Shown: positions 1 through 64,000 of the stretch, piece after piece
Position numbering within the stretch: the stretch's first letter is position 1
Layout of the letters: every line of letters starts with the position of its first letter
Assembly: GCA_025060505.1 (NCBI GenBank)
Contig: JANXBU010000005.1
Coordinates: 62,001 to 126,000 of the forward strand
Source of the DNA: Candidatus Calescibacterium sp.
Lineage (GTDB): Bacteria; Calescibacteriota; Calescibacteriia; Calescibacteriales; Calescibacteriaceae
Direction of reading: 5' to 3'
Length of the DNA stretch: 64,000 nucleotides
Notes under the pieces: generated by a model
Database searches by the model: none
Told to the model about the DNA's origin: nothing
Seen by the model: only the letters and a program-made list of their open reading frames with translations
Translations under genes and position numbers: made by a program

Positions 1-194
1 AGTTTCTCCATTGTATGAAATTTTGAATATTCTCTCCATATTCTTTGAGAATTCCGAAGAAATTTGAAGAACAGGTTGAGCTCTCCTTAACCTAACAGAT
101 GAAACTGACTTCATTGCTCTTGTAACTTTCCTCAGATTCTGTATGGCTCTTATTCGCTTTCTCAAAAATTTTATACCACCCTTTACTGCCATAG
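1..194 (-). CDS. atpG: ATP synthase F1 gamma subunit, N-terminal part (runs off left edge)
   Basis: The first 64 codons are read from the minus strand and the rest lies outside the window. The reading MAVKGG, then RKRIRAIQNLRKVTRAMKSV, then VRLRRAQ, is the N-terminal helix of the F1 gamma subunit, the central rotor shaft that turns inside the alpha3beta3 ring; the pattern of KxxxAMKxVxxxxLRRAQ is characteristic of the family. I chose the ATG at 194 because it gives the usual short N-terminus. No Shine-Dalgarno sequence is visible before it. The gene is divergent from the lipoprotein gene at 269, with only about 74 bases between, so their promoters must share that gap. Identity is confident; the gene is incomplete only because of the window edge. 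Confidence 0.9.
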
Positions 195-268
195 CTGTTA
201 TGATAACAAAGATACAAAGAGGTTAAAAAAAATCTGAAAAGATTAAACAATTGCTAAATTATATTTTT

Positions 269-2827
269 ATGAAATTTTTATTCGCTTTGAAATTTTTATC
301 TGTTTCCCTTGTGAATCTCCTTATTCTCTTTGGAATCTCATTGCTTCTTTCAAATTGTGGAAGAAAAACCAATCAAAAAACATTACAAAACAAATTATAT
401 GGGGTAATCTCTTTTGAAGGCTCCCCGGTAAGCTCAGCTTATATTACAAACCTATCAAAAAAGCTAAGAGAAAAATCTGATACACAAGGTAGATTTTCAA
501 TCATAGCAGACAAAGGTGACAAAATACTTTTTGAATCGGATGACAAATCTCTTCTGATTGAAGTCGGAGAGCAAAAATATGTTGAGATAAACTTAAAGCC
601 AAATATGAAAAAGATATTTCACTTGAAAAATTTTGAATCATATCTTTTTGAAGGCGAAATACTTGTAGTTATACCTTCAACAAAGTTCATCTCTCCTGTC
701 CTGTCAGATGGCAGAGTTATTTTTTTATACCCAGATGGAGTAACCGAAGCTGTAATATTCACAAGAAAAAGCTACTCCACAATAAATATACTGAAAATAG
801 AAGATTTTTCATTCTTAGATATCAATGAATTAGAATTTCATAGCATTCCGGAAAGCATAACTTTTGTAAATGCCTCAGATAAAGAAGCAAGATTGTTCAT
901 GTATTCAGAATTCATCACAAAAGTCTCTTCTGGAGATGCAATACAAATCAAACCTGGTATATATAGCATATCATTTGGAGAAAATGTTATAGAGAATGAA
1001 TTTTTAATCAACAATTTTGTTTTAAACGGAGGAATGCTCAAAAAAGACGAACCAGAATTGCTTGTTGAAGGTTCAGCAAAAACCAAAAATGGAGAAGGAG
1101 ATATACTTATATGGGTTGAGGGAACAGGTATTATTTCAAAATCAACACCAAATTTCTCCATCAAAATTCCAACTTACTCAAAGAGAATTCATTTCTCAAA
1201 ATTCGGCTGGTATCCATATTCGGCTGAACTTATGAAATCCGGATCAATACCTTCAGATCTAGGAGATGTAGAACTTCCACCACAAGCATATATTTCCGGA
1301 TCGGTCTCTACATTCGGATCAAAACCAGAAAAAATTCAAATAGATATCATATCAAAAAAAGATAAAAGCAACATATCATCATTTGTTATCAGGAGCACAG
1401 ATTTCTCAATCATAGCTCCACAGGGAGAAGAATTCCTCCTAAACGTCTCTTCAGCTGGATACATACCGAAAATTCTTGAAATTTATTTACCGTTACATTA
1501 TCTTGACGTTGGAACGATTTACTTGTGTTCAGCAGAAGATGAAAGATGCTCCATTGAAGAAGGTAAAAGATTTCTGAAATACGGAATGTATAGAAAAGCA
1601 AGAGATGCGTTTTCATATTCAAAATCTATACCGGGGAAAATTGGTCTGTTCTTATCAGACATTGGAATATTACTTTCTGAAGAAAACTTCTTTGAGCTCT
1701 CAGAAAGATCAAAGAGAAAATCCTTTGAGCTTTCAGATATATACTCAGAAGCCGAAGAGCTCTCCAAAATTCAAGTATCTGAACCTCTCTGCGTTGACGA
1801 TTTCATAATTAACTTGCCTTTCCTGGGAGTTTTGGTAGGATTTTCCGGCAATTTGTACGGATGTGTTGGACAGAAATCTTTTGAGTTTTTCAGATCAATA
1901 TATCATATCATAAAGTTCATAAGAAATTATGTTTATTCACATAAATTGTTCGAAGACCCACCTAACCCCATACTATCAATAGAACCAGAAAAAATATTTG
2001 AACTAACAAGGAAACTTATATCAGATGAAAAATTACTGACTTTCTCAGAGTACGACCCAGATAAGAATATCGAAAACCTGAAACAATTTTTTTCTCTTGA
2101 TATAAGATCTCTACAAGACTGTAATAATACAAACGAAATGTTATGCAACTACAACGGCTTTATGACACTAAGGCTTAAAGCTGGTTATATACCAATCGTT
2201 AGAGATGACGCAGATCTTTCAGTATTCACAAAATCTCTGAACGGAGATTACGAACTTTCAATCTCAGATATAGCTCAAATTATCCCAATAGGATATATGC
2301 TTTTACCGGATTTCATGAGAATCAATCTCAAAAAATTACTTTCAAATCCTTTGAGGAAATTTCTTCCATCAATACTTGATAAAGGTTCCGGCAAAGTTTT
2401 AGGTATGGAAATAGAAATTCCTTCTGGATTCAGAGGAATAATGAGTTCAGGATTCATAAATGACATTTTTGTTATCGGAGATTCAAAACATTTCAGAGTT
2501 CTTGGTAAATATTTGATCTCAGAAGATAGTATATTTCCAAATTCGTCCACCACATACTTTGATGATCCTTTGAAAGAAGATATAATAATATACTTTTATT
2601 TTGATGATCCAGATTTCAATGAATCAATAAAGCTGTCTCCTTGTAAGATTGCCTTGAACGAACTAATATACAAAAGATATAGCTGTCCCGACCCAAACTT
2701 TAAGTATCCAGATAATCAGATGCTCAATGATGTTTTAGCCTCTATTCAGAAAACAACCGGAATTTTAAAATTGCTCTTCGGAAGCCAAGCTCTAAACATA
2801 TTCAATACTTTATTTAGAAGTATGTGA
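269..2827 (+). CDS. Large secreted lipoprotein with carboxypeptidase-regulatory-like domains
   Basis: Not recognised as a named protein. An in-frame TTG lies at 251, but the ATG at 269 is preferred because it gives a clean lipoprotein signal: MKFLFALKFL, a hydrophobic stretch, then the lipobox LLLSNC, so it is probably anchored in a membrane by a lipidated Cys. Just after it, the segment starting GVISFEGSPV resembles the beta-sandwich CarboxypepD_reg fold (SxTDTQGRFS-like turn). A second such segment begins near AYISGSVSTFGSKP in the middle. The C-terminal half (roughly residues 440-850) is of mixed helical and strand character, with several Cys but no motif I know. It stands alone, divergent from atpG. 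Function unknown; a surface or periplasmic role is inferred from the signal only. Confidence 0.75.
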   Translation: MKFLFALKFLSVSLVNLLILFGISLLLSNCGRKTNQKTLQNKLYGVISFEGSPVSSAYITNLSKKLREKSDTQGRFSIIADKGDKILFESDDKSLLIEVGEQKYVEINLKPNMKKIFHLKNFESYLFEGEILVVIPSTKFISPVLSDGRVIFLYPDGVTEAVIFTRKSYSTINILKIEDFSFLDINELEFHSIPESITFVNASDKEARLFMYSEFITKVSSGDAIQIKPGIYSISFGENVIENEFLINNFVLNGGMLKKDEPELLVEGSAKTKNGEGDILIWVEGTGIISKSTPNFSIKIPTYSKRIHFSKFGWYPYSAELMKSGSIPSDLGDVELPPQAYISGSVSTFGSKPEKIQIDIISKKDKSNISSFVIRSTDFSIIAPQGEEFLLNVSSAGYIPKILEIYLPLHYLDVGTIYLCSAEDERCSIEEGKRFLKYGMYRKARDAFSYSKSIPGKIGLFLSDIGILLSEENFFELSERSKRKSFELSDIYSEAEELSKIQVSEPLCVDDFIINLPFLGVLVGFSGNLYGCVGQKSFEFFRSIYHIIKFIRNYVYSHKLFEDPPNPILSIEPEKIFELTRKLISDEKLLTFSEYDPDKNIENLKQFFSLDIRSLQDCNNTNEMLCNYNGFMTLRLKAGYIPIVRDDADLSVFTKSLNGDYELSISDIAQIIPIGYMLLPDFMRINLKKLLSNPLRKFLPSILDKGSGKVLGMEIEIPSGFRGIMSSGFINDIFVIGDSKHFRVLGKYLISEDSIFPNSSTTYFDDPLKEDIIIYFYFDDPDFNESIKLSPCKIALNELIYKRYSCPDPNFKYPDNQMLNDVLASIQKTTGILKLLFGSQALNIFNTLFRSM

Positions 2828-2998
2828 GAAATTTTAACGAATTACTGCCCTATGATTCGCTTTTAGAGATTTTCAAAATTTTTACTCTTCAAAGCTCATA
2901 TCCACGAAAAAATTAGGCTCGTAGAACAACAAATAACATAATACATTGTACCAAACAAACATAATAATAAACATAAGACAGCAAAATTCATTACGAGA

Positions 2999-4096
2999 TC
3001 ACTCATAAGTAGAAAATCTTATAAGGAATTTGATTTCAACGGGAGGAGGAGGAAATGGAGCGGAATCTTGAACTATCTTCAAAACAAATGAATCAAAACT
3101 CTGGTTGCCTGAAGACGTTTCTAATCTTACCTCCTCTAATTTACCATCTTTGAGAATACTCACATATACAACACAAGCCAATCTCAAATTTTTAAAAAAT
3201 GGAGGTATTTCGTAGTGGTTTTTGACCATACTGCTTACAATTTCTATATAAGCTAATTTTATCTGCTCCTGAGCATCGGAATCTCCATTACCAGCGGAAA
3301 CTCCGCCAACCTGTTCCCCTTCACCGTTTCCATCGCCTTTTCCAGAATAAGAACTATATAGTTCCTTTATTCTTTTATCTATTTCATCTGGAGAAATAGA
3401 TTGAGTTTTTCCTCTCGGAGAAACTTCGACCAATTCTCTTCTTCCGGACCCTTTAATCTCTGCCCTTCTATTTTTCTGCTTTGTATCAACCTTCCGGGAT
3501 TGAGACAAAAATTTGTTACTTTGATTTGATTTACCTTTTGTATCAACGGATTCTTTCTTAACCAAAGTCTTTCTACTTTCAGTTTTTTCCTTCTTTGTAA
3601 TTGTCTTAGTGTTTTGTTTCCTATTTTGGCTTGCACTTCTTGACTTATTTGTATCGATTCTGTTCTTGGATTGCTCCTTGATTTTTTGAGATTTACTTAA
3701 CTCTCTCTGATCTACTTTTTCTTGCTTCTTTTTCGGTTCCTCTCTCGATTCTATTTTCTGTGTTAAATTGTCATTTTTCGTATCTTGTTCAGTAGATCCT
3801 TTATCTTTCTTAGATCCTTTTGTATCAGATCTTCTCGTATCTCCTCCGGCTGTTTGTTCCAGATTTTTTTGAGTTTCTGAAAATCCTGTGCCTTGACCTT
3901 CAGATTTCTGTGGAATAGAACCTTGAGACTGACCGCCTAATTGCTTACCTCTTGAAACCTGATTTACTGAAACCCAAGTTATTTTTTTACTTTGAGTCTT
4001 TGGTACATTATCTTGAAAAACCAGTATAACTATTCCAAGATGAATGAGAACAGATATAGCAAGAGCATATACAATCCCCCTTTTGTTATCTCTCAT
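2999..4096 (-). CDS. TonB/TolA-like energy-transducing protein
   Basis: About 365 residues. The ATG at 4096 is preferred over a TTG one codon upstream. The layout is that of TonB or TolA: a short cytoplasmic N-terminus, one membrane helix near residues 10-28 (IVYALAISVLIHLGIVILVF), a long K/E/Q/S/T-rich periplasmic linker to about residue 270, and a C-terminal domain of about 90 residues with KNHYEIPPFF, VVYVSILKDGKLEEVRLE and a final PPPPVEIKFLIRFS strand, as in TonB C-terminal domains. Such proteins carry proton-motive-force energy to outer-membrane partners. The linker is a basic/acidic repeat, not the Pro-rich type of enteric TonB. No ExbB or ExbD partner is in the window. TonB versus TolA cannot be decided here. 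Confidence 0.75.
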   Translation of the reverse strand: MRDNKRGIVYALAISVLIHLGIVILVFQDNVPKTQSKKITWVSVNQVSRGKQLGGQSQGSIPQKSEGQGTGFSETQKNLEQTAGGDTRRSDTKGSKKDKGSTEQDTKNDNLTQKIESREEPKKKQEKVDQRELSKSQKIKEQSKNRIDTNKSRSASQNRKQNTKTITKKEKTESRKTLVKKESVDTKGKSNQSNKFLSQSRKVDTKQKNRRAEIKGSGRRELVEVSPRGKTQSISPDEIDKRIKELYSSYSGKGDGNGEGEQVGGVSAGNGDSDAQEQIKLAYIEIVSSMVKNHYEIPPFFKNLRLACVVYVSILKDGKLEEVRLETSSGNQSFDSFVLKIVQDSAPFPPPPVEIKFLIRFSTYE

Positions 4097-4600
4097 CAAT
4101 CTTTAATTTTAGTTATATCAAAATTATAGAGCGATATTTATCGATCTTTTGAGTATCTTAACCGAACAAATATAGAAACTATTCAACATATATCTTTTGC
4201 GATAATTCATAAGAATATTTCTCAAAATCAAAACAACTCTTCGGGATAAAAACGTGTAAAATACAAAATAAGCACCTCATTAAGAGAGTCTGCAAAAGCA
4301 CTTGATTGAAAAATTTTGTTTCAGGCTACCATGGATGGAATAAATGGACAATTCAGGGAGTTTTCGTAAGTTTGCGTCGATTCTACCGGCCAAATTTCTT
4401 AGCAAATCACAAAAGATGTAAGATGTAAAGAACACTTATCATATCAGAACATATATGAATAATGAAAGACAGATAATATGCGCTGGGAATATGGAGAGTA
4501 TTTACTAATAGCTTGTATGTAGCTAAGACTTTTAAATAATGCTAACAGTCTAAAGCAATTCTCAAAACAAAATAAACAATTTTCAAAACAAAACCGAAAG
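4097..4600. other. Intergenic region without a recognisable gene
   Basis: About 500 bases between the TonB-like gene start and the 3' end of the GYD gene. No convincing coding frame, tRNA or hairpin-plus-T-run terminator was seen. At 4559-4592 there is an imperfect 21-base tandem repeat built around CAAAACAAAA, directly downstream of the GYD gene on its own strand. The only open frame here (4444-4635, minus) is this low-complexity sequence read as FCFENC repeats and overlaps the GYD gene end, so it was not called. Confidence 0.5.
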
Positions 4601-4891
4601 TTATTTTGACATAAGCTTGATGAATTCTTCTGCATCTAATGCAGGCATTGTCATAGTTTCAACAGTTCCTCTTGAACCGAGTTCCACAGCCATCTTTACA
4701 ACAGAATTGTTATCTGGAGCTTCGACTATATTCACAAAGTCATAAGGTCCCATAACTAAAAACTGTTGCAAAACCTTTACTCCATACTTGTTTGCTATCT
4801 CTTCGTTTACTTCCTTTATTCTTCTTGGATTTTCCTTCAAAGTTTCAAGTCCCTCTGATGTGATCTTTGAAAGTATTATATACTTTGGCAT
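4601..4891 (-). CDS. GYD domain protein
   Basis: A 96-residue protein matching the small GYD family in length and pattern: MPKYIILSKIT at the start, VKVLQQFLVMGPYDFVNIVEAPD in the middle (family GxYD), and a TMPALDAEEFIKLM end. The family has a ferredoxin-like alpha/beta fold and no settled function. The start is firm: GGGAGGT lies 8 bases before the ATG. It is transcribed alone, about 220 bases downstream of bioD on the same strand. No catalytic residues can be assigned. Confidence 0.85.
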   Translation of the reverse strand: MPKYIILSKITSEGLETLKENPRRIKEVNEEIANKYGVKVLQQFLVMGPYDFVNIVEAPDNNSVVKMAVELGSRGTVETMTMPALDAEEFIKLMSK

Positions 4892-5111
4892 TTCATTATA
4901 CCTCCCGAAAGTAATTTAGCATTTATTCACAAATTGAAATAATATCTGAATAAATATTGTATAATATTCAACAAATCAATAAATTCAGATTAGCCAACAG
5001 AACAAATACCAAATTGAACAAAAGGTCAGTACAACAAAATAGTTCAAGGTTTTTAGCCTATAGGCAAAGAAAAGATAATAAAAAACATTTTTTCGAGACA
5101 GAAAATATGAT

Positions 5112-5774
5112 TCACCTGTTTTGAAAGATTCTTTTTATTAGCTTTTTTGTAATTTTATCAGATAAAATCTCTTCTCCACTATTTATCTCTCCGAGATATA
5201 ACTTTCCTAAAAGCCTTCTGAGGGCTTGACTATTTGTTTGTTCTGCGATATTCTCTGGTTCCCTTATGAAGTTCAAGATAAAACCTTTGATTTGTATTCC
5301 TTTTTTTCTGGCCGCCTCAATTGTCAATAGCGAATGATTTATCACACCAAGATAAGAAGAAGCAATCACAACAATTGGTATTTTCAGGTCTGAAATTAGA
5401 TCTCTATATAAATATTTCTCTGTCAGAGGAACTAAGATACCACCTGCACCTTCAATAACAATAAGATCAATATCTTTTCTTTCTCTCATTTTTCGCACAG
5501 CTTCTTTGATCTTGTGTATATTAATTTTTCTTCTCTCCATTTTTGCTGCCAGATGAGGCGAAAGAGGATTTTTGAAGTGATATATAGGTTGATGTGAGTA
5601 GCTCGCAACACCAGAGCAAATGGTATAATCCTCAGGTTGATCTCCACCGGTTTCCACAGGTTTGAAATACAGAGTTTTCATACCCATCTGACCTAACTTC
5701 TTCAGAAAGAGATAGGAGAAATAGGTTTTACCTACCCCGGTGGAAACCCCCGTTACAAAAACAGATTTTGTCAT
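5112..5774 (-). CDS. bioD: Dethiobiotin synthetase
   Basis: BioD makes the ureido ring of dethiobiotin from 7,8-diaminopelargonic acid, CO2 and ATP in the cytoplasm. The 220-residue length is usual. Visible motifs are the P-loop GVSTGVGKT at residues 9-17, the substrate-side Lys38 in YFKPVETGG, and IVIEGAGGILVPL near the middle. It follows rpmB by 10 bases on the same strand and is probably cotranscribed with it and the upstream GGDEF gene. The other biotin genes (bioA, bioF, bioB) are not in the window; a biotin carrier protein is encoded at 54928. No clear Shine-Dalgarno sequence precedes the ATG, which suits translation coupled to rpmB. Confidence 0.93.
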   Translation of the reverse strand: MTKSVFVTGVSTGVGKTYFSYLFLKKLGQMGMKTLYFKPVETGGDQPEDYTICSGVASYSHQPIYHFKNPLSPHLAAKMERRKINIHKIKEAVRKMRERKDIDLIVIEGAGGILVPLTEKYLYRDLISDLKIPIVVIASSYLGVINHSLLTIEAARKKGIQIKGFILNFIREPENIAEQTNSQALRRLLGKLYLGEINSGEEILSDKITKKLIKRIFQNR

Positions 5775-5784
5775 TATGTTTGAA

Positions 5785-5985
5785 CTAAACAGATTTCTGG
5801 AGAATGGATATATGCTTACCCATTTTTATACATGAGGTACAAACTTTTATTCTTTTTTCCTTTCCATCCGTAAAAACTTTTATACGCCTTATATTAGCTT
5901 TGAATTTTCTTGAAGTTCTGTTATTAGCATGAGAGACATTGTTTCCAAAAGCTGTTGTTTTACCACATATAAGACACCTGGCCAT
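5785..5985 (-). CDS. rpmB: 50S ribosomal protein L28
   Basis: A 66-residue basic protein beginning MARCLICGKTTAFGNNVSHA, the standard L28 start, followed by NRTSRKFKANIRRIKV. It has two CxxC pairs, CLIC near the N-terminus and CTSC near the C-terminus, so it is the zinc-binding form of L28. An ATG two codons upstream (5991) also exists, but the family begins at MARC. It sits 15 bases after the GGDEF regulator gene and 10 bases before bioD on the same strand, an unusual mixed operon. Confidence 0.95.
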   Translation of the reverse strand: MARCLICGKTTAFGNNVSHANNRTSRKFKANIRRIKVFTDGKEKRIKVCTSCIKMGKHISILQKSV

Positions 5986-6000
5986 AATCAAAATTTATAA

Positions 6001-7086
6001 TTACAAAAATATCTCAATTCTGCATTTTCCATTTCTTTTAGCTTCGTATAAAGCATTATCTGCTACCCTAAATATCTCGTCAGAAATTTTTACAACATTT
6101 GAAGGAAAGAAAGTTCCACCAGCAGAAAAGGTTATATCCAAACGTTTCAACTCACCGCAATGGTCAATAGTTATTGGATTCTCCTGAAGATCCTTTTTCA
6201 AACGATCATAAAAAGATATTATACCTTCCTTTCTTGTTTCAGGTAGTATCAGCACAAACTCATCTCCACCGTATCTGACGCTGTAATCGTAAGGTCTTTT
6301 AAGATTAAAGATTCTTCTTGAAAGCTCAACTAAAACTTTATCACCAGCTGGATGGCCATATGTATCATTTATTTTCTTGAAATCATCAATATCTAAAATC
6401 ATAACAGCAAGGGTAGTTCCTTTTCTCAAAGCTCTGGCAATCTCCATATCAAGAATATCCTTCATATACCTTCTGTTGAATGCTCCAGTTAGGGGATCAA
6501 TTATAGAAGTTTTGTAAAGATTTTCTCCGGTTTTTATAAGCCTTTCAAGAGATCTTTTAAGAACAGTATGTATTCTTATACGAGCTACAAGTTCTCTCTC
6601 GAACTCCTCCTGTGTTATCTCCCTGGTGGGTTTGAGAACAAAATCTTTAGCTCCGGCCTCAAGAGCTTCTATCTTTGATCTAGGTGCCGTTCCGGTAATT
6701 GCTATTATTGGGATTATACTTATACGGAAAAAATTCGCTATATCACCGCTCATCTTGTAGTCCTTTTCCATATCCTTTACAGTTCTTATGAATTGCAAAC
6801 CATCAAAGTTCTTCATCCTTATATCGCAAACAATCAGATCTAAGTCGTCTAAGTTTTCCTTGAACTTCTTCAAACCAGATATCCCGTCATCGGCTTCAAT
6901 TATATCTTGGGAATCGAACAAATCATATTTTTCTATTGTATTCCTTATACTTATCCTTGTAAAAGTAGAATCATCTATTATCAAAATTTTCCTACCGGGA
7001 ACCTTTATTCTATCTTCGAGTTCCAAAACAGAACTATAAATACTTATAAGTTTATCTATTTCTATTCTTACGTTATCATCCAACAT
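6001..7086 (-). CDS. Response regulator with GGDEF domain (diguanylate cyclase, PleD-like)
   Basis: Predicted to make cyclic di-GMP from GTP when phosphorylated. An N-terminal extension of about 30 residues is followed by a receiver domain with acid pocket Asp38-Asp39, phospho-acceptor Asp88 in VCDIRMKN and the Lys of DFVLKPT. The C-terminal domain has the intact catalytic signature GGDEF at residues 273-277 and an RPYD just upstream, which fits the RxxD product-inhibition site. The start at 7086 is supported by AAGAGGTG 7 bases upstream. It heads an operon with rpmB and bioD. The PilZ protein at 60695 is a possible receiver of its signal. The sensor kinase is not in the window. Confidence 0.92.
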   Translation of the reverse strand: MLDDNVRIEIDKLISIYSSVLELEDRIKVPGRKILIIDDSTFTRISIRNTIEKYDLFDSQDIIEADDGISGLKKFKENLDDLDLIVCDIRMKNFDGLQFIRTVKDMEKDYKMSGDIANFFRISIIPIIAITGTAPRSKIEALEAGAKDFVLKPTREITQEEFERELVARIRIHTVLKRSLERLIKTGENLYKTSIIDPLTGAFNRRYMKDILDMEIARALRKGTTLAVMILDIDDFKKINDTYGHPAGDKVLVELSRRIFNLKRPYDYSVRYGGDEFVLILPETRKEGIISFYDRLKKDLQENPITIDHCGELKRLDITFSAGGTFFPSNVVKISDEIFRVADNALYEAKRNGKCRIEIFL

Positions 7087-7249
7087 AAGCCAACACCTCT
7101 TAGAAAAGATATTCTGTATCCACTATGCCCCCGTAATTTATATTTTAATCCCAAAAAATAACAGTGTAAAAAATGTTCAAAGTTTCCGCATATTTTGATG
7201 ATATGCGTGTGGAGATTGATATCTGTTATGAGAATTTCTTACAGAGGCT

Positions 7250-8023
7250 TCAAGCAGTTGAGCCACCGTCTATTGTAAAAACTGCACCTGTTATGTAAGA
7301 GCTTTTTTCAGAAGCGAGAAACAGAATCAGATCAGCGACTTCATATGGTTCTCCAACTCTTCCAGCAGGTATTTTTAAAAGTGGGTTCTCTGTAACCGAC
7401 CCTGATTCAAACATATCTACAAGAACCTGAGAAAATCTTGTTCTTATAAGACCGGGAGCAACGGCGTTGACCCTTATTCCAAATCCAGATAGTTCCACAG
7501 CCATTGTCTTGGTTATAGATATAAGAGCTGCTTTTGCAGCAGCGTAAGCGCCGAGCCCCGGTGTTGCCCTGAGCCCAGCTACAGAAGCAACATTTATTAT
7601 TGTTCCCCTTATGCCACTTTGTATCATTCTGTTCGCAACTTCCCGGCTTGCAATAAAGTTCCCAGTCAAACTAACGGAAATTATCTTACTCCAAAGTTCA
7701 TCATCGGTCTGATGGAGCATAGATATAGTAGGGTTCGTTGCAGCATTATTTACAAGTATATCTATCTTTCCGTATCTTTCCCAGCATGTATTAACAAATC
7801 TTTTTATATGATCTGATATACCACTGTGTCCAACCGAATAATCTATCTCATAATTTCCACCAACAGACTCCCTTATCAGTTTCACAGCTCTTGCGAGATT
7901 CTCCTCTTTTCTTGACGTTATGAAAACCTTTGCACCCTCTTGACAGAATCTCTTGGCAGTCTCAAAACCTATTCCTGCAGACGCAGCAGTTATAAGAACA
8001 ACTTTGTCTTTGAATTCTCCCAT
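7250..8023 (-). CDS. Short-chain dehydrogenase/reductase, DHRS4-like
   Basis: A 257-residue NAD(P)-dependent oxidoreductase of the classical SDR family. The cofactor loop reads TAASAGIG, with Ala for the first Gly, as in the DHRS4 carbonyl/retinol reductase group. It also has DILVNNAATNP, a catalytic Ser in NVASVAG, YAAAKAA for the Tyr and Lys, and APGLIRTRFS. The end YITGAVFTIDGGS is standard. Substrate cannot be told; FabG-like ketoacyl reduction is a possible alternative, given acyl-CoA genes elsewhere in the window. It is divergent from serA across 173 bases. Confidence 0.88.
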   Translation of the reverse strand: MGEFKDKVVLITAASAGIGFETAKRFCQEGAKVFITSRKEENLARAVKLIRESVGGNYEIDYSVGHSGISDHIKRFVNTCWERYGKIDILVNNAATNPTISMLHQTDDELWSKIISVSLTGNFIASREVANRMIQSGIRGTIINVASVAGLRATPGLGAYAAAKAALISITKTMAVELSGFGIRVNAVAPGLIRTRFSQVLVDMFESGSVTENPLLKIPAGRVGEPYEVADLILFLASEKSSYITGAVFTIDGGSTA

Positions 8024-8139
8024 CTCTGTATCGACTTATCAATTCAAAATACTTTTCAGCGTTTTTCAAAAATTCAACAGCGAAAAAACAATAATCAGAT
8101 AAAAGATGAAAAAACATCAAAAAGCTCACAAAATACATT

Positions 8140-8152
8140 CAGAATAATTCTG
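8140..8152. promoter_or_regulatory. 13-base inverted repeat in the serA/SDR divergent gap
   Basis: CAGAAT-A-ATTCTG, perfect 6-base arms around one base, 44 bases before the serA start and about 115 bases before the SDR start. A TATAAA lies between it and serA. The size and position suit a dimeric regulator binding site, but no matching copy was noticed elsewhere and AT-rich sequence makes chance palindromes common. Confidence 0.3.
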
Positions 8153-8196
8153 TGAAATTTATCTGCAACTAAATAGTTATAAAGTAGATTTCTGTA

Positions 8197-9747
8197 ATGG
8201 ACAAACCGAAAATATTGGTTTGCGATGGAGTTGATAAGGCAGGTGTGGACATTTTAACAGAACACTTTGAAGTTGAAGAACGAAAAAAACTTGAAGAACC
8301 TGAACTTGTATCTTTGCTCTCTTCAAAAGATTTCTCTGGAATTATCGTAAGATCTGCTACAAAAATAACATCAAAAGCAATAGAGTCCTCAAAAAGCCTC
8401 AAGGTTATAGGGAGAGCCGGCATAGGAGTTGATAACATAGATGTAAAATCGGCAACAGAAAAAGGAATAGTTGTAATGAACACACTTGGAGCTGCAAACA
8501 CAACTGCTGAACACACCATAGCGCTTATTTTCTCTGTTGCAAGAAAAATACCACAAGCTCATATTTCGGTCAAGAATGGAAAATGGGAAAAGGAAAAATT
8601 TGTAGGTAGAGAGCTCTTTGGAAAAACCATAGGAGTAATAGGTCTTGGAAACATAGGAAAAAGAGTTGCCGAAATAGCGAAAGGAATAGGTATGAGGGTA
8701 ATTTTCTATGATCCTTATGTAGATGATCCAAGATTCGAGAAAAAATCGTTTGAAGAACTTATTGAGAACTCCGACATAATAACAGTTCATGTTCCACTGA
8801 GCGACAAAACAAAGGGTATGATAGGAGAAAAGGAGTTTGAAAGAATGAAAAACGGAGTAATAATAATAAACTGCGCCCGAGGAGGAATAATAGATGAGAA
8901 AGCTCTCGCAAAATACATAGATCATGGTAAGGTTCTTGGAGCCGGTGTTGATGTTTTCTCAAAAGAACCAATAACACCAGATAATCCTCTTCTGGAAAAA
9001 GAAAATGTTGTGCTGACACCACATCTTGGCGCATCAACAGTTGAAGGACAAAGAAATGCATCTGTAGAGATAGCACAAAAAATAGTAAAGTTCCTAAAAT
9101 ACGGCATAATAGAAGACGCTGTAAACTTCTTCCCTATCCCAGAAGACAAAAGATTAGTTTTTGAACTTTCTGAAAAGCTCGGTTCATTCGCTTCCCAAGC
9201 GTTCGCATACGCTATAAAAGAAATAAAAATAATATCATCTTCCCAAGATGAAATGCACATTACAAAAGCTGGGGTACTTTTCGGATTTTTGAAAAACATC
9301 ATAGGTTCGGAAATGGTAACACCCCTGAACGCAGAAAAAATAGCTAAATCAAAAGGAATAACGGTCGCGGAAAAACAACAGGTATCTGGTGATTATAAAA
9401 CCAAAATAACTGTTCAGATAGTGTCAGACAAAGGAGAGTTTTCTGTAAGCGGCGCAATTGTGGGAAAATCTCTAAGACTCATTGAAATAAACTCAATACA
9501 ACTTGAAGCACCAGCAGAAGGAAACATAATATTCTCACAGAACGAAGATGTACCAGGAGTTGTAGGAAGAATAGGAACATTTTTGGGAGAAAAGAATATA
9601 AACATAGCTTCAATACACCTTGGAAGAGAAAAGCCCGGTGGAAAAGCTATTGCTCTGATAAGTGTAGATCAGATGCCAGATAAAGAAATAATAAAGCAAC
9701 TTGAATCTCTTCCTAACATAATAAGAGCATTTTTCATAAAACTATAG
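8197..9747 (+). CDS. serA: D-3-phosphoglycerate dehydrogenase
   Basis: First enzyme of serine synthesis, oxidising 3-phosphoglycerate to phosphohydroxypyruvate with NAD. The 516-residue length is that of the long bacterial form. It shows KVIGRAGIGVDNID, the NAD loop GLGNIG at 149-154, INCARGGIIDE (catalytic Arg region), SKEP with the Glu, and LTPHLGAST with the His. These are followed by an intervening allosteric domain and a C-terminal ACT domain (about 445-516, VPGVVGRIGTFLGEKNINIA) that in the family binds serine for feedback control. No Shine-Dalgarno sequence is visible before the ATG. Confidence 0.97.
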   Translation: MDKPKILVCDGVDKAGVDILTEHFEVEERKKLEEPELVSLLSSKDFSGIIVRSATKITSKAIESSKSLKVIGRAGIGVDNIDVKSATEKGIVVMNTLGAANTTAEHTIALIFSVARKIPQAHISVKNGKWEKEKFVGRELFGKTIGVIGLGNIGKRVAEIAKGIGMRVIFYDPYVDDPRFEKKSFEELIENSDIITVHVPLSDKTKGMIGEKEFERMKNGVIIINCARGGIIDEKALAKYIDHGKVLGAGVDVFSKEPITPDNPLLEKENVVLTPHLGASTVEGQRNASVEIAQKIVKFLKYGIIEDAVNFFPIPEDKRLVFELSEKLGSFASQAFAYAIKEIKIISSSQDEMHITKAGVLFGFLKNIIGSEMVTPLNAEKIAKSKGITVAEKQQVSGDYKTKITVQIVSDKGEFSVSGAIVGKSLRLIEINSIQLEAPAEGNIIFSQNEDVPGVVGRIGTFLGEKNINIASIHLGREKPGGKAIALISVDQMPDKEIIKQLESLPNIIRAFFIKL

Positions 9748-9840
9748 AGTGTAGCATAACGTAAGAACAGAAAATCAAACGACAAATTGATAAACTGAAA
9801 TCAAATCATAAACTTACACAATGTGAAAAGAGTATGTGAG

Positions 9841-9880
9841 AAATAAAACCTAGAAAAATAAAACCTAAAAAATAAAACCT
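9841..9880. repeat. Three copies of AAATAAAACCT just upstream of a start codon
   Basis: The 11-mer AAATAAAACCT occurs at 9841-9851, 9856-9866 and 9870-9880 (spacing 15 and 14 bases) and ends two bases before the ATG of the next gene. It occupies the whole 5' leader, so it could affect translation or be a short slippage-prone repeat. Confidence 0.6.
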
Positions 9881-9882
9881 AT

Positions 9883-10182
9883 ATGAATGTAAAATTCAAA
9901 GGATTCTTCCTGCTGAGCTCGGTTTTTCTTATATTTTCTGTAATGTTTCTTGCGCTTTTCAAAGTTATAAATCTCACGCCAAGATTTGATGTCATTCAGA
10001 AATTTGAAGATGATCTTTATGCTATGAAAAAAGCTTACGATGAATGCACAAGCGGAAAAGGTGAAAAATTTTCTGGATTTTCTGTGATAACACTCGAACT
10101 TAGCCCACCTGAAACTAAAACTTATGTCAAAAGGAAATTCGTATTTGATAGCAGATGCGAAATGAAACTTTTAGTTTACTGA
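9883..10182 (+). CDS. Small single-pass membrane protein, unknown
   Basis: Not recognised. The 99 residues begin MNVKFKGFFLLSS with one strong membrane helix at about residues 8-28. The polar part, presumably outside the cytoplasm, has two Cys (DECTSG and SRCEMK) that could form a disulfide. The predicted layout of short basic N-terminus, helix and exported domain could also be an uncleaved signal anchor or a pilin-like protein, but the N-terminus lacks the type IV prepilin Gly-Phe-Thr-Leu-x-Glu pattern. Its leader is made of three AAATAAAACCT repeats. Confidence 0.6.
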   Translation: MNVKFKGFFLLSSVFLIFSVMFLALFKVINLTPRFDVIQKFEDDLYAMKKAYDECTSGKGEKFSGFSVITLELSPPETKTYVKRKFVFDSRCEMKLLVY

Positions 10183-10526
10183 AATAAGCGAAAAATAGAA
10201 TTTGATAAATCCTTATTGGTGCTCAAGGATAAACATAAAAATAAAATCTCTTCTCTATGGCAGCTTAGATAAAGAACCTCACCTTTCAAAGCCAAGACAA
10301 AATTATATGATCAAAAAGGTATAAATACTTAACGATTGTATATCAAATTTGCAACAGGACAACCTTGTTGGAATTATGAAATAATATCATTTTGAATTTG
10401 ATATTTTATTTCTGGAGATTGCCAGATTTTCGCAAAAGATCCGTCCATAGTATGGTACCAAAAATTTTCAGGAAATTTCTAAAAATCACTTGAAGTTCTG
10501 TTAGTTCTTTGAGAAGCAATCAAGTT
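10183..10526. other. Intergenic region between convergent genes, with nested inverted repeats
   Basis: No gene seen in these 344 bases. The notable part is 10340-10404: outer arms ATATCAAATT and AATTTGATAT enclose an inner hairpin at 10352-10370 (CAACAGG pairing with CCTTGTTG with one G-U pair and a 5-base loop). It is not followed by a T-run on either strand, so it is not a standard intrinsic terminator, but it lies where transcription from both sides should end. Confidence 0.45.
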
Positions 10527-13067
10527 TCAAGTATTTTCGGCTATTTTTTTTAGGTCTTCAAGCATCTTGAGAGCCTCGATAGGTGTAATCTTATTAAGAT
10601 CCAATTTTCTGAGTTCCTTTCTTAATGGATCTGTTTGAGATTTTGAAGAACCAAAAATAGAAAGCTGTAAAGGGATGTTTGTTATCTTTTTTATAACCTC
10701 GCCTATCTTGCCTTCTTCAAGAGCAACGAATATCTTTTCAGCTTTTTTGATTATTTCATCTGGTATTCCTGCCATCTTTGCTACATCTATACCCCACGAT
10801 CTTCCAGCAGGTCCCGGCTTTATCTTTCTAACAAAAACAAGATTGCCGCCTATCTTTTCTGCCGAAAAGTGCATATTTTTTATCCCTTTGAGATTCTGTT
10901 CCAAAAAAGCAAGCTCATGAAAATGAGTCGCGAAAAGGCACCTTGTGTTCTTTCTATTTATATACTCAGCGGTTGCCCAAGCTATACATATTCCATCAAA
11001 AGTTGAAGTACCACGACCAACTTCATCAAGCAAAACAAAAGATCTATCTGTCATGTTTTTGAGAATTACAGAAAGCTCCTCCATTTCAACAAAAAATGTA
11101 CTCCTTCCACGAGCTATGTCGTCTGATGCACCAGTTCTAAAAAATATACGATCTGTAATACCTATTCTTGCTTCATCAGCAGGAACAAAGCTACCAACAT
11201 GAGCCAAAAGAGTTATGATCGCGCTTTGCTTTAAAAAAACTGATTTACCAGCCATGTTCGGTCCAGTTATTATCCACATGAATTCGTTTTCATCAAGTTC
11301 AAGTGTGTTCGGAATAATCTTTTCATCAGATTCTTTCTGTAGAAGAATTTCCAGAGATGGATGTCTTCCATTCTTTATGTATATCACCTTCTCATCTGTT
11401 ATTACTGGTTTGGTCCAGTTGTATTCATCAGCAACTTGTCCCAAAGAAAGCAAAGAATCAAGGTATCCGATCAGCCTTGATAGTTCCAAGATCTGATCAA
11501 CGTAAATTTGGCACTTTTCTAAAAATTCCTGATAGATCTGTATATTAAGTTTCTTTTCTTTTTCGGCAGCATTCTCTATTTCGTTCCCTATTTTTTCAAG
11601 TTCTTCTGTTGTAAATCTTTCGTACTGAGTAAGAGTCTGCTTTCTTATGTAGTGTTGCGGGACTTTGCTCGCATGAGTTTTACTGACCTCAATATAGTAT
11701 CCAAAAACCTGATTGTATCCAATCTTCAGAGGTAGATTTGTCAATCTCTTTTCCTTTTCCTCGAATTCTTTAAGTATTTTCTCTGAATTGTTCTTTATAG
11801 TCCTTATTTTGTCAAGCTCTTCTGAGACTCCGTCCTTTATCGCTCCGTCTTCTGGTTTGATTGGTGGATTATCTACAATATATCTTTGTGCCAAATCTAT
11901 AAATTCAAAAACATCAGGGATTGATCTCCCTATCTCTTTGAGGAGTTCTGATTTCATCTGCAAAAGTTTATGTTTCAGCAAAAGGGCAGATCTAACAGAG
12001 TCTTTCAGAGAAACAACTTCTCTAGGGTTCGCTATTTTTCTTCTCAATCTCACAGCAAACCTCTCTATATCTGATATTCCTGAAAGATCTATATCCTTCC
12101 ATAGCTTTTTTTCGACTATCTCCTCAACCGCATCTGCTCTTTGCTTAATCTTCCCGATATCGTATAGAGGATACATCAGAAGATTCTTTATTTTTCTCTT
12201 ACCCATAGGAGTTTTCGTTCTATCAACAGCCCAAAGAACACTGCCCTTCCTTCCCTCGTATGTTTCAAGCAATTCAATGTTCTGAGCAGTTCTTGTGTCT
12301 ATTGCAAGATTTTTTTCTTCCCCAACCTCTGGCGGATCTATTGATATTTCTATATCTTTTATGTTCTCTTTGATGTATCTTATAAGTACAGCGAGCAGAA
12401 TCTTTATTTCATCTGGGAGAGCTTTTGTCTTTGAGATTTTATCTTCTTCCCGGTAATATTCGAGAATTATCCTTTCTGACTCTGAAACGGAAGGGAAAAC
12501 TACTTTTGAGAATCTGTACTCCGGAAAAATGTTCTGTTCAGATAAGATCTCCTTTGGAGAGATTTTTGATAGAATTTCTGACATTTCAAAATCATCTTTT
12601 GCGATTTTTGCTTTTATTTCTCCCGTGGTTATATCAGCCCAGAGAATACTATATCCTTTGATGACAGCTATAAAATTGTTCTCATCTGGTGAAACAAAAC
12701 CGAGCTCAGTTATGAGTCCGGGAGTTATGACTCTTACAACCCCTCTTTTGACTATACCTTTTGCTTTTGATGGATCTTCAAGCTGCTCACATATTGCAAC
12801 CTTGAGTCCCTCTTTAACTAGACGCGATATATAAGACTCAGCAGCATGATGCGGAAAACCAGCCATTGGAGTTGTTCCATCTTTTGTTGTGAGAACTATA
12901 TCTAGAATCTTCGAAGCAACAACAGCATCATCAAAGAACATCTCATAAAAATCTCCCATTCTGAAAAGTAAGATACAATCTTGATAATTCGATTTTATTG
13001 AAAGATACTGTCTGATTGCAGGGGTTTGCTTCTCATGTTTAAAAATTTCGTTCTGCGCACCCGACAT
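10527..13067 (-). CDS. mutS: DNA mismatch repair protein MutS
   Basis: MutS1, the mismatch-recognising ATPase. The mismatch-binding N-terminal motif appears as LLFRMGDFYEMFFDDA (Phe-x-Glu wedge in GDFYEMF). The core and clamp domains follow, then the ABC-type ATPase with Walker A GPNMAGKS starting at residue 602, the signature region STFFVEMEE, Walker B RSFVLLDEVGRGTSTFDG and the ATHFHEL His. The 846-residue length is normal and the C-terminus is complete. The start at 13067 has no clear ribosome site. MutL is not in the window. Confidence 0.97.
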   Translation of the reverse strand: MSGAQNEIFKHEKQTPAIRQYLSIKSNYQDCILLFRMGDFYEMFFDDAVVASKILDIVLTTKDGTTPMAGFPHHAAESYISRLVKEGLKVAICEQLEDPSKAKGIVKRGVVRVITPGLITELGFVSPDENNFIAVIKGYSILWADITTGEIKAKIAKDDFEMSEILSKISPKEILSEQNIFPEYRFSKVVFPSVSESERIILEYYREEDKISKTKALPDEIKILLAVLIRYIKENIKDIEISIDPPEVGEEKNLAIDTRTAQNIELLETYEGRKGSVLWAVDRTKTPMGKRKIKNLLMYPLYDIGKIKQRADAVEEIVEKKLWKDIDLSGISDIERFAVRLRRKIANPREVVSLKDSVRSALLLKHKLLQMKSELLKEIGRSIPDVFEFIDLAQRYIVDNPPIKPEDGAIKDGVSEELDKIRTIKNNSEKILKEFEEKEKRLTNLPLKIGYNQVFGYYIEVSKTHASKVPQHYIRKQTLTQYERFTTEELEKIGNEIENAAEKEKKLNIQIYQEFLEKCQIYVDQILELSRLIGYLDSLLSLGQVADEYNWTKPVITDEKVIYIKNGRHPSLEILLQKESDEKIIPNTLELDENEFMWIITGPNMAGKSVFLKQSAIITLLAHVGSFVPADEARIGITDRIFFRTGASDDIARGRSTFFVEMEELSVILKNMTDRSFVLLDEVGRGTSTFDGICIAWATAEYINRKNTRCLFATHFHELAFLEQNLKGIKNMHFSAEKIGGNLVFVRKIKPGPAGRSWGIDVAKMAGIPDEIIKKAEKIFVALEEGKIGEVIKKITNIPLQLSIFGSSKSQTDPLRKELRKLDLNKITPIEALKMLEDLKKIAENT

Positions 13068-13229
13068 CTTTCTGTATCATTAAAGAAAATAAAAAAGTAA
13101 TTTGTGATTTAGAATTTCTTCTGCTTTGTTGCAATTATACCATTTTGCTGCATTATTTTATCATAACCGAAAGATAATTAGTAGTATTGATTCTTCTCGG
13201 ATTTACCTATTTGCTGTTGGTAGATCAGG

Positions 13230-13556
13230 TCAAACCCTTGTATCTATTCTTCGGTTTTTATCTTTCAAAGTTTCCTCTTTATCCTTGTTATCTTCTTCTT
13301 TCTCTTCTTTCTGTTCATCAGATTTTCCCTTTCTTGACATCATAGCTTTCCTTTTTCTTTCTTCATCTTGAACTGGATCAATTGCTTCCGATCTGTTTGC
13401 CTCAGGTATTGTCTCTGTTTTTTTCTGTGATTCTTTGTTTTCAGCTATTTTTTGAGCATGCTGTATTGCTTCTGCTATTTGTGGATTTCCAACATTCGGT
13501 TGAAATCTTTCTACGTTTACGGTCTGGGTCGCTACTTGTTGGAAATCTACTCTCAT
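13230..13556 (-). CDS. Small hydrophilic protein with K/E-rich tail, unknown
   Basis: Not recognised. The first 40 residues (MRVDFQQVATQTVNVERFQP and following) look like an ordinary folded or helical segment. The rest is highly charged low-complexity sequence rich in Lys, Glu, Asp and Gln, predicted as coil or disordered, ending NRRIDTRV. An in-frame ATG lies eight codons upstream at 13580; neither start has a ribosome site, and I chose the shorter because it begins a cleaner segment. It is divergent from clpP and lies 162 bases upstream of mutS on the same strand. It may be real, given the non-repetitive N-terminus. Confidence 0.55.
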   Translation of the reverse strand: MRVDFQQVATQTVNVERFQPNVGNPQIAEAIQHAQKIAENKESQKKTETIPEANRSEAIDPVQDEERKRKAMMSRKGKSDEQKEEKEEDNKDKEETLKDKNRRIDTRV

Positions 13557-13659
13557 CGAGTATATTTTATCGTCTTTCAAACAAAAAAAGTAAAATTTGC
13601 AGATTTTGAAGTATTGGAATTTGGAGAAAATCTTTCAGCAAGTATTATAATAATTGATT

Positions 13660-14271
13660 ATGTATGTTCCGTTTGTGATAGAACAGACTGGAAGAGGAGA
13701 AAGAGCTTACGATATATGGTCTCGGCTTTTACTTGAAAGAATTGTATTTCTTGGTTCTCCCATAACAGATCAGGTTGCAAACACTATAATAGCGCAGCTT
13801 CTTTATCTTGATGCAGAATCAAGAGAAAAAGACATATTCATGTATATCAACTCTCCGGGCGGTAGTATAACTGCCGGTTTAGCAATATATGACACAATGC
13901 AGTATGTCAGCTCAGATATAGTTACAATATGCATAGGTCAGTGTGCTTCTATGGCTACTGTTCTGCTATGCTCAGGCACTTCTGGAAAAAGATATGCTTT
14001 ACCGCATTCAAGAATTATGCTGCACCAACCGTGGGGAGGTGTAGAAGGAACAGCTCAGGACATAGAAATTCATGCAAAAGAAATACTCAGACTTAAAAGG
14101 ATAGTGAACGAAATATTAGCAAAGCATACCGGACAACAGATTTCAAAAATAGAACAAGATACTCAAAGAGATTTCTTTATGCCTCCCGAAGAAGCTCTGA
14201 AGTATGGAATAATTGATAAGATTATTAACCCTCAGAAGGAAATAAAAACTCAGAAGACATCAAAGAAATAA
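13660..14271 (+). CDS. clpP: ATP-dependent Clp protease proteolytic subunit
   Basis: Serine peptidase that forms the barrel degraded-protein chamber for ClpX or ClpA. Numbered from a TTG two codons upstream, the catalytic triad is Ser99 (GQCASMA), His124 (MLHQPWGG) and Asp173 (TQRDFF), a constant offset of two from the E. coli mature numbering. I prefer the ATG at 13660 (start [15 protein letters not shown]), the usual ClpP beginning. The nucleophile motif has Cys and Ala where GQAASMG is common, a mild variant. There is no clpX next to it, unlike many bacteria. Length, 203 residues, is normal. Confidence 0.95.
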
Positions 14272-14511
14272 TGGAAGTCAAAAATAAGAGAACCTAAACC
14301 TCAAGAAACATCATTAAATAAATATACTGTACCCAGCAGCACAACTCTTTTGGTGGTCAAAAGACAGTATAGAAAATAAATTTTCTCTCAGAGTTAAACT
14401 ATATAGCTCACAAGAAAGACACAAGAACGATGAATTACAGAACAAGATAGCAACAAGAGCAAAATTATACGCAAACGATCAATTCTCTGAGCAATTTTAG
14501 TCAGAGTAATT

Positions 14512-15648
14512 TTAGTCAGCTTCTTCCCATCTATCTTGCAGCTTCTTTTGGATTTCCGGAAGAGTCGTGTATTCAAGTTCTTCTGGTGGTAGAATAGCCG
14601 GCATAAATGGTCCATGCCTTCTGATATAAATCGCATACTCCATAGCCTGTCTTCTGACATAATCCCACGAGGAGTCCTTGAAATAATCAACAGGTATATG
14701 ATTTCCGGGTTCTGGTTTTTCTTCAAGCCCCTGAATTTTTCCGTCTCTTATGTGGAACCCAAGAGCGACAATTCTTGGAGGACCATCGAAGAAAGTTGGA
14801 TTTGAATCATCTTGCGCTGATGGATAAAATGGTCCCCAGTGTGATCCACGCATCCATCCGGATACCATTGCTGGGAAAGCAAAGGGTTGAAGGATTTCTC
14901 CTGCTGCTGGAAGTCCTGATTGAGCCCTGATAAGTGCAACTGGGTCATCCTTTCCTACATATTTTCCTGCTATAAGAGAGAGTTTTTCTGTAGATACAAC
15001 TGCTGCTATACCTATTGATTTATCTTTTGACCATATTCTTTTTATAGCATACCTTGTTATATCTCCGATGAATGCTAAAAGGTCGTGCAGTCCTTCCGGA
15101 GTTGATATTTTGATTTTCTTATGAGCTTTTACATCCACAACATCAAAAATAAATCCATCGTGCATTCTTTTATCTATAATGAGACCTGTTGTTGTATAAG
15201 GGTCAGCAAATATTCTTGAAAGAGGGAGATTAAAAGCAGAAGGTTCTGTTTTGTCTGCAAGAAGAGCTATTATTGGTTCAGATTTTCTTTCTTCAAAAGT
15301 CATTTCAGCAGCACCTGGACCAAGTCCTCTGACGTTCCCAGAGAAAGCTTCTGCCAGAAGGTCCTGCCCTGCCCCATAAAGGTGCATTTTCTTAGCTTCT
15401 TCAGCAGCTTCCATAAATGAATCCCATGCTAACTTGTGAACAGCTGAATTGTTCTCGCCCTTATCATGTGTCATTATCAAAGATATGTCATCTCCACATC
15501 TTGCAGTCATAAAGTCTTCAATAACACCTGATTTCACTCCTCCTTTAAGTACACTGTGAACAGCCTGAAACATTCTCGGATGCGGTGCTGTGTGCCCCGC
15601 GACCGATCCAACATCTGCTTTAATCAAAGATAGCGTGACCTTTTTCAT
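14512..15648 (-). CDS. fbp: Fructose-1,6-bisphosphate aldolase/phosphatase (class V FBPase, archaeal type)
   Basis: A bifunctional gluconeogenic enzyme that joins glyceraldehyde phosphate and dihydroxyacetone phosphate and then removes the C1 phosphate. It is typical of Archaea and deep-branching thermophilic bacteria. The 378 residues match closely: VTLSLIKADVGSVAGHTAPH at the N-terminus with metal-binding Asp12, CGDDISLIMTH with Asp53-Asp54, and LIAGKYVGKDDP, where Tyr230 and Lys233 sit at the places of the family Tyr and Schiff-base Lys (229 and 232 in the Sulfolobus enzyme). Thus both activities look intact. The start is well supported by AGGGAGG about 9 bases upstream. It stands alone. 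Confidence 0.96.
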   Translation of the reverse strand: MKKVTLSLIKADVGSVAGHTAPHPRMFQAVHSVLKGGVKSGVIEDFMTARCGDDISLIMTHDKGENNSAVHKLAWDSFMEAAEEAKKMHLYGAGQDLLAEAFSGNVRGLGPGAAEMTFEERKSEPIIALLADKTEPSAFNLPLSRIFADPYTTTGLIIDKRMHDGFIFDVVDVKAHKKIKISTPEGLHDLLAFIGDITRYAIKRIWSKDKSIGIAAVVSTEKLSLIAGKYVGKDDPVALIRAQSGLPAAGEILQPFAFPAMVSGWMRGSHWGPFYPSAQDDSNPTFFDGPPRIVALGFHIRDGKIQGLEEKPEPGNHIPVDYFKDSSWDYVRRQAMEYAIYIRRHGPFMPAILPPEELEYTTLPEIQKKLQDRWEEAD

Positions 15649-15838
15649 AATTTCAACCTCCCTTGCGTATTAGTATATCTAAATAAAAAAATAAATATCC
15701 AAAAAACTGAAATAAGTTTTGTTTATTACAAAATCATGAATGCAAAACATACCTGAACCAATCAATAAATCATCTGAGCAAAATTCCAGAAATAATTATT
15801 AAGAATAAGAGCTTTGATATATATTACTTAAAACCATT

Positions 15839-17350
15839 GTGTTCAAGATTTATAAAATTTTCCTGTTCATCCTCTCCCTATTTGCAATCTCATGCAGTTC
15901 TATTGAAACCAAAAGGGAAAATGGAATAAGATATGCTCAAAACGGAGATTGGGAAAGAGGTATAGAAAATCTTGAAGCTTATGTTAGCGAGAACATAAAG
16001 AAATTCCCATCTGCAATCTCTATATTTGAAAATCCAGCGATCAAATCTGAATTAGATCAAAGTGAATACAAAAAATTCTCAGAAGCTGTTTTCTATTTAC
16101 TTTCTTGCTATCTTGGAATAGCTGGATTCGACTGGTTCGAAATAGGAGACAAAATTCTTGAAGTAAAAGACGTGGATACTTCCCAAAAAGAAGGTAAAGT
16201 AAAAGTTGCAGAGAAAATCATGGAAATATTCGGTGGGGAGGAAAACAAAAAGAAAATATTCTATCTTTACAAATCAATAAGGTTAGCAGAAAGATTTTTG
16301 TATGGTCAAGAGAATCCCCCACAAGCCTCAAACATTTTTCCAGATATTTCCAAAATAATCGAGAAAGATGGAGAAACCTTTTACGAAAGCGTAAGATTTA
16401 TCAAGTCAATAGAATATACATACGGAAAAACACTAGTTTGGTTATCTGTTATAGAAAGTGTTGAATTAAGACAAATACAGTATTATCTGGAAAAAAACAA
16501 AGGAAAAACGCCATTTCCTCCTTCATATTGCTGTTTGTTTAAAGGATGGGATAAAAAACAATCTGAGTATCCTTATCTTTTGATAACAAAAAATATAGAC
16601 CAATTACTTGAAGATGTTTCAGATGGAATAGAACAAATCAACTACGGAGTAGCTGTAGAAGATAAGCCGATAGATTTTTCCGATTTTTCCACAAGATACG
16701 GTGAAGTTATTCAGGACCTACGGGGTGATTTTTATGAGAATATAGATAGATCTTGTTCAAAATGGTCAAATCGCCTCACAGAAACAATTAACAAACTTGT
16801 TGAAATAAATATCTCAAAAATCCTAAAAGATTTTCAATATTTTTCAACCTATACGGTAAAAGCTGATATAGGCAAAGAATCTGGTATATGGATATGTCCA
16901 GAGGATCCGGGTATATATAAAGAATTTTCATACGACATCATGTGTTCATTTAAAAACGATGAAGAGATAAATAGGATATACAATAAATATAGTGATAAAA
17001 TAACAAAAGAGATAATTCCAGGTTATAGTGATAGAATAACATTTCAGATATTCTTTGAGGTACCGAGACCGGGCGATATACCCATTTATATGGATTGCCA
17101 AAAGCAAGAAAAAGATAGTTTTCAGTTGAACAAGACAATAACAATAAATATCATAATAAAAAACATATATACTGTTGATGAATCTAAAGGCATTATAGAT
17201 GAAGTTTGCTCATCTGGAAGCTTCAAAGATCTTTCAAATTTGAAACTATTTAACGAATTTCTTATTGCAAACATTGAAGATAAAGGAAAAAGAGCTTTGG
17301 AAGATATCCTAAACGGTAGAGATGACCCGAAGATGTGTAGTTTAGAATAA
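15839..17350 (+). CDS. Putative lipoprotein, unknown
   Basis: Not recognised. The frame opens with GTG and encodes KIYKIFLFILSLFAISC, a lipoprotein signal with lipobox FAISC. The mature part of about 480 residues has an early repeat-like helical segment (RYAQNGDWERGIENLEAYV) resembling a TPR hairpin, and later strand-rich sequence with several Cys (ICPEDPG, MCSFKND, YMDCQKQ) that could form disulfides outside the cytoplasm. It is followed after about 108 bases by an outer-membrane-like protein gene on the same strand. Confidence 0.65.
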   Translation: MFKIYKIFLFILSLFAISCSSIETKRENGIRYAQNGDWERGIENLEAYVSENIKKFPSAISIFENPAIKSELDQSEYKKFSEAVFYLLSCYLGIAGFDWFEIGDKILEVKDVDTSQKEGKVKVAEKIMEIFGGEENKKKIFYLYKSIRLAERFLYGQENPPQASNIFPDISKIIEKDGETFYESVRFIKSIEYTYGKTLVWLSVIESVELRQIQYYLEKNKGKTPFPPSYCCLFKGWDKKQSEYPYLLITKNIDQLLEDVSDGIEQINYGVAVEDKPIDFSDFSTRYGEVIQDLRGDFYENIDRSCSKWSNRLTETINKLVEINISKILKDFQYFSTYTVKADIGKESGIWICPEDPGIYKEFSYDIMCSFKNDEEINRIYNKYSDKITKEIIPGYSDRITFQIFFEVPRPGDIPIYMDCQKQEKDSFQLNKTITINIIIKNIYTVDESKGIIDEVCSSGSFKDLSNLKLFNEFLIANIEDKGKRALEDILNGRDDPKMCSLE

Positions 17351-17458
17351 CGGATTTTTTATTTGCTACCTCCATGATGATGAAGAGGCACAGTTAAAGC
17401 TATAGATAAAAAATTATAAAATAAAATAAAAAATAAATATGAAGACAAAAAAGATTTT

Positions 17459-18550
17459 ATGGAGATATTAATCTACATTATATTGAACTTTGGGCTCTCT
17501 TGGGAATACAAGAGTTCGAGAGCTTTGGCCTTGGGAGGGGTTGGAGTTGCTCTAAGAGATCCACAAACTTCGTTCTTCTTAAATCCAGCAGCTATGCGAG
17601 GCACAAAAAGCTTAGATATTATATCCCTTGAAATTCAGATCTCAGAATCAATTATATCTTCAGTTTCGAAAGTAAGTTTGCTTTCCGATATTTTTTCTGG
17701 AGAAGATTTTACTATTTCAGACATAAAAGATTTTCTTGGGAAGGGTTATGGAGCCAACATATATTACTTCCCGCACTTTATAGTCTCAGTCAATAATGTT
17801 TCATTTGGACTTGGAATTCTTTCTGGACTCGGTATAGGTCTGAAACCTTCTGTATCATCAAACATTACTCTTACTGATACATTTTTTCTTACAGGTGCTC
17901 TACCCGTTTTAGGAGGTGCTTTTTCCATTGTAGACAATTCAGTTGAAATAGGTGTTTCATTAGTTCCGTTTGAAGCCGCTGCAATTTCAAGGTTTGAATT
18001 AAGAGAAAACGAAGTATTATCTTTTCAGAAAATATTTCCAGCATTCTCAAAAGAACCCGGAGATATTCTCAACGATATAATAGAATCAAATTGTACCTAT
18101 CCACTTGATTGTGCGTTTGGATTTGGAGGATTTAATCTAGGGGTAATTTGGAACCCAGTCTGGGTAAAGGGTTTTTCCGTAGGAATAGATGCAAGAGATA
18201 TAGCAGACCCAATAAGAAAAACCACAGCAGATTTCGGTATTTCATATATGGGAAAACTTTACAATGTGAGGTACTCTTTATTTTTAGACTTCCAAGATTT
18301 CATATTCACTCAATCTGGTAGATCAGATATAGCAACACATATTTTCTTTGGATCTGAATTAAACTTCGGAATTCCTTCAATTCAGAGATTTATTTCTGTT
18401 ATGCTTGGAGTTGGGCAGATGAATCTTTCCGCGGGTTTAGAGCTAAACTTAAAAGTTATATCATTTACAATCGGAACCTTTGCACAGGAACTAAGGAGTT
18501 ACATCGGAGCTTCAAGTATCAGATATTATTTCTTCAAGTTAGCTATTTGA
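17459..18550 (+). CDS. Outer-membrane beta-barrel-like protein
   Basis: The start of the mature region, SSRALALGGVGVALRDPQTSFFLNPA, is the hallmark of PorV/UPF0164/TraF-like outer-membrane proteins (GGAxxAxxDxxxxxxxNPA). The rest alternates hydrophobic and polar residues like barrel strands (FSVGIDARDIADP, YSLFLDFQDF). The ATG at 17459 gives a short signal without basic residues. An ATG at 17439 in another frame reads MKTKKILWRY and then stops, as though the basic start of the signal had been shifted out of frame near the A-run at 17447-17451. Its 3' end overlaps the convergent hydrolase gene by 25 bases. Confidence 0.7.
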   Translation: MEILIYIILNFGLSWEYKSSRALALGGVGVALRDPQTSFFLNPAAMRGTKSLDIISLEIQISESIISSVSKVSLLSDIFSGEDFTISDIKDFLGKGYGANIYYFPHFIVSVNNVSFGLGILSGLGIGLKPSVSSNITLTDTFFLTGALPVLGGAFSIVDNSVEIGVSLVPFEAAAISRFELRENEVLSFQKIFPAFSKEPGDILNDIIESNCTYPLDCAFGFGGFNLGVIWNPVWVKGFSVGIDARDIADPIRKTTADFGISYMGKLYNVRYSLFLDFQDFIFTQSGRSDIATHIFFGSELNFGIPSIQRFISVMLGVGQMNLSAGLELNLKVISFTIGTFAQELRSYIGASSIRYYFFKLAI

Positions 18551-20424
18551 TTCATTATATATGGAATAACATACTTCTTTGCTTTCTTGCCAGCTATAAG
18601 CTCAATATGTGATAAATCCTCCGCGAAATTAACATAAGACAGAAGAAGGGTATTGTAGCTCCTAAAATAGTTTGGAATTTCACCTATATCCCACCAGTAC
18701 TGAGTTCTTGTTCCAACACTTAGCACAAAAAATATTCTTTGTCTATCCTCAATAAGAAAATCCGAAGAAATAAGATCATCAAGTATATCACCTAAGGAAG
18801 AAAAATCTAAAACATCTACATTCTTATCAAAAAGCTGCTCAATTATACTCTTTGAGATTCTTCCTCCGCTTTCAAGATACATTCTGTAATACCTTGAAAT
18901 CTCTCTTACTGGAGCTGACACAAGGAAAATAGCATCAAAACAAGTAGTTTTCAGTTTGAGCAGAGTACTACCAGCGAAACCGTGAAGGACTGCTATATTG
19001 TAAGAAGATGTTCCGGATTTACAGAAGAAATCTAAGACCCCAACAATTTCATCCAGAGTAGTTACCTGATGTGGAACAGTATATGATATATCTTTTTCAT
19101 CAAGTATTTCAATGAAATCATTCCAGATATCGCTTTTCAGTCCGAAATCTTGCAGAAGCATAAAGGAATATTTTGATTCTCTCTTTGATGATCTTATCAC
19201 CATCATTGAATTCTTTTCAGATTTTCGCTCTGAAATCTTCATACCCATTCCAACATCTACTTTCCTTTCTTTGTTTCTCTTAATTTCTTCTCCGATTTTC
19301 GTTTTTGATATGTTTGCTCTTTCATCATTTTTGTTTATGTGATCAAGAACTATCGGGAATACTTCCTCTATCGATCTTGGTATAACATTTATATCTACAT
19401 GACCGTAGTCGGCAGAGAAACCCTCACCAACTCCAGCCAAAAAGAACTTTTTTTCTTTAACTCCAGCTTTGATGTATGCCAATCTTACAGTAGGGGGAGT
19501 TGCCAGAAGATCCTTAACACCAACAACAAATATAGATGGTACGGAAAGGTTTCTCAGATCAAACCCAAAATCCTCAAATCCAAGACCAACTCTGAAAAAT
19601 TTGTCAAGAACTCGAGAGGATACGTTTGCTGTTCCAAGAGTTACCTCCCTTCTGATATCAGGATCAACCAAATCTAGATTCCAAATGAAATACTGGAATG
19701 AACGAATAATAGGACTTACATCCTCAGATATCTGCAGTATTGGGAAAGCAAATCTATAAAATCCAGCGAAAAATGAAAAAGGGATTGAATCTACCCTTCT
19801 TAAAGCCTCGGAGACTTCATCAAAATTCTTTTTGAGTAGTCTGAAAGCTTCAAAAGGCTGCCATATTTTGTATGGAGAAGAGATTATTGATAAACTTGCA
19901 AGATTGTTATTTATGATTTCTGGTTTTTCTGTAGCTGTGAGATAAACAACCATACCGCCCATGGAGTGTCCGACCCAATGAACTTTTTGAGCACCGGTGA
20001 CCTTTTTTACTTTGTCTATTATTGCAATTACATCTTTTTGATAATCATAGAAGTCAAATTTCATACTGCCTCCGCTTTTGCCAACTCCGCGCAGGTCTGG
20101 TACAAAGACATCAAAACCGTTTTTAGCAAGCTCAAGCGCCCAACTTGATTTTTCACTAAAATACCAATACATACCCTGTGCCCCAAGCCCATGACAAAGT
20201 ATCACCGGATAGTTTGATCTTGCTTCTCCCCTTTTCCTTATAAAAAATATATGAATTTGTCTACCATCTTCTGTTTCTGTCCATATACTCTCTCCCTTTA
20301 CTTGACCATAAGCTTTACTCGGAAAAATGCTAAATGAAAAATAAAAGAAGTTTAACAATAAGATAGATGCTGTAGAAAAATAGAGCCAGTTTTTACAACT
20401 CCATCCGCCAGAAAGTAGTCTCAT
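18526..20424 (-). CDS. Tandem alpha/beta hydrolase with N-terminal membrane anchor
   Basis: A hydrophobic segment at about residues 13-38 makes it exported or membrane-anchored. The first hydrolase domain (about 50-340) is complete: oxyanion HG at 78-79, PDLRGVGKSGG, and nucleophile Ser154 in GHSMGG. After a charged linker near 375-400, the C-terminal part repeats the fold outline (YSFMLLQDFGLKSDIW, then NIAVLHGFAGSTLL, then AIFLVSAPV), but the elbow reads HGFAG at 481-485 with no Ser, so this second domain is probably non-catalytic. It follows maoC by 22 bases as the last gene of the etfB-etfA-maoC operon, suggesting an ester or thioester substrate linked to acyl-CoA metabolism. Actual substrate unknown. 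Confidence 0.8.
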   Translation of the reverse strand: MRLLSGGWSCKNWLYFSTASILLLNFFYFSFSIFPSKAYGQVKGESIWTETEDGRQIHIFFIRKRGEARSNYPVILCHGLGAQGMYWYFSEKSSWALELAKNGFDVFVPDLRGVGKSGGSMKFDFYDYQKDVIAIIDKVKKVTGAQKVHWVGHSMGGMVVYLTATEKPEIINNNLASLSIISSPYKIWQPFEAFRLLKKNFDEVSEALRRVDSIPFSFFAGFYRFAFPILQISEDVSPIIRSFQYFIWNLDLVDPDIRREVTLGTANVSSRVLDKFFRVGLGFEDFGFDLRNLSVPSIFVVGVKDLLATPPTVRLAYIKAGVKEKKFFLAGVGEGFSADYGHVDINVIPRSIEEVFPIVLDHINKNDERANISKTKIGEEIKRNKERKVDVGMGMKISERKSEKNSMMVIRSSKRESKYSFMLLQDFGLKSDIWNDFIEILDEKDISYTVPHQVTTLDEIVGVLDFFCKSGTSSYNIAVLHGFAGSTLLKLKTTCFDAIFLVSAPVREISRYYRMYLESGGRISKSIIEQLFDKNVDVLDFSSLGDILDDLISSDFLIEDRQRIFFVLSVGTRTQYWWDIGEIPNYFRSYNTLLLSYVNFAEDLSHIELIAGKKAKKYVIPYIMNQIANLKK

Positions 20425-20446
20425 GAAAAGAAAATTAGTTGGCGAT

Positions 20447-20950
20447 TTAGGATTTTTTCCTTTTCCTTATCAGAACTTCCCTTTCTATCTCTACGACAAC
20501 TTCGTTTTTCTGATTTCTTCCTATTATCTTGAATCTCACTATACCTGCATCTGGTCTATCTGAATCTCTCTTCTCAAGTACATGTGACTCCGCATACAGT
20601 GTATCCCCGTGAAAAACTGGATTTTTGTGAACTGCGTTATAATATCCAATATCTGCTATTGCATTTTCACTTATGTCCTCGGATGTCAGACCTATAACTA
20701 TCGATGAAACAATTCCACCATATACGACTCTTTCTGGGAATATTCCTTTACCCTTTTTCATCATATCTTCGTTAAAGTGTATAGATGCTGTATTCATAGT
20801 GAGCAGAGTGAAAAGAACATTATCCATTTCTGTGATGGTTCTACCCCTGTGGTGAAGTATTACGTCGCCTGGGTTGAAATCTTCAAAGTAGTTGGATTTG
20901 CCGGTTGTTCCTTCTATTACTTTTTTAAATTCCTCCTGACTCAGCTTCAT
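20447..20950 (-). CDS. MaoC-family acyl-CoA hydratase
   Basis: A 167-residue single hotdog-domain protein. It opens NYFEDFNPGDVILHHRGRTI, and has VVYGGIVSSIVIGLTSED and NPVFHGDTLYAES, close to the mesaconyl-CoA/methylmalyl-CoA dehydratase-like branch of MaoC proteins rather than the short-chain R-hydratases (the usual AHG is YGG). It likely hydrates an enoyl-CoA or removes water from a hydroxyacyl-CoA. A GGAGGT lies 9 bases before the ATG at 20950. It is third in the operon after etfA (14-base gap) and before the hydrolase. Confidence 0.87.
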   Translation of the reverse strand: MKLSQEEFKKVIEGTTGKSNYFEDFNPGDVILHHRGRTITEMDNVLFTLLTMNTASIHFNEDMMKKGKGIFPERVVYGGIVSSIVIGLTSEDISENAIADIGYYNAVHKNPVFHGDTLYAESHVLEKRDSDRPDAGIVRFKIIGRNQKNEVVVEIEREVLIRKRKKS

Positions 20951-20964
20951 TCATGATACCTCCG

Positions 20965-21924
20965 CTATGCGCTCTGTTCTTTTAGTTTTTTCAGTTTTTC
21001 AGTAAGTTCTGGAACAGCTTGGAACAAGTCAGCAACAAGACCTATATCAGCAACCTGAAATATCGGGGCTTCTGGATCTTTGTTTATTGCGACTATGACT
21101 TTTGAATCTTTCATACCTGCAACATGCTGTATTGCTCCGGATATTCCAACTGCGATATACAGTTGCGGAGCAACCGTTTTTCCAGTTTGTCCAACCTGAT
21201 AATCGTTTGGGAGCCAACCCGCATCAACCACTGCTCTTGAAGCACCTATTGCAGCACCTAGAATATCTGCAAGTCCATCTACTATTTTTATATTTTCTGG
21301 ATCTTTTATTCCTCTTCCAACAGAAACAACAACCTGAGCTTCTGTGAGCTCTGGTCTGGTACTCTTTGTTTCCTCAAGCTTAACGAATCTCTTTTTGTCA
21401 AAAGTCCCAGCAGGTTGTAATGATTTAACATCAGATTTTCCACCTGACTTCTGAGCTTTCTCAAATGCAGTTCCTCTGACTGTCAGAACTTTCTTTTCTG
21501 TTTTTATCTTTATAGTCGCAATTATGTTTCCAGCGTACATAAGTCGCTTGAAAGTTTCTCCGTCTACAACCTCTATTATTTCGGAACCCATGCCGGCACC
21601 CAGTTTCGCTGCAACTCGTGGTGCCAGATCTTTACCCATCGCAGAACCCAAAGCCACAAAGTACTTTGCAGATGATTCATTGACGATCTGCTCAACGGCT
21701 ATCTTGTAATTCTCAGCAGTATAATTAGGCACCTTTACAACATATACGGTTTTCGCACCAAACTCAGCAGCTTCATCTATAGCTTGATCAGACGGATTAC
21801 CAACAAGAGCTATATTATATGGGAGACCGGTTTTTTCTGCGATCTGCCTTGCACAAGTTACTGCCGAAAGAGAACCTTTTTTTATCTGTCCATCTTTTAT
21901 CTCCAATAAAGTTAGTATGCTCAT
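20965..21924 (-). CDS. etfA: Electron transfer flavoprotein alpha subunit
   Basis: Forms the FAD-carrying heterodimer with EtfB that moves electrons from acyl-CoA or related dehydrogenases to the respiratory chain. The 319 residues show the N-terminal ETF fold ([21 protein letters not shown]), [20 protein letters not shown] at the domain boundary, and the FAD-binding C-terminus [40 protein letters not shown], and [20 protein letters not shown]. The start has AAGGAGGT 7 bases upstream. It lies 12 bases after etfB. Confidence 0.96.
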
Positions 21925-21936
21925 TTTTATACCTCC

Positions 21937-22689
21937 TTAAAATGGAAGAGCCTTCATTTCTTTTAGTTTTGCTATCAGCTCATCAACGTCCTTTACTTTT
22001 ATTCCAGCTTTTCTCTCGGGCGGAGTTTCAAGTTTTTCAACAACGACCTTTGGAGTAATATCGACACCAAGCTCGTCAAGCTTAACAACTTTCAGAGGTT
22101 TCTGTTTCGCTTTCATTATTCCGGGCAGTGAAGCGTATCTCGGCTGGTTTAGTCTCAGATCTGTCGTAATAATTGCAGGAAGATCTACTTCAACAGTTTC
22201 AAGACCACCATCAACTTCTCTAACAACTGTAGCTTTTTTGTCTTGTATATCTACTTTTGAAGCGAATGTAGCTTGAGGCCAGTTCAGATACTCAGAAAGA
22301 AGCTGGCCAACCTGATTTGAATCATCATCAATCGCTTGCTTCCCCATTATCACCAAATCTGGTTTTTCTTCACCTATGATCTTGACCATTATTCTTGCAA
22401 TTGAGTCCTGATCAAGTGTTTTACCAGCTGTATCAACAAGTATTCCTCTATCTGCTCCCATAGCCAATGCAGTTCTTATCTGTTCGACAGCTTCCTGAGT
22501 TCCTATGGAAAGAATTACAACCTCTCCACCATGCTTTTCCTTTTTTCTCAGAGCTTCCTCAACAGCTATTTCATCAAACGGATTTATAACAAACTTTATA
22601 TTTGATGTATCTATACCACTTCCGTCCGGCTTTAATTTTATTTTTGAATACGGGTCGTGTGTTCTTTTTATTGGAACAAGTATCTTCAT
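21937..22689 (-). CDS. etfB: Electron transfer flavoprotein beta subunit
   Basis: Partner of EtfA; the beta subunit binds AMP or, in bifurcating forms, a second FAD. The 250 residues begin MKILVPIKRTHDP and contain INPFDEIAVEEALRKKE, GADRGILVDT and VIMGKQAIDDDSNQVGQLLSEYL, then ITTDLRLNQPRYASLPGIMKAK, the ETF-beta signature. The ATG at 22689 is chosen because AAGGAGGTG is 7 bases upstream; the TTG two codons earlier would overlap that site. It is the first gene of the four-gene operon; whether the complex bifurcates cannot be decided from these motifs alone. Confidence 0.96.
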   Translation of the reverse strand: MKILVPIKRTHDPYSKIKLKPDGSGIDTSNIKFVINPFDEIAVEEALRKKEKHGGEVVILSIGTQEAVEQIRTALAMGADRGILVDTAGKTLDQDSIARIMVKIIGEEKPDLVIMGKQAIDDDSNQVGQLLSEYLNWPQATFASKVDIQDKKATVVREVDGGLETVEVDLPAIITTDLRLNQPRYASLPGIMKAKQKPLKVVKLDELGVDITPKVVVEKLETPPERKAGIKVKDVDELIAKLKEMKALPF

Positions 22690-22828
22690 ATTCAAGCACC
22701 TCCTTAATAATATTTTCTTTACTTACTAAGCAATCCTGATTTATTTATTTTGTTATTCTTCACAAATGAGAAAAATAAATAACAGGAATATTTTCTGATC
22801 AAACAAAAATTTTTGATTTAAAACTGAA

Positions 22829-23683
22829 CTAACTCTTAATATACCTTCCAATGATTGGTCTGAGTTTATCTTTCGTTTCCTGCGGTATGTTCTCCGGAGC
22901 CGTAACAATTGCGTCTTTCAATGAATCTTTACAGTGACATTTTCTTTCATCCGGAATTTTTCTCAAAAATACCCTGAGAATCTTTTTTGCTTTTTCAATG
23001 TTTTTCTTAAGATTCTCCACAACCATCTGAGCAGTAACTATTTCTTCTCCTTCATACCAACAATCGTAATCTGTTGGAAAAGCCAAAGTTGCGTAGCATA
23101 TTTCCGCTTCTCTTGCCAAGTAAGCCTCAGGGAGATTAGTCATACCTATAACATCAACTCCAAATTGTCTCCAAAGCTTACTCATTGCTCTTGATGAAAA
23201 CTGCGGTCCCTCTATACATATATACGTTCCGCCTTTGTGCGTAATAACACCGCTTTCGCTTGACGCTTCACTCAGGCTTTCAAACATCTCTGGACAAACT
23301 GGATCAGAAAATCCAACATGAACAACTATACCTTCTTCAAAAAAAGTTCTTGGTCTTGAGACAGTCATATCTATGAACTGTGATACTACAACTGCATTTC
23401 CCGGTCTGATGTGTTCTTTCATACTACCAACAGCAGAGACACTCAGAATTCTTTGAACACCTATTTTTTTCATTGCAAATATGTTGGCTCGGAAGTTTAT
23501 TCTGTGCGGTGGAATGGTATGCTTTCTACTGTGACGCGGGAGAAAAGCTACCTTTCTTTTTTCAAGTTCGCCTAATATTATTTTGTCTGATGGCTTACCA
23601 AAAGGAGTATCTACTTCAACTTCTTCAAGTATTTTCAAATCCTCTATGTTGTAAAGTCCAGTTCCTCCTATTATTCCAATCAT
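22829..23683 (-). CDS. mtnP: S-methyl-5'-thioadenosine phosphorylase
   Basis: Splits methylthioadenosine, the by-product of polyamine synthesis, into adenine and methylthioribose phosphate. The 284 residues have IGIIGGTGLYNIEDL at the start, the phosphate site LPRHSRKHTIPPHRINFRAN, YICIEGPQFSSRAMSKLWRQ, and DVIGMTNLPEAYLAREAEIC with the active-site TDYDCW. The last is the form found in MTA phosphorylases rather than purine-nucleoside phosphorylases. No other methionine-salvage gene lies beside it. It is about 140 bases upstream of etfB on the same strand. Confidence 0.94.
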   Translation of the reverse strand: MIGIIGGTGLYNIEDLKILEEVEVDTPFGKPSDKIILGELEKRKVAFLPRHSRKHTIPPHRINFRANIFAMKKIGVQRILSVSAVGSMKEHIRPGNAVVVSQFIDMTVSRPRTFFEEGIVVHVGFSDPVCPEMFESLSEASSESGVITHKGGTYICIEGPQFSSRAMSKLWRQFGVDVIGMTNLPEAYLAREAEICYATLAFPTDYDCWYEGEEIVTAQMVVENLKKNIEKAKKILRVFLRKIPDERKCHCKDSLKDAIVTAPENIPQETKDKLRPIIGRYIKS

Positions 23684-23852
23684 GCGGAGAAGTTTATATA
23701 ACAGAAATTGATTTATTCATTTTTCACTTTTTTATTTTTCTGTGTTGTCTCTGTTTTCGTGTTGTGCCTATTTTACATCAAGCTTGACCTCTTTGTTCAC
23801 CGTCTGTGTTATCTTACTCCGAATTTATCTTTACATTTCCTCAAATTTATCT

Positions 23853-25214
23853 TTACTTTGCTTTCACATATTTTTTTATCATCCTATACAGAGTAGATCT
23901 GGGAATACCAGATTCTTCAATCATTTTCTTTACATCACCGTTTTTCTCTTTGTAAAGTGATATAATATAGTTTCTTTCGAAGTCCTCAAGAAATCTGTTT
24001 CTCATCTCAAAAAATTTACTTTTTATTTTTTGGCTCTCTTCTTTAATCGTAATAAGTTGTTCCGGAAGGTCTTCCAGTTTTATAAAATCTGACTCGGATA
24101 ATATGATAGCTCTCTTTATTGCATTTTGCAACTCTCTAACATTTCCTGGCCAGTTGTAAGAAAGCATAGATTCTAGAGCCTGCGGACTTATCCCAGAGAC
24201 TCTCTTCCCAAGCTCCTCAGAATACTTATTCAAAAAATACTCCGCAAGCGCTTCTATATCTTCTTTTCGTTCTCTCAAAGGAGGTATGTGTATTCTGAAA
24301 ACATTTATTCTCCAGTACAGATCTTCTCTGAATTTTCCTTTTTTGATTTCTTCCTCTACATTCTTGTTTGACGCACATATAATTCTCACATCAACAGATA
24401 TCTCCTGATTTCCTCCTACTTTTCTTATTCTTCTCTCCTGTATAAATCTGAGAAGCTTTACTTGTATATCTGTACTGACCTCTGTTATCTCATCAAGAAA
24501 GACTGTTCCTTTATTAGCAAACTCTATAAGCCCAATTTTTGTTGCTCGAGCATCTGTGAAAGCTCCCTTTTCGTATCCAAAAAGTTCCGACTCAACAAGT
24601 GTTTCCGGTATAGCAGAAAGATTTATTGCAACAAATCTGTTATCTCTTCTATTACTCATTCTGTGTATAGTTCTTGCAACAAGCTCCTTTCCAACCCCAC
24701 TTTCTCACGTTATGAGTATATCACAATCTGTTGAACTTACCTTCCTAATCCCCTCAACAACTTTCTTCATCTTTTCACTTCTGAAAACTATATCTTCAAA
24801 CTCGTATTTTCTTTCCAAATGTGTTTTCAGCAGGACATTTTCTTCTTTCAGATCTAAAAACTCCCGCGCTCTCTTCACAACTGAAACAAGATACTCTGGT
24901 GTAAATGGCTTTATGAGATAGTCAAAAACAGAAACTTTTATCGCTCTTACAGCTGAATCCAAAGAAGGATACTCAGTCATAAGTATTATAGCAGATGTCG
25001 GATTACTTTCTCTTATCTTTTCAGCAAGCTCAAGAACGTCTATCTTTGGTATGGAGAGATCAAGAATATATATATCATATTTCTGATTGTATGAAATAAC
25101 ATTCTGTGCATTACTCTCAGTATCTACCTTAAAACCTTCTTTTTCTAAAACATTTTTTGAAACTTCAAGTATTTCCCTTTCATCATCAACTATGAGAATG
25201 CTTTTCATCTCCAT
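23853..25214 (-). pseudogene. NtrC-family sigma-54 response regulator interrupted by one in-frame TGA
   Basis: A receiver domain (acid pocket near Asp10-Asp11, phospho-acceptor Asp52 in YILDLSIP, Lys in LIKPF) runs into an AAA+ domain and a C-terminal Fis-type helix-turn-helix ([14 protein letters not shown]). The frame is continuous except for a TGA at 24705-24707. The reading there is ILIT[18 protein letters not shown], so the stop sits where the family has the first Gly of the P-loop (GESGxGKE); a GGA codon would need one G-to-T change. The downstream part has its own ATG at 24659 and the GAFTDA variant of the GAFTGA sigma-contact loop, Walker B GTVFLDEI, and no other damage. It could be a recent pseudogene, a sequencing error, or a read-through gene. 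Functional loss is inferred. Confidence 0.8.
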
Positions 25215-25332
25215 TCATTCAATTATCTAAATTATAAGACAATTTTCTAATTAAACTTTTCGATGCGCTGGAAAAAAAAGTCTGAATATACCGCTTTTTG
25301 TATCAATATTTTTTTAATTTGATAAAATTTGG

Positions 25333-26397
25333 TTATTTGAACTTTATACGAACAATATCCCTGTGGTTCAATTTGTAATCTCTGCCAACGGTTCTGAAAA
25401 CTCCGTTCTTGTAAGCTTCTGAATCACTTGGGTATTTTATATATTCGTAGGCGCTTGCAACATCTGCCGAAATAAAGCCTTTTTGTATATCAGAGTGAAT
25501 AAATCCAGCAGCTTCATAAACAGAAATTCCAGACTGTGCAATCCAGCTCCTGAGCTCTTTACCTTCAAATCCTGTGTAGTAAACTATCACATTAGCAACA
25601 CTAAGCACCGCATCTGTAATATGATGTCTGAGCGGAACTATACCCTCTTGCAGAAGATCGCTTTCTTCGAATTCAAGTTCCATCTGAGCATCACAAACCA
25701 GAACTTTAGGTACAGAAATACCAGAGACCAGCTCACTCCATCTATCTCTTGCCACATCAGTGTTCAGAATTACAAACCAAGGCTTTGAGCAAATTATCTC
25801 TAAATCTTTCAGATCTACTTTTGATTCCTCAGATGTCAGATCCAAGGAAAACTTACCATATTTAAAAAAATCATCAACTGCTTTCTTCATCTTCTGGATG
25901 ATTTCAATTTTGACTTTAGCTTCCTTGTTTCCAGTGATAGCTGGCTTCTTGAGTTTTTCTTCCGCTCTTGAAAGTATCTCAATATCTTTCATAGCAATCT
26001 CGTATCTCAAGGTTTCAAAGTCTCTTTTTATATCATCAGCTCCTTCAATGTGAGGAACAGATTTCAAGTATCTCAGAACATAAATTACTATGTCAAGAGG
26101 TCTTATATATGAGAGAAATTCATTTCCAAGACCCTCACCCTTGTGAGCTCCTCTTACAAGTCCAGCTACATCAACTATCTCAAGTGCTGGATACTTTATT
26201 TCAGATGATTTCATAACTTTTGCTATCCTTTCAACTATGTCATCAAACATTATCATCACACCATGATTTTTGTCTTTTGTAGTAAACGGATAAGGTGCCA
26301 CCTCTGCTGATGACTTTGTGAGAAGATTGAATATAGTAGTTTTACCACTTGATGGAATCCCAACAAGTCCAGCTCTTATTCTTTCACCAAATATCAT
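25333..26397 (-). CDS. ychF: Ribosome-associated P-loop ATPase YchF
   Basis: Obg-family nucleotide-binding protein conserved in nearly all life and linked to translation and stress. The 354 residues show P-loop GIPSSGKTTIF, PYPFTTKDKNHG, G3 DVAGLVRGAHKGEGLGNEF, and a C-terminal TGS-like domain ending IVRIKFK. The segment AAGFIHSDIQKGFISADVAS, which carries the usual WTIxxGxxAxxAAGxIHSDFxxGFI pattern in altered form, confirms YchF rather than Obg or DRG. The canonical NKxD G4 motif is absent, as expected for this ATP-preferring family. Confidence 0.93.
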   Translation of the reverse strand: MIFGERIRAGLVGIPSSGKTTIFNLLTKSSAEVAPYPFTTKDKNHGVMIMFDDIVERIAKVMKSSEIKYPALEIVDVAGLVRGAHKGEGLGNEFLSYIRPLDIVIYVLRYLKSVPHIEGADDIKRDFETLRYEIAMKDIEILSRAEEKLKKPAITGNKEAKVKIEIIQKMKKAVDDFFKYGKFSLDLTSEESKVDLKDLEIICSKPWFVILNTDVARDRWSELVSGISVPKVLVCDAQMELEFEESDLLQEGIVPLRHHITDAVLSVANVIVYYTGFEGKELRSWIAQSGISVYEAAGFIHSDIQKGFISADVASAYEYIKYPSDSEAYKNGVFRTVGRDYKLNHRDIVRIKFK

Positions 26398-26502
26398 AAA
26401 GCTTTATTTTGCCTACCTTTATTTGAAATCAAAATAAGCCAAAATTACATAATCGAAATCTACATCTATCTATAAACTTTACGAAATTGCGATTAAAATT
26501 AT

Positions 26503-27243
26503 ATGATGGCACAAAAAATAGCTCTGATATCTGATATACACGCGAATCTTGAAGCACTTGAAGCAGTTCTTAAAGAGATAGAAAAACACAAGCCAGATAA
26601 GATAATATGTCTTGGAGATATAGTAGGATATGGAGCTAATCCAAGAGAATGCATTGATCTTGTTAGAAAAAACTGCGATGTAGTTCTTCTTGGAAACCAT
26701 GATGAAGCTGTTTTTTCACCTGAGATCACAGATGCTTTTGTTGAGCATGCCAGATACTCAGCAGAATGGACAAGAGCTCAACTTACCGAGCAAGACATAG
26801 AATGGCTCAAAACACTTCCGTACACATATCAAGAGGGAGATTACTTCTTCTGTCACGGAGCTCCGTATTCTCCCGAGGACTACATATACCTTGTTACGAA
26901 AGAGGCTGGATATTGGTCATTGAAATTTCTACAATCAATTCGGGCAAAAGCGAGTTTATCGGGTCATGCTCACATAACATACATATTCGGTTTTGATTTA
27001 AATGGGAACTTTGTAGTAGGCGCGCCAAGCGTAATAGATTTTTCCGATTTCCAGAATGTAGCGATAAACGTTGGAAGCGTTGGGCAACCACGAGATGGAA
27101 ACCCAAAGTCAGCCTTCGGAATAATAGAGAACGGAAGATACATAGCTCTTAGAGTTCAGTATGATATTGAAAAAGCATCAAGAAAAATAAAAGAGGCAGG
27201 TTTGCCAAAAATCCTTTACGAAAGACTATTTGTTGGAAGGTAG
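26503..27243 (+). CDS. Metallophosphoesterase (calcineurin-like, YfcE-type)
   Basis: A 246-residue soluble phosphoesterase. The five metal-site motifs are in order: SDIHAN (Asp and His), GDIVGYG (Asp), LGNHDEAV (Asn-His-Asp), CHGAPYSP (His), and SGHAHITY (Gly-His-x-His). The end VGSVGQPRDGNPKSAFG is typical of the MJ0936/YfcE-like branch, whose members hydrolyse small phosphodiesters; the natural substrate is unknown. Two adjacent ATG codons (26503 and 26506) can start it. It is upstream of gltX on the same strand. Confidence 0.92.
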   Translation: MMAQKIALISDIHANLEALEAVLKEIEKHKPDKIICLGDIVGYGANPRECIDLVRKNCDVVLLGNHDEAVFSPEITDAFVEHARYSAEWTRAQLTEQDIEWLKTLPYTYQEGDYFFCHGAPYSPEDYIYLVTKEAGYWSLKFLQSIRAKASLSGHAHITYIFGFDLNGNFVVGAPSVIDFSDFQNVAINVGSVGQPRDGNPKSAFGIIENGRYIALRVQYDIEKASRKIKEAGLPKILYERLFVGR

Positions 27244-27317
27244 TACTATATATAACCTGCGCTCTGAAAATCCCAAAAATAATCATATGATCAAAACAAA
27301 GTTTAAGAATAATAAAA

Positions 27318-28712
27318 ATGATCGTAACCAGGTTCGCACCTTCACCAACTGGTAGATTTCACATTGGTGTTGCAAGAACCGCACTCTTTTCGTTTCTTTG
27401 GGCGAAAAAGAACAAAGGAAAATTCATTCTCAGAATAGACGATACAGACAAAGAAAGGTCAAAGAAATCCTTTGAAGACGAAATTGAGAAATGCTTGAAA
27501 TTACTCGGAATTGAACCAGATGAAAAATTCAGACAATCTGAAAGATTTGGCAGATACAAAGAAGTCGTTGAATTTCTTCTTGAAAAAGGATACGCGTACA
27601 GATGTTACTGTTCTCCTGATGAACTTGAAAAATACAGAGAAAACGCTCTGAAAGCTGGTCTAAATCCGAAGTATCCAAAAACTTGTAGAAATCTTCAAAC
27701 AAAAAAAGATCTGCCTTATGCTGTTAGATTCAAAGTCCCTGATGACATATTTGAAGTAAAGTTTGACGACATCGTAATGAGAACCATAAAAGTTGAAACC
27801 TCTGAAATAGAAGATTTCGTTCTTATGAGGTCTGATGGAACACCTACATACAATTTAGCATCTGTTGTTGACGATTTTGACTACAAAATAACTGACATCA
27901 TACGAGGAGCTGATCACATATCAAACACACCAAAGCAAATTCTCCTGTTTTCTATACTGGGAAGAGTTCCGAACTTTGCACATCTTCCCTTAATACTACC
28001 GGATGAAGGAGAAGGAAAACTTTCAAAAAGAGAAGACTTTTCAAGCTCAATATATGTCTACGACCTTATTATGAAAGATGGATTTCTCCCAGAAGCGATT
28101 GTAAACCATCTTGCAAGACTCGGATGGGCTTACGGAGATAAAGAAACTTTTTCTATTCAAGAACTTATTGAACTGTTTGACATAACAGAGGTCAACAGCT
28201 CTCCCGCCAGATACAACTTCAAGAAACTATATTGGCTAAACTCACACTGGATAAAAACTTTAACAGATGAAGATATTTTCACAAGACTACGTGACTTTAT
28301 TCCAGATGAAATCAAAAAAACCTTTGATGAGAAAAAATACAGCATTCTCAAAATCATACCACAGATAAAAATAAGGGTAAGAACTATGATTGAGATGAGA
28401 GATATGGTTATACCCATTTTGCGTTTTGATTCATATGATCAAGAAGGTGCAAAGAAGTTTTTCAATCAAACTGGTAAAATGATACTCCTGGATTTCAAAA
28501 GATACATTGAGTCAGGAGATGGTAGATTTGAACCATTCTTGAAGGAAGCATCTGAAAAATATGGAGTCAAGACCGCAGATGTTGCCCAGACCATAAGATT
28601 AGCAATTTACGGAAAACTTGTAAGCCCTCCGCTTTCTGATGTTATAGCTGCAATAGGCAAAGATGAAGCAATAAAGAGAATTGAAATGGCTATCAATAGT
28701 ATCTCAGATTAG
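27318..28712 (+). CDS. gltX: Glutamyl-tRNA synthetase
   Basis: Class I synthetase charging tRNA-Glu (and perhaps tRNA-Gln). The HIGH motif is in FAPSPTGRFHIGVART at the N-terminus, where I see HIG with V in place of H. KLSKR of the KMSKS loop lies near residues 234-238 (GEGKLSKREDF). The zinc/tRNA region YRCYCSPDELEKYRE and RGADHISNTPKQILL are also present. The 464-residue length is standard. It starts at an ATG in an A-rich leader without a Shine-Dalgarno sequence. Confidence 0.96.
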   Translation: MIVTRFAPSPTGRFHIGVARTALFSFLWAKKNKGKFILRIDDTDKERSKKSFEDEIEKCLKLLGIEPDEKFRQSERFGRYKEVVEFLLEKGYAYRCYCSPDELEKYRENALKAGLNPKYPKTCRNLQTKKDLPYAVRFKVPDDIFEVKFDDIVMRTIKVETSEIEDFVLMRSDGTPTYNLASVVDDFDYKITDIIRGADHISNTPKQILLFSILGRVPNFAHLPLILPDEGEGKLSKREDFSSSIYVYDLIMKDGFLPEAIVNHLARLGWAYGDKETFSIQELIELFDITEVNSSPARYNFKKLYWLNSHWIKTLTDEDIFTRLRDFIPDEIKKTFDEKKYSILKIIPQIKIRVRTMIEMRDMVIPILRFDSYDQEGAKKFFNQTGKMILLDFKRYIESGDGRFEPFLKEASEKYGVKTADVAQTIRLAIYGKLVSPPLSDVIAAIGKDEAIKRIEMAINSISD

Positions 28713-28797
28713 CTCCTTACAAATTTTCCGAAATCATAAATTAAATGATCCTATTTTTTTATTTTATTATCTTTTGAAAACTAATTTTGATTCCTTG

Positions 28798-31635
28798 ATG
28801 GGATTTTTTGACAAATTCGTCGCAAAAGTCTTTGGCACCGCAAACCAGAGATACCTAAAAAGAATAAAGCAAAGATACCTTGAAGAAACTTTATCAGCAG
28901 AACGAGAGTTTGACAAACTACCAAATAAAAAGATAAGAGAGATCGCCATTGAGTACATTAAGAAGGTAAGAGAAGACAAAGTTGCTCCCGAGAGCATTTT
29001 GCCTGAGTACTTTGCCTTAGTTCGTGAAGCGGCAAAGAGAACCATAGGAAAAAGACACTTTGATGTACAGATACTCGGTGGCATTGTTCTTTTTGAAGGA
29101 AAGATAGCGGAGATGAAAACCGGTGAGGGAAAAACTCTTGTAGCAACTTTGCCTTTAGCTCTGACTGCGCTTGAAGGAAGGGGGTGCCATCTTGTAACCG
29201 TCAACGACTACCTTGCAAGAAGAGATGCTATGTGGATGGGACCAATTTACAAATTTCTTGGACTTGAAGTTGGAGTTATAAACCATCTTGAAGTCTCGTA
29301 TACAGTAGATTGGCAATTTCCAGATCTATTTCAGAAAGCGATTGAAGATGATGTTAGAGCTTGGCCTGCGGACAATATAATAAACGATCCGCTACCACAG
29401 GAAAAAATAAATATGTCAGCTATCGGAGCCTTTCAGACAACACTAATAAAATCAACAAGAAAACAAGCTTACCTCTGTGATATAACCTATGGAACAAACA
29501 ACGAATTTGCGTTTGATTACTTGCGAGACAACATGAAATACTCCTTGGATGAGATCAATCAGAGAGAGCTTTACTATGCAATAGTTGATGAGGTTGACTC
29601 AATACTGATTGATGAGGCACGAACACCGCTTATAATATCTGGACCAGCTGAAGAAGATGTTTCTCTTTACTACAAAGTCGACAAAGTCGCGCGTGTTCTG
29701 AAACAGGGAGAAGACTTTGATGTGGATGAGAAATCAAAACAGGTTCTACTCAAAGAAAAAGGAATAGAAAAGGCAGAGAGATTTTTGGGAATCTCAAACC
29801 TTTATGACCCAGTTAATGTTGAAATTTTACATCATCTCATTCAATCTCTCAGGGCCCACAGGCTTTTCAGAAGGGATGTCGATTATGTTGTGAAGGACGG
29901 CAAAGTTGTGATAGTAGATGAGTTCACAGGAAGGCTGATGCCAGGAAGAAGATGGTCTGATGGACTCCACCAAGCAATAGAAGCAAAGGAAGGTTTGAAA
30001 ATAGAAGCAGAAACACAGACTCTCGCTTCAATCTCATTTCAGAATTTTTTCAGAATGTACAAGAAGCTCGCAGGCATGACTGGAACTGCTGAAACAGAAG
30101 CTCTTGAATTCAAAGAAATATACAATCTTGATGTTATAGTTATTCCGACTCACAGACCCATGATAAGGGAAGACTATGATGATGTAGTTTATCTTACCGA
30201 GGAGGAAAAATTTGAAGAGGTTATAAAAGAAATTCAGGAAAACTGGGAAAAAGGAAGACCTGTTCTTGTTGGAACAACTTCAATAGAGAAAAGCGAAAAG
30301 CTATCATCAATGCTCAGAGCCAAAGGCATACCTCATCAGGTGCTGAACGCCAAAAACCACGAAAAAGAAGCATACATAATTGCTCAAGCTGGAAGATTGA
30401 AAGCTGTTACAGTTGCTACAAACATGGCTGGAAGAGGTGTTGACATTATACTTGGTGGAAATGCTGAGATGCTCGCAAGACAGAAGGTCGGCTTTGATGC
30501 CACTCCTGAGGAGTTTGAAAAAGCTCTGAAAGAATTCGAGCAAATTTGTTCAGAAGAAAGAAAAAAAGTTGTTGAGCTCGGAGGATTACACGTAATAGGA
30601 ACAGAGAGGCATGAGTCAAGAAGAATCGATAATCAGCTTCGCGGAAGATCTGGGAGGCAGGGGGATCCGGGATCATCAAGATTCTATGTATCTTTGCAAG
30701 ATGATCTTATGAGAATTTTTGGTTCAGACAGAGTTGCCCCACTTATGAAAAGGTTTGGTATGAAAACAGGAGAACCCATTGAACATAGATGGGTTACAAA
30801 AGCCATACAGAACGCTCAAAAAAGAGTTGAAGCTTATAACTTTGAAATAAGAAAACACCTTCTTGAATACGACAATGTTATGAACAAACAGAGAGAAACC
30901 GTTTATTCTCTCCGTAGGAAGGTTCTTTCAAGAGAAAACACAAGAGAGATAGTTTTTAATTTTATTGAAGATGTAATAAGTCATCTCACAGAAAAATATA
31001 TGCCAAAAAAAGGAGAACCAGATCTTGATGGATTTGAAAAAGAGTTTTTCAGCATATTTGGCTTCAAACCAGAAAACATAGAAGAAAATCTAACAGAACT
31101 CGTTAAAGAAAAATATGAAAAAAGGTTTTCCGGATTGAATGATGATATTGTTCGCAGAGTTGAGCAGTTTATAATTTTGAACACCCTAGATACTATGTGG
31201 AGAAGACATCTGTATGCTATGGATCAGCTCAGAGAATCTGTTAGTATGAGAGGGTACGGACACCTTGATCCACTTGTAGAATACAAAAAGGAAGGTTTCT
31301 CTCTGTTTTTAGATATGATAACAAAGTTCAAGATATCCACTATTTCAAAGCTCTTTATGATGAAGGTTGAGAGAGGAGAAGAGGAAGAAAAAGAGATTTC
31401 AGAAGCTATGACAAACCTTTCAAGGAGAGCCCAGCGCATATCTCCTTATGCTTCTGTTGGAGGTTATCAAATTGCATCCGGAGGATCTGCAATACAAAGA
31501 ACTCCAACAATTGCAGGAACACAAACTACAGGAACCCAGAGGACATCTATTCAAAATAGAAAGGTTGGAAGAAACGATCTTTGCCCGTGCGGAAGCGGGA
31601 AAAAATACAAAAAATGCTGTGGAAGAGCTAACTGA
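28798..31635 (+). CDS. secA: Preprotein translocase ATPase SecA
   Basis: Motor that pushes unfolded preproteins through SecYEG. The frame is open back into gltX, but the family start MGFFDKFVAKVFG fixes the ATG at 28798 (945 residues). Walker A MKTGEGKT is at 106-113, the DEAD-region DEVDSILIDEARTPLI near 262-275, then GTERHESRRIDNQLRGRSGRQGDPGSSRFY (seen in pieces), and a C-terminal zinc tail CPCGSGKKYKKCCG. Between GVI (near 160) and YLCDITYGTNNEF (near 224) there are about 63 residues where the E. coli protein has about 15, an insertion of roughly 45 in the first nucleotide-binding domain. Confidence 0.96.
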   Translation: MGFFDKFVAKVFGTANQRYLKRIKQRYLEETLSAEREFDKLPNKKIREIAIEYIKKVREDKVAPESILPEYFALVREAAKRTIGKRHFDVQILGGIVLFEGKIAEMKTGEGKTLVATLPLALTALEGRGCHLVTVNDYLARRDAMWMGPIYKFLGLEVGVINHLEVSYTVDWQFPDLFQKAIEDDVRAWPADNIINDPLPQEKINMSAIGAFQTTLIKSTRKQAYLCDITYGTNNEFAFDYLRDNMKYSLDEINQRELYYAIVDEVDSILIDEARTPLIISGPAEEDVSLYYKVDKVARVLKQGEDFDVDEKSKQVLLKEKGIEKAERFLGISNLYDPVNVEILHHLIQSLRAHRLFRRDVDYVVKDGKVVIVDEFTGRLMPGRRWSDGLHQAIEAKEGLKIEAETQTLASISFQNFFRMYKKLAGMTGTAETEALEFKEIYNLDVIVIPTHRPMIREDYDDVVYLTEEEKFEEVIKEIQENWEKGRPVLVGTTSIEKSEKLSSMLRAKGIPHQVLNAKNHEKEAYIIAQAGRLKAVTVATNMAGRGVDIILGGNAEMLARQKVGFDATPEEFEKALKEFEQICSEERKKVVELGGLHVIGTERHESRRIDNQLRGRSGRQGDPGSSRFYVSLQDDLMRIFGSDRVAPLMKRFGMKTGEPIEHRWVTKAIQNAQKRVEAYNFEIRKHLLEYDNVMNKQRETVYSLRRKVLSRENTREIVFNFIEDVISHLTEKYMPKKGEPDLDGFEKEFFSIFGFKPENIEENLTELVKEKYEKRFSGLNDDIVRRVEQFIILNTLDTMWRRHLYAMDQLRESVSMRGYGHLDPLVEYKKEGFSLFLDMITKFKISTISKLFMMKVERGEEEEKEISEAMTNLSRRAQRISPYASVGGYQIASGGSAIQRTPTIAGTQTTGTQRTSIQNRKVGRNDLCPCGSGKKYKKCCGRAN

Positions 31636-31698
31636 TTGAAATTCAAGAAATTACAGCAAATATAATCAAAGAAACAAAAATATATTAACACAAAGATT

Positions 31699-33024
31699 AT
31701 GAAAACGGGAGAACAAAAAGGAAAATCTAGAAAGAAGACGCAGAAGAAAACCGAAGAACTTCTCAAGTTTTCAGAGAAGGAGAGCGAACAACAGGAACAG
31801 GTTAAAGAAAAAACCGAAGAAAAAAGCCTGAAGGCTGAGGAAATCAAAGAAGAAGTCAAGGAAAAAGTATTTGAAGAAGAAGTCAAAGAAAAAGCAAAAG
31901 AGAAAATAGAACAAGAGCAAAGGGAAGAGGTCAAAATTCAAGTATCCACTGTAGAGAAGAAAAGGGAAGAAAAAAAACCGCTTCTGGTTATAACCGGTGC
32001 TTGTGGTTTTATAGGCTCTTACGCTGTTGAAATTGCAAAGGAAGAGGGCTGGAGAGTTAGAGCTTGCGATCTGCCTTCTGCTTTTCGAGGTTCAGATGAG
32101 TTCGGTAGAGCAAGGTATCCAGAACTTGTAAAAAAATTAGCAGATGAGGTCGCTGAGGTTGATATAACCAAACCCGAAACTCTCGGAGGAGTTTTTGATG
32201 ATGCAGACTATATTTTCCATATAGCTGCAATACTGAAGTACGATGTTCCTTGGGAACTTCTGTACAATGTTAACGTCAATGGCACAAAAAATGTTTTTGA
32301 GGAAATTCTAAGGAGTAAAAATTCTTCTCTCAAAAAAATTGTCGTCTGGAGCACAAACGGTATATATGGTGTTCCAAAAGACGGTGAAGTAATAATGGAT
32401 GAAAAATCACCGGTTAGGCCTGTAACAAAATATGCATTGTCAAAATTTCTCGAAGAAAAAACAGCAATGATCTACCACAAAAAGTATGGAATACCCGTGA
32501 CAATTATAAAGCCAACTGCTGTGTATGGTAAGCGCGAATCATATATGTTCTTCAAATACCTAAAAACAATAAGAGATTCAAAGGTAGTACTTATATTTTC
32601 TAATTTCGATTTCTACTTTCCAAGCATTCATGCAGCCGATGTTGTTCGCGCAGCAATTCATCTCTCTAAAATCAAAAATACAGACGGAGAAGACTACATA
32701 GTTGATGATGACAGTAAAAACACAGTAATAGATGTCATGAGATTTTTGGCTGAAACTTTTGACAAACCCTTCTACATCCTACCACCAGTACCAATACCAA
32801 TCGCGAGAATTGGGCTTATTTCTGTATCATATTTAATGAAATTTTTATCAGACAAATTCAGAATTAAGAAACCACTTGAAGAGGAGTTCTCTCTGATGTT
32901 CGGATACAGTATGAGATATTCAAACCAGAAACTTAAATCAACAGGATTTCGGCTAAAATATCCGAGATTTCAAGATGGAATGAGAGAAACAATAAAATGG
33001 TATCAGGAGGAAGGACTGCTATGA
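31699..33024 (+). CDS. NAD-dependent epimerase/dehydratase with charged N-terminal extension
   Basis: An extended SDR begins at about residue 95: LLVITGACGFIGSYAVEIAK (GxxGxxG loop), then YIFHIAAILKYDVPW, a catalytic SNGIYGVPK region, and YALSKFLEE for Tyr and Lys. The pattern around NVNGTKNVFEEIL and IIKPTAVYG is like 3-beta-hydroxysteroid dehydrogenase/flavonoid-reductase relatives, and the substrate is unknown. The first 93 residues are almost only Lys, Glu, Gln and a few hydrophobics, predicted as a charged single helix or coiled coil, which is not part of the family. The stop overlaps the next ATG (ATGA at 33021). Confidence 0.85.
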   Translation: MKTGEQKGKSRKKTQKKTEELLKFSEKESEQQEQVKEKTEEKSLKAEEIKEEVKEKVFEEEVKEKAKEKIEQEQREEVKIQVSTVEKKREEKKPLLVITGACGFIGSYAVEIAKEEGWRVRACDLPSAFRGSDEFGRARYPELVKKLADEVAEVDITKPETLGGVFDDADYIFHIAAILKYDVPWELLYNVNVNGTKNVFEEILRSKNSSLKKIVVWSTNGIYGVPKDGEVIMDEKSPVRPVTKYALSKFLEEKTAMIYHKKYGIPVTIIKPTAVYGKRESYMFFKYLKTIRDSKVVLIFSNFDFYFPSIHAADVVRAAIHLSKIKNTDGEDYIVDDDSKNTVIDVMRFLAETFDKPFYILPPVPIPIARIGLISVSYLMKFLSDKFRIKKPLEEEFSLMFGYSMRYSNQKLKSTGFRLKYPRFQDGMRETIKWYQEEGLL

Positions 33025-33551
33025 GCGCGGAGATGACTTTTTTTGATCTTTTAAAGGTTCCAGAGTTCATACTGGAATCGCTAATGGTTTCCGGCAAAAC
33101 ACCAGATATACAAAAACTAATTGGATGGGAGTTCAGGGGACACAATGTTGGAATAATACCAAAAATGGGAAGAATACTTAAATTCAAGAAGGGATTCAGA
33201 AGATCCGGAGACGAAGTACACGGATACAATGTTCTTATAAAGCAAAATTCACCCGAAGAACCGTGGATAGCTCTACCATCTGAGATAAACCCAAAAAGAC
33301 ATGGATTTTACAAAGTTTATCCAGCAAAATTCTCTCCGAAATACAACCACTATCCACATGCCCTTATGCTTGACTATGGTAAGGGAGGAAACCCTATATA
33401 TGATCCATCACAGTTTCTGCGCGATTACCTTGTGAAACCCTTCGAAGATAACGATGACTTATATCTTGGGAAGGCTTACGTCGAGTTATTTGGAAAGCTG
33501 ATACCAGTTGGATACTTTGTTATAGAAAGGTATAACAAAGCTGAAATTTGA
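33021..33551 (+). CDS. Hypothetical protein coupled to the epimerase
   Basis: Not recognised. The 176 residues start MSAEMTFFDLLKVPEFILES and are soluble, with an aromatic-rich middle (PKRHGFYKVYPAKFSPKYNH, then YPHALMLDYGKGGNPIYDPS). The ATG is chosen because it overlaps the epimerase TGA as ATGA at 33021, indicating translational coupling, so the two probably act together. The many Tyr, Trp and Pro residues suggest a beta-rich binding fold, but no catalytic motif is evident. Confidence 0.7.
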   Translation: MSAEMTFFDLLKVPEFILESLMVSGKTPDIQKLIGWEFRGHNVGIIPKMGRILKFKKGFRRSGDEVHGYNVLIKQNSPEEPWIALPSEINPKRHGFYKVYPAKFSPKYNHYPHALMLDYGKGGNPIYDPSQFLRDYLVKPFEDNDDLYLGKAYVELFGKLIPVGYFVIERYNKAEI

Positions 33552-33710
33552 TAATTGCTTCCCTGAATAAGCGATTTGCTTGACTCATATGCTGGTTTCA
33601 AAAACCATTCTCTCGCAGATAGCAAAAGGCAGAAATTGAACTCGAGAAACATTCAGAAATCTCTTATAAATGTAATACAAGTCATAATTGTTTTTGTTAT
33701 TCTTCTAGTT

Positions 33711-34145
33711 TCATTTTCTTTTCAGTTCTCTACAGAGCTTTGCCATATATATAGCGTTTTCGGCAAAATCATAGCCCTTGTTTCCAAATTTTCCACCTGC
33801 TCTATCTATTGCCTGATTAATGTTTTCAACAGTTAGTACTCCAAATATCACAGGTTTTTCTTTCTGAAGCGATACATCTACTATACCCTTGACGACACCG
33901 TCAACAACAGCTTCAAAGTGGTATGTTTCTCCCCTTATTATGCAACCAAGAGCAAGAATTGAGTCAAATCTATCTGCAATAATTTTGGCCACCACAGGAA
34001 TCTCAAAGGCTCCCGGAACCTCAAATGTCTCATATTCTACAGATCTCTCCTCAAATTTTTTCTTTGCACCTTCATACAAAAGCTTTGTTACAAATTCATT
34101 GAAAGTCGAAAGCACGACTCCTATCTTTATGTTCTCCTCATACAT
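33711..34145 (-). CDS. ribH: 6,7-dimethyl-8-ribityllumazine synthase
   Basis: Penultimate enzyme of riboflavin synthesis, usually assembled into pentamers or 60-mer capsids. The 144 residues contain VLSTFNEFVTKLLYEGAKKK, EVPGAFEIPVVAK, GCIIRGETYHFEAV with catalytic His76, and GVLTVENINQAIDRAGGKFG, NKGYDFAENA. No other riboflavin gene is adjacent. The ATG at 34145 lacks a ribosome site. It lies 45 bases downstream of nothing on its own strand and directly after the glycosyltransferase's upstream region only in map order: the glycosyltransferase gene follows it by 45 bases on the same strand. Confidence 0.95.
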   Translation of the reverse strand: MYEENIKIGVVLSTFNEFVTKLLYEGAKKKFEERSVEYETFEVPGAFEIPVVAKIIADRFDSILALGCIIRGETYHFEAVVDGVVKGIVDVSLQKEKPVIFGVLTVENINQAIDRAGGKFGNKGYDFAENAIYMAKLCRELKRK

Positions 34146-34190
34146 ATTCTCAATAATCGTATCAAAAAAATAATAATTAAACCTCTTTAA

Positions 34191-37145
34191 CTAAACATAA
34201 AGATAATCTATTTCTTGCAATAAATCTCTGAATAAAAAAGCACAAAGCCCCTGAATATACCTTTCAAAAAGTTCCATATTTGGACTCAAAATAAGGTTTA
34301 TCTTCATTATGTTCATATATGTTCTTAAATCAACTTTTTGGCCTGGTTTTGGAATATCTATTGAAGCAAGTTCTTCAAAAACATTTTCTCTGCTCCTCTC
34401 AAGTTCATACGGTATTTTCGCATTCTTCCCCATTCTCCCATCAAAAAAATCAAAGATGCCATGAATCACAGCTCTGGCACTCTTATCAAAACTCAAGCTC
34501 AAAACAGTAAAGTATATTGCTCTTAACTTATCCAAAACCTCAAAAAAAGCTCCTTTCTTAAATTTTCCATTCAAAACCTGTTCCGAAAAGAAAAATAGAA
34601 TGTTCCTGGTGAAATAGTATAGGTTTATTGGCTTCTCCAATATACCATAGTTCCCTCTTACCTTGTGATATATGAATGTATAGGGCGTATATATTGGATA
34701 TATTCTATTGACCTTCAATCTCTCAAAAAAATCATTATCTTCAAAGTAAAGGAAAAAATCCTCTCTCAACATCCCAACTCTATCAAAAACCTCTGAGCGT
34801 AAAAATATGTTTGCTCCGGAAAGAAAGTTTGCTCTGAATAAACCGTAATCTTTTTCTTCAAATGGTTGCTCTGATGCTCTGACTCCGTCGTACTGAGCAT
34901 AATTCGTCCCGTATATCTTGATCTTACAGGTTGCAACTGGAACATCTGTATAAAGCACAGTTTTCAGGAGCTCAAATGTTGTATCTTCAACTACTACAGT
35001 ATCTGGATTCAGAAGCCATATATATTCAGTTCTCAACACTTCCCTTGCATACCTTATACCTATGTTGCATCCTGCAGCAAAGCCTTCATTTTGTGTCCTT
35101 ATGATGTGAAAGTTATCTCCGAAAATCTTTTTTATCTCCCTAACTCTTTCATACTCATCTTCACTCTCGGAATTATCAACCACAACCATATTGATTTTTG
35201 GATATCTAGACTTCAGAACAGACTCAGCAAGTTCTCTTAAATCCTCAGAAGAGTTATAGTTCACCGTAACAATGCATATCTCTGGCTTTGAACTGAGAAC
35301 CTTTGCTCTGCTCACGAAAAATTCTTTGGTTTTCTTAGTTCCAGAAAAATCAAAAAGGAACCTAAACCTCGTTAGCTTCATATGTTCGTAAGGATAAAAA
35401 TGGAATACTGAATTAGTAAAAAGCTTTTCCGGAAGCGGAACGTTACCGTATCCGTATTTATCAGATAATTTCTTAGCAAAGTTTATTATAGATAATTCAT
35501 TTATCTTCCACGAATCTATGTTTGATTTGAATGAAACTCCCCAAACATGCCTTACAAAAACAGAAGGAACAACTTTCATTTTCATACCCATCTCCGAAAG
35601 CCTCAAGCAAAAATCAAAGTCATCCATCCCAAGAATAAGTTTCTCATCAAAGTATCCCAATTTCTCAAGCACATCCTTTTTGGTCGCTATACAAAAGCCA
35701 GAAAGAAGCTTCTGATCTTCCTCTACCCCATCAAAAAAGTATCTCATCCATACAGGAGTATATTCCCAATTTAAACTTGAGTAGATTCCAACATTATTAC
35801 CAGACATAGCCTTATCAGATACAGGACCAACAGCTCCAACATCTTCTTTTTTCAGTGTTTCATAAAAAACCTCAAGCCAATCTGGTGTTAGAATCACAGT
35901 ATCTGGATTCAAAAAGACTACATACTTATTCCTACTTGCTCTTGCTCCCACATTAGCAGCTTTCGCATAAAAAATATTTTCTTTGTTGAAAATACACTTT
36001 ACAAACTTAGAGCTTGTTTCAAATCTTTTGAGTATATCCTGAGTTTTATCTTCCGATGCATTATCTACAACTATAATCTCATCACCTTCCTTCAAAGTTT
36101 TCAGAACACTTTCCAGACACTCCTGAATAGTATGCTGATTGTTGTATGTGACTATTACTACTGAAAATGGCTCTCTTGTTTTTCTAGAATTGATGTATAA
36201 TAAATATGAAGCATCCTTACGAATTTTTTCAGCAAAACTCAAGATTATACTGTTCAATCTCTCAAGGAGATCTTTACGATTATTTTTGATAAGCATATCT
36301 CTTATGAGAAAGGCGTTAAGGATTACCTTTTCAATAGCTTGAGCTCTTTCTCTTTTTGAAAATTTAACATTCAAATACTCCAAAAACTCCTCTGAGAGAA
36401 ATATCAGTTTTTCCTTAATTCCTATAATAGCTTTTTCCAAACTAAGCTGTTCATTCTCGTCAATTCTAAAGCCAAACAAATTTTTACTTGAGAGAAATAT
36501 TTTTCCTCCTTTTCTTAAAACAGACATCCACAAAAACCAATGAAAGTTCACCGTAAAATCAAATTCACGAAATTTAAGACCATTGAGATCAATTTTTTTC
36601 TTTTTTATAAAAGGAAAAGCAACACATAGGTTTAAAGAACAAATAAGAGATTCTCTTATAAAATCCTGACCGTCCATAACAGTATCATTAAATAACCTGA
36701 AATACTCTAAATAGTAACTTCCCCAAAAACCAGGGTATTGTACAATTGGATTCAACTTTCTATCAATAAAAATAGTTCTTGAACATACCACATCAACTTC
36801 TGGAAAATCTAAGAAAGCTTTCTCAGAGGTTTCTATAGCTTGCGGGAAAAATATATCATCATCTCCCATAAGTCTTATGACGTCTCCCTCCAGTATACTC
36901 AGAAGTTTCCTGTAGCTCTGGAAAGCTCCAAGATTAACTTCATTCCTCAAATACTTTATGAATGGAAAATCTTTCTGAAACTCCAGAACCACCTTATAGT
37001 TTTCATCGGTCTTAGGATTATCATCTAAAACAATCACCTCATCTGGCAATCTTGTTTGAGAAGCTATTGAATACAGAGCTTGTCTCAAATACTTAGGACG
37101 ATTATACGTCGGTATACCGACAGATATTTTCAACCTCCTGCTCAT
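34191..37145 (-). CDS. Glycosyltransferase with three GT2-type domains
   Basis: A 984-residue cytoplasmic enzyme with three family-2-like domains in a row. The first (about residues 5-260) has VGIPTYNRPKYLRQAL and RLMGDDDIFF. The second (about 325-560) has VVIVTYNNQHTIQECLESVL, VVDNASEDKTQD and FLNPDTVILTPDW. The third (about 620-860) has IVTVNYNSSEDLRELAESVL, NEGFAAGCNIGIRYA and LLNPDTVVVEDT. Domains two and three resemble rhamnosyltransferase-type GT2. Such enzymes add several sugars in sequence to a surface polysaccharide or glycoprotein. It is followed on the minus strand by ribH and preceded by methyltransferase genes at 37163 and 39061. Confidence 0.9.
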   Translation of the reverse strand: MSRRLKISVGIPTYNRPKYLRQALYSIASQTRLPDEVIVLDDNPKTDENYKVVLEFQKDFPFIKYLRNEVNLGAFQSYRKLLSILEGDVIRLMGDDDIFFPQAIETSEKAFLDFPEVDVVCSRTIFIDRKLNPIVQYPGFWGSYYLEYFRLFNDTVMDGQDFIRESLICSLNLCVAFPFIKKKKIDLNGLKFREFDFTVNFHWFLWMSVLRKGGKIFLSSKNLFGFRIDENEQLSLEKAIIGIKEKLIFLSEEFLEYLNVKFSKRERAQAIEKVILNAFLIRDMLIKNNRKDLLERLNSIILSFAEKIRKDASYLLYINSRKTREPFSVVIVTYNNQHTIQECLESVLKTLKEGDEIIVVDNASEDKTQDILKRFETSSKFVKCIFNKENIFYAKAANVGARASRNKYVVFLNPDTVILTPDWLEVFYETLKKEDVGAVGPVSDKAMSGNNVGIYSSLNWEYTPVWMRYFFDGVEEDQKLLSGFCIATKKDVLEKLGYFDEKLILGMDDFDFCLRLSEMGMKMKVVPSVFVRHVWGVSFKSNIDSWKINELSIINFAKKLSDKYGYGNVPLPEKLFTNSVFHFYPYEHMKLTRFRFLFDFSGTKKTKEFFVSRAKVLSSKPEICIVTVNYNSSEDLRELAESVLKSRYPKINMVVVDNSESEDEYERVREIKKIFGDNFHIIRTQNEGFAAGCNIGIRYAREVLRTEYIWLLNPDTVVVEDTTFELLKTVLYTDVPVATCKIKIYGTNYAQYDGVRASEQPFEEKDYGLFRANFLSGANIFLRSEVFDRVGMLREDFFLYFEDNDFFERLKVNRIYPIYTPYTFIYHKVRGNYGILEKPINLYYFTRNILFFFSEQVLNGKFKKGAFFEVLDKLRAIYFTVLSLSFDKSARAVIHGIFDFFDGRMGKNAKIPYELERSRENVFEELASIDIPKPGQKVDLRTYMNIMKINLILSPNMELFERYIQGLCAFLFRDLLQEIDYLYV

Positions 37146-37162
37146 CCTAAAACCTCAACAAA

Positions 37163-39010
37163 TCATACCCTCTGCAAGAAAGTCCAGAACCAGCTTGGAT
37201 CCTTAAGATTGAGTAGCTTTTCTTTATTTTTCATAAGCCCCCAGAAATCCAAATTTTGAATTTCCTCATCTGTCATATCTATGGTAGATTCAGGCTTTCC
37301 TTTCATAACTATTCCAACTCCAAAGTCACAGTTAAGAACAGCACAGAAAAGATCACCTCTTCTTCTGATGTTTATAACAGATTTATACACCTCACCAGAC
37401 CATGCGCCCTGAAAATCTGGGTATTTTATAGCATCCTCCAAAGTAGGAGCTGCACAGGATGGAGATATAGGCAGACAGTCGTGTAAAATCATAATTCCGC
37501 CATCATTCAGATAATTCAAGCAATTCAGAATATCCTTCAAAGACTGCTTATACGTATGACCCCCATCTATAAGAGCTATATCTATGCCGTTTTTCAATAG
37601 TTCATCAGGAGGATTTCTGAAAAAATCATCGGACGAGATTTCAAAAAAGACTTCATTTTCCGAGTTTCTGAAACCACCAGGTATTTTGAAGTTCAAATCC
37701 ACAGCTATTTTCTTTGGACACTTTATCTGGAAGAAATTCAAACCTCTTTCAACTCCTATCTCAACATAATTTCTGTATTTCTTTTTATCGATCAGATGTT
37801 GAATTACCGTTGTTCTATTTAATATTCTGTTTTTCATCTGGTATTCGAGAATCTGTTCAAATCTTTTCTGAGATGTAGTAACGAATCCATATCCTCTTGG
37901 TAAAACAGCCCACATAAGTTTTGCTCTTATATATTCGCTAGTATTTGCTTGATTCAAAAATGATATTTTATCCCAACACTCCTCAGCAAGTATCCAAAAT
38001 CCTATTTTTTGAGAAAAATCTGAGAGCATGTGCACGTATGAAACATTCTCATCAACTATTTTTTTACATTCAATGCGAACAGATTCAAGAAAATTTCTTA
38101 CAACTGTATTGATATCACCAGTTAAAAGGTTGGACTGAACGAAATTTATAAGATTATTGATGAAATTACTTACGTAAACAAGATTGTTTTGTTCTACTGG
38201 TCTTGAAGAAAGAATGTTAAGAGATAACTCCATACCAGGCATCAGATTCTTATTTTCCCAAAATATTTCTAGTGCTTTTAATTTCAGTGTAAAATTTTCC
38301 GGATGGGCACGAATTCCTGTTGTTATGTAGGATTCAGCGAGTTTGCCCTGTTTAGCTGAAATGAGAATATCAGCTGAGTTTATAAAATACTCCGGAGATA
38401 AAATGTGATCAGGTCTCTGTGGTATATTTATAGCGGAAAGATAAGCCTTGTATCCTGCTCTTTTGTTTTGAAACTGCTTGGAACCCGATTTCTTCTTCAT
38501 AACTCCGAATGTGTGTTGCCATGGTAAAACACCAGCAGCTAAATGTGTTTCAATAACTTCAAAATTCCCCCACTTTGCCAGAGCATTTATTCCATCTGGT
38601 AATATACGCCAGCAATCAACAGGATGCCTGTGAGCTGGACCAGATGACGGGGCAATAATACAAAACAAACCATCAGGCTTCAGAATTCTAGAAATTTCCC
38701 TTATGGTGATCCAAGGAAACTCAATATGCTCAAACGTAGCAGATGTAATAACAACATCTGCAATATTATCTTCAAGCTCCTTCCAGTTGTAAGGATCAGA
38801 TAAAACAATATCAACATTATTTTGTTTTTCCAAATCAACTCCTATATACTTCCAATTTGGCCTGTTGAAAAACTGACGCAAAGTTCCTAAATCCTCTTGA
38901 CCTGCCACAAGAGCAGAACCAATATCAATTATAGTAATCTCCTGATCTTTCACATCATCTAAATAATTTTCCACAAATGATTTGCCATACAAAAGAGACA
39001 TTGGATCCAT
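37163..39010 (-). CDS. Bifunctional protein: two SAM-methyltransferase domains
   Basis: The N-terminal class I domain (about 25-200) contains EITIIDIGSALVAGQEDLG, VVITSATFEHIEFPW and ISRILKPDGLFCIIAPSSGP, like Methyltransf_11. A helical region of about 200 residues follows, partly TPR-like (LAESYITTGIRAHPENFTLK). The C-terminal domain (about 405-590) begins YVEIGVERGLNFF and has IDIALIDGGHTYKQSLKDIL and GGIMILHDCLP, the pattern of Methyltransf_24/CmcI-like sugar O-methyltransferases. It is 17 bases upstream of the glycosyltransferase on the same strand, so methylation of the same glycan is inferred. Acceptors unknown. Confidence 0.85.
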   Translation of the reverse strand: MDPMSLLYGKSFVENYLDDVKDQEITIIDIGSALVAGQEDLGTLRQFFNRPNWKYIGVDLEKQNNVDIVLSDPYNWKELEDNIADVVITSATFEHIEFPWITIREISRILKPDGLFCIIAPSSGPAHRHPVDCWRILPDGINALAKWGNFEVIETHLAAGVLPWQHTFGVMKKKSGSKQFQNKRAGYKAYLSAINIPQRPDHILSPEYFINSADILISAKQGKLAESYITTGIRAHPENFTLKLKALEIFWENKNLMPGMELSLNILSSRPVEQNNLVYVSNFINNLINFVQSNLLTGDINTVVRNFLESVRIECKKIVDENVSYVHMLSDFSQKIGFWILAEECWDKISFLNQANTSEYIRAKLMWAVLPRGYGFVTTSQKRFEQILEYQMKNRILNRTTVIQHLIDKKKYRNYVEIGVERGLNFFQIKCPKKIAVDLNFKIPGGFRNSENEVFFEISSDDFFRNPPDELLKNGIDIALIDGGHTYKQSLKDILNCLNYLNDGGIMILHDCLPISPSCAAPTLEDAIKYPDFQGAWSGEVYKSVINIRRRGDLFCAVLNCDFGVGIVMKGKPESTIDMTDEEIQNLDFWGLMKNKEKLLNLKDPSWFWTFLQRV

Positions 39011-39060
39011 GCTATATCTTCTCCTTTAGCTTACACTCCCAAAACTCTCATGCTTAAAAT

Positions 39061-39702
39061 TCATCTTATCCTTAACAAATATCCCTTCGGATTCCAAGTT
39101 ATCGGGAACTCAAGGTCTCTATCTATCTCAAAATCTTTATTTTCCTGTAGGAAAACTTCTATAGCTTCATATGGACCCGGAAAAGGTCCCAAAGATAAAC
39201 CATGCCAGCATATTGAATCCTCAATAATTATATAACCACCGGGTTTGACTATTTGGCTGTATAACCTCAAAATCTTCAAAGTATTATCATAGGTGTGAGA
39301 ACTATCTTCTATAACAATACAAAATGAGTCTCCAACTATATTCTTAACTTTTTCAAAAAGATCACAAGCATCTCCCTCCATAAGCGTTATTCTCGGGTGT
39401 TCCCTCACCTGGGAAGGTATATTTTTTTGATTTATATCTATTCCTATGATCTTTCCTTTTCCAAGAAGGTCACAGATGTGAGCCAGAGCAAGCGTTGAAC
39501 CCCCCATATAGTTTCCTATCTCAATAACATAATCTGGTCTCAGACACCAAAGTATCTCCTGATATATCCAAAAATCATATGGATGCTTTTGAGTCTTAAC
39601 ACCAAACCAAGTGTTTCTTTTTGTAATCCTATCTTGTATAATAGGCAAAATCTCATACAAAGGATTACTGAGCATCTCTTCCATAAATTTCCTCACTTTC
39701 AT
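39061..39702 (-). CDS. CmcI-type SAM-dependent methyltransferase (cephalosporin hydroxylase family)
   Basis: A 213-residue protein of the CmcI/rhamnosyl O-methyltransferase family. Motifs: WFGVKTQKHPYDFWIYQEIL, the SAM loop YVIEIGNYMGGSTLALA, IIGIDINQ, and IVIEDSSHTYDNTLKIL with the metal/acid residues, then GGYIIIEDSICWHGLSLGPF. The name hydroxylase is historical; relatives methylate hydroxyl groups. The ATG at 39702 is preferred to a TTG two codons upstream. It is the same strand as the two-domain methyltransferase and glycosyltransferase, separated by 50 bases. Confidence 0.9.
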   Translation of the reverse strand: MKVRKFMEEMLSNPLYEILPIIQDRITKRNTWFGVKTQKHPYDFWIYQEILWCLRPDYVIEIGNYMGGSTLALAHICDLLGKGKIIGIDINQKNIPSQVREHPRITLMEGDACDLFEKVKNIVGDSFCIVIEDSSHTYDNTLKILRLYSQIVKPGGYIIIEDSICWHGLSLGPFPGPYEAIEVFLQENKDFEIDRDLEFPITWNPKGYLLRIR

Positions 39703-40027
39703 CTTCAATTAATTTTATAATTTAGCATATGTTTATACCAGATCTAAATCAACTGGAGTTTCTGATCATTCCTCCACTGAAATAACAATTTGATTCTGAA
39801 CGCCGGTTTTAAACTCTTTACCATAGTACAGCAAAACAGCCAAGAATTCTCGAAATCTCTTATATTTTTTGTATATTTCCCCACAGAATCCTAACTCTGC
39901 AATAAGTTCCGAAAGTCAACTTAAGGTAAAAACCTATAACTTTAACAAAACAGGCTGTTTTCAGAATTGTACAAATGTAATATAATTGATGGGATAGTAC
40001 AATCTCCGAGTGTTCCAAACAAGCGAT
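39703..40027. other. Intergenic region, nothing recognised
   Basis: About 320 bases between the CmcI-type gene start and the sulfotransferase gene end. No gene, tRNA or clear terminator hairpin was seen. It probably holds the promoter of the methyltransferase-glycosyltransferase operon. Confidence 0.4.
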
Positions 40028-41092
40028 TCATAGAATCAAATTCCTTGAACTCTGTAATATAATAAAATCAACAACAGCATTATGTCTTTTGCGAATTTCT
40101 TCTTTTATAATTTTGCTGTTCCGCATAACAAGAGTTTCATGTTTCCTAAAATTTTCTATGTCTTCATTGTTCAAAACAAACCTGTTTTCGGAATTGAAAA
40201 ATTCTTCAAATAACCTTTCATTAGATTCTCTATAATAGTCTATAATCTTGATTCTCTGATCAGTATTGATCAGATACTTCAGAACACTTCCATTCTTCTG
40301 ATCTATTGTCAGAAGTAAATCTATTATCTTCTTTCTAATTCCAGAAGGAACATTGTGATTCAAATTAAATTCGTATAAAACTATGGTAGACTCTGGAGAA
40401 AGAGATGTGTAAACATCGGAGTATTCTTCTTGGTGGAAATTAATGCTTATTCCGATAATTCTTTCAAAGAAGTCAGAAACAATATTACCATTTATAAGAA
40501 TTTTTCTATCATATATCAAAGGTATTACATCTATGTCCTCACCCTCGATATACTCTTTCAAACGTAAAATGTATTCATAGTATTTTGGTACTTCTTTATA
40601 GTCCTCAATAAAATCCTTTATATCTATTGCCAATCTCAAAGTATCATCTCTTACTGTCTGCTTATAATAAGATTCCAAGAATTCATCTTGCCTACGAACA
40701 TACAATACCAATTTCACCTTCTGAAATTCCTTGGAAAGATCTTTGACAAAATCTGCAAGGTTTTTTAAAGGAGTTAATACAAAAAATTCTGAACTTAACA
40801 TAAGAATTTTTGGTTTCACAGATTCAACTTCAGATAAAACGCATTTCATTATACTCTGATAATCTGCTAGCTTATGATATTCAACAACATATCCACCGAT
40901 CGGGATCATATTTTGTCCAAGAGAAAGAGCAAGAGGATAGTGAGACTCTGAAAAACATTCACCTAACGCTGCTCCTGAGATCGGGTACAAAATACCATAA
41001 TTTTGCAACAGTTGAACTCTATTTCTTGTAAGGAATGACTGTAGCGCAGTCGTTCCCGTTTTAGGATAACCTATGTGAATAATGCAATCCAC
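40028..41092 (-). CDS. Sulfotransferase (PAPS-dependent)
   Basis: A 354-residue cytosolic-type sulfotransferase. The 5'-phosphosulfate loop is HIGYPKTGTTALQSFL at residues 6-21, and the 3'-phosphate loop is LVLYVRRQDEFLESYYKQ near residue 130, with Ser/Tyr downstream. It probably transfers sulfate from PAPS to a glycan hydroxyl. The start codon is GTG at 41092, since the motif begins so close to the N-terminus. It is on the same strand as the glycan cassette but 320 bases away, so cotranscription is uncertain. A second, shorter relative lies at 62959. Confidence 0.85.
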   Translation of the reverse strand: MDCIIHIGYPKTGTTALQSFLTRNRVQLLQNYGILYPISGAALGECFSESHYPLALSLGQNMIPIGGYVVEYHKLADYQSIMKCVLSEVESVKPKILMLSSEFFVLTPLKNLADFVKDLSKEFQKVKLVLYVRRQDEFLESYYKQTVRDDTLRLAIDIKDFIEDYKEVPKYYEYILRLKEYIEGEDIDVIPLIYDRKILINGNIVSDFFERIIGISINFHQEEYSDVYTSLSPESTIVLYEFNLNHNVPSGIRKKIIDLLLTIDQKNGSVLKYLINTDQRIKIIDYYRESNERLFEEFFNSENRFVLNNEDIENFRKHETLVMRNSKIIKEEIRKRHNAVVDFIILQSSRNLIL

Positions 41093-41414
41093 ACTTTAAT
41101 CTATCGGAAAAAGTTTGCAAAAAATAAAGAATATTCGGGAAATCTTGAAAGTATTCGAAGAGCTATCTACAAACTGATTTGCTACTAATGCACAATTATA
41201 ACTTCTACTTTTAACTTTTTTAACCTTCAAAGAGCTCTTTTATATTGATACACCCAAAACTATTTAGCAACAAAGGACAGAATTCAACTACGAAGTCGTC
41301 TTTACAAAGTATTCAAATATTACAAACTTTCCAAAGTTTTACATCTACAAAAGAGCAATAAATTTTATTTAAAGCGAAAAAAGATTCCAGCTCAATATTA
41401 AATTCTTTACCTAT
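41093..41414. other. Divergent intergenic region between the sulfotransferase and nadD
   Basis: About 320 bases that must carry both promoters. A perfect 12-base palindrome AAAGAGCTCTTT lies at 41229-41240. No gene or RNA was recognised. Confidence 0.4.
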
Positions 41415-41993
41415 ATGAAAATAGGTCTTATTGGCGGAACATTTGATCCTCCGCACATTGCCCACCTTGTTGGAGCAAGAAGAGCGCTTGAGCAGCTAAA
41501 ACTTGATAAGGTTATATTTGTTCCAAACAATATACCTCCTCACAAGCCACAAGCTGTTGCGAGTCAATCACAGAGATTAGAGATGGTAAAACTTGCTGTA
41601 GAATATGAAAAAAACTTCGAAGTCTCTGACTTTGAAATACAGAAGGGAGGTGTTTCGTACACAGTTGAAACAGTCGAACACTTTTACAAAAAGGGATACG
41701 AAATATTTTTACTTATAGGTCAAGATTCACTAGTAAACTTCCATACATGGAAAGAATATGAAAAAATATTACAGATGTGCAAACTTGGCTGGTTTCCGAG
41801 AATGAACGAAAACAGCAAAACAGAAAAAAAAATAAACCAAAAAGTTCTTGAAAAATCTATAAGAATAAACTCCGAAATCATCGAAGTTTCTTCATCAAGA
41901 ATAAGAGAATACATAAAGAAAGGCATATCTATAAGATGGATCGTTCCAGACAAAGTTATAGAATACATAAACCAAAAACAATTGTACAAATAA
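41415..41993 (+). CDS. nadD: Nicotinate-nucleotide adenylyltransferase
   Basis: Adenylates nicotinate mononucleotide on the way to NAD. The 192 residues have the HxGH-type motif GGTFDPPHIAH at 7-17, FVPNNIPPHKPQ, GQDSLVNFHTWKEYEKIL and the C-terminal SSSRIREYI (family ISSTxIR). Length is typical. It starts at an ATG with no Shine-Dalgarno sequence in an AT-rich leader and is transcribed alone, convergent with the lipoprotein at 42042. Confidence 0.95.
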   Translation: MKIGLIGGTFDPPHIAHLVGARRALEQLKLDKVIFVPNNIPPHKPQAVASQSQRLEMVKLAVEYEKNFEVSDFEIQKGGVSYTVETVEHFYKKGYEIFLLIGQDSLVNFHTWKEYEKILQMCKLGWFPRMNENSKTEKKINQKVLEKSIRINSEIIEVSSSRIREYIKKGISIRWIVPDKVIEYINQKQLYK

Positions 41994-42041
41994 AGAGATC
42001 ACAAATGTTATTAATCGCGATATATTAACAACACGATGTAG

Positions 42042-43190
42042 TCAGTATATACTCAATTTTATTTCCTGTGAATCTATTGAGCTGGAGTTGATTGAAAAAA
42101 CCCGAGCCTTTATTCTCTTCTGACCAGATAAAGCTCCCCACCAATTCGATACAACAAATGTTCCAATAGCCGGAAAAGTAGAGTTCATCGGAAAGATATT
42201 TCCAACCTTTACCTGTGAATCATCGACAAGCAGAACAACAGATGTAGCCTGCTCAGGCATAGCATAGAAACCAAAAACATTACAGTAGGGAGTGATGTTG
42301 CAAGTAGTTTTCTGCAAACTCATGCCATCAAAGGGATAAACCACAGAAACAGTCCCCGCAAACGGATACGTGACATAAATCGGATAGGTCACATAAACTG
42401 TCTGACCAGATGGAAAAGAAACTCCACCACTATATATGAAAGGTATAATATTTATCGCAGTAGTAATACCTGATGTATGTGAAACAAAAGCTCTTATTGT
42501 GGCTGAACTTGACAGACCTGTTTCATCTGTTGCTACAATCCTCAAAATGTTTTTTCCCTCCTGAAAATCTAAAGTGTTCCAAAGAAAAGACCAAACATAT
42601 GTAGCTCGCAAGTTGTAAGTGTTTTTAGTACCGTTCTCAGAATATATTTCCAATTTCACATCCGTGATTTTGCTCGGATGTAGAGACACGCCGACAACAG
42701 GAAAAACTCCAAAAACATCTTGCCCATCTTGCGGTAATATGAAAGACGAAAAAACTGGTATATACATCAAAATAGAGCTAACATCGTTCAGATCAAAAGA
42801 ATTTCTTATAGTGACCTCAACCGAATCAGAGCTGGTGTTCCCAGAGGAATCATATGTTGTAGCTTTCAGAACATATCTTCCATCAGAAAAATCTTTTGTT
42901 TTGAGCACAAAATACCATCTTTTTTCCTTACTCACTTCAAGACCAAATGTTTTTGAGATTTGATCTGAACTAACAGATAAAACAACTTTGGTTATCTCAT
43001 CGGGATGCAATGATACTCCAACAACCGGAGTATCGCCAAAAATAACAGCACCGCTGTAAGGATATATGAACAGGCTGTAGCAACTCTGACAAGATTTTAC
43101 CTCTTGATTTCTCTGCGTACATTCCGAAACGAAAAATATTAAAATGATAAAAACAAAAAGAGATACTGCTCCATAAACTTTTCTGTTCAT
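42042..43190 (-). CDS. Lipoprotein with bacterial Ig-like repeats
   Basis: Not recognised as a named protein. The frame extends upstream, but MNRKVYGAVSLFVFIILIFF with lipobox FVSEC makes the ATG at 43190 the likely start (382 residues). The mature part has at least two similar modules: PYSGAVIFGDTPVVGVSLHP and QDVFGVFPVVGVSLHPSKIT, each followed by a strand pattern ending in an ATDxTGxSSSATI-like or ATTYDSSGNTSSDSVEVTI edge, the outline of Ig-like (Big_9/17-type) domains. Such proteins are commonly surface-exposed. It lies 66 bases downstream of the LPP20-like gene. Confidence 0.75.
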   Translation of the reverse strand: MNRKVYGAVSLFVFIILIFFVSECTQRNQEVKSCQSCYSLFIYPYSGAVIFGDTPVVGVSLHPDEITKVVLSVSSDQISKTFGLEVSKEKRWYFVLKTKDFSDGRYVLKATTYDSSGNTSSDSVEVTIRNSFDLNDVSSILMYIPVFSSFILPQDGQDVFGVFPVVGVSLHPSKITDVKLEIYSENGTKNTYNLRATYVWSFLWNTLDFQEGKNILRIVATDETGLSSSATIRAFVSHTSGITTAINIIPFIYSGGVSFPSGQTVYVTYPIYVTYPFAGTVSVVYPFDGMSLQKTTCNITPYCNVFGFYAMPEQATSVVLLVDDSQVKVGNIFPMNSTFPAIGTFVVSNWWGALSGQKRIKARVFSINSSSIDSQEIKLSIY

Positions 43191-43256
43191 ACAAAAATAG
43201 TATAATACACAGCTTATGGAACCGGCAAACAAATCATTATAGAATTGTCCAAAAAA

Positions 43257-44567
43257 TTACCTATTTTGAATCAATTTTATAAGGTAGTCATCTGGTGGTA
43301 TGTGTTGAACATCTTTACACATATTTGAGAGAAGATTTCTAAAAGCAGATTCTAAAGATTCACGAGGGCTGCTTCCCCCTCCTTTACCATATTTCGTTGT
43401 TTTGAAAACTGTTTCTTTTCCACCCTTGAGAACCGATATTTCTGCCGATATACCGACTATGTAAAATGGATTTCCTCTAAAATCTTTTCCTGCACTCTCC
43501 ACCTTAACGTTGGGAGATGCCTGTAGAATGTAATCCGGATTAGAAGACAGCTCAATTCCGTATTTAGAAAGACAACTTGCCAGAAAATCTTGAATAGCCT
43601 TGCTCTCACTTGAAACCTTAAAATACTTTTTATCTCTCAAAGATACATAAACGTAAGCCGTAGATTTGACCTCTGGCATAGCAGAACTTATCTCTATTCT
43701 GTTTCTGTTTGCTACAAAAATTGGAGAGGAAAAACTAGCAAGCCCCTTATCATCTGTTGACTGAAAAAGATCTGAACCTACAAGAAGATCCTGAAATCTT
43801 GCAACAATCGGAAAGTTTTTCGCAGGTTTTCCGTCTTTTGTCAAAACCCTGACCCGAATTGAAACAAAAGTAAATGGCTCTGAGAAAATCAGCTCCTCAT
43901 TCTCAACCTGAATACTCAGAATATCAGAAAAATTTAATATTTTTGTATTAATCATTTCCTGAAACGAAGGAAAGAGACTGCCAGATAGCATAGATAAAAG
44001 AGCTACTTCCGGTTCAAGCTCAGCATATCTTTTCTTTGCATCTTTTAGTTTTGATATAGCCCTGAAAACCTCTCCATTCGCTATATCTTCTTCGACTGTT
44101 TTGAACATTTTGGTCACTTCAAGCTCCTTTTCAGATAGCCTCATTCTTATTTTCTTTGAGTACTCAGCCTTATCAAGAATAGCAAGGGAATACCAAATAT
44201 TCTCTTTCTTATCCTCATATCTTTGAACCAACTGAATTCCTGCCATCTCCCCCTCAATCATACTTTCTATTTTTCCTACAACTTGCTCCTCCATCTGAAA
44301 ACTCTCCTGTTTTCCTGTTCCCATCTCCATCTTAGCTCTATGCTCAAGCTTAGATTTCATCTGCAACCTTATTTGTTTGAATATTTCCTGCCTAGCAGAA
44401 TCATCTGCCTGATTGATATTCATACCATATCCTACTCCAACTATATATCTCTTTGGATCATAAAGCTTATAAGGTTCATAAACCCACTGAGGTCTGGAGG
44501 AACCTCCGCAAGCGAAAGGAATTAAAGCATAAACATGAAGAAAAAACAAATAAAACTTTTTAATCAT
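43257..44567 (-). CDS. LPP20-like lipoprotein
   Basis: The signal MIKKFYLFFLHVYALIPFAC gives a lipobox FAC, followed by GGSSRPQW. The segment PKRYIVGVGYGMNINQADDS then ARQEIFKQI and QMKSKLE, resembles the LPP20/FlgO-type domain (xIxGVGxG...A...A...). A coiled helical segment (LSEKELEVTKMFKTVEEDI) and a beta-rich C-terminus follow, with SLRDKKYFKVSSESKAIQDF near the end. Probably an envelope lipoprotein. It is on the same strand upstream of the Ig-like lipoprotein. Assignment to the family is by pattern only. Confidence 0.68.
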   Translation of the reverse strand: MIKKFYLFFLHVYALIPFACGGSSRPQWVYEPYKLYDPKRYIVGVGYGMNINQADDSARQEIFKQIRLQMKSKLEHRAKMEMGTGKQESFQMEEQVVGKIESMIEGEMAGIQLVQRYEDKKENIWYSLAILDKAEYSKKIRMRLSEKELEVTKMFKTVEEDIANGEVFRAISKLKDAKKRYAELEPEVALLSMLSGSLFPSFQEMINTKILNFSDILSIQVENEELIFSEPFTFVSIRVRVLTKDGKPAKNFPIVARFQDLLVGSDLFQSTDDKGLASFSSPIFVANRNRIEISSAMPEVKSTAYVYVSLRDKKYFKVSSESKAIQDFLASCLSKYGIELSSNPDYILQASPNVKVESAGKDFRGNPFYIVGISAEISVLKGGKETVFKTTKYGKGGGSSPRESLESAFRNLLSNMCKDVQHIPPDDYLIKLIQNR

Positions 44568-44887
44568 AATTATAGTTTCGCTACGCTGTCAAACACCCGA
44601 TGAATTTTTTGTTATTTTTTGCTTGTTGTAATCCTTTGAGACTTTTTTGAGTAAATTTTTCGGCTGGATATTTTTCCTAAAGACTGACTCATACCTACAT
44701 CAAATCTCTCGGAAAACTTATCAAAAAAATTCTCAGTGGTTGAAATTCCATTTTTCTGCTGTTGGATCATCCAAATATTCCGAAACTCAATAATATAAAC
44801 CCAGATCTATTTCTTTGTATTCTTGAAGATCTATGAAATACCGGAAAGAATCAAATATCAAGTACGCGCTATGATTCTACAAGATTA
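44568..44887. other. Intergenic region, nothing recognised
   Basis: 320 bases between the LPP20-like gene start and the 3' end of the next minus-strand gene. The only open frames are shadows of the SDR gene. No RNA or terminator was recognised. Confidence 0.4.
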
Positions 44888-45676
44888 TCACCCTGTTGCA
44901 AAGTATCTTTTCATAAATATTTTTCCTAATTTTGCAATAAATCCTTTTGGCACAAGGCTTGCCAAAAATCCGTATATTTTGTTGTTGGTTCCGGGAATGT
45001 ATGGAGATTTACCCTTGTTTATAGCTTTCCACATAAGATCCACAGCCGTATTTACATCCATATAATTTTGCATTGTGTATATGTTATCTGGAACACCTGC
45101 TCTTTTCTGGAACTCTGTTTTTATACCTCCTGGACATATTGTTATAACCTTTATTCCAAAATCCTCCACCTCTCTTCTTATCGCTTCTGAGAAGCTCAGA
45201 AGGAAGCTCTTTGTAGCAGCGTAAGTTGAAAAGTATGGTATAGGTAAAAATGCGGCCAAAGATGCTATGTTTATTATCGTGCCCTTGACTCCATTTTTTA
45301 TCCAGTCTTTCAAAAAATATGATGTAAGCTCTACCGGAACTCTGACATTTAGCTCAACCATATTTACCTCACCCTTTGTGTCAAGTTTGTAAAACGGACC
45401 TATTGTTCCAAATCCAGCATTGTTCACAAGAATATCAATACTGTGCTCTGATGTTATATCGTGGTAAAGCTTTTGTAGATCCGCGGTTATCAGGTCAGCT
45501 CTGTACACATACGATCTTGACTTTGTTGAGCTTTCTATCTCCTTTTTCACAAGCTCTAATTTTTCTCCGTTCCTAGCAACAAGAACAGTATCTATACCAT
45601 TCTGAGCGAATTTCTTCGCAAGAGCTTCTCCTATTCCAAAGCTTCCACCAGTTATCAGAGCCTTTTTTCCTATCAT
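44888..45676 (-). CDS. Short-chain dehydrogenase (DltE-like)
   Basis: A 262-residue classical SDR. The cofactor loop is TGGSFGIG at residues 8-15, then LVNNAGFGTIGPFYKL, a catalytic NIASLAAFLPIPYFSTYAAT with Ser, and Tyr-Ala-Ala-Thr-Lys. The end ICPGGIKTEFQKRAG and SPYIPGTNNKIYGFLASLVP is like the DltE/YqjQ group of oxidoreductases. Substrate unknown. It is divergent from gcvPA (50-base gap). Confidence 0.86.
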   Translation of the reverse strand: MIGKKALITGGSFGIGEALAKKFAQNGIDTVLVARNGEKLELVKKEIESSTKSRSYVYRADLITADLQKLYHDITSEHSIDILVNNAGFGTIGPFYKLDTKGEVNMVELNVRVPVELTSYFLKDWIKNGVKGTIINIASLAAFLPIPYFSTYAATKSFLLSFSEAIRREVEDFGIKVITICPGGIKTEFQKRAGVPDNIYTMQNYMDVNTAVDLMWKAINKGKSPYIPGTNNKIYGFLASLVPKGFIAKLGKIFMKRYFATG

Positions 45677-45727
45677 ACAATTCTGAAATTAATTTTACTT
45701 CCACAAATAAAAATAAATTGCAATAAA

Positions 45728-47032
45728 ATGGACTTTATACCGCATTCCGAAAGAGACATAAAGGAAATGCTCGATTTTATCGGTGTAAATTCCATTGAAG
45801 AGCTATTTTATGATATTCCAGATGAATTCAAGATAAAAACTCTTGGTCTTGGCAAGGGTATGGACGAAATGGAGATTTTTCTGAAAGCCTACGAAATCTC
45901 AAAGAAAAATAAATCTATACCATTATCTTTTGCCGGATGCGGAGTTTATTTTCACTATGTACCTGCTGTGTGCGACTTTGTATCGTCTCTACCCGGATTC
46001 TTCACTTCTTATACTCCATATCAGGCAGAAATGAGTCAGGGAGTTATGAAACTGATATACGACTTTCAAACAAGCATGACCGAACTGTTTGATATGGATG
46101 TATCAAACGCCGGAATGTATGGTGTAGCGTCCGCTCTGTCTGAAGCTTGTCTTATGGCATCAAGAATATCCAGAAAGAATAAAGTATATGTCTCCGCAGG
46201 GGTCAACCCGAACTGGCTTGAGGTGATAAGATCGTACCTGAATATTGCAGAAGTAGAACTAGAAATCATACCACTTGAAAATGGAAGAACCCAGATCAAA
46301 AACAGGTATGAGATCCTTGTTGTTCAATACCCAAACTTCCTTGGAGTTATAGAAGATCTGGAAGAAGCTCGAAAAAATTCCGATTTTCTCATAGTAGCTG
46401 TTCCGGACCCAATTGCTCTAGCTCTACTTCCTCCACCGGGTCAATTTGGAGCAGACATAGCTGTTGGAGAAGGACAACCACTTGGAAACTACCCATACCT
46501 AGGTGGAGCAAAGTTAGGAATATTTCTTTCAAAGAAAGATCTCATAAGAAGTATGCCCGGAAGAATAATAGGAAAAACACTTGACACAGAAGGAAAAACT
46601 TGCTATGCTATGATACTTCAAACAAGAGAACAACATATAAGAAGAGAAAAAGCAACATCAAACATATGCACATCCACATCACTTCTTGCAATTAGAGCCT
46701 CCGTGTTTCTCAAATATTACGGAGCAGATGGACTAAAAAACATAGCAACAAAATCTATACAGAACTCACAGATGCTCAGAGAAAAAATAAAGCCTGTATT
46801 CAGCGCTGAATATTTCAACGAGTTTCCATCTTACATTGAAGTCGACGAAAATAAATTTATATCAGAAGGATACCTACCACCAATCAAAGTAGAAAAGATA
46901 ATACCAAAATTCTTGGACCCAGTTGAGTTTGAAAAACTTACAGGAATAAAAAGAAATGCGTTTCTGTTCTGCACAACTGAGATGCTCTCAACACAAGATA
47001 TCAAGAATGCTCTGTATTTACTGAACTTGTGA
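45728..47032 (+). CDS. gcvPA: Glycine dehydrogenase (decarboxylating) subunit 1
   Basis: Alpha-type half of the two-subunit P protein of the glycine cleavage system. The 434 residues show MDFIPHSERDIKEMLDFIGV, SFAGCGVYFHYVPAVCDFVS, the QAEMSQGVMKLIYDFQTSMT segment, MYGVASALSEACLMASRI, and GAKLGIFLSKKDLIRSMPGR with REQHIRREKATSNICTSTSL. The PLP-binding Lys belongs to subunit 2 (GcvPB), which is not in the window, nor are gcvT or gcvH. It opens close to its start in an A-rich leader. Confidence 0.95.
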   Translation: MDFIPHSERDIKEMLDFIGVNSIEELFYDIPDEFKIKTLGLGKGMDEMEIFLKAYEISKKNKSIPLSFAGCGVYFHYVPAVCDFVSSLPGFFTSYTPYQAEMSQGVMKLIYDFQTSMTELFDMDVSNAGMYGVASALSEACLMASRISRKNKVYVSAGVNPNWLEVIRSYLNIAEVELEIIPLENGRTQIKNRYEILVVQYPNFLGVIEDLEEARKNSDFLIVAVPDPIALALLPPPGQFGADIAVGEGQPLGNYPYLGGAKLGIFLSKKDLIRSMPGRIIGKTLDTEGKTCYAMILQTREQHIRREKATSNICTSTSLLAIRASVFLKYYGADGLKNIATKSIQNSQMLREKIKPVFSAEYFNEFPSYIEVDENKFISEGYLPPIKVEKIIPKFLDPVEFEKLTGIKRNAFLFCTTEMLSTQDIKNALYLLNL

Positions 47033-47134
47033 AGTCGCATACAAAAACTAAAACAAAAAGAAACTGAATAAAAAGATGAGAACTTTACTTCTGAGCATAA
47101 CAAAATAGAAAGAAAAAGATACAAAAATTAAACT

Positions 47135-47758
47135 ATGACAAAAATAAAGATATGTGGAATTACAAGAACAGAAGATGCCCTTTTTTGCGATTCACTTGGT
47201 ATTGATTTTTTAGGTTTCATTTTTGTTGAAAAAAGTCCGAGATTTGTTGGAAATCCAGATAAGTTCAGAGATATTAAAACGAAAGCGAAAAAAGTAGCAG
47301 TTTTTATGAACCAAAAAATAGAGTTCCAGAAACTAACTAATTTTGAGTTTATTCAACTTCACGGATTTGAAGGAGAAGAAATCATCACAGAAGCAAAATC
47401 AAAAGGATTTGGAATAATCAAGACAATATTTCCAGAACTAAAAGAATCTGTAAAATTATGCGAAAGAATTGCAGAGTTAGTTGATTATTTTCTCGTCGAC
47501 TCATCATCTAAGCTCGCAAGCAAATCTGGGAAATTCGATGAAAAGAGTTTGAATGGAATCCTGAACGACGGAAAGATATTCAATAAAGCTTTCTTTCTGT
47601 CCGGTGGAATTAACACAGAAAATGTTTCATTCTACATAGAGAAAATAAGACCCTTTGGAGTAGATGTGTCATCTGGAGTCGAAGAAATTCCGGGGATAAA
47701 GTCACATAAAGAAGTTGAGAAATTTGTAAAAACAGTTAGATCTAAAACAATTGAATAA
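47135..47758 (+). CDS. trpF: Phosphoribosylanthranilate isomerase
   Basis: Third step of tryptophan synthesis, an Amadori rearrangement in a TIM barrel. The 207 residues begin TKIKICGITRTEDALF with catalytic Cys7, and have FVEKSPRFVG, FEFIQLHGFEGEE, and a late FFLSGGINTENV followed by GVDVSSGVEEIPGIKSHKEV. Unlike in many bacteria it is not next to trpC or trpB; it follows gcvPA by about 100 bases on the same strand. Confidence 0.94.
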   Translation: MTKIKICGITRTEDALFCDSLGIDFLGFIFVEKSPRFVGNPDKFRDIKTKAKKVAVFMNQKIEFQKLTNFEFIQLHGFEGEEIITEAKSKGFGIIKTIFPELKESVKLCERIAELVDYFLVDSSSKLASKSGKFDEKSLNGILNDGKIFNKAFFLSGGINTENVSFYIEKIRPFGVDVSSGVEEIPGIKSHKEVEKFVKTVRSKTIE

Positions 47759-47816
47759 AGATAACAAAATAATAATTCAAAACGAATAAAGATACAACAA
47801 TCTTGAGATAAAAAAT

Positions 47817-48014
47817 ATGAAAATTAATATAAGACAAAATCATATCATTCTACAAGCCAATACGAAACTACCAAATCTTTTGCAAGCATATCTTGAATTT
47901 CAAATTTCAAAAATGATGCAAAACTTCATATTGCAACAGGATAATTCAAAACAATCAGATTTTCAATCAATGTTTATGTCCTTCGAACAAGACTTTCATT
48001 GCATCTTCAAGTGA
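47817..48014 (+). CDS. Possible small protein downstream of trpF
   Basis: Not recognised and doubtful. It would encode 65 residues, MKINIRQNHIILQANTKLPN onward, rich in Gln and Asn, with a plausible amphipathic helix (LLQAYLEFQISKMMQNFIL). It has an ATG and starts 58 bases after trpF on the same strand. Its last 48 bases overlap antisense the 3' end of the PHP lipoprotein gene, whose coding evidence is far stronger there. No ribosome site is visible. Kept because the first 50 codons do not overlap anything. Confidence 0.3.
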   Translation: MKINIRQNHIILQANTKLPNLLQAYLEFQISKMMQNFILQQDNSKQSDFQSMFMSFEQDFHCIFK

Positions 48015-51000
48015 ATAACTTTTATCTTTCTGTTTAGATAAAGTTGGAGCAGTTCTTTGAACCTCTGCATAAGTTGGTGGAGGAGGAGCAAACTTACCAT
48101 CTCCATCAAAGTCAACGTATATAGCATTTGTAATCATTATTGGTCTTATATTTTTGTTTGGAATCACGGGAAACATAGTGTTTTTATCTCTGTTGCACTT
48201 TTTGTTGGAACATTCAACAACAACAGCGACCCAAAAATCTTGTGATTGGAAGTTTATTGGGAGCTCTAAATCTAAGTATTTCTGGCGGAATGAAAAACCA
48301 GCAACTTTTACCTCTTTGACAAAGGACTCAACATAGATCTCAGAAATCTCAGACGGATAACCGATAACCTTATATCCGCTTCTTGCCGCAGTTCCAGAGG
48401 CATTAGAGAAGACTCTTACAGTGTCAAAATCAATCCAATCAGGCGATTTAACTTTAAGTTTTAGTTTGAATGGAGGACTTATCCTTTTCTGCTCCGAAAA
48501 ACCCATGCCCAAACAGGTTTCAGATGATCCAATAAATCCACATATCTCAAATTTTTCAAGAATAATTCCGTTTGATACAAAAACTTTACCATCAGCCAGA
48601 TTCTGTATGAATAAGTTGCGCAACTCCTCATCCTCTCTGAACTCGCTCGGTAAATCTTTGTCTTTTCCAACGAAAACAAAAGTTCTACCTATGCCAGATA
48701 TATCTGATATTTTCTTATGTGTATCAGAACAACCCACCGCAGTTATATGTATGCCGTGATTCAGAAACGTAAACCAATCATTTATCACCGCGGTTATTTC
48801 ACTATAAGAGTTGTACAGCTCTACCGCATCAAACCTTTCGAGATTGTTCAATTCTCTCATGATTTCATAAGGAACGAAAAGCTGTGTATCATCTACTCCG
48901 AGCTCAGATGCGCTACCACATTTGCCAAGAGGTGGAAAAATTCTGTGAACACAAGGATCAGCAGCCGTTCTGAAATTTTTCGTGTCTAACTTCACATAAT
49001 CAAAATATCCCATTCCACCTGATCTCGGATGATTAACCTGCACAACATTTCTCTTGAAAGAATCCGGTTTCATTGTATGAGCTTTTTTGAATATTTCTCT
49101 TGGATGCAGAGATCTAAGAAATCTGTAATCTTCCTTATTATGCTCTATACCATACTTTTCTGGCCTATCGTATTTTTCCGACCAATCAAGAGCACCAGCG
49201 CTTGGAGCTCGATTATCTTGCTTCACAGGATATGAGTTGAAATGACCGTAAGAAAAAGTAGTTATCTCCTGACCAACCAGAGAAGATATGAAATCCTGTG
49301 CGTCAAGTATCCTTATAGCAGGTTCATAATCTGTAAGCCAATCGTGATCCGTCGAAATTATTATGTCCACACCCTCTGCTGCAAAAGTAATAACTCTATC
49401 TATAAGAGCAACTGGGCTATCCGGAGAATTTACAGAGTGAACATGTGTATCTGTCGAAAGCCAACCATCAGAATCTGCAATACGATACAAAAATGCTTTG
49501 ATACTCTTTCTTTCTCCAGATTTAACCTCAAATTCTGTTTCATATCTTGAATATTCCATACCGCGTGAAACAACTAACTTATACCTACCTGAAGGAATAT
49601 AGACATCAAAAGGTTTTCCGTTAGCGGAGAACACAACTTCCTGTACATCTTCCGGAAGCGGATCAAATGTAACATCCCTGAAAGATGATGAAAGGAATTC
49701 ACATTTACCAGAATCAACACAATAATTTTTCTTGCAACCATCAATACAAATAAAGGAAATCTTTCCTGGAATGTTTCGTTGAGAATCTTGCACAATTTCA
49801 ACAATCTCAACAGAGATTTTTGCAGGTTCATCCAAAACTATCTCAATATCAGATCTATCCGAAGAAATCTCAAAGATTTTCGGTTCCGATATTTGCGAAT
49901 ATTTAGCTTCCGCTGCAAAAATATACTTGCCCTCCGGAAGCAGAAGGCTGAATTCTCCATATATACCGGATATCAAAGATGTAACAAAATTCTTGTTTTC
50001 ATCAAAAACAGCTATTCTTACTCTTCCGGGGACTTCACCCGAACTGTTTTCAACCTTTCCAGAAACCGAAAATAACTTGATTCCTTCCTTTTTACTTATG
50101 ATTTTCAAGAACTCATCTGCAAGAGAAGAAGGAGAAGCACTCCCAACAACAAAGTATTTTTCTCCAGACACACACTCGTTTGGCTGAATTTTTATAAGCT
50201 TTTCAGAATTTCCGCGCACCACTCCAATAAGTGTTGAAATAGGATCGTTCTTCTCAAGAATTCCATAAGAAAGCACAGCGACACCTGAAACTATAAAAGC
50301 TAAGTTATCATCTGAAAGTGGAAAAATTCCATATGAAGAATCAAGTTTCTCGGAAACAAAAGCAAGATGTTTTGCAGAAAAAATTCCAAGACCAAAGGGA
50401 AGTCCGGGTGCATTGTACCCATATCCTTTGAGAACAGATGAAGGAATATAAAACTCCCCATCACCTCCCGAATCAATCATATCTGCAAAAAAGAAATAGG
50501 GAACTTCCTGATCTGATGTGTTGCAAACAACATCTATTATCTTTATCCATCTTTGATCTGAGAAAACAAAATATCTTTCAACTTTCAATGGTTTTACCTC
50601 ATCTACTTTGAACGGAAGAGAAAAATTAGGTATGAATCTACCGATTATATCAAATAGTCCGGTTGCATTTATAAAATCTAGCAAATCTAGTTCGCCATAA
50701 GCAACAATAACATTATCTCTGAAAATTCCGACCTTTTGCGGTTTCAAAGTCTGTCCCAAAAATACAAAAAGACTCTGCTCCCCAAGTATATCATGGAATC
50801 TTCCGTCTTCTCTTTTTATATCTACGTCTATCAGATTACCTCCATAAGTAAAAGGACCTATCTCCCTTGATGGTGATTGAATTACAGCTCTTATCTTTTC
50901 TGTCTCTACATATATATCACCTTCTCTGGCCTTGAAAGCACCTCCTTCTTCAGCCGGAACTGGGTTAAGCTTTTCTATATCATCCCAAGTAAGTTTTTTT

Positions 51001-51182
51001 ATACTAATCTTGTTTGGCCTTTGAACTTCATCTATAATTTTGATAATATCTTCCGGAATCAAAAGCTCCTCGGGTGATATAGATAATTCAGAGCTCTGAC
51101 TTTTCCTTTTACTACACGAAAGTACTACGACTGATAGAAGAAAAATTAATACCCAAAATATAAAAGATTTTCTGAAATCCAT
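47967..51182 (-). CDS. Lipoprotein with carboxypeptidase-regulatory and PHP (CehA/McbA-like) domains
   Basis: A 1071-residue protein. The ATG at 51182 follows a short in-frame extension and gives signal MDFRKSFIFWVLIFLLSVVV with lipobox VVLSC. Residues about 60-370 are strand-rich and unassigned. Residues about 380-450 hold CarboxypepD_reg-like pieces (GKVENSSGEVPGRVRIAVFD, YGEFSLLLPEGKYIFAAEA). From about 575 it has a PHP-type metal hydrolase: DGWLSTDTHVHSVNSPDSPV, IIISTDHDWLTDYEP and GCSDTHKKISDISG with the expected His and Asp. This is like CehA/McbA-type metallohydrolases seen as surface proteins. The combination suggests an exported esterase or phosphoesterase anchored to a membrane. Substrate unknown. 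Confidence 0.8.
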   Translation of the reverse strand: MDFRKSFIFWVLIFLLSVVVLSCSKRKSQSSELSISPEELLIPEDIIKIIDEVQRPNKISIKKLTWDDIEKLNPVPAEEGGAFKAREGDIYVETEKIRAVIQSPSREIGPFTYGGNLIDVDIKREDGRFHDILGEQSLFVFLGQTLKPQKVGIFRDNVIVAYGELDLLDFINATGLFDIIGRFIPNFSLPFKVDEVKPLKVERYFVFSDQRWIKIIDVVCNTSDQEVPYFFFADMIDSGGDGEFYIPSSVLKGYGYNAPGLPFGLGIFSAKHLAFVSEKLDSSYGIFPLSDDNLAFIVSGVAVLSYGILEKNDPISTLIGVVRGNSEKLIKIQPNECVSGEKYFVVGSASPSSLADEFLKIISKKEGIKLFSVSGKVENSSGEVPGRVRIAVFDENKNFVTSLISGIYGEFSLLLPEGKYIFAAEAKYSQISEPKIFEISSDRSDIEIVLDEPAKISVEIVEIVQDSQRNIPGKISFICIDGCKKNYCVDSGKCEFLSSSFRDVTFDPLPEDVQEVVFSANGKPFDVYIPSGRYKLVVSRGMEYSRYETEFEVKSGERKSIKAFLYRIADSDGWLSTDTHVHSVNSPDSPVALIDRVITFAAEGVDIIISTDHDWLTDYEPAIRILDAQDFISSLVGQEITTFSYGHFNSYPVKQDNRAPSAGALDWSEKYDRPEKYGIEHNKEDYRFLRSLHPREIFKKAHTMKPDSFKRNVVQVNHPRSGGMGYFDYVKLDTKNFRTAADPCVHRIFPPLGKCGSASELGVDDTQLFVPYEIMRELNNLERFDAVELYNSYSEITAVINDWFTFLNHGIHITAVGCSDTHKKISDISGIGRTFVFVGKDKDLPSEFREDEELRNLFIQNLADGKVFVSNGIILEKFEICGFIGSSETCLGMGFSEQKRISPPFKLKLKVKSPDWIDFDTVRVFSNASGTAARSGYKVIGYPSEISEIYVESFVKEVKVAGFSFRQKYLDLELPINFQSQDFWVAVVVECSNKKCNRDKNTMFPVIPNKNIRPIMITNAIYVDFDGDGKFAPPPPTYAEVQRTAPTLSKQKDKSYSLEDAMKVLFEGHKH

Positions 51183-51338
51183 AATAATCAATTTTAACAA
51201 CAGTTGAAATGTTTTTGGTCAGTTTGTCGAAGGCTAAATTCTTCCTAATAGACCAAAGAATTATAAAGTGTTCAAGTTTTATCTGGTCGTTCAGTAGGAA
51301 GAAATTTTTCTGCAAACAAACAACAGAAATTTTTGCAA

Positions 51339-52478
51339 CTAAACAATAAGTTTCTTCAAAACCTCGTCTCGCATCTCCTCTTCTTCTTTTATAAGTTTAG
51401 TTATCAGAACCGATTTGACATCTCCGGATTTTCCCGGTATTCCCTTGAACTTTGGGACATCTTGAATAAAAACTATTGCACAATCTTCGTCTGGAGAAGT
51501 ATTTAATCTCAAAGTATCCCCTGGTTTCAGTTGCAGAAGTTCTCTTATTGTTATTTTCGCTTTCCCTATTTCGACTCTGATTGAAGCTGGACATTCCTTT
51601 ATTCTGGTTATCATCCTATCTATCCAGTTTTTATCTACTTCAAGTGTTGTTGGCTGATATGCAGACTGTATCTGAGATTTTATCGGTTCAAGTATAGCGT
51701 AAGGTATTGCCATATACATTTTACCGGAGATCATACCCATATCTATTGTATAACGGGTCGAAACAACTAAATCAGACTCTGGAACAATTGAAACAAACTG
51801 TGGATGACTTTCTATTCTAACTATCTCCGGGTGAAGCCTTATGACAGGCTCCCATGCTTCTTGATATGGTTTAAGCATGGTATTTATAACTCGGCGAATC
51901 AATCTCTGCTCTATTCTTGTAAATTCTCTACCTTCGGCTTTCTTTGGTTTTCCCACTCCGCCAAGAAGTATATCAACCATTACTATGGCAACGGTCGCAT
52001 CGAATGCCCAGACACAAAATCCTCTCAAAGGCCTCATAGATATAACGGTAAACACAGCAGGCAATGGAACACTATCCATAAAATCCCTGAACTCAATAAC
52101 AGATGTATCTGTCATTGAAACATCAATAAGACGTTGTAGAGCAACAGAAAGTATAGAACGAGAATCTGTTGCGAATCTCCTGTGAATAACTTCAAGAGAA
52201 GGAAGACGCATTTTAGATATAAAGCGTCCAACCTTCCTGAAATCGTATCTCGGATATTTTTCTCTGGCTTTTTCTTCCTCCCTTGGTTCTATCTTTATCT
52301 CTCCACCCCTCAAACTTCTTAAAAGGGAGTCTACCTCCTCCTGCGAAAGCAAAGGTCCCTGATCTTCTACCTTCTTTTTCTCCTTCCCCTCCTCTTTTTT
52401 TTCCTCTTCTTCCTCTTCACTCTTTCTCTCCTCCTCTCTCTTTATCTTCTTAGGTTCAGTTTTCGGTTTTCCTATCAT
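51339..52478 (-). CDS. fliM: Flagellar motor switch protein FliM
   Basis: C-ring protein that receives phospho-CheY and sets rotation direction. The CheY-binding motif LSQEEVDSLL lies at residues 44-53 rather than at the very start, because a Lys/Glu-rich stretch of about 40 residues precedes it. The middle domain has YDFRKVGRFISKMRLPSLEV, IHRRFATD, VALQRLIDVSMTDT and LIDVSMTD. The C-terminal SpoA domain is IRVEIGKAKITIRELLQLKP, then GDTLRLNT. Length 379 is longer than the usual 320-340 owing to that extension. No fliN or fliG is nearby. An M23 peptidase gene lies 78 bases upstream on the same strand. Confidence 0.94.
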   Translation of the reverse strand: MIGKPKTEPKKIKREEERKSEEEEEEKKEEGKEKKKVEDQGPLLSQEEVDSLLRSLRGGEIKIEPREEEKAREKYPRYDFRKVGRFISKMRLPSLEVIHRRFATDSRSILSVALQRLIDVSMTDTSVIEFRDFMDSVPLPAVFTVISMRPLRGFCVWAFDATVAIVMVDILLGGVGKPKKAEGREFTRIEQRLIRRVINTMLKPYQEAWEPVIRLHPEIVRIESHPQFVSIVPESDLVVSTRYTIDMGMISGKMYMAIPYAILEPIKSQIQSAYQPTTLEVDKNWIDRMITRIKECPASIRVEIGKAKITIRELLQLKPGDTLRLNTSPDEDCAIVFIQDVPKFKGIPGKSGDVKSVLITKLIKEEEEMRDEVLKKLIV

Positions 52479-52556
52479 AACTTATTTAATTTTAAACATT
52501 TTACCTAAATAGATTAAGATTTCGATTCAAAGAATGAAAAGAATCTTTTCCAAAGA

Positions 52557-53432
52557 TCAATCTTGAACCAAAAGCATAGTTGGGTCAATAGGTCTTCCTC
52601 TGAACGAAATTTCAAAATGCAGGTGCTTTCCTGTTGCTCTTCCCGTCGAACCAACCAATCCTATAATTTCTCCTTTCTTAACATAATCTCCTTTTGAGAC
52701 AAAAACTTTTCTCAGATGAGCATAGGTAGTATATATACCGTTTATATGCCTGATTCTTACATAAAGTCCATTCAGGTGATTTGCTGCAACCTCTACCACC
52801 TTACCGCTTGCGGAAGATAAAACAGGAGTTCCCTCCGGAGCAGAAATATCAATACCACTGTGAAACTGATACTCTCCATCAACTGGGTTGACCCTATATC
52901 CAAAACCACTTGTTATTCTACCCTTTACCGGCCAGAGTGTTGGTAGATGTTCAAACGATTCCTTCTCTTTCTGAAGTTCATCATAAATCATTTTCAGACT
53001 TTCCGATACTATACTTATATTTTGCAGTATGTAATCACCCTCAAAGTCAGCACTGATGATCTCTGGATAAACCTGATCTCCTCCAAAAACGAGTGAAACA
53101 AGAGCTTCATTCATATCTTTTAGTTTTTTTATCTCCTTTTTGAGTTCGGAAACCTTTCTGGCAAGACCATCTGGACTGCTTTCATAAAATGTGCTATATA
53201 CAGCGTCAAAACTACTGTTGTTAATTCTTAGCTTCAACCAGTCAAAAACGAAAATGAAGATCACAAAAATCAAAGGAAAAAAAAACAAATATTTCTTCTT
53301 ATAAGATAGATCTATTTCATATTCATATCTATCTGTTTCTATTTTTATCTTGAGAATATTCTTCTTATAAGAAGTTTTCTTCCTTGATTTTTCCTCCTTT
53401 ATCTTTTCATCTATTTCTCCTTCAAAAAGCAT
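52557..53432 (-). CDS. M23-family metallopeptidase, membrane anchored
   Basis: A cytoplasmic basic segment is followed by one membrane helix at about 50-70 (KYLFFFPLIFVIFIFVFDWL), a coiled-coil region (VSELKKEIKKLKDMNEALVS), and a C-terminal LytM/M23 endopeptidase domain. That domain has ITSGFGYRVNPVDGEYQFHS, the metal-site HSGIDIS (His and Asp), and GKHLHFEISFRG (HxH). All catalytic residues are present. Such proteins cut or regulate peptidoglycan cross-links. It lies directly upstream of fliM on the same strand, though not obviously related to flagella. Confidence 0.92.
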   Translation of the reverse strand: MLFEGEIDEKIKEEKSRKKTSYKKNILKIKIETDRYEYEIDLSYKKKYLFFFPLIFVIFIFVFDWLKLRINNSSFDAVYSTFYESSPDGLARKVSELKKEIKKLKDMNEALVSLVFGGDQVYPEIISADFEGDYILQNISIVSESLKMIYDELQKEKESFEHLPTLWPVKGRITSGFGYRVNPVDGEYQFHSGIDISAPEGTPVLSSASGKVVEVAANHLNGLYVRIRHINGIYTTYAHLRKVFVSKGDYVKKGEIIGLVGSTGRATGKHLHFEISFRGRPIDPTMLLVQD

Positions 53433-53531
53433 TACGATAACAATTTAATAATCTTCTGATATTTTTTGTGTTGTTTTTTCTAAATTTTTATGTAAAATTC
53501 AATACTGAAATCCAATAAAACTTTAAAAAAT

Positions 53532-53948
53532 ATGAAATTCGCCTACATAAGACTGATGATAAAAGCTTCTTTGTTCTGGCTAATCTTTGGGAGCACAACA
53601 GGTATCATACTTTTTCTCCAAAGAAAGTATATTAATGTGCCTTTGTATATCTTACCATCTCACTCACATATTATTCTTGTTGGATTTCTCATACAGTTTA
53701 TATTTGGAGTTGCTTTCTGGATGTTTCCTCGTATGCCGGGTGGTGTTTTTACTTCTCCCTCAAAAGGTTGGTTGATCTTCGCCTTAATAAATCTCGGGAC
53801 CTTGACCAGAGGTATTTTTGAACCCATTTTTCAAAAAAGCGAGATAGTCTTCTGGTTTGCTTTTTTGGGCGGAATTATGCAGTTTTTTTCAATATTTATC
53901 GGAGCACTTGAAATATCAAAAAGAGTAAGAAATCCTTCATATTCGTAA
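53532..53948 (+). CDS. Small heme-copper-oxidase subunit I-like membrane protein
   Basis: 138 residues with four predicted membrane helices (about 10-28, 42-62, 77-97, 105-128). The second carries SHSHIILVGFLIQFIFGVAF followed by WMFPR, resembling the helix II His segment of cytochrome oxidase subunit I and of NnrS-like proteins. Full-length subunit I has 12 or more helices, so this is a small stand-alone relative, not an oxidase by itself. A role in heme or copper handling is only a guess. It is 107 bases upstream of folD. Confidence 0.6.
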   Translation: MKFAYIRLMIKASLFWLIFGSTTGIILFLQRKYINVPLYILPSHSHIILVGFLIQFIFGVAFWMFPRMPGGVFTSPSKGWLIFALINLGTLTRGIFEPIFQKSEIVFWFAFLGGIMQFFSIFIGALEISKRVRNPSYS

Positions 53949-54055
53949 AAAGCAATACACAAACAAGAATTATAAACAAACAAAATCATAGACGAAATCA
54001 GAAAAGCAAACTGAAATTAAAAAACACATCTTTTATATTTTTATCAATTTTGTTT

Positions 54056-54985
54056 ATGGCAGAAATTGTGAATGGAAGGGAAATATACAATCAAATAATA
54101 GAAGAAACAAAAAGATACATACATGAATTTAGAGCTAATATAGAAAAAATAAAAGCCAAAATCTCTCCGAAGCTCTCAATAATTGCTATAGGGGAAGACA
54201 AAGAAATGGAAGTTTACATAAGAAACAAAAAAAGAGCAGCAGATATATGCGGAATAGAAATAAACTTGGTACATTTCCAAAAAGATATATCACAAAGATT
54301 GCTTGAAGAGAAAATAGAGGAAATAAATGAATCTGATTCTTGTGGCGTAATTGTTCAACTTCCTCTTCCAAAACACATAGATAAAAAAGTTCTTGATAAA
54401 ATACTTCCATCAAAAGATGTGGATTGCTTAACCTCAGAGAATTTGGGAAGCGTCTTGAAAGATATTAGAAAAGCTCGCTTCATACCTTGCGCCTGTCTCG
54501 CTATGCTTGATGTTTTTGATAGGTTCAAGATTGATGTTAAAGGAAAGTATGCAGTTGTTATAGGTGCCTCAGACCTGGTTGGGAAACCGTGTGCATCTGT
54601 TCTTTTGAACCTTGGAGCAACTGTTACAGTATGCCACAAGTATACAGAAAACATAGAAAAATTCATAAGTGAAGCAGACATAGTTGTATCGGCTGTTGGA
54701 AAACCGGGATTAGTAAAAGGAAACTGGATAAAAAATAAAGCAGTCATAATAGACATAGGAACAAGAATGGTAGATGGAAAAATACTCGGGGACGTTGAAT
54801 TTGATTTAGCAAAAGAAAGAGCATCAATTATAACGCCAGTTCCCGGTGGAATTGGACTTATAACGGTTGCCGAACTTATGAAAAATATAGCAAGAGCTCT
54901 TTATTTGAATGCAGGTACTGAGCTTACCTACTCTATATCTGCTATTGGCTCTCCTTCACCAACAGATCCGCCCTCAGAAACATAA
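54056..54985 (+). CDS. folD: Bifunctional methylenetetrahydrofolate dehydrogenase/cyclohydrolase
   Basis: One-carbon folate enzyme. The ATG at 54056 (MAEIVNGREIYNQ) is favoured over a TTG two codons upstream. Motifs: LSIIAIGEDKEMEVYIRNKK with the catalytic Lys, GVIVQLPLPKHIDKKVL, KDVDCLTSENLG, and the nucleotide loop VVIGASDLVGKPCASVLLNL. The core ends at VPGGIGLITVAELMKNIARA. Beyond that is a tail of about 25 residues, the last 18 of which are read antisense to the end of the biotin carrier gene at 54928, an unusual convergent overlap of 58 bases. Confidence 0.93.
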   Translation: MAEIVNGREIYNQIIEETKRYIHEFRANIEKIKAKISPKLSIIAIGEDKEMEVYIRNKKRAADICGIEINLVHFQKDISQRLLEEKIEEINESDSCGVIVQLPLPKHIDKKVLDKILPSKDVDCLTSENLGSVLKDIRKARFIPCACLAMLDVFDRFKIDVKGKYAVVIGASDLVGKPCASVLLNLGATVTVCHKYTENIEKFISEADIVVSAVGKPGLVKGNWIKNKAVIIDIGTRMVDGKILGDVEFDLAKERASIITPVPGGIGLITVAELMKNIARALYLNAGTELTYSISAIGSPSPTDPPSET

Positions 54986-55143
54986 AGTTTCTTTACAACT
55001 CCATTAACGGGGGAATCAACAGGAATTTCCATTTTCATAGATTCAAGAATTACAATGGTCGTTCCCTCTGAAACTCTGTCTCCCTCTTTAACTAAAACCT
55101 TCCAGACATTCGCAGTTATCGGAGAAAGAACCTTCTCTGCCAT
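54928..55143 (-). CDS. Stand-alone biotin carboxyl carrier protein
   Basis: A 71-residue biotinyl domain: VLSPITANVWKVLVKEGDRV, the biotinylation motif ESMKMEIPVD with target Lys, and SPVNGVVKKLYVSEGGSVGE. It fits the carrier of an acyl-CoA or pyruvate carboxylase whose catalytic subunits are elsewhere. A lipoyl domain is less likely, as ExMKM with Met on both sides is the biotin form. It overlaps convergently with folD by 58 bases. BioD at 5112 would help make its cofactor. Confidence 0.9.
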   Translation of the reverse strand: MAEKVLSPITANVWKVLVKEGDRVSEGTTIVILESMKMEIPVDSPVNGVVKKLYVSEGGSVGEGEPIADIE

Positions 55144-55317
55144 ATCTTTGACTATGGTATGAGCAGTTATTATTTTTTCCTTAAAAACAAAAATTTGTCC
55201 AGTTGTTCAAATTAGATTGAGCTCATATCTCTTAAATTTAAAAAGCTTGCAATATTAAGTTTTCATAGAAGAAAATATATAGAAAAGACATCCAAATACA
55301 CAGATTGTATGACCAAT

Positions 55318-56127
55318 TCAAGATCTTAAATGTTCCAGAGCATCCTTGTGCATATCACATAAAAATATCTTTCCTTTCTTTGTAGATATAAGTTCATCAG
55401 TTGTGTGAGAATCACTGAGAAAACATCTGGGAGAAGAGCAAAAAGGAACACCCAAGTTGTTCCATAACAGGGCTTCAAGAATATAAGCTCTTGCAAAAAT
55501 TGGTATGTTTTTGTATATATAATTTTTTAGATCCTCTGCCTTTATCAGAGCAACGTCTTCGCTGACCATTTTTGTTAGATGGTACTCAACCGGTTTGGCC
55601 GGTGCAGAAAAAAAGCCATTTGTCGATATGATTGAAGGAACTGAAAAAACTCCAATTCTTATGTGGTATCTTCCATCTTCTCCGAATGTTGCTATTTGCC
55701 TGTTCGTTATAACCACGGGGAGAATTCTTGAAGATTTCAGATCCGTTGGTAGGAATTCAAAGATTATGCCACAAAATAGGAATCCATCGTAAATTATACC
55801 AAATGGATTTATTTCTCCCCTTATCTTCTTTAATTCAAAGTTTATTTCAGCTGGAGAGACAAAATCGTGAACTGTTTGCTTACTCCAGTTTGTAACTCTT
55901 ATTCTAACGAGTTTGTAGGAGACATTTTGTAGAGATTTCTGATCCAAAAGGCTCCAAACACTTCCAACATACTCAATTTTCGATTTCAACTTGAAATATC
56001 TGAAAAGTTCAGATGTAGCATATTGAATTTTTCTTATTTCAGAATCCTCTACACCATCTGACAGAAATAGTACTTCTATATTACTTTGATTTTGCTTTAT
56101 GCTCTTTCTGTGGTTTTTTGATCTCAT
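55318..56127 (-). CDS. Putative metal-binding protein coupled to thi4
   Basis: No certain family; the pattern resembles an archaeal conserved protein group (DUF6775-like, putative metallopeptidase) by memory. Features: FSVPSIISTNGFFSAPAKPV in the middle, and a C-terminal GVPFCSSPRCFLSDSHTTDE followed by FLCDMHKD, giving Cys, Cys, His, Cys, His candidates for a zinc site. 269 residues, no signal or membrane segment. The ATG at 56127 overlaps the end of thi4 by 47 bases, and I saw no better downstream start, so translation is probably coupled. That coupling suggests a link to thiazole synthesis, for example metal or sulfur supply, which is inference. Confidence 0.6.
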   Translation of the reverse strand: MRSKNHRKSIKQNQSNIEVLFLSDGVEDSEIRKIQYATSELFRYFKLKSKIEYVGSVWSLLDQKSLQNVSYKLVRIRVTNWSKQTVHDFVSPAEINFELKKIRGEINPFGIIYDGFLFCGIIFEFLPTDLKSSRILPVVITNRQIATFGEDGRYHIRIGVFSVPSIISTNGFFSAPAKPVEYHLTKMVSEDVALIKAEDLKNYIYKNIPIFARAYILEALLWNNLGVPFCSSPRCFLSDSHTTDELISTKKGKIFLCDMHKDALEHLRS

Positions 56128-56902
56128 TAAGTATAATCTCAGCAGCTCTTCTTCCAGACATCAGAACTCCACCGAAAGTTGGTCCCATTCTTGGGAGCCC
56201 ATAAGTTTCAGAAACAGACATACCTGCAACATAGAGTCCGGGAAACACTTCACCTGTATGTTCCACGATAAGGTCTTCCGACATCTCTACCCACATGGCT
56301 CCCATACCTTTTGTTTTGACCAGACCTCTTGCTTCAAGGCTTTTGACCGCGTAAGCATCGTGTCCTGTTGCGTCTATTAGAAACCTACATTCAAGAGCAA
56401 CCGGGTCAACACAGGTTATCTCTCTCGGAAGAGCAGAAACAGGGGTCCAGTTGACAACAACTCCCTGAACTCTCTGATCACGCAGAACAACATCATCAAA
56501 GGAAGTCATTTGCAAGAATTTCACACCCGCATCGCAAGCAGCTGAGATGAGTTTCGCAACAGCCTCAGGTCCATATGATACATAAAGCCCGGGTTTCACC
56601 TGATCAAGCTTCACTCCTATCTCTCTTAGAACCTCATCACCCGGAGATCTGACCGTTATTGTGTTCATAAGAAATCCACCAATCCAAAAGCCTCCACCAA
56701 GATAGTTGTTTCGCTCTATAACGAGAACTTTGACACCATTTTTAGCAAGATCCTTTGCGGCAACAAGTCCGGCCGGACCCCCACCGAGTATTATCACATC
56801 TGAGTAAGAATAATCTTGAAGCATACTCATAAAACCACTAACTATTGTATGTGTTATATCCTTTTCTCCTATTTCGGAGAATATTTTTTTCTTTTTGCTC
56901 AT
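56081..56902 (-). CDS. thi4: Thiazole synthase Thi4 (archaeal-length, Cys type)
   Basis: Makes the thiazole part of thiamine from NAD, glycine and a sulfur source. The ATG at 56902 is fixed by AGGAGG 8 bases upstream; an earlier ATG at 56920 would put that site inside the coding region. The 273 residues show a dinucleotide loop VIILGGGPAGLVAAKDLAKN at 36-55, then ERNNYLGGGFWIGGF, and IDATGHDA at the end of the sulfur-site strand. The sulfur-donor position reads TCVDP with Cys164, where yeast has Cys205 before MDP and Methanocaldococcus has His before VDP. So the donor type appears to be Cys, in a short prokaryotic protein. TPP riboswitch motifs were looked for upstream and not found. Confidence 0.9.
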   Translation of the reverse strand: MSKKKKIFSEIGEKDITHTIVSGFMSMLQDYSYSDVIILGGGPAGLVAAKDLAKNGVKVLVIERNNYLGGGFWIGGFLMNTITVRSPGDEVLREIGVKLDQVKPGLYVSYGPEAVAKLISAACDAGVKFLQMTSFDDVVLRDQRVQGVVVNWTPVSALPREITCVDPVALECRFLIDATGHDAYAVKSLEARGLVKTKGMGAMWVEMSEDLIVEHTGEVFPGLYVAGMSVSETYGLPRMGPTFGGVLMSGRRAAEIILNEIKKPQKEHKAKSK

Positions 56903-57019
56903 ATACCTTCCTCCTTTCATTTGAAGATACTCATTTTGCGGTTAGGTATCACAAACTTCTGTATATTTTGAAAAACCGTACATTTCCAAATAGCAGCGCA
57001 GATTCCAAAAATTTCATAT

Positions 57020-57583
57020 ATGTCAGATGAACTCAAAGAGAAAATAATAAGATTAGCAACAATTCCCGCAAAGCTTGAAACAGCTATCTCAAAAAGCAAA
57101 GGCATAAAGATAAAAGAGAGAAATATAGATAGATTTACCTTTGATGAACTAGAAAAAGCAATGCAAGAGATTGATCTTCCAAAAAGAGGACAGAAAATAA
57201 TATCTGAATTTCTGGAATACCTCAAATCAAAAGGCGAAACTATTATGAAGTCAAAACCCTATTACATAAACATAAAATTCAAAGTCAAAGATCTGGATAA
57301 AATCAACAAGTATATAAGTTCCAGAAAAGATATAAAAAGCTTCAGAAGCTTTGTCATATCAAAACTATATAGTGAATTCGGCATCACGCCGCCAAAAAAT
57401 TTCTCAATATTTTCAAAGAAAGAAATAAAGTCCCCGCAAATTCTTATCCCAGAGGACCTCGTTTACAAACTGAGACAAAAAATTATGAAAAGAAACAGAA
57501 AAATCAGAGACAAAGAATTAAGATCACTTATAAGAAAAAAAATCGAATCAATCGCAGAAAAAATCGAAAAAGAGCAGATTTGA
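57020..57583 (+). CDS. Hypothetical basic protein
   Basis: Not recognised. 187 residues, strongly basic and mostly helical, with a Lys/Arg-rich C-terminus (RQKIMKRNRKIRDKELRSLI then RKKIESIAEKIEKEQ). The middle (KSKPYYINIKFKVKDLDKIN) looks like a short alpha/beta element. The composition suits nucleic-acid or ribosome binding, but no known domain is apparent. It is divergent from thi4 and has no close same-strand partner. Confidence 0.55.
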   Translation: MSDELKEKIIRLATIPAKLETAISKSKGIKIKERNIDRFTFDELEKAMQEIDLPKRGQKIISEFLEYLKSKGETIMKSKPYYINIKFKVKDLDKINKYISSRKDIKSFRSFVISKLYSEFGITPPKNFSIFSKKEIKSPQILIPEDLVYKLRQKIMKRNRKIRDKELRSLIRKKIESIAEKIEKEQI

Positions 57584-57744
57584 TTATTCCATTAAGCGTT
57601 TATACATATAATTTTTCTCTCCATATGTATCTCAATAATACAATCTGCCTTACAGATTTTTTGGATATTTCTCCCAGAAATTACTTGGCGTTCGCAACAG
57701 AGCAACATGAAAATTTTCCGATCAATAAGACTCTCATCTGTAAA

Positions 57745-58029
57745 TCATCTTCTTTTTAGTATAAAAAACAAAACAACAGAAAAGACTATAAAGATTACAA
57801 GCGAAAGAATAACACCGTAAATAAAATATATGGTCAGCCCAAAAAATTTTGATATGAACCATATCAAAACAACATAGAGCAAGAATTTCAGGGGGTATAA
57901 AACACCAGATATTATTTTTCCAGCTCTTGAATAGCCGAACTTGGATAAAACAGCGGATGTAATCATAATATTTAGAGCTATCGCTGATGAGAATATCAAG
58001 AATCCAGAGATGACTTGAACAAACTCCAC
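57745..58029 (-). CDS. Small three-helix membrane protein
   Basis: Not recognised. 94 residues with three predicted membrane helices (about 5-27, 42-63, 67-90) and short loops with basic residues (GYSRAGK, ILKRR). The N-terminal Met lies just below a strong helix. No conserved His, Cys or charged residues in the helices suggest a redox or transport role. It stands alone, divergent from the siroheme dehydrogenase gene. Confidence 0.55.
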   Translation of the reverse strand: MEFVQVISGFLIFSSAIALNIMITSAVLSKFGYSRAGKIISGVLYPLKFLLYVVLIWFISKFFGLTIYFIYGVILSLVIFIVFSVVLFFILKRR

Positions 58030-58182
58030 AATTTAAACTTTATCTTGTATAGGAAAAAATTGCTTTTTATAGTGTTTTTGTTCAATAAAAAACGCAAAAC
58101 CAACATGACAGATTTTCAACTCTTTTCTCTCAAATCAAAAAATCAAAAATCTCAACAAATGATAAAGATTACATAACTTCAA

Positions 58183-58821
58183 ATGGTGTATCCGATTTTC
58201 CTCCGTATAAATGGTAAAAAATGCGTTGTAATTGGCGGTGGTAAAGTTGGAGAGAGAAAAGTAAAAAGATTGCTCAAAGACAAAGCAAAAATATTAGTAA
58301 TATCAAAAGACTTCACGAACTATCTTGTGAAGCTGAACAAAATAAAAAAAATAGAACTTGTTCAGAAGAGTTATAAATTTGGTGATATACCTGATGATAC
58401 TTTTCTAGTGTTTGAATGCACTGGACAAAAAGATGTTGCAGAAAATATTGCAAGAGAATGTAGAGAAAAAAGAAAAATACTGAACTCCGCTTCATTTCCT
58501 CAACTATCTGACTTCTTTGTACCCTCATCTTTGAGCAAAGGCGGAATAGAAATAGCAATTTCAACTTATGGAAAATCATCCTCTATATCTCGGGCTACAA
58601 GAGAAAAAATAAGCAAAATCTTTCCAAAAGAGCTTTCAAAAAAGGTCAAACTCGTGGAAAGAATGCGAAAAATAATGAAATCAAAAGGTAAGAAAACAAA
58701 AGAACAAGACAAACTCCTACTTGAACTATCAAGAATGATATTTGAAAAACCAGAACTATCTTACAAAGAGTTTCTCAACATAGCTAAAAACGAAGCGCAA
58801 AAAATTGGAATAAGGATATAA
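58183..58821 (+). CDS. Precorrin-2 dehydrogenase/ferrochelatase-like (siroheme synthase N-terminal type)
   Basis: A 212-residue SirC/Met8p-like protein that in the family oxidises precorrin-2 to sirohydrochlorin with NAD. NAD site GGGKVGERK is at 18-26, followed by VFECTGQKDVAENIAREC. The C-terminal helical part is STYGKSSSISRATREKISK. The active-site Asp, in the family motif NVxDxPxLCxFxxP, is replaced: here the same place reads NSASFPQLSDFFVPS, with Ser104 at the position of E. coli/Salmonella CysG Asp104. It may therefore be inactive or altered. No methyltransferase partner is nearby. Confidence 0.85.
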   Translation: MVYPIFLRINGKKCVVIGGGKVGERKVKRLLKDKAKILVISKDFTNYLVKLNKIKKIELVQKSYKFGDIPDDTFLVFECTGQKDVAENIARECREKRKILNSASFPQLSDFFVPSSLSKGGIEIAISTYGKSSSISRATREKISKIFPKELSKKVKLVERMRKIMKSKGKKTKEQDKLLLELSRMIFEKPELSYKEFLNIAKNEAQKIGIRI

Positions 58822-58959
58822 CTGAAAATCAAATACAAAAACATAGATCCAAAAAAATCCAATCAGAAAATAGAATCAAAAGTTTGGGCTTAATGAAAAA
58901 ATTCCTCGAATAGTTGTGAAAAATCACAAATAATAGATTAAAATTTAGAAAAGTAGCTC

Positions 58960-60435
58960 GTGTTAAAATTCAGAATAAAGTATCTTATGTTCATATTGTT
59001 TGCTTTATGTTCAGAGAAAGGAGAAAAGAAAAATGAAATATATCATCCGTATTTATCTCGTAGTGCATGGCCTATTGTTCATAAAAACCCTGCACAGCAT
59101 GCAGGAACCGAGTTTGCAGGTCCAGAACAAAACTTTGAAGTAGAAATGTTTGATCACCGTGGCCCCGGTTGGATACTATTTGACTCACAAGGTAATATAA
59201 TATTTGGGAATGTAGATGTATTTTCTAACAAACATGAGTTCAAGAAATTCAACAACAAAATGGAACTTGTGGCAAGTGCTTCACTATCGTACAAAAATCT
59301 CACAGGTATCTTAGGTGGAATTTACAGTTTTATTGATCATCAAGATTGCATTTGGACATCAACCGATGCAACGATACACAGATTATGCGAACGAGACTCA
59401 AAATTCGAAGAGGATATGAGATTCGAAATAAACAAGATCAAACCGGATTTGTTTTCAGAAGATGAAACTATTTTAAGCCTGATGCCGCTTTACAGAACAT
59501 CTGGAATGATCTCCATAGCTTTTCTAACACTTGGTATAAATTACATAAGAGAAGAAGATATTCTGAAACCGCAGGTCACAGGTGCAAAGCTTGGAATAAT
59601 AAAAATCAACAACAGGGAATCAGTAGATCTGCACTCCCTAAAATTTGAAGGAGAAGCTATACAAAACGCTTTAGCACTTGACAGAGAAGACAACATATAT
59701 GTAGTAACCAACAGGAAAGCTTACAAGATAAAGTTCAGAGAGTCAGACGGAAGCTTTGAGATAAAGTGGGCATACACTTATGATTCCGGCGAGCCGCCAG
59801 AAAATATCAGATGTGAGGGGAACATCTCCGACTTTAACTGCTTGCTTCTGAATTACCTTGAAAGAGTGAGATTCTTTGATGGATCCGGAACAACACCAAC
59901 TCTTATGGGAGATAATGAGGAGTATGTTGGATTTGCAGATGGATCCAGACCAATGAAAGTGATAGTTTTGAGAACGAAAGATGGAACACCAGTTGAAATA
60001 GATCAACCTATCCCTTTCATATATGACCAGCTATCTCAAACAGAAAACACATTCGCATATATTAACAAAAAATTTGTGATAGAAAACAACAATCCGAATG
60101 AAAAAGGAGTAGCATGTTACCAGATCAAAGGTGAATACGGAAGAGAAAAGATCGAGCTTATCTGGGTGAACAGAGATGTATTTGCTCCAAATGCTGTTCC
60201 ACTGGTATCCGGTTCGTCAGAGCTTGCTTATTTTTATGAAATGTTAGAATCTCAAAAATGGTTTCTAACAGCTCTTGACCTGAACAACGGAAAAATAAAG
60301 TTCAGATTACCAATAGGTAATGGGCTGGAATTCAATAGCCTGTACTCACCGCTTAATCTCAACGATAAAAAAGAAATATATATACCACTTTTTGGAAAAA
60401 TTCTGAGAATAAAAGAAAAGAGCAATAAAAATTAA
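58960..60435 (+). CDS. Putative lipoprotein with beta-propeller-like repeats
   Basis: Not recognised. The GTG at 58960 gives MLKFRIKYLMFILFALC, a lipoprotein signal with lipobox FALC, so 491 residues are predicted outside the cytoplasm. Repeated pieces of the kind WILFDSQGNIIFGN, IQNALALDREDNIYVVTNRK and NDKKEIYIPLFGKILRIK suggest a PQQ/NHL-like beta propeller. There are Cys residues (DCIWTS, RLCERD) that could pair. The gene lies after the siroheme dehydrogenase by about 138 bases. Confidence 0.65.
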   Translation: MLKFRIKYLMFILFALCSEKGEKKNEIYHPYLSRSAWPIVHKNPAQHAGTEFAGPEQNFEVEMFDHRGPGWILFDSQGNIIFGNVDVFSNKHEFKKFNNKMELVASASLSYKNLTGILGGIYSFIDHQDCIWTSTDATIHRLCERDSKFEEDMRFEINKIKPDLFSEDETILSLMPLYRTSGMISIAFLTLGINYIREEDILKPQVTGAKLGIIKINNRESVDLHSLKFEGEAIQNALALDREDNIYVVTNRKAYKIKFRESDGSFEIKWAYTYDSGEPPENIRCEGNISDFNCLLLNYLERVRFFDGSGTTPTLMGDNEEYVGFADGSRPMKVIVLRTKDGTPVEIDQPIPFIYDQLSQTENTFAYINKKFVIENNNPNEKGVACYQIKGEYGREKIELIWVNRDVFAPNAVPLVSGSSELAYFYEMLESQKWFLTALDLNNGKIKFRLPIGNGLEFNSLYSPLNLNDKKEIYIPLFGKILRIKEKSNKN

Positions 60436-60694
60436 TCTATCATTAAACGGTTTATCGGATTTGATCTGGAGCAAATGTTAAAATCTCTTTGATTGATAGT
60501 TCCACAAAACTTCATCAAGACGAAACTCCAAATTACACCAGAAAATCAGCAGAAACGATAATTTTTGAGTTTTTTAGTATTCTTGTTTAAAGCGTAAATC
60601 TACATTCACATATAGAGCATTTGTGGAAGCTTTCTGAAATCCTGAATGATTTAATTTTTTATAAATTCATTATAAGTAAACCATTCGAGAGTCT

Positions 60695-61381
60695 TTATCT
60701 TTTGGATTGCAATATATCAAGAAGTTTTTTGACTTTTGATTTATCTACTTTTGTGAAAGAAAACCCTCCTCTGTAAAAACCTTTTGAGTCTACTGTATAA
60801 TGTTTCAAAGCAGCAGAACCGTCTATCTTTATTTTTGATTTTCCTCTTGGAAAATCAAGTGAAAATCTCACTTCTTCGTCTATCATTGGTAAGAAGTACT
60901 CAATCATCTTATCCTTCATCTGAATCTTCATTGAGAAACCTCCCAAACTCACATCCCCAAGATCACCCGAGAGAGCATATCCATTTTCTCTTTTTATAAC
61001 CAAATCAGCTTCCTGTTTAGGTTTAACTCTGTAATACCTTCTTCTTTCACATACAAGTATTTCACTTGGTTTTTCAAAAACATAAATATTTGGTTGAATT
61101 CCTATTACAATTTCATCAACCTTAGTATTTATCAGAACTATTCCTCTTCCCGAAACAAATCTGATCTCGTATTTTTCATTTTTTTTCAGCTTCTCATCAG
61201 ATCTTACAACTATTTTACTTTCATCCTTCAGACCTATTATGTATCCCCTAATAGCACCTTTGAATTTCTTGTTCAGTATAGATACCTCAAAGATATTGTC
61301 TTTAAATTCCTGGATCAGATTAATTACACCACTTCCGGATATTCTTAAATTAAAAAGCCCTTTCGGAAATGTTTCAATCAT
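60695..61381 (-). CDS. PilZ-domain c-di-GMP receptor, YcgR-like
   Basis: 228 residues. The N-terminal part (about 10-100) is of the YcgR type (FKGAIRGYIIGLKDESKIVV). The PilZ domain starts with RRRYYRVKPKQEADLVIKRE, the RxxxR c-di-GMP site, and has GDVSLGGFSMKI, the (D/N)xSxxG site. Both are intact. It probably slows or steers the flagellar motor or adjusts surface functions, and the GGDEF protein at 6001 could supply its ligand. It is convergent or divergent to unrelated neighbours. Confidence 0.9.
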   Translation of the reverse strand: MIETFPKGLFNLRISGSGVINLIQEFKDNIFEVSILNKKFKGAIRGYIIGLKDESKIVVRSDEKLKKNEKYEIRFVSGRGIVLINTKVDEIVIGIQPNIYVFEKPSEILVCERRRYYRVKPKQEADLVIKRENGYALSGDLGDVSLGGFSMKIQMKDKMIEYFLPMIDEEVRFSLDFPRGKSKIKIDGSAALKHYTVDSKGFYRGGFSFTKVDKSKVKKLLDILQSKR

Positions 61382-61482
61382 ATCTATATTTTAATTTTAC
61401 CTTTTCATATTTTTGTTTATTTTTTCTATTGTTATCAATATTCATTGTTAAATTTACCTATTAATATGACCATAAAATCTTT

Positions 61483-62943
61483 ATGAAAACATTCGCAAAT
61501 CTTCTCAAAAAACTAAAATCTAAACTTGAGACAAAAGATGTCACAGAAAAATATCAGGAATTTTACAAGTATGCCCTTTACATCATAAATTCATTTGTTT
61601 TCTCTGCATCTGTGCCTGCTCTTCCCTTCCATATTACATTTTTAGGATCTCTTCTAATTTATGTGTTTGTATTTTCAAACGTCGCAATAAGAGACTCCAT
61701 AATAATATCAGGTTATTCAATCTTCTTCTTTCTATCGTTATTTGGACTTAAAGAACTTGTTCTGGAAGAATATTTAGCCTTATCAACATACCGGATATTC
61801 TTTATCTTCCCGTACTTCATTATACCTTCAACACTGTTTTTTCTAATAGAAAGAAAAAAAGCTACCTACCTTTGCACAATATTGCCGGTTTTTGCTATCG
61901 GGATAATAGACCAACTGAACGATAGCATACTTTCTGTTTCGTTGTCTTGGATCTTCGGATCTATGCTTTCTTTTCCTTTTCTTTCAAAAAGCAGAAGAAG
62001 ATTTTCTCTTTTCAAGGTAGCATCTATTTATGGAGTTTTTGGAGCAATCCTCCTTATGGTTTTCAAAGGTGGAATAACTGAATCCGCTTTATTCATATTA
62101 TCTGCCATTATTTCACCATTCATATCAATATCTGTACTCTATTTTTTCGAAAGAGTATTCAATATTCTCACTCCGTTTTATCTTTTTGATCTTCAAGATA
62201 TAGAACATCCTCTTTTAGTGCAGCTAAGACAGAGGGCACCAGGAACTTTTCATCACAGCTTAGTTGTAGCAGATATAGCATATATAGCGGCAAAGGAAGT
62301 AGGTGCAAATGCAGAACTTGTAAGATGCGCGGCACTTTACCATGACATTGGAAAAATGGTCAGACCAGAATACTTCATCGAAAATGTCGGTGGTATGACA
62401 GCTCATATGAAAATAAACATACCAATGAGCTCAAAGCTTGTCATAAGACACGTTGAAGATGGAGAAAAACTTGCGAGATCTTATTCACTTCCACAAAGAA
62501 TAATTGACTTCATACTTGAACATCATGGAACAACATATCCAGAATACTTTGTAAAAGCTGCCAAAAAGCTCGATATACAACTTGATTCAAGATATCCGGG
62601 GCCATCTCCAAGAAGTCTGGAAACCGTTATAATGATGATATGTGATTCCTCAGAAGCAGCTGTCAGATCACTTGAAGAATACAAAGTAGAAAAAATAAAT
62701 GAAATAATCTCAAAAGTTATAAAATCGAAACTCGAACAAGGGCAGTTTGATAATGCTCCCGTGACCATACAACAACTCAAGAGAATTCAGGAAGCAGTAG
62801 TGAAAGCTCTTACTGATTTCTACCACCTGAGAATAAGCTATGATGAAAAAAGCATCGAAAAATATATTGAAATGAAAAAACAAACAAACATCAACGGAGA
62901 AGATAAAGAGATTTCAGAACAAAAGAGAAAAAAAACCGGCTGA
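61483..62943 (+). CDS. Membrane HD-domain phosphohydrolase (7TM-HD type without the extracellular domain)
   Basis: 486 residues. After a short cytoplasmic N-terminus come several membrane helices (about 30-225), then the link PFYLFDLQDIEHPLLVQLRQ and the HD domain RAPGTFHHSLVVADIAYIAA, ALYHDIGKM with His287-Asp288, and later EHHGTTYPEYFVKAAKK. This is the C-terminal half of PgpH, the c-di-AMP phosphodiesterase. The usual extracellular 7TMR-HDED domain of about 250 residues is absent, so it cannot sense outside signals in the same way. It probably degrades a cyclic dinucleotide. The next gene, a sulfotransferase, starts 15 bases later. Confidence 0.88.
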   Translation: MKTFANLLKKLKSKLETKDVTEKYQEFYKYALYIINSFVFSASVPALPFHITFLGSLLIYVFVFSNVAIRDSIIISGYSIFFFLSLFGLKELVLEEYLALSTYRIFFIFPYFIIPSTLFFLIERKKATYLCTILPVFAIGIIDQLNDSILSVSLSWIFGSMLSFPFLSKSRRRFSLFKVASIYGVFGAILLMVFKGGITESALFILSAIISPFISISVLYFFERVFNILTPFYLFDLQDIEHPLLVQLRQRAPGTFHHSLVVADIAYIAAKEVGANAELVRCAALYHDIGKMVRPEYFIENVGGMTAHMKINIPMSSKLVIRHVEDGEKLARSYSLPQRIIDFILEHHGTTYPEYFVKAAKKLDIQLDSRYPGPSPRSLETVIMMICDSSEAAVRSLEEYKVEKINEIISKVIKSKLEQGQFDNAPVTIQQLKRIQEAVVKALTDFYHLRISYDEKSIEKYIEMKKQTNINGEDKEISEQKRKKTG

Positions 62944-62958
62944 ACTATAAAAACAAAT

Positions 62959-63744
62959 ATGTCCGAAATTTTCTTTCACCTTGGAATTGGAAAAACTGGA
63001 ACTAAATTCCTACAATATGATTTCTTTCCGTTCCTAAAGAACACAATGTACATACACAGATGGAGAATCCAAAAAGCAACAGAATTTATCTCATCAATCA
63101 AATCATCAAAAATACCTAAAAAAATTCTTTACTCCGGGGAATATGATGTTGAAATAGAAAAAATCGTAAAGCTTATATCAAAATCTTTCCCTCATTCCGG
63201 AATAATACTTGTTTTCAGAAGACAGGATGAATGGATTTTATCTCAATACAAAAGATTTATCAAAAACGGCTACCACCTGAAATTTAAAGATTTCTTCAAT
63301 CTTAAAGATGGCTTTTACTACAAGCCAAATGATTTATTTTTCTACCCCAAAATAGAGCTTATCTTATCGGAAATGAAAAAAGAACCCCTTTTCCTAAACT
63401 ATGATTCATTGAAATCAAAAGGTATTGACTTTCTGTCAAAAATATCAAAATACATTGGAGTTGATTTTTTTCCGGTCAGACTTAAGAGAAGGCATACTTC
63501 TTATTCTGAAAAACAGCTCAAGTACTCTTACATATTCTCAAAGTTTCTGAAATTCACTCCATCAGAAAGTATACTAAAGAGATTCACCTATGTTTTACCA
63601 ACAAGGTATTCAATTCTGTATCTTGGAGCTCTGTTGCCATCACCCAATTACGATCATATATTTCCTTCAGAACAGGAACTTGAAGAGATAAGAGAATTTT
63701 ATAGAGAAGATTGGGAAAAGTGTTTATCAGCCTTTGCCCTCTAA
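62959..63744 (+). CDS. Sulfotransferase family protein
   Basis: 261 residues. The PAPS loop HLGIGKTGTKFLQ is at about 7-19, and the 3'-phosphate loop GIILVFRRQDEWILSQYKRF near residue 82. Both are shared in outline with the larger enzyme at 40028 (RRQDEF). It lies 15 bases after the HD gene on the same strand, an operon-like arrangement whose meaning is unclear. Its last 18 bases overlap the convergent thiolase gene. Acceptor unknown, possibly a surface glycan. Confidence 0.82.
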   Translation: MSEIFFHLGIGKTGTKFLQYDFFPFLKNTMYIHRWRIQKATEFISSIKSSKIPKKILYSGEYDVEIEKIVKLISKSFPHSGIILVFRRQDEWILSQYKRFIKNGYHLKFKDFFNLKDGFYYKPNDLFFYPKIELILSEMKKEPLFLNYDSLKSKGIDFLSKISKYIGVDFFPVRLKRRHTSYSEKQLKYSYIFSKFLKFTPSESILKRFTYVLPTRYSILYLGALLPSPNYDHIFPSEQELEEIREFYREDWEKCLSAFAL

Positions 63745-64000
63745 TATAAAAACAACAGCTCCGTTGAGCATTCCATGTTCCGCTTGAACCAATCCGAGAT
63801 CACATTTACCTTTCTTTTGCGCTTCACCAGCCTCACCTCTAAGTTGTCTGACAACTTCTGCAAACTCTATTAAGGGAGTAGCACCAGCTGGATGACCAAA
63901 AGCAATTCTTCCCCCAGTTGGATCAACATATAAAGAAGAGTCAATACCAACTTTTCCTTCCTTGAATGCATAAACAGATTTTCCCTCATCAAAAAATCCT
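63727..64000 (-). CDS. Thiolase, C-terminal part (runs off right edge)
   Basis: The last 90 codons of a thiolase read from the minus strand, with TGA stop at 63727-63729. The segment YVDPTGGRIAFGHPAGATPL has the conserved catalytic GHP His of the thiolase C-terminal domain, then EVVRQLRGEAGEAQKKG and a final LVQAEHGMLNGAVVFILEG. The GATP in place of the commoner GxTG points to the SCP-x/archaeal acetyl-CoA acetyltransferase-like branch. The nucleophilic Cys of the N-terminal half is outside the window. It suggests acyl-CoA breakdown or synthesis alongside the etf-maoC operon. It overlaps the sulfotransferase end by 18 bases. Confidence 0.85.
   Translation of the reverse strand, partial: GFFDEGKSVYAFKEGKVGIDSSLYVDPTGGRIAFGHPAGATPLIEFAEVVRQLRGEAGEAQKKGKCDLGLVQAEHGMLNGAVVFILEGKG

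Follow-up and report, generated by a model that had tools for sequence, protein, structure and literature searches.

A lone in-frame TGA at the Walker A glycine of an NtrC-type regulator gene in Candidatus Calescibacterium is best read as an ordinary loss-of-function stop

Results

An NtrC-type regulator gene interrupted at the Walker A motif

The window is the whole 64,000-nucleotide stretch of Candidatus Calescibacterium sp. DNA that was analysed, positions 62001-126000 of contig 71 in a draft genome of 2.28 Mb (115 contigs, 86% complete). On its minus strand, from 25214 to 23853, lies a regulator gene of 453 codons when it is read across one internal stop. The features of the locus are as follows.

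23853-25214, minus strand: interrupted gene for an NtrC-type response regulator and sigma-54 activator (translation, Pfam and NCBIfam matches, four same-family orthologues)
24705-25214, minus strand: N-terminal ORF of 169 aa, receiver and linker, ending at the premature TGA (ORF listing, PF00072)
24705-24707, minus strand: premature TGA, codon 170, at the first glycine of the Walker A motif GESGVGKE (translation, homologue alignment)
23853-24704, minus strand: remaining AAA+ domain, lid and Fis-type helix-turn-helix 3' of the stop (PF00158, PF25601, PF02954)
23853-24659, minus strand: ORF that starts at the first ATG behind the stop (ORF listing)

The first-pass annotation had described a continuous NtrC-type frame broken only by this TGA, with the stop exactly at the P-loop glycine and the rest of the AAA+ domain and the helix-turn-helix intact. 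Translation of the minus strand bears this out, since the TGA is the single lesion of the frame and every one of the 98 aligned homologues carries glycine in the column that it occupies. The receiver domain is matched before the stop (PF00072, 6.4e-24), and behind it Sigma54_activat is matched from profile position 30 to its end (PF00158, 3.5e-60), followed by AAA_lid_14 (PF25601) and HTH_8 (PF02954). Only when the gene is read across the stop do receiver, Sigma54_activat, lid and Fis helix-turn-helix stand in one frame, and no translated product contains an intact Walker A motif, the TGA occupying its first glycine. The likely product of the gene is the 169-aa ORF of receiver and linker. The best NCBIfam match of the read-through protein is AtoC at 415.7 bits, under the 714-bit cut-off, and the next-nearest families, PEP-CTERM regulators and NtrC, also fall under their cut-offs.

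That a homologous frame stays open over so great a length on either side of a single stop is far beyond chance, and the GC content by codon position is coding-like in both parts. The position of the stop is less striking than it appears. In the regulator gene a single substitution would turn any of 181 codons into a stop, and about 11.5% of them, or about one in nine, lie at sites conserved in at least 97% of homologues; a stop at a strongly conserved site is therefore no great coincidence. Genes for a YchF-type GTPase and a nucleoside phosphorylase flank the regulator gene, which stands by itself. The genome also encodes sigma-54 (PF04552, 4.2e-47) and four further AAA+ sigma-54 activators, all of them free of an internal stop.

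TGA is a regular stop codon in this genome

That TGA is a normal stop for many genes here, and that general recoding is accordingly unlikely, had been claimed in the first-pass annotation, and both statements are upheld. A 511-kb sample of the genome contains 315 ORFs of 200 aa or longer, of which 114 end in TGA (36%), 126 in TAA and 75 in TAG, and the next in-frame stop is equally distant after TGA as after the other two codons (Mann-Whitney p = 0.88). Release factor RF2 is encoded (prfB, 482 bits, above the cut-off). The tRNA set of the 86%-complete genome comprises 46 genes with 44 anticodons, and none of the 46 has a UCA anticodon or would otherwise read UGA.

These results bear first on a genome-wide reading of TGA as glycine. 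Such a code (table 25) occurs in Gracilibacteria and Absconditabacteria (PMC8629427), and the likeness lies in the TGA at an invariant glycine position. The species there that use UGA as a stop retain RF2 and are without tRNA-Gly(UCA) (PMC8629427). The genome studied here differs from the table 25 code and fits the pattern of the UGA-as-stop species: RF2 is kept, TGA is a regular stop with no open extension behind it, tRNA-Gly(UCA) was not found among the 46 tRNAs, and the 511-kb sample showed no second gene recognisably broken by TGA. A genome-wide glycine code is thus contradicted, and we regard it as scarcely credible. As far as sequence allows, TGA reassignment is excluded.

Local read-through or recoding, by which an amino acid would be placed at the TGA and some full-length activator made, is a separate matter. 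The downstream frame is open and conserved, and it has been argued that in-frame stops of bacterial genes are sometimes read through (PMC7918605). The authors of that work also caution that artefacts may account for many candidates and that such stops tend to be short-lived, and their main criterion is a stop common to related species (PMC7918605), which the relatives compared here do not have. The machinery speaks against read-through as well. Selenocysteine at the TGA was rejected, as all matches to the SelB profile are below the cut-off, the best being taken to be an ordinary elongation factor, and the sole, marginal match above the tRNA-Sec cut-off is tRNA-Ser(UGA). A near-cognate mechanism through a tRNA-Trp with a 4-bp anticodon stem has been described (PMC13092985) and is not indicated here, where the stem has the normal 5 bp; near-cognate reading would in any case be expected to place a bulky residue in the P-loop. 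Folding of the RNA behind the stop is no stronger than that of shuffled sequences (z = +1.41 and -0.22), which gives no sign of a recoding structure. Local read-through is therefore very improbable, and its chance together with that of recoding in general is hardly larger. Slighter again is the chance that the TGA is a kept regulatory stop, at which low-level read-through would supply a small amount of full-length activator alongside free receiver in excess.

A second lone nonsense codon in the same draft

The 511-kb sample was also searched for other interrupted genes by reading a mechanical listing by eye, a scan by codon usage being too weak to be useful. One further case was recognised. 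A lone in-frame TAG on the minus strand of contig 27 (64049-64051, or L141:4049-4051) splits a gene for an FAD oxidoreductase that resembles L-2-hydroxyglutarate oxidase. The two halves match the DAO oxidoreductase profile at positions 1-68 and 81-312, and the gene is uninterrupted in the same-family genome G002. The remaining entries of the listing seemed to be adjacent genes or frames open by chance. The TAG-broken gene shows the same lone-stop pattern as the regulator gene, so isolated nonsense codons in this draft are confined neither to TGA nor to glycine, and this is a further argument against read-through.

The same observation lends weight to the main rival of a genuine mutation, namely that the stop is absent from living cells and reflects either an erroneous consensus or the assembler's choice of an allele from a minority strain. 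The source is a draft metagenome genome, and the frame around the TGA is otherwise intact. Against an error stand the lack of any direct sign of one, the finding of only two such interruptions in 511 kb, and the apparent loss of the partner kinase (see below), which would be an independent biological reason for decay. We consider an error or strain mixture a serious possibility, though an unlikely one.

Relatives and the partner kinase

Comparison with relatives had been proposed in the first-pass annotation. Orthologues from four same-family genomes (G001-G004; 55, 50, 50 and 47% identity, too distant for dN/dS) are all uninterrupted, and the stop is not common to them. A TGA reported in the G019 homologue proved to be the natural end of that gene, and an exact DNA search in viral contigs gave no match.

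In G001, G003 and G004 a membrane histidine-kinase gene lies directly upstream of the regulator gene, and in G002 a histidine kinase is present but unlinked to it. The four kinase genes of the family relatives are:

L135:10443-11789, membrane histidine kinase gene
L198:1531-2838, membrane histidine kinase gene
L137:10908-12239, membrane histidine kinase gene
L200:1492-2877, membrane histidine kinase gene

The histidine kinase of G002 has a PilS-like transmembrane match. Searches with one kinase and with a profile of four sequences found no full-length counterpart in the 86%-complete genome of the window, where only generic catalytic kinase cores were matched, and no remnant of a kinase gene was found within the window. 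At this completeness the absence suggests a loss. The missing kinase may instead lie in the unassembled 14%, which we count against the explanation preferred below.

Signs of decay

At 5 of 69 conserved sites the read-through protein differs from the consensus, a larger share than in any other of the 99 sequences; this and the receiver change G60V speak for inactivation. The family relatives themselves carry 3-4 such changes, and four of the five also occur in at least one of them, which counts against decay. Relative-rate counts depend on the outgroup: one pair gave 31 versus 15, whereas others gave 19 versus 18, 21 versus 19, 52 versus 43 and 40 versus 47, and an acceleration is not robust. 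An intact, coding-like frame with no robust acceleration implies that the lesion is recent, or not real.

The receiver keeps its acidic pocket, the phosphorylated aspartate, and the conserved T and K, as would be expected if the truncated 169-aa protein were itself retained as a stand-alone receiver or phosphate sink. It also carries G60V, which is absent from the family relatives, its conserved T is followed by an unusual E, and no partner kinase was found for it. Moreover, the sequence behind the stop is undrifted, and the truncation is therefore too recent to show selection for a retained receiver. Such retention is improbable, if less so than read-through.

Discussion

Everything that could be tested says that the TGA is an ordinary loss-of-function stop, arising from a recent mutation or a consensus error, and not recoding or programmed read-through. 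Of the three origins offered in the first-pass annotation, a recent pseudogene and an assembly error thus stand, and read-through finds no positive support. A consensus error would look the same as a nonsense mutation, and sequence does not separate a pseudogene from an error.

We think it probable that one recent nonsense mutation inactivated this NtrC/AtoC-type regulator gene, whose kinase has probably been lost, and left a receiver-only fragment. Translation would start at 25214, proceed through receiver and linker and end at the TGA, where RF2 would terminate it in the normal way. A working AAA+ ATPase would not result, because the rest could be re-initiated only downstream of the Walker A motif, the first ATG behind the stop being at 24659. 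With the histidine kinase probably lost in this lineage, loss of the regulator would have been of little cost. Three elements of this account are inferred: the presence of the mutation in living cells, the true absence of the kinase and the lack of any read-through.

Recent bacterial pseudogenes interrupted by a nonsense codon likewise have one stop, an otherwise intact frame and uninterrupted orthologues, and the regulator gene differs from them only in the striking P-loop position of its stop. The stop in this gene matters little on its own. The case illustrates that a stop within a well-known motif may mimic recoding, and which checks settle such cases: stop usage, the tRNA set, the release factor, relatives and the other interrupted genes of the genome. 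If the preferred explanation is true, the locus records a stage at which an uncultured lineage is losing a two-component system.

With NtrC/AtoC-type sigma-54 response regulators (bacterial enhancer binding proteins) the gene shares the domain order of receiver, AAA+, lid and Fis-type helix-turn-helix. It differs from them in the break at Walker A and in the sigma-54 contact loop (24549-24566, minus strand), which reads GAFTDA instead of GAFTGA. Decay of the GAFTGA motif was rejected, as GAFTDA is also found in the G002 orthologue; it occurs in some distant activators (L018, L031) as well.
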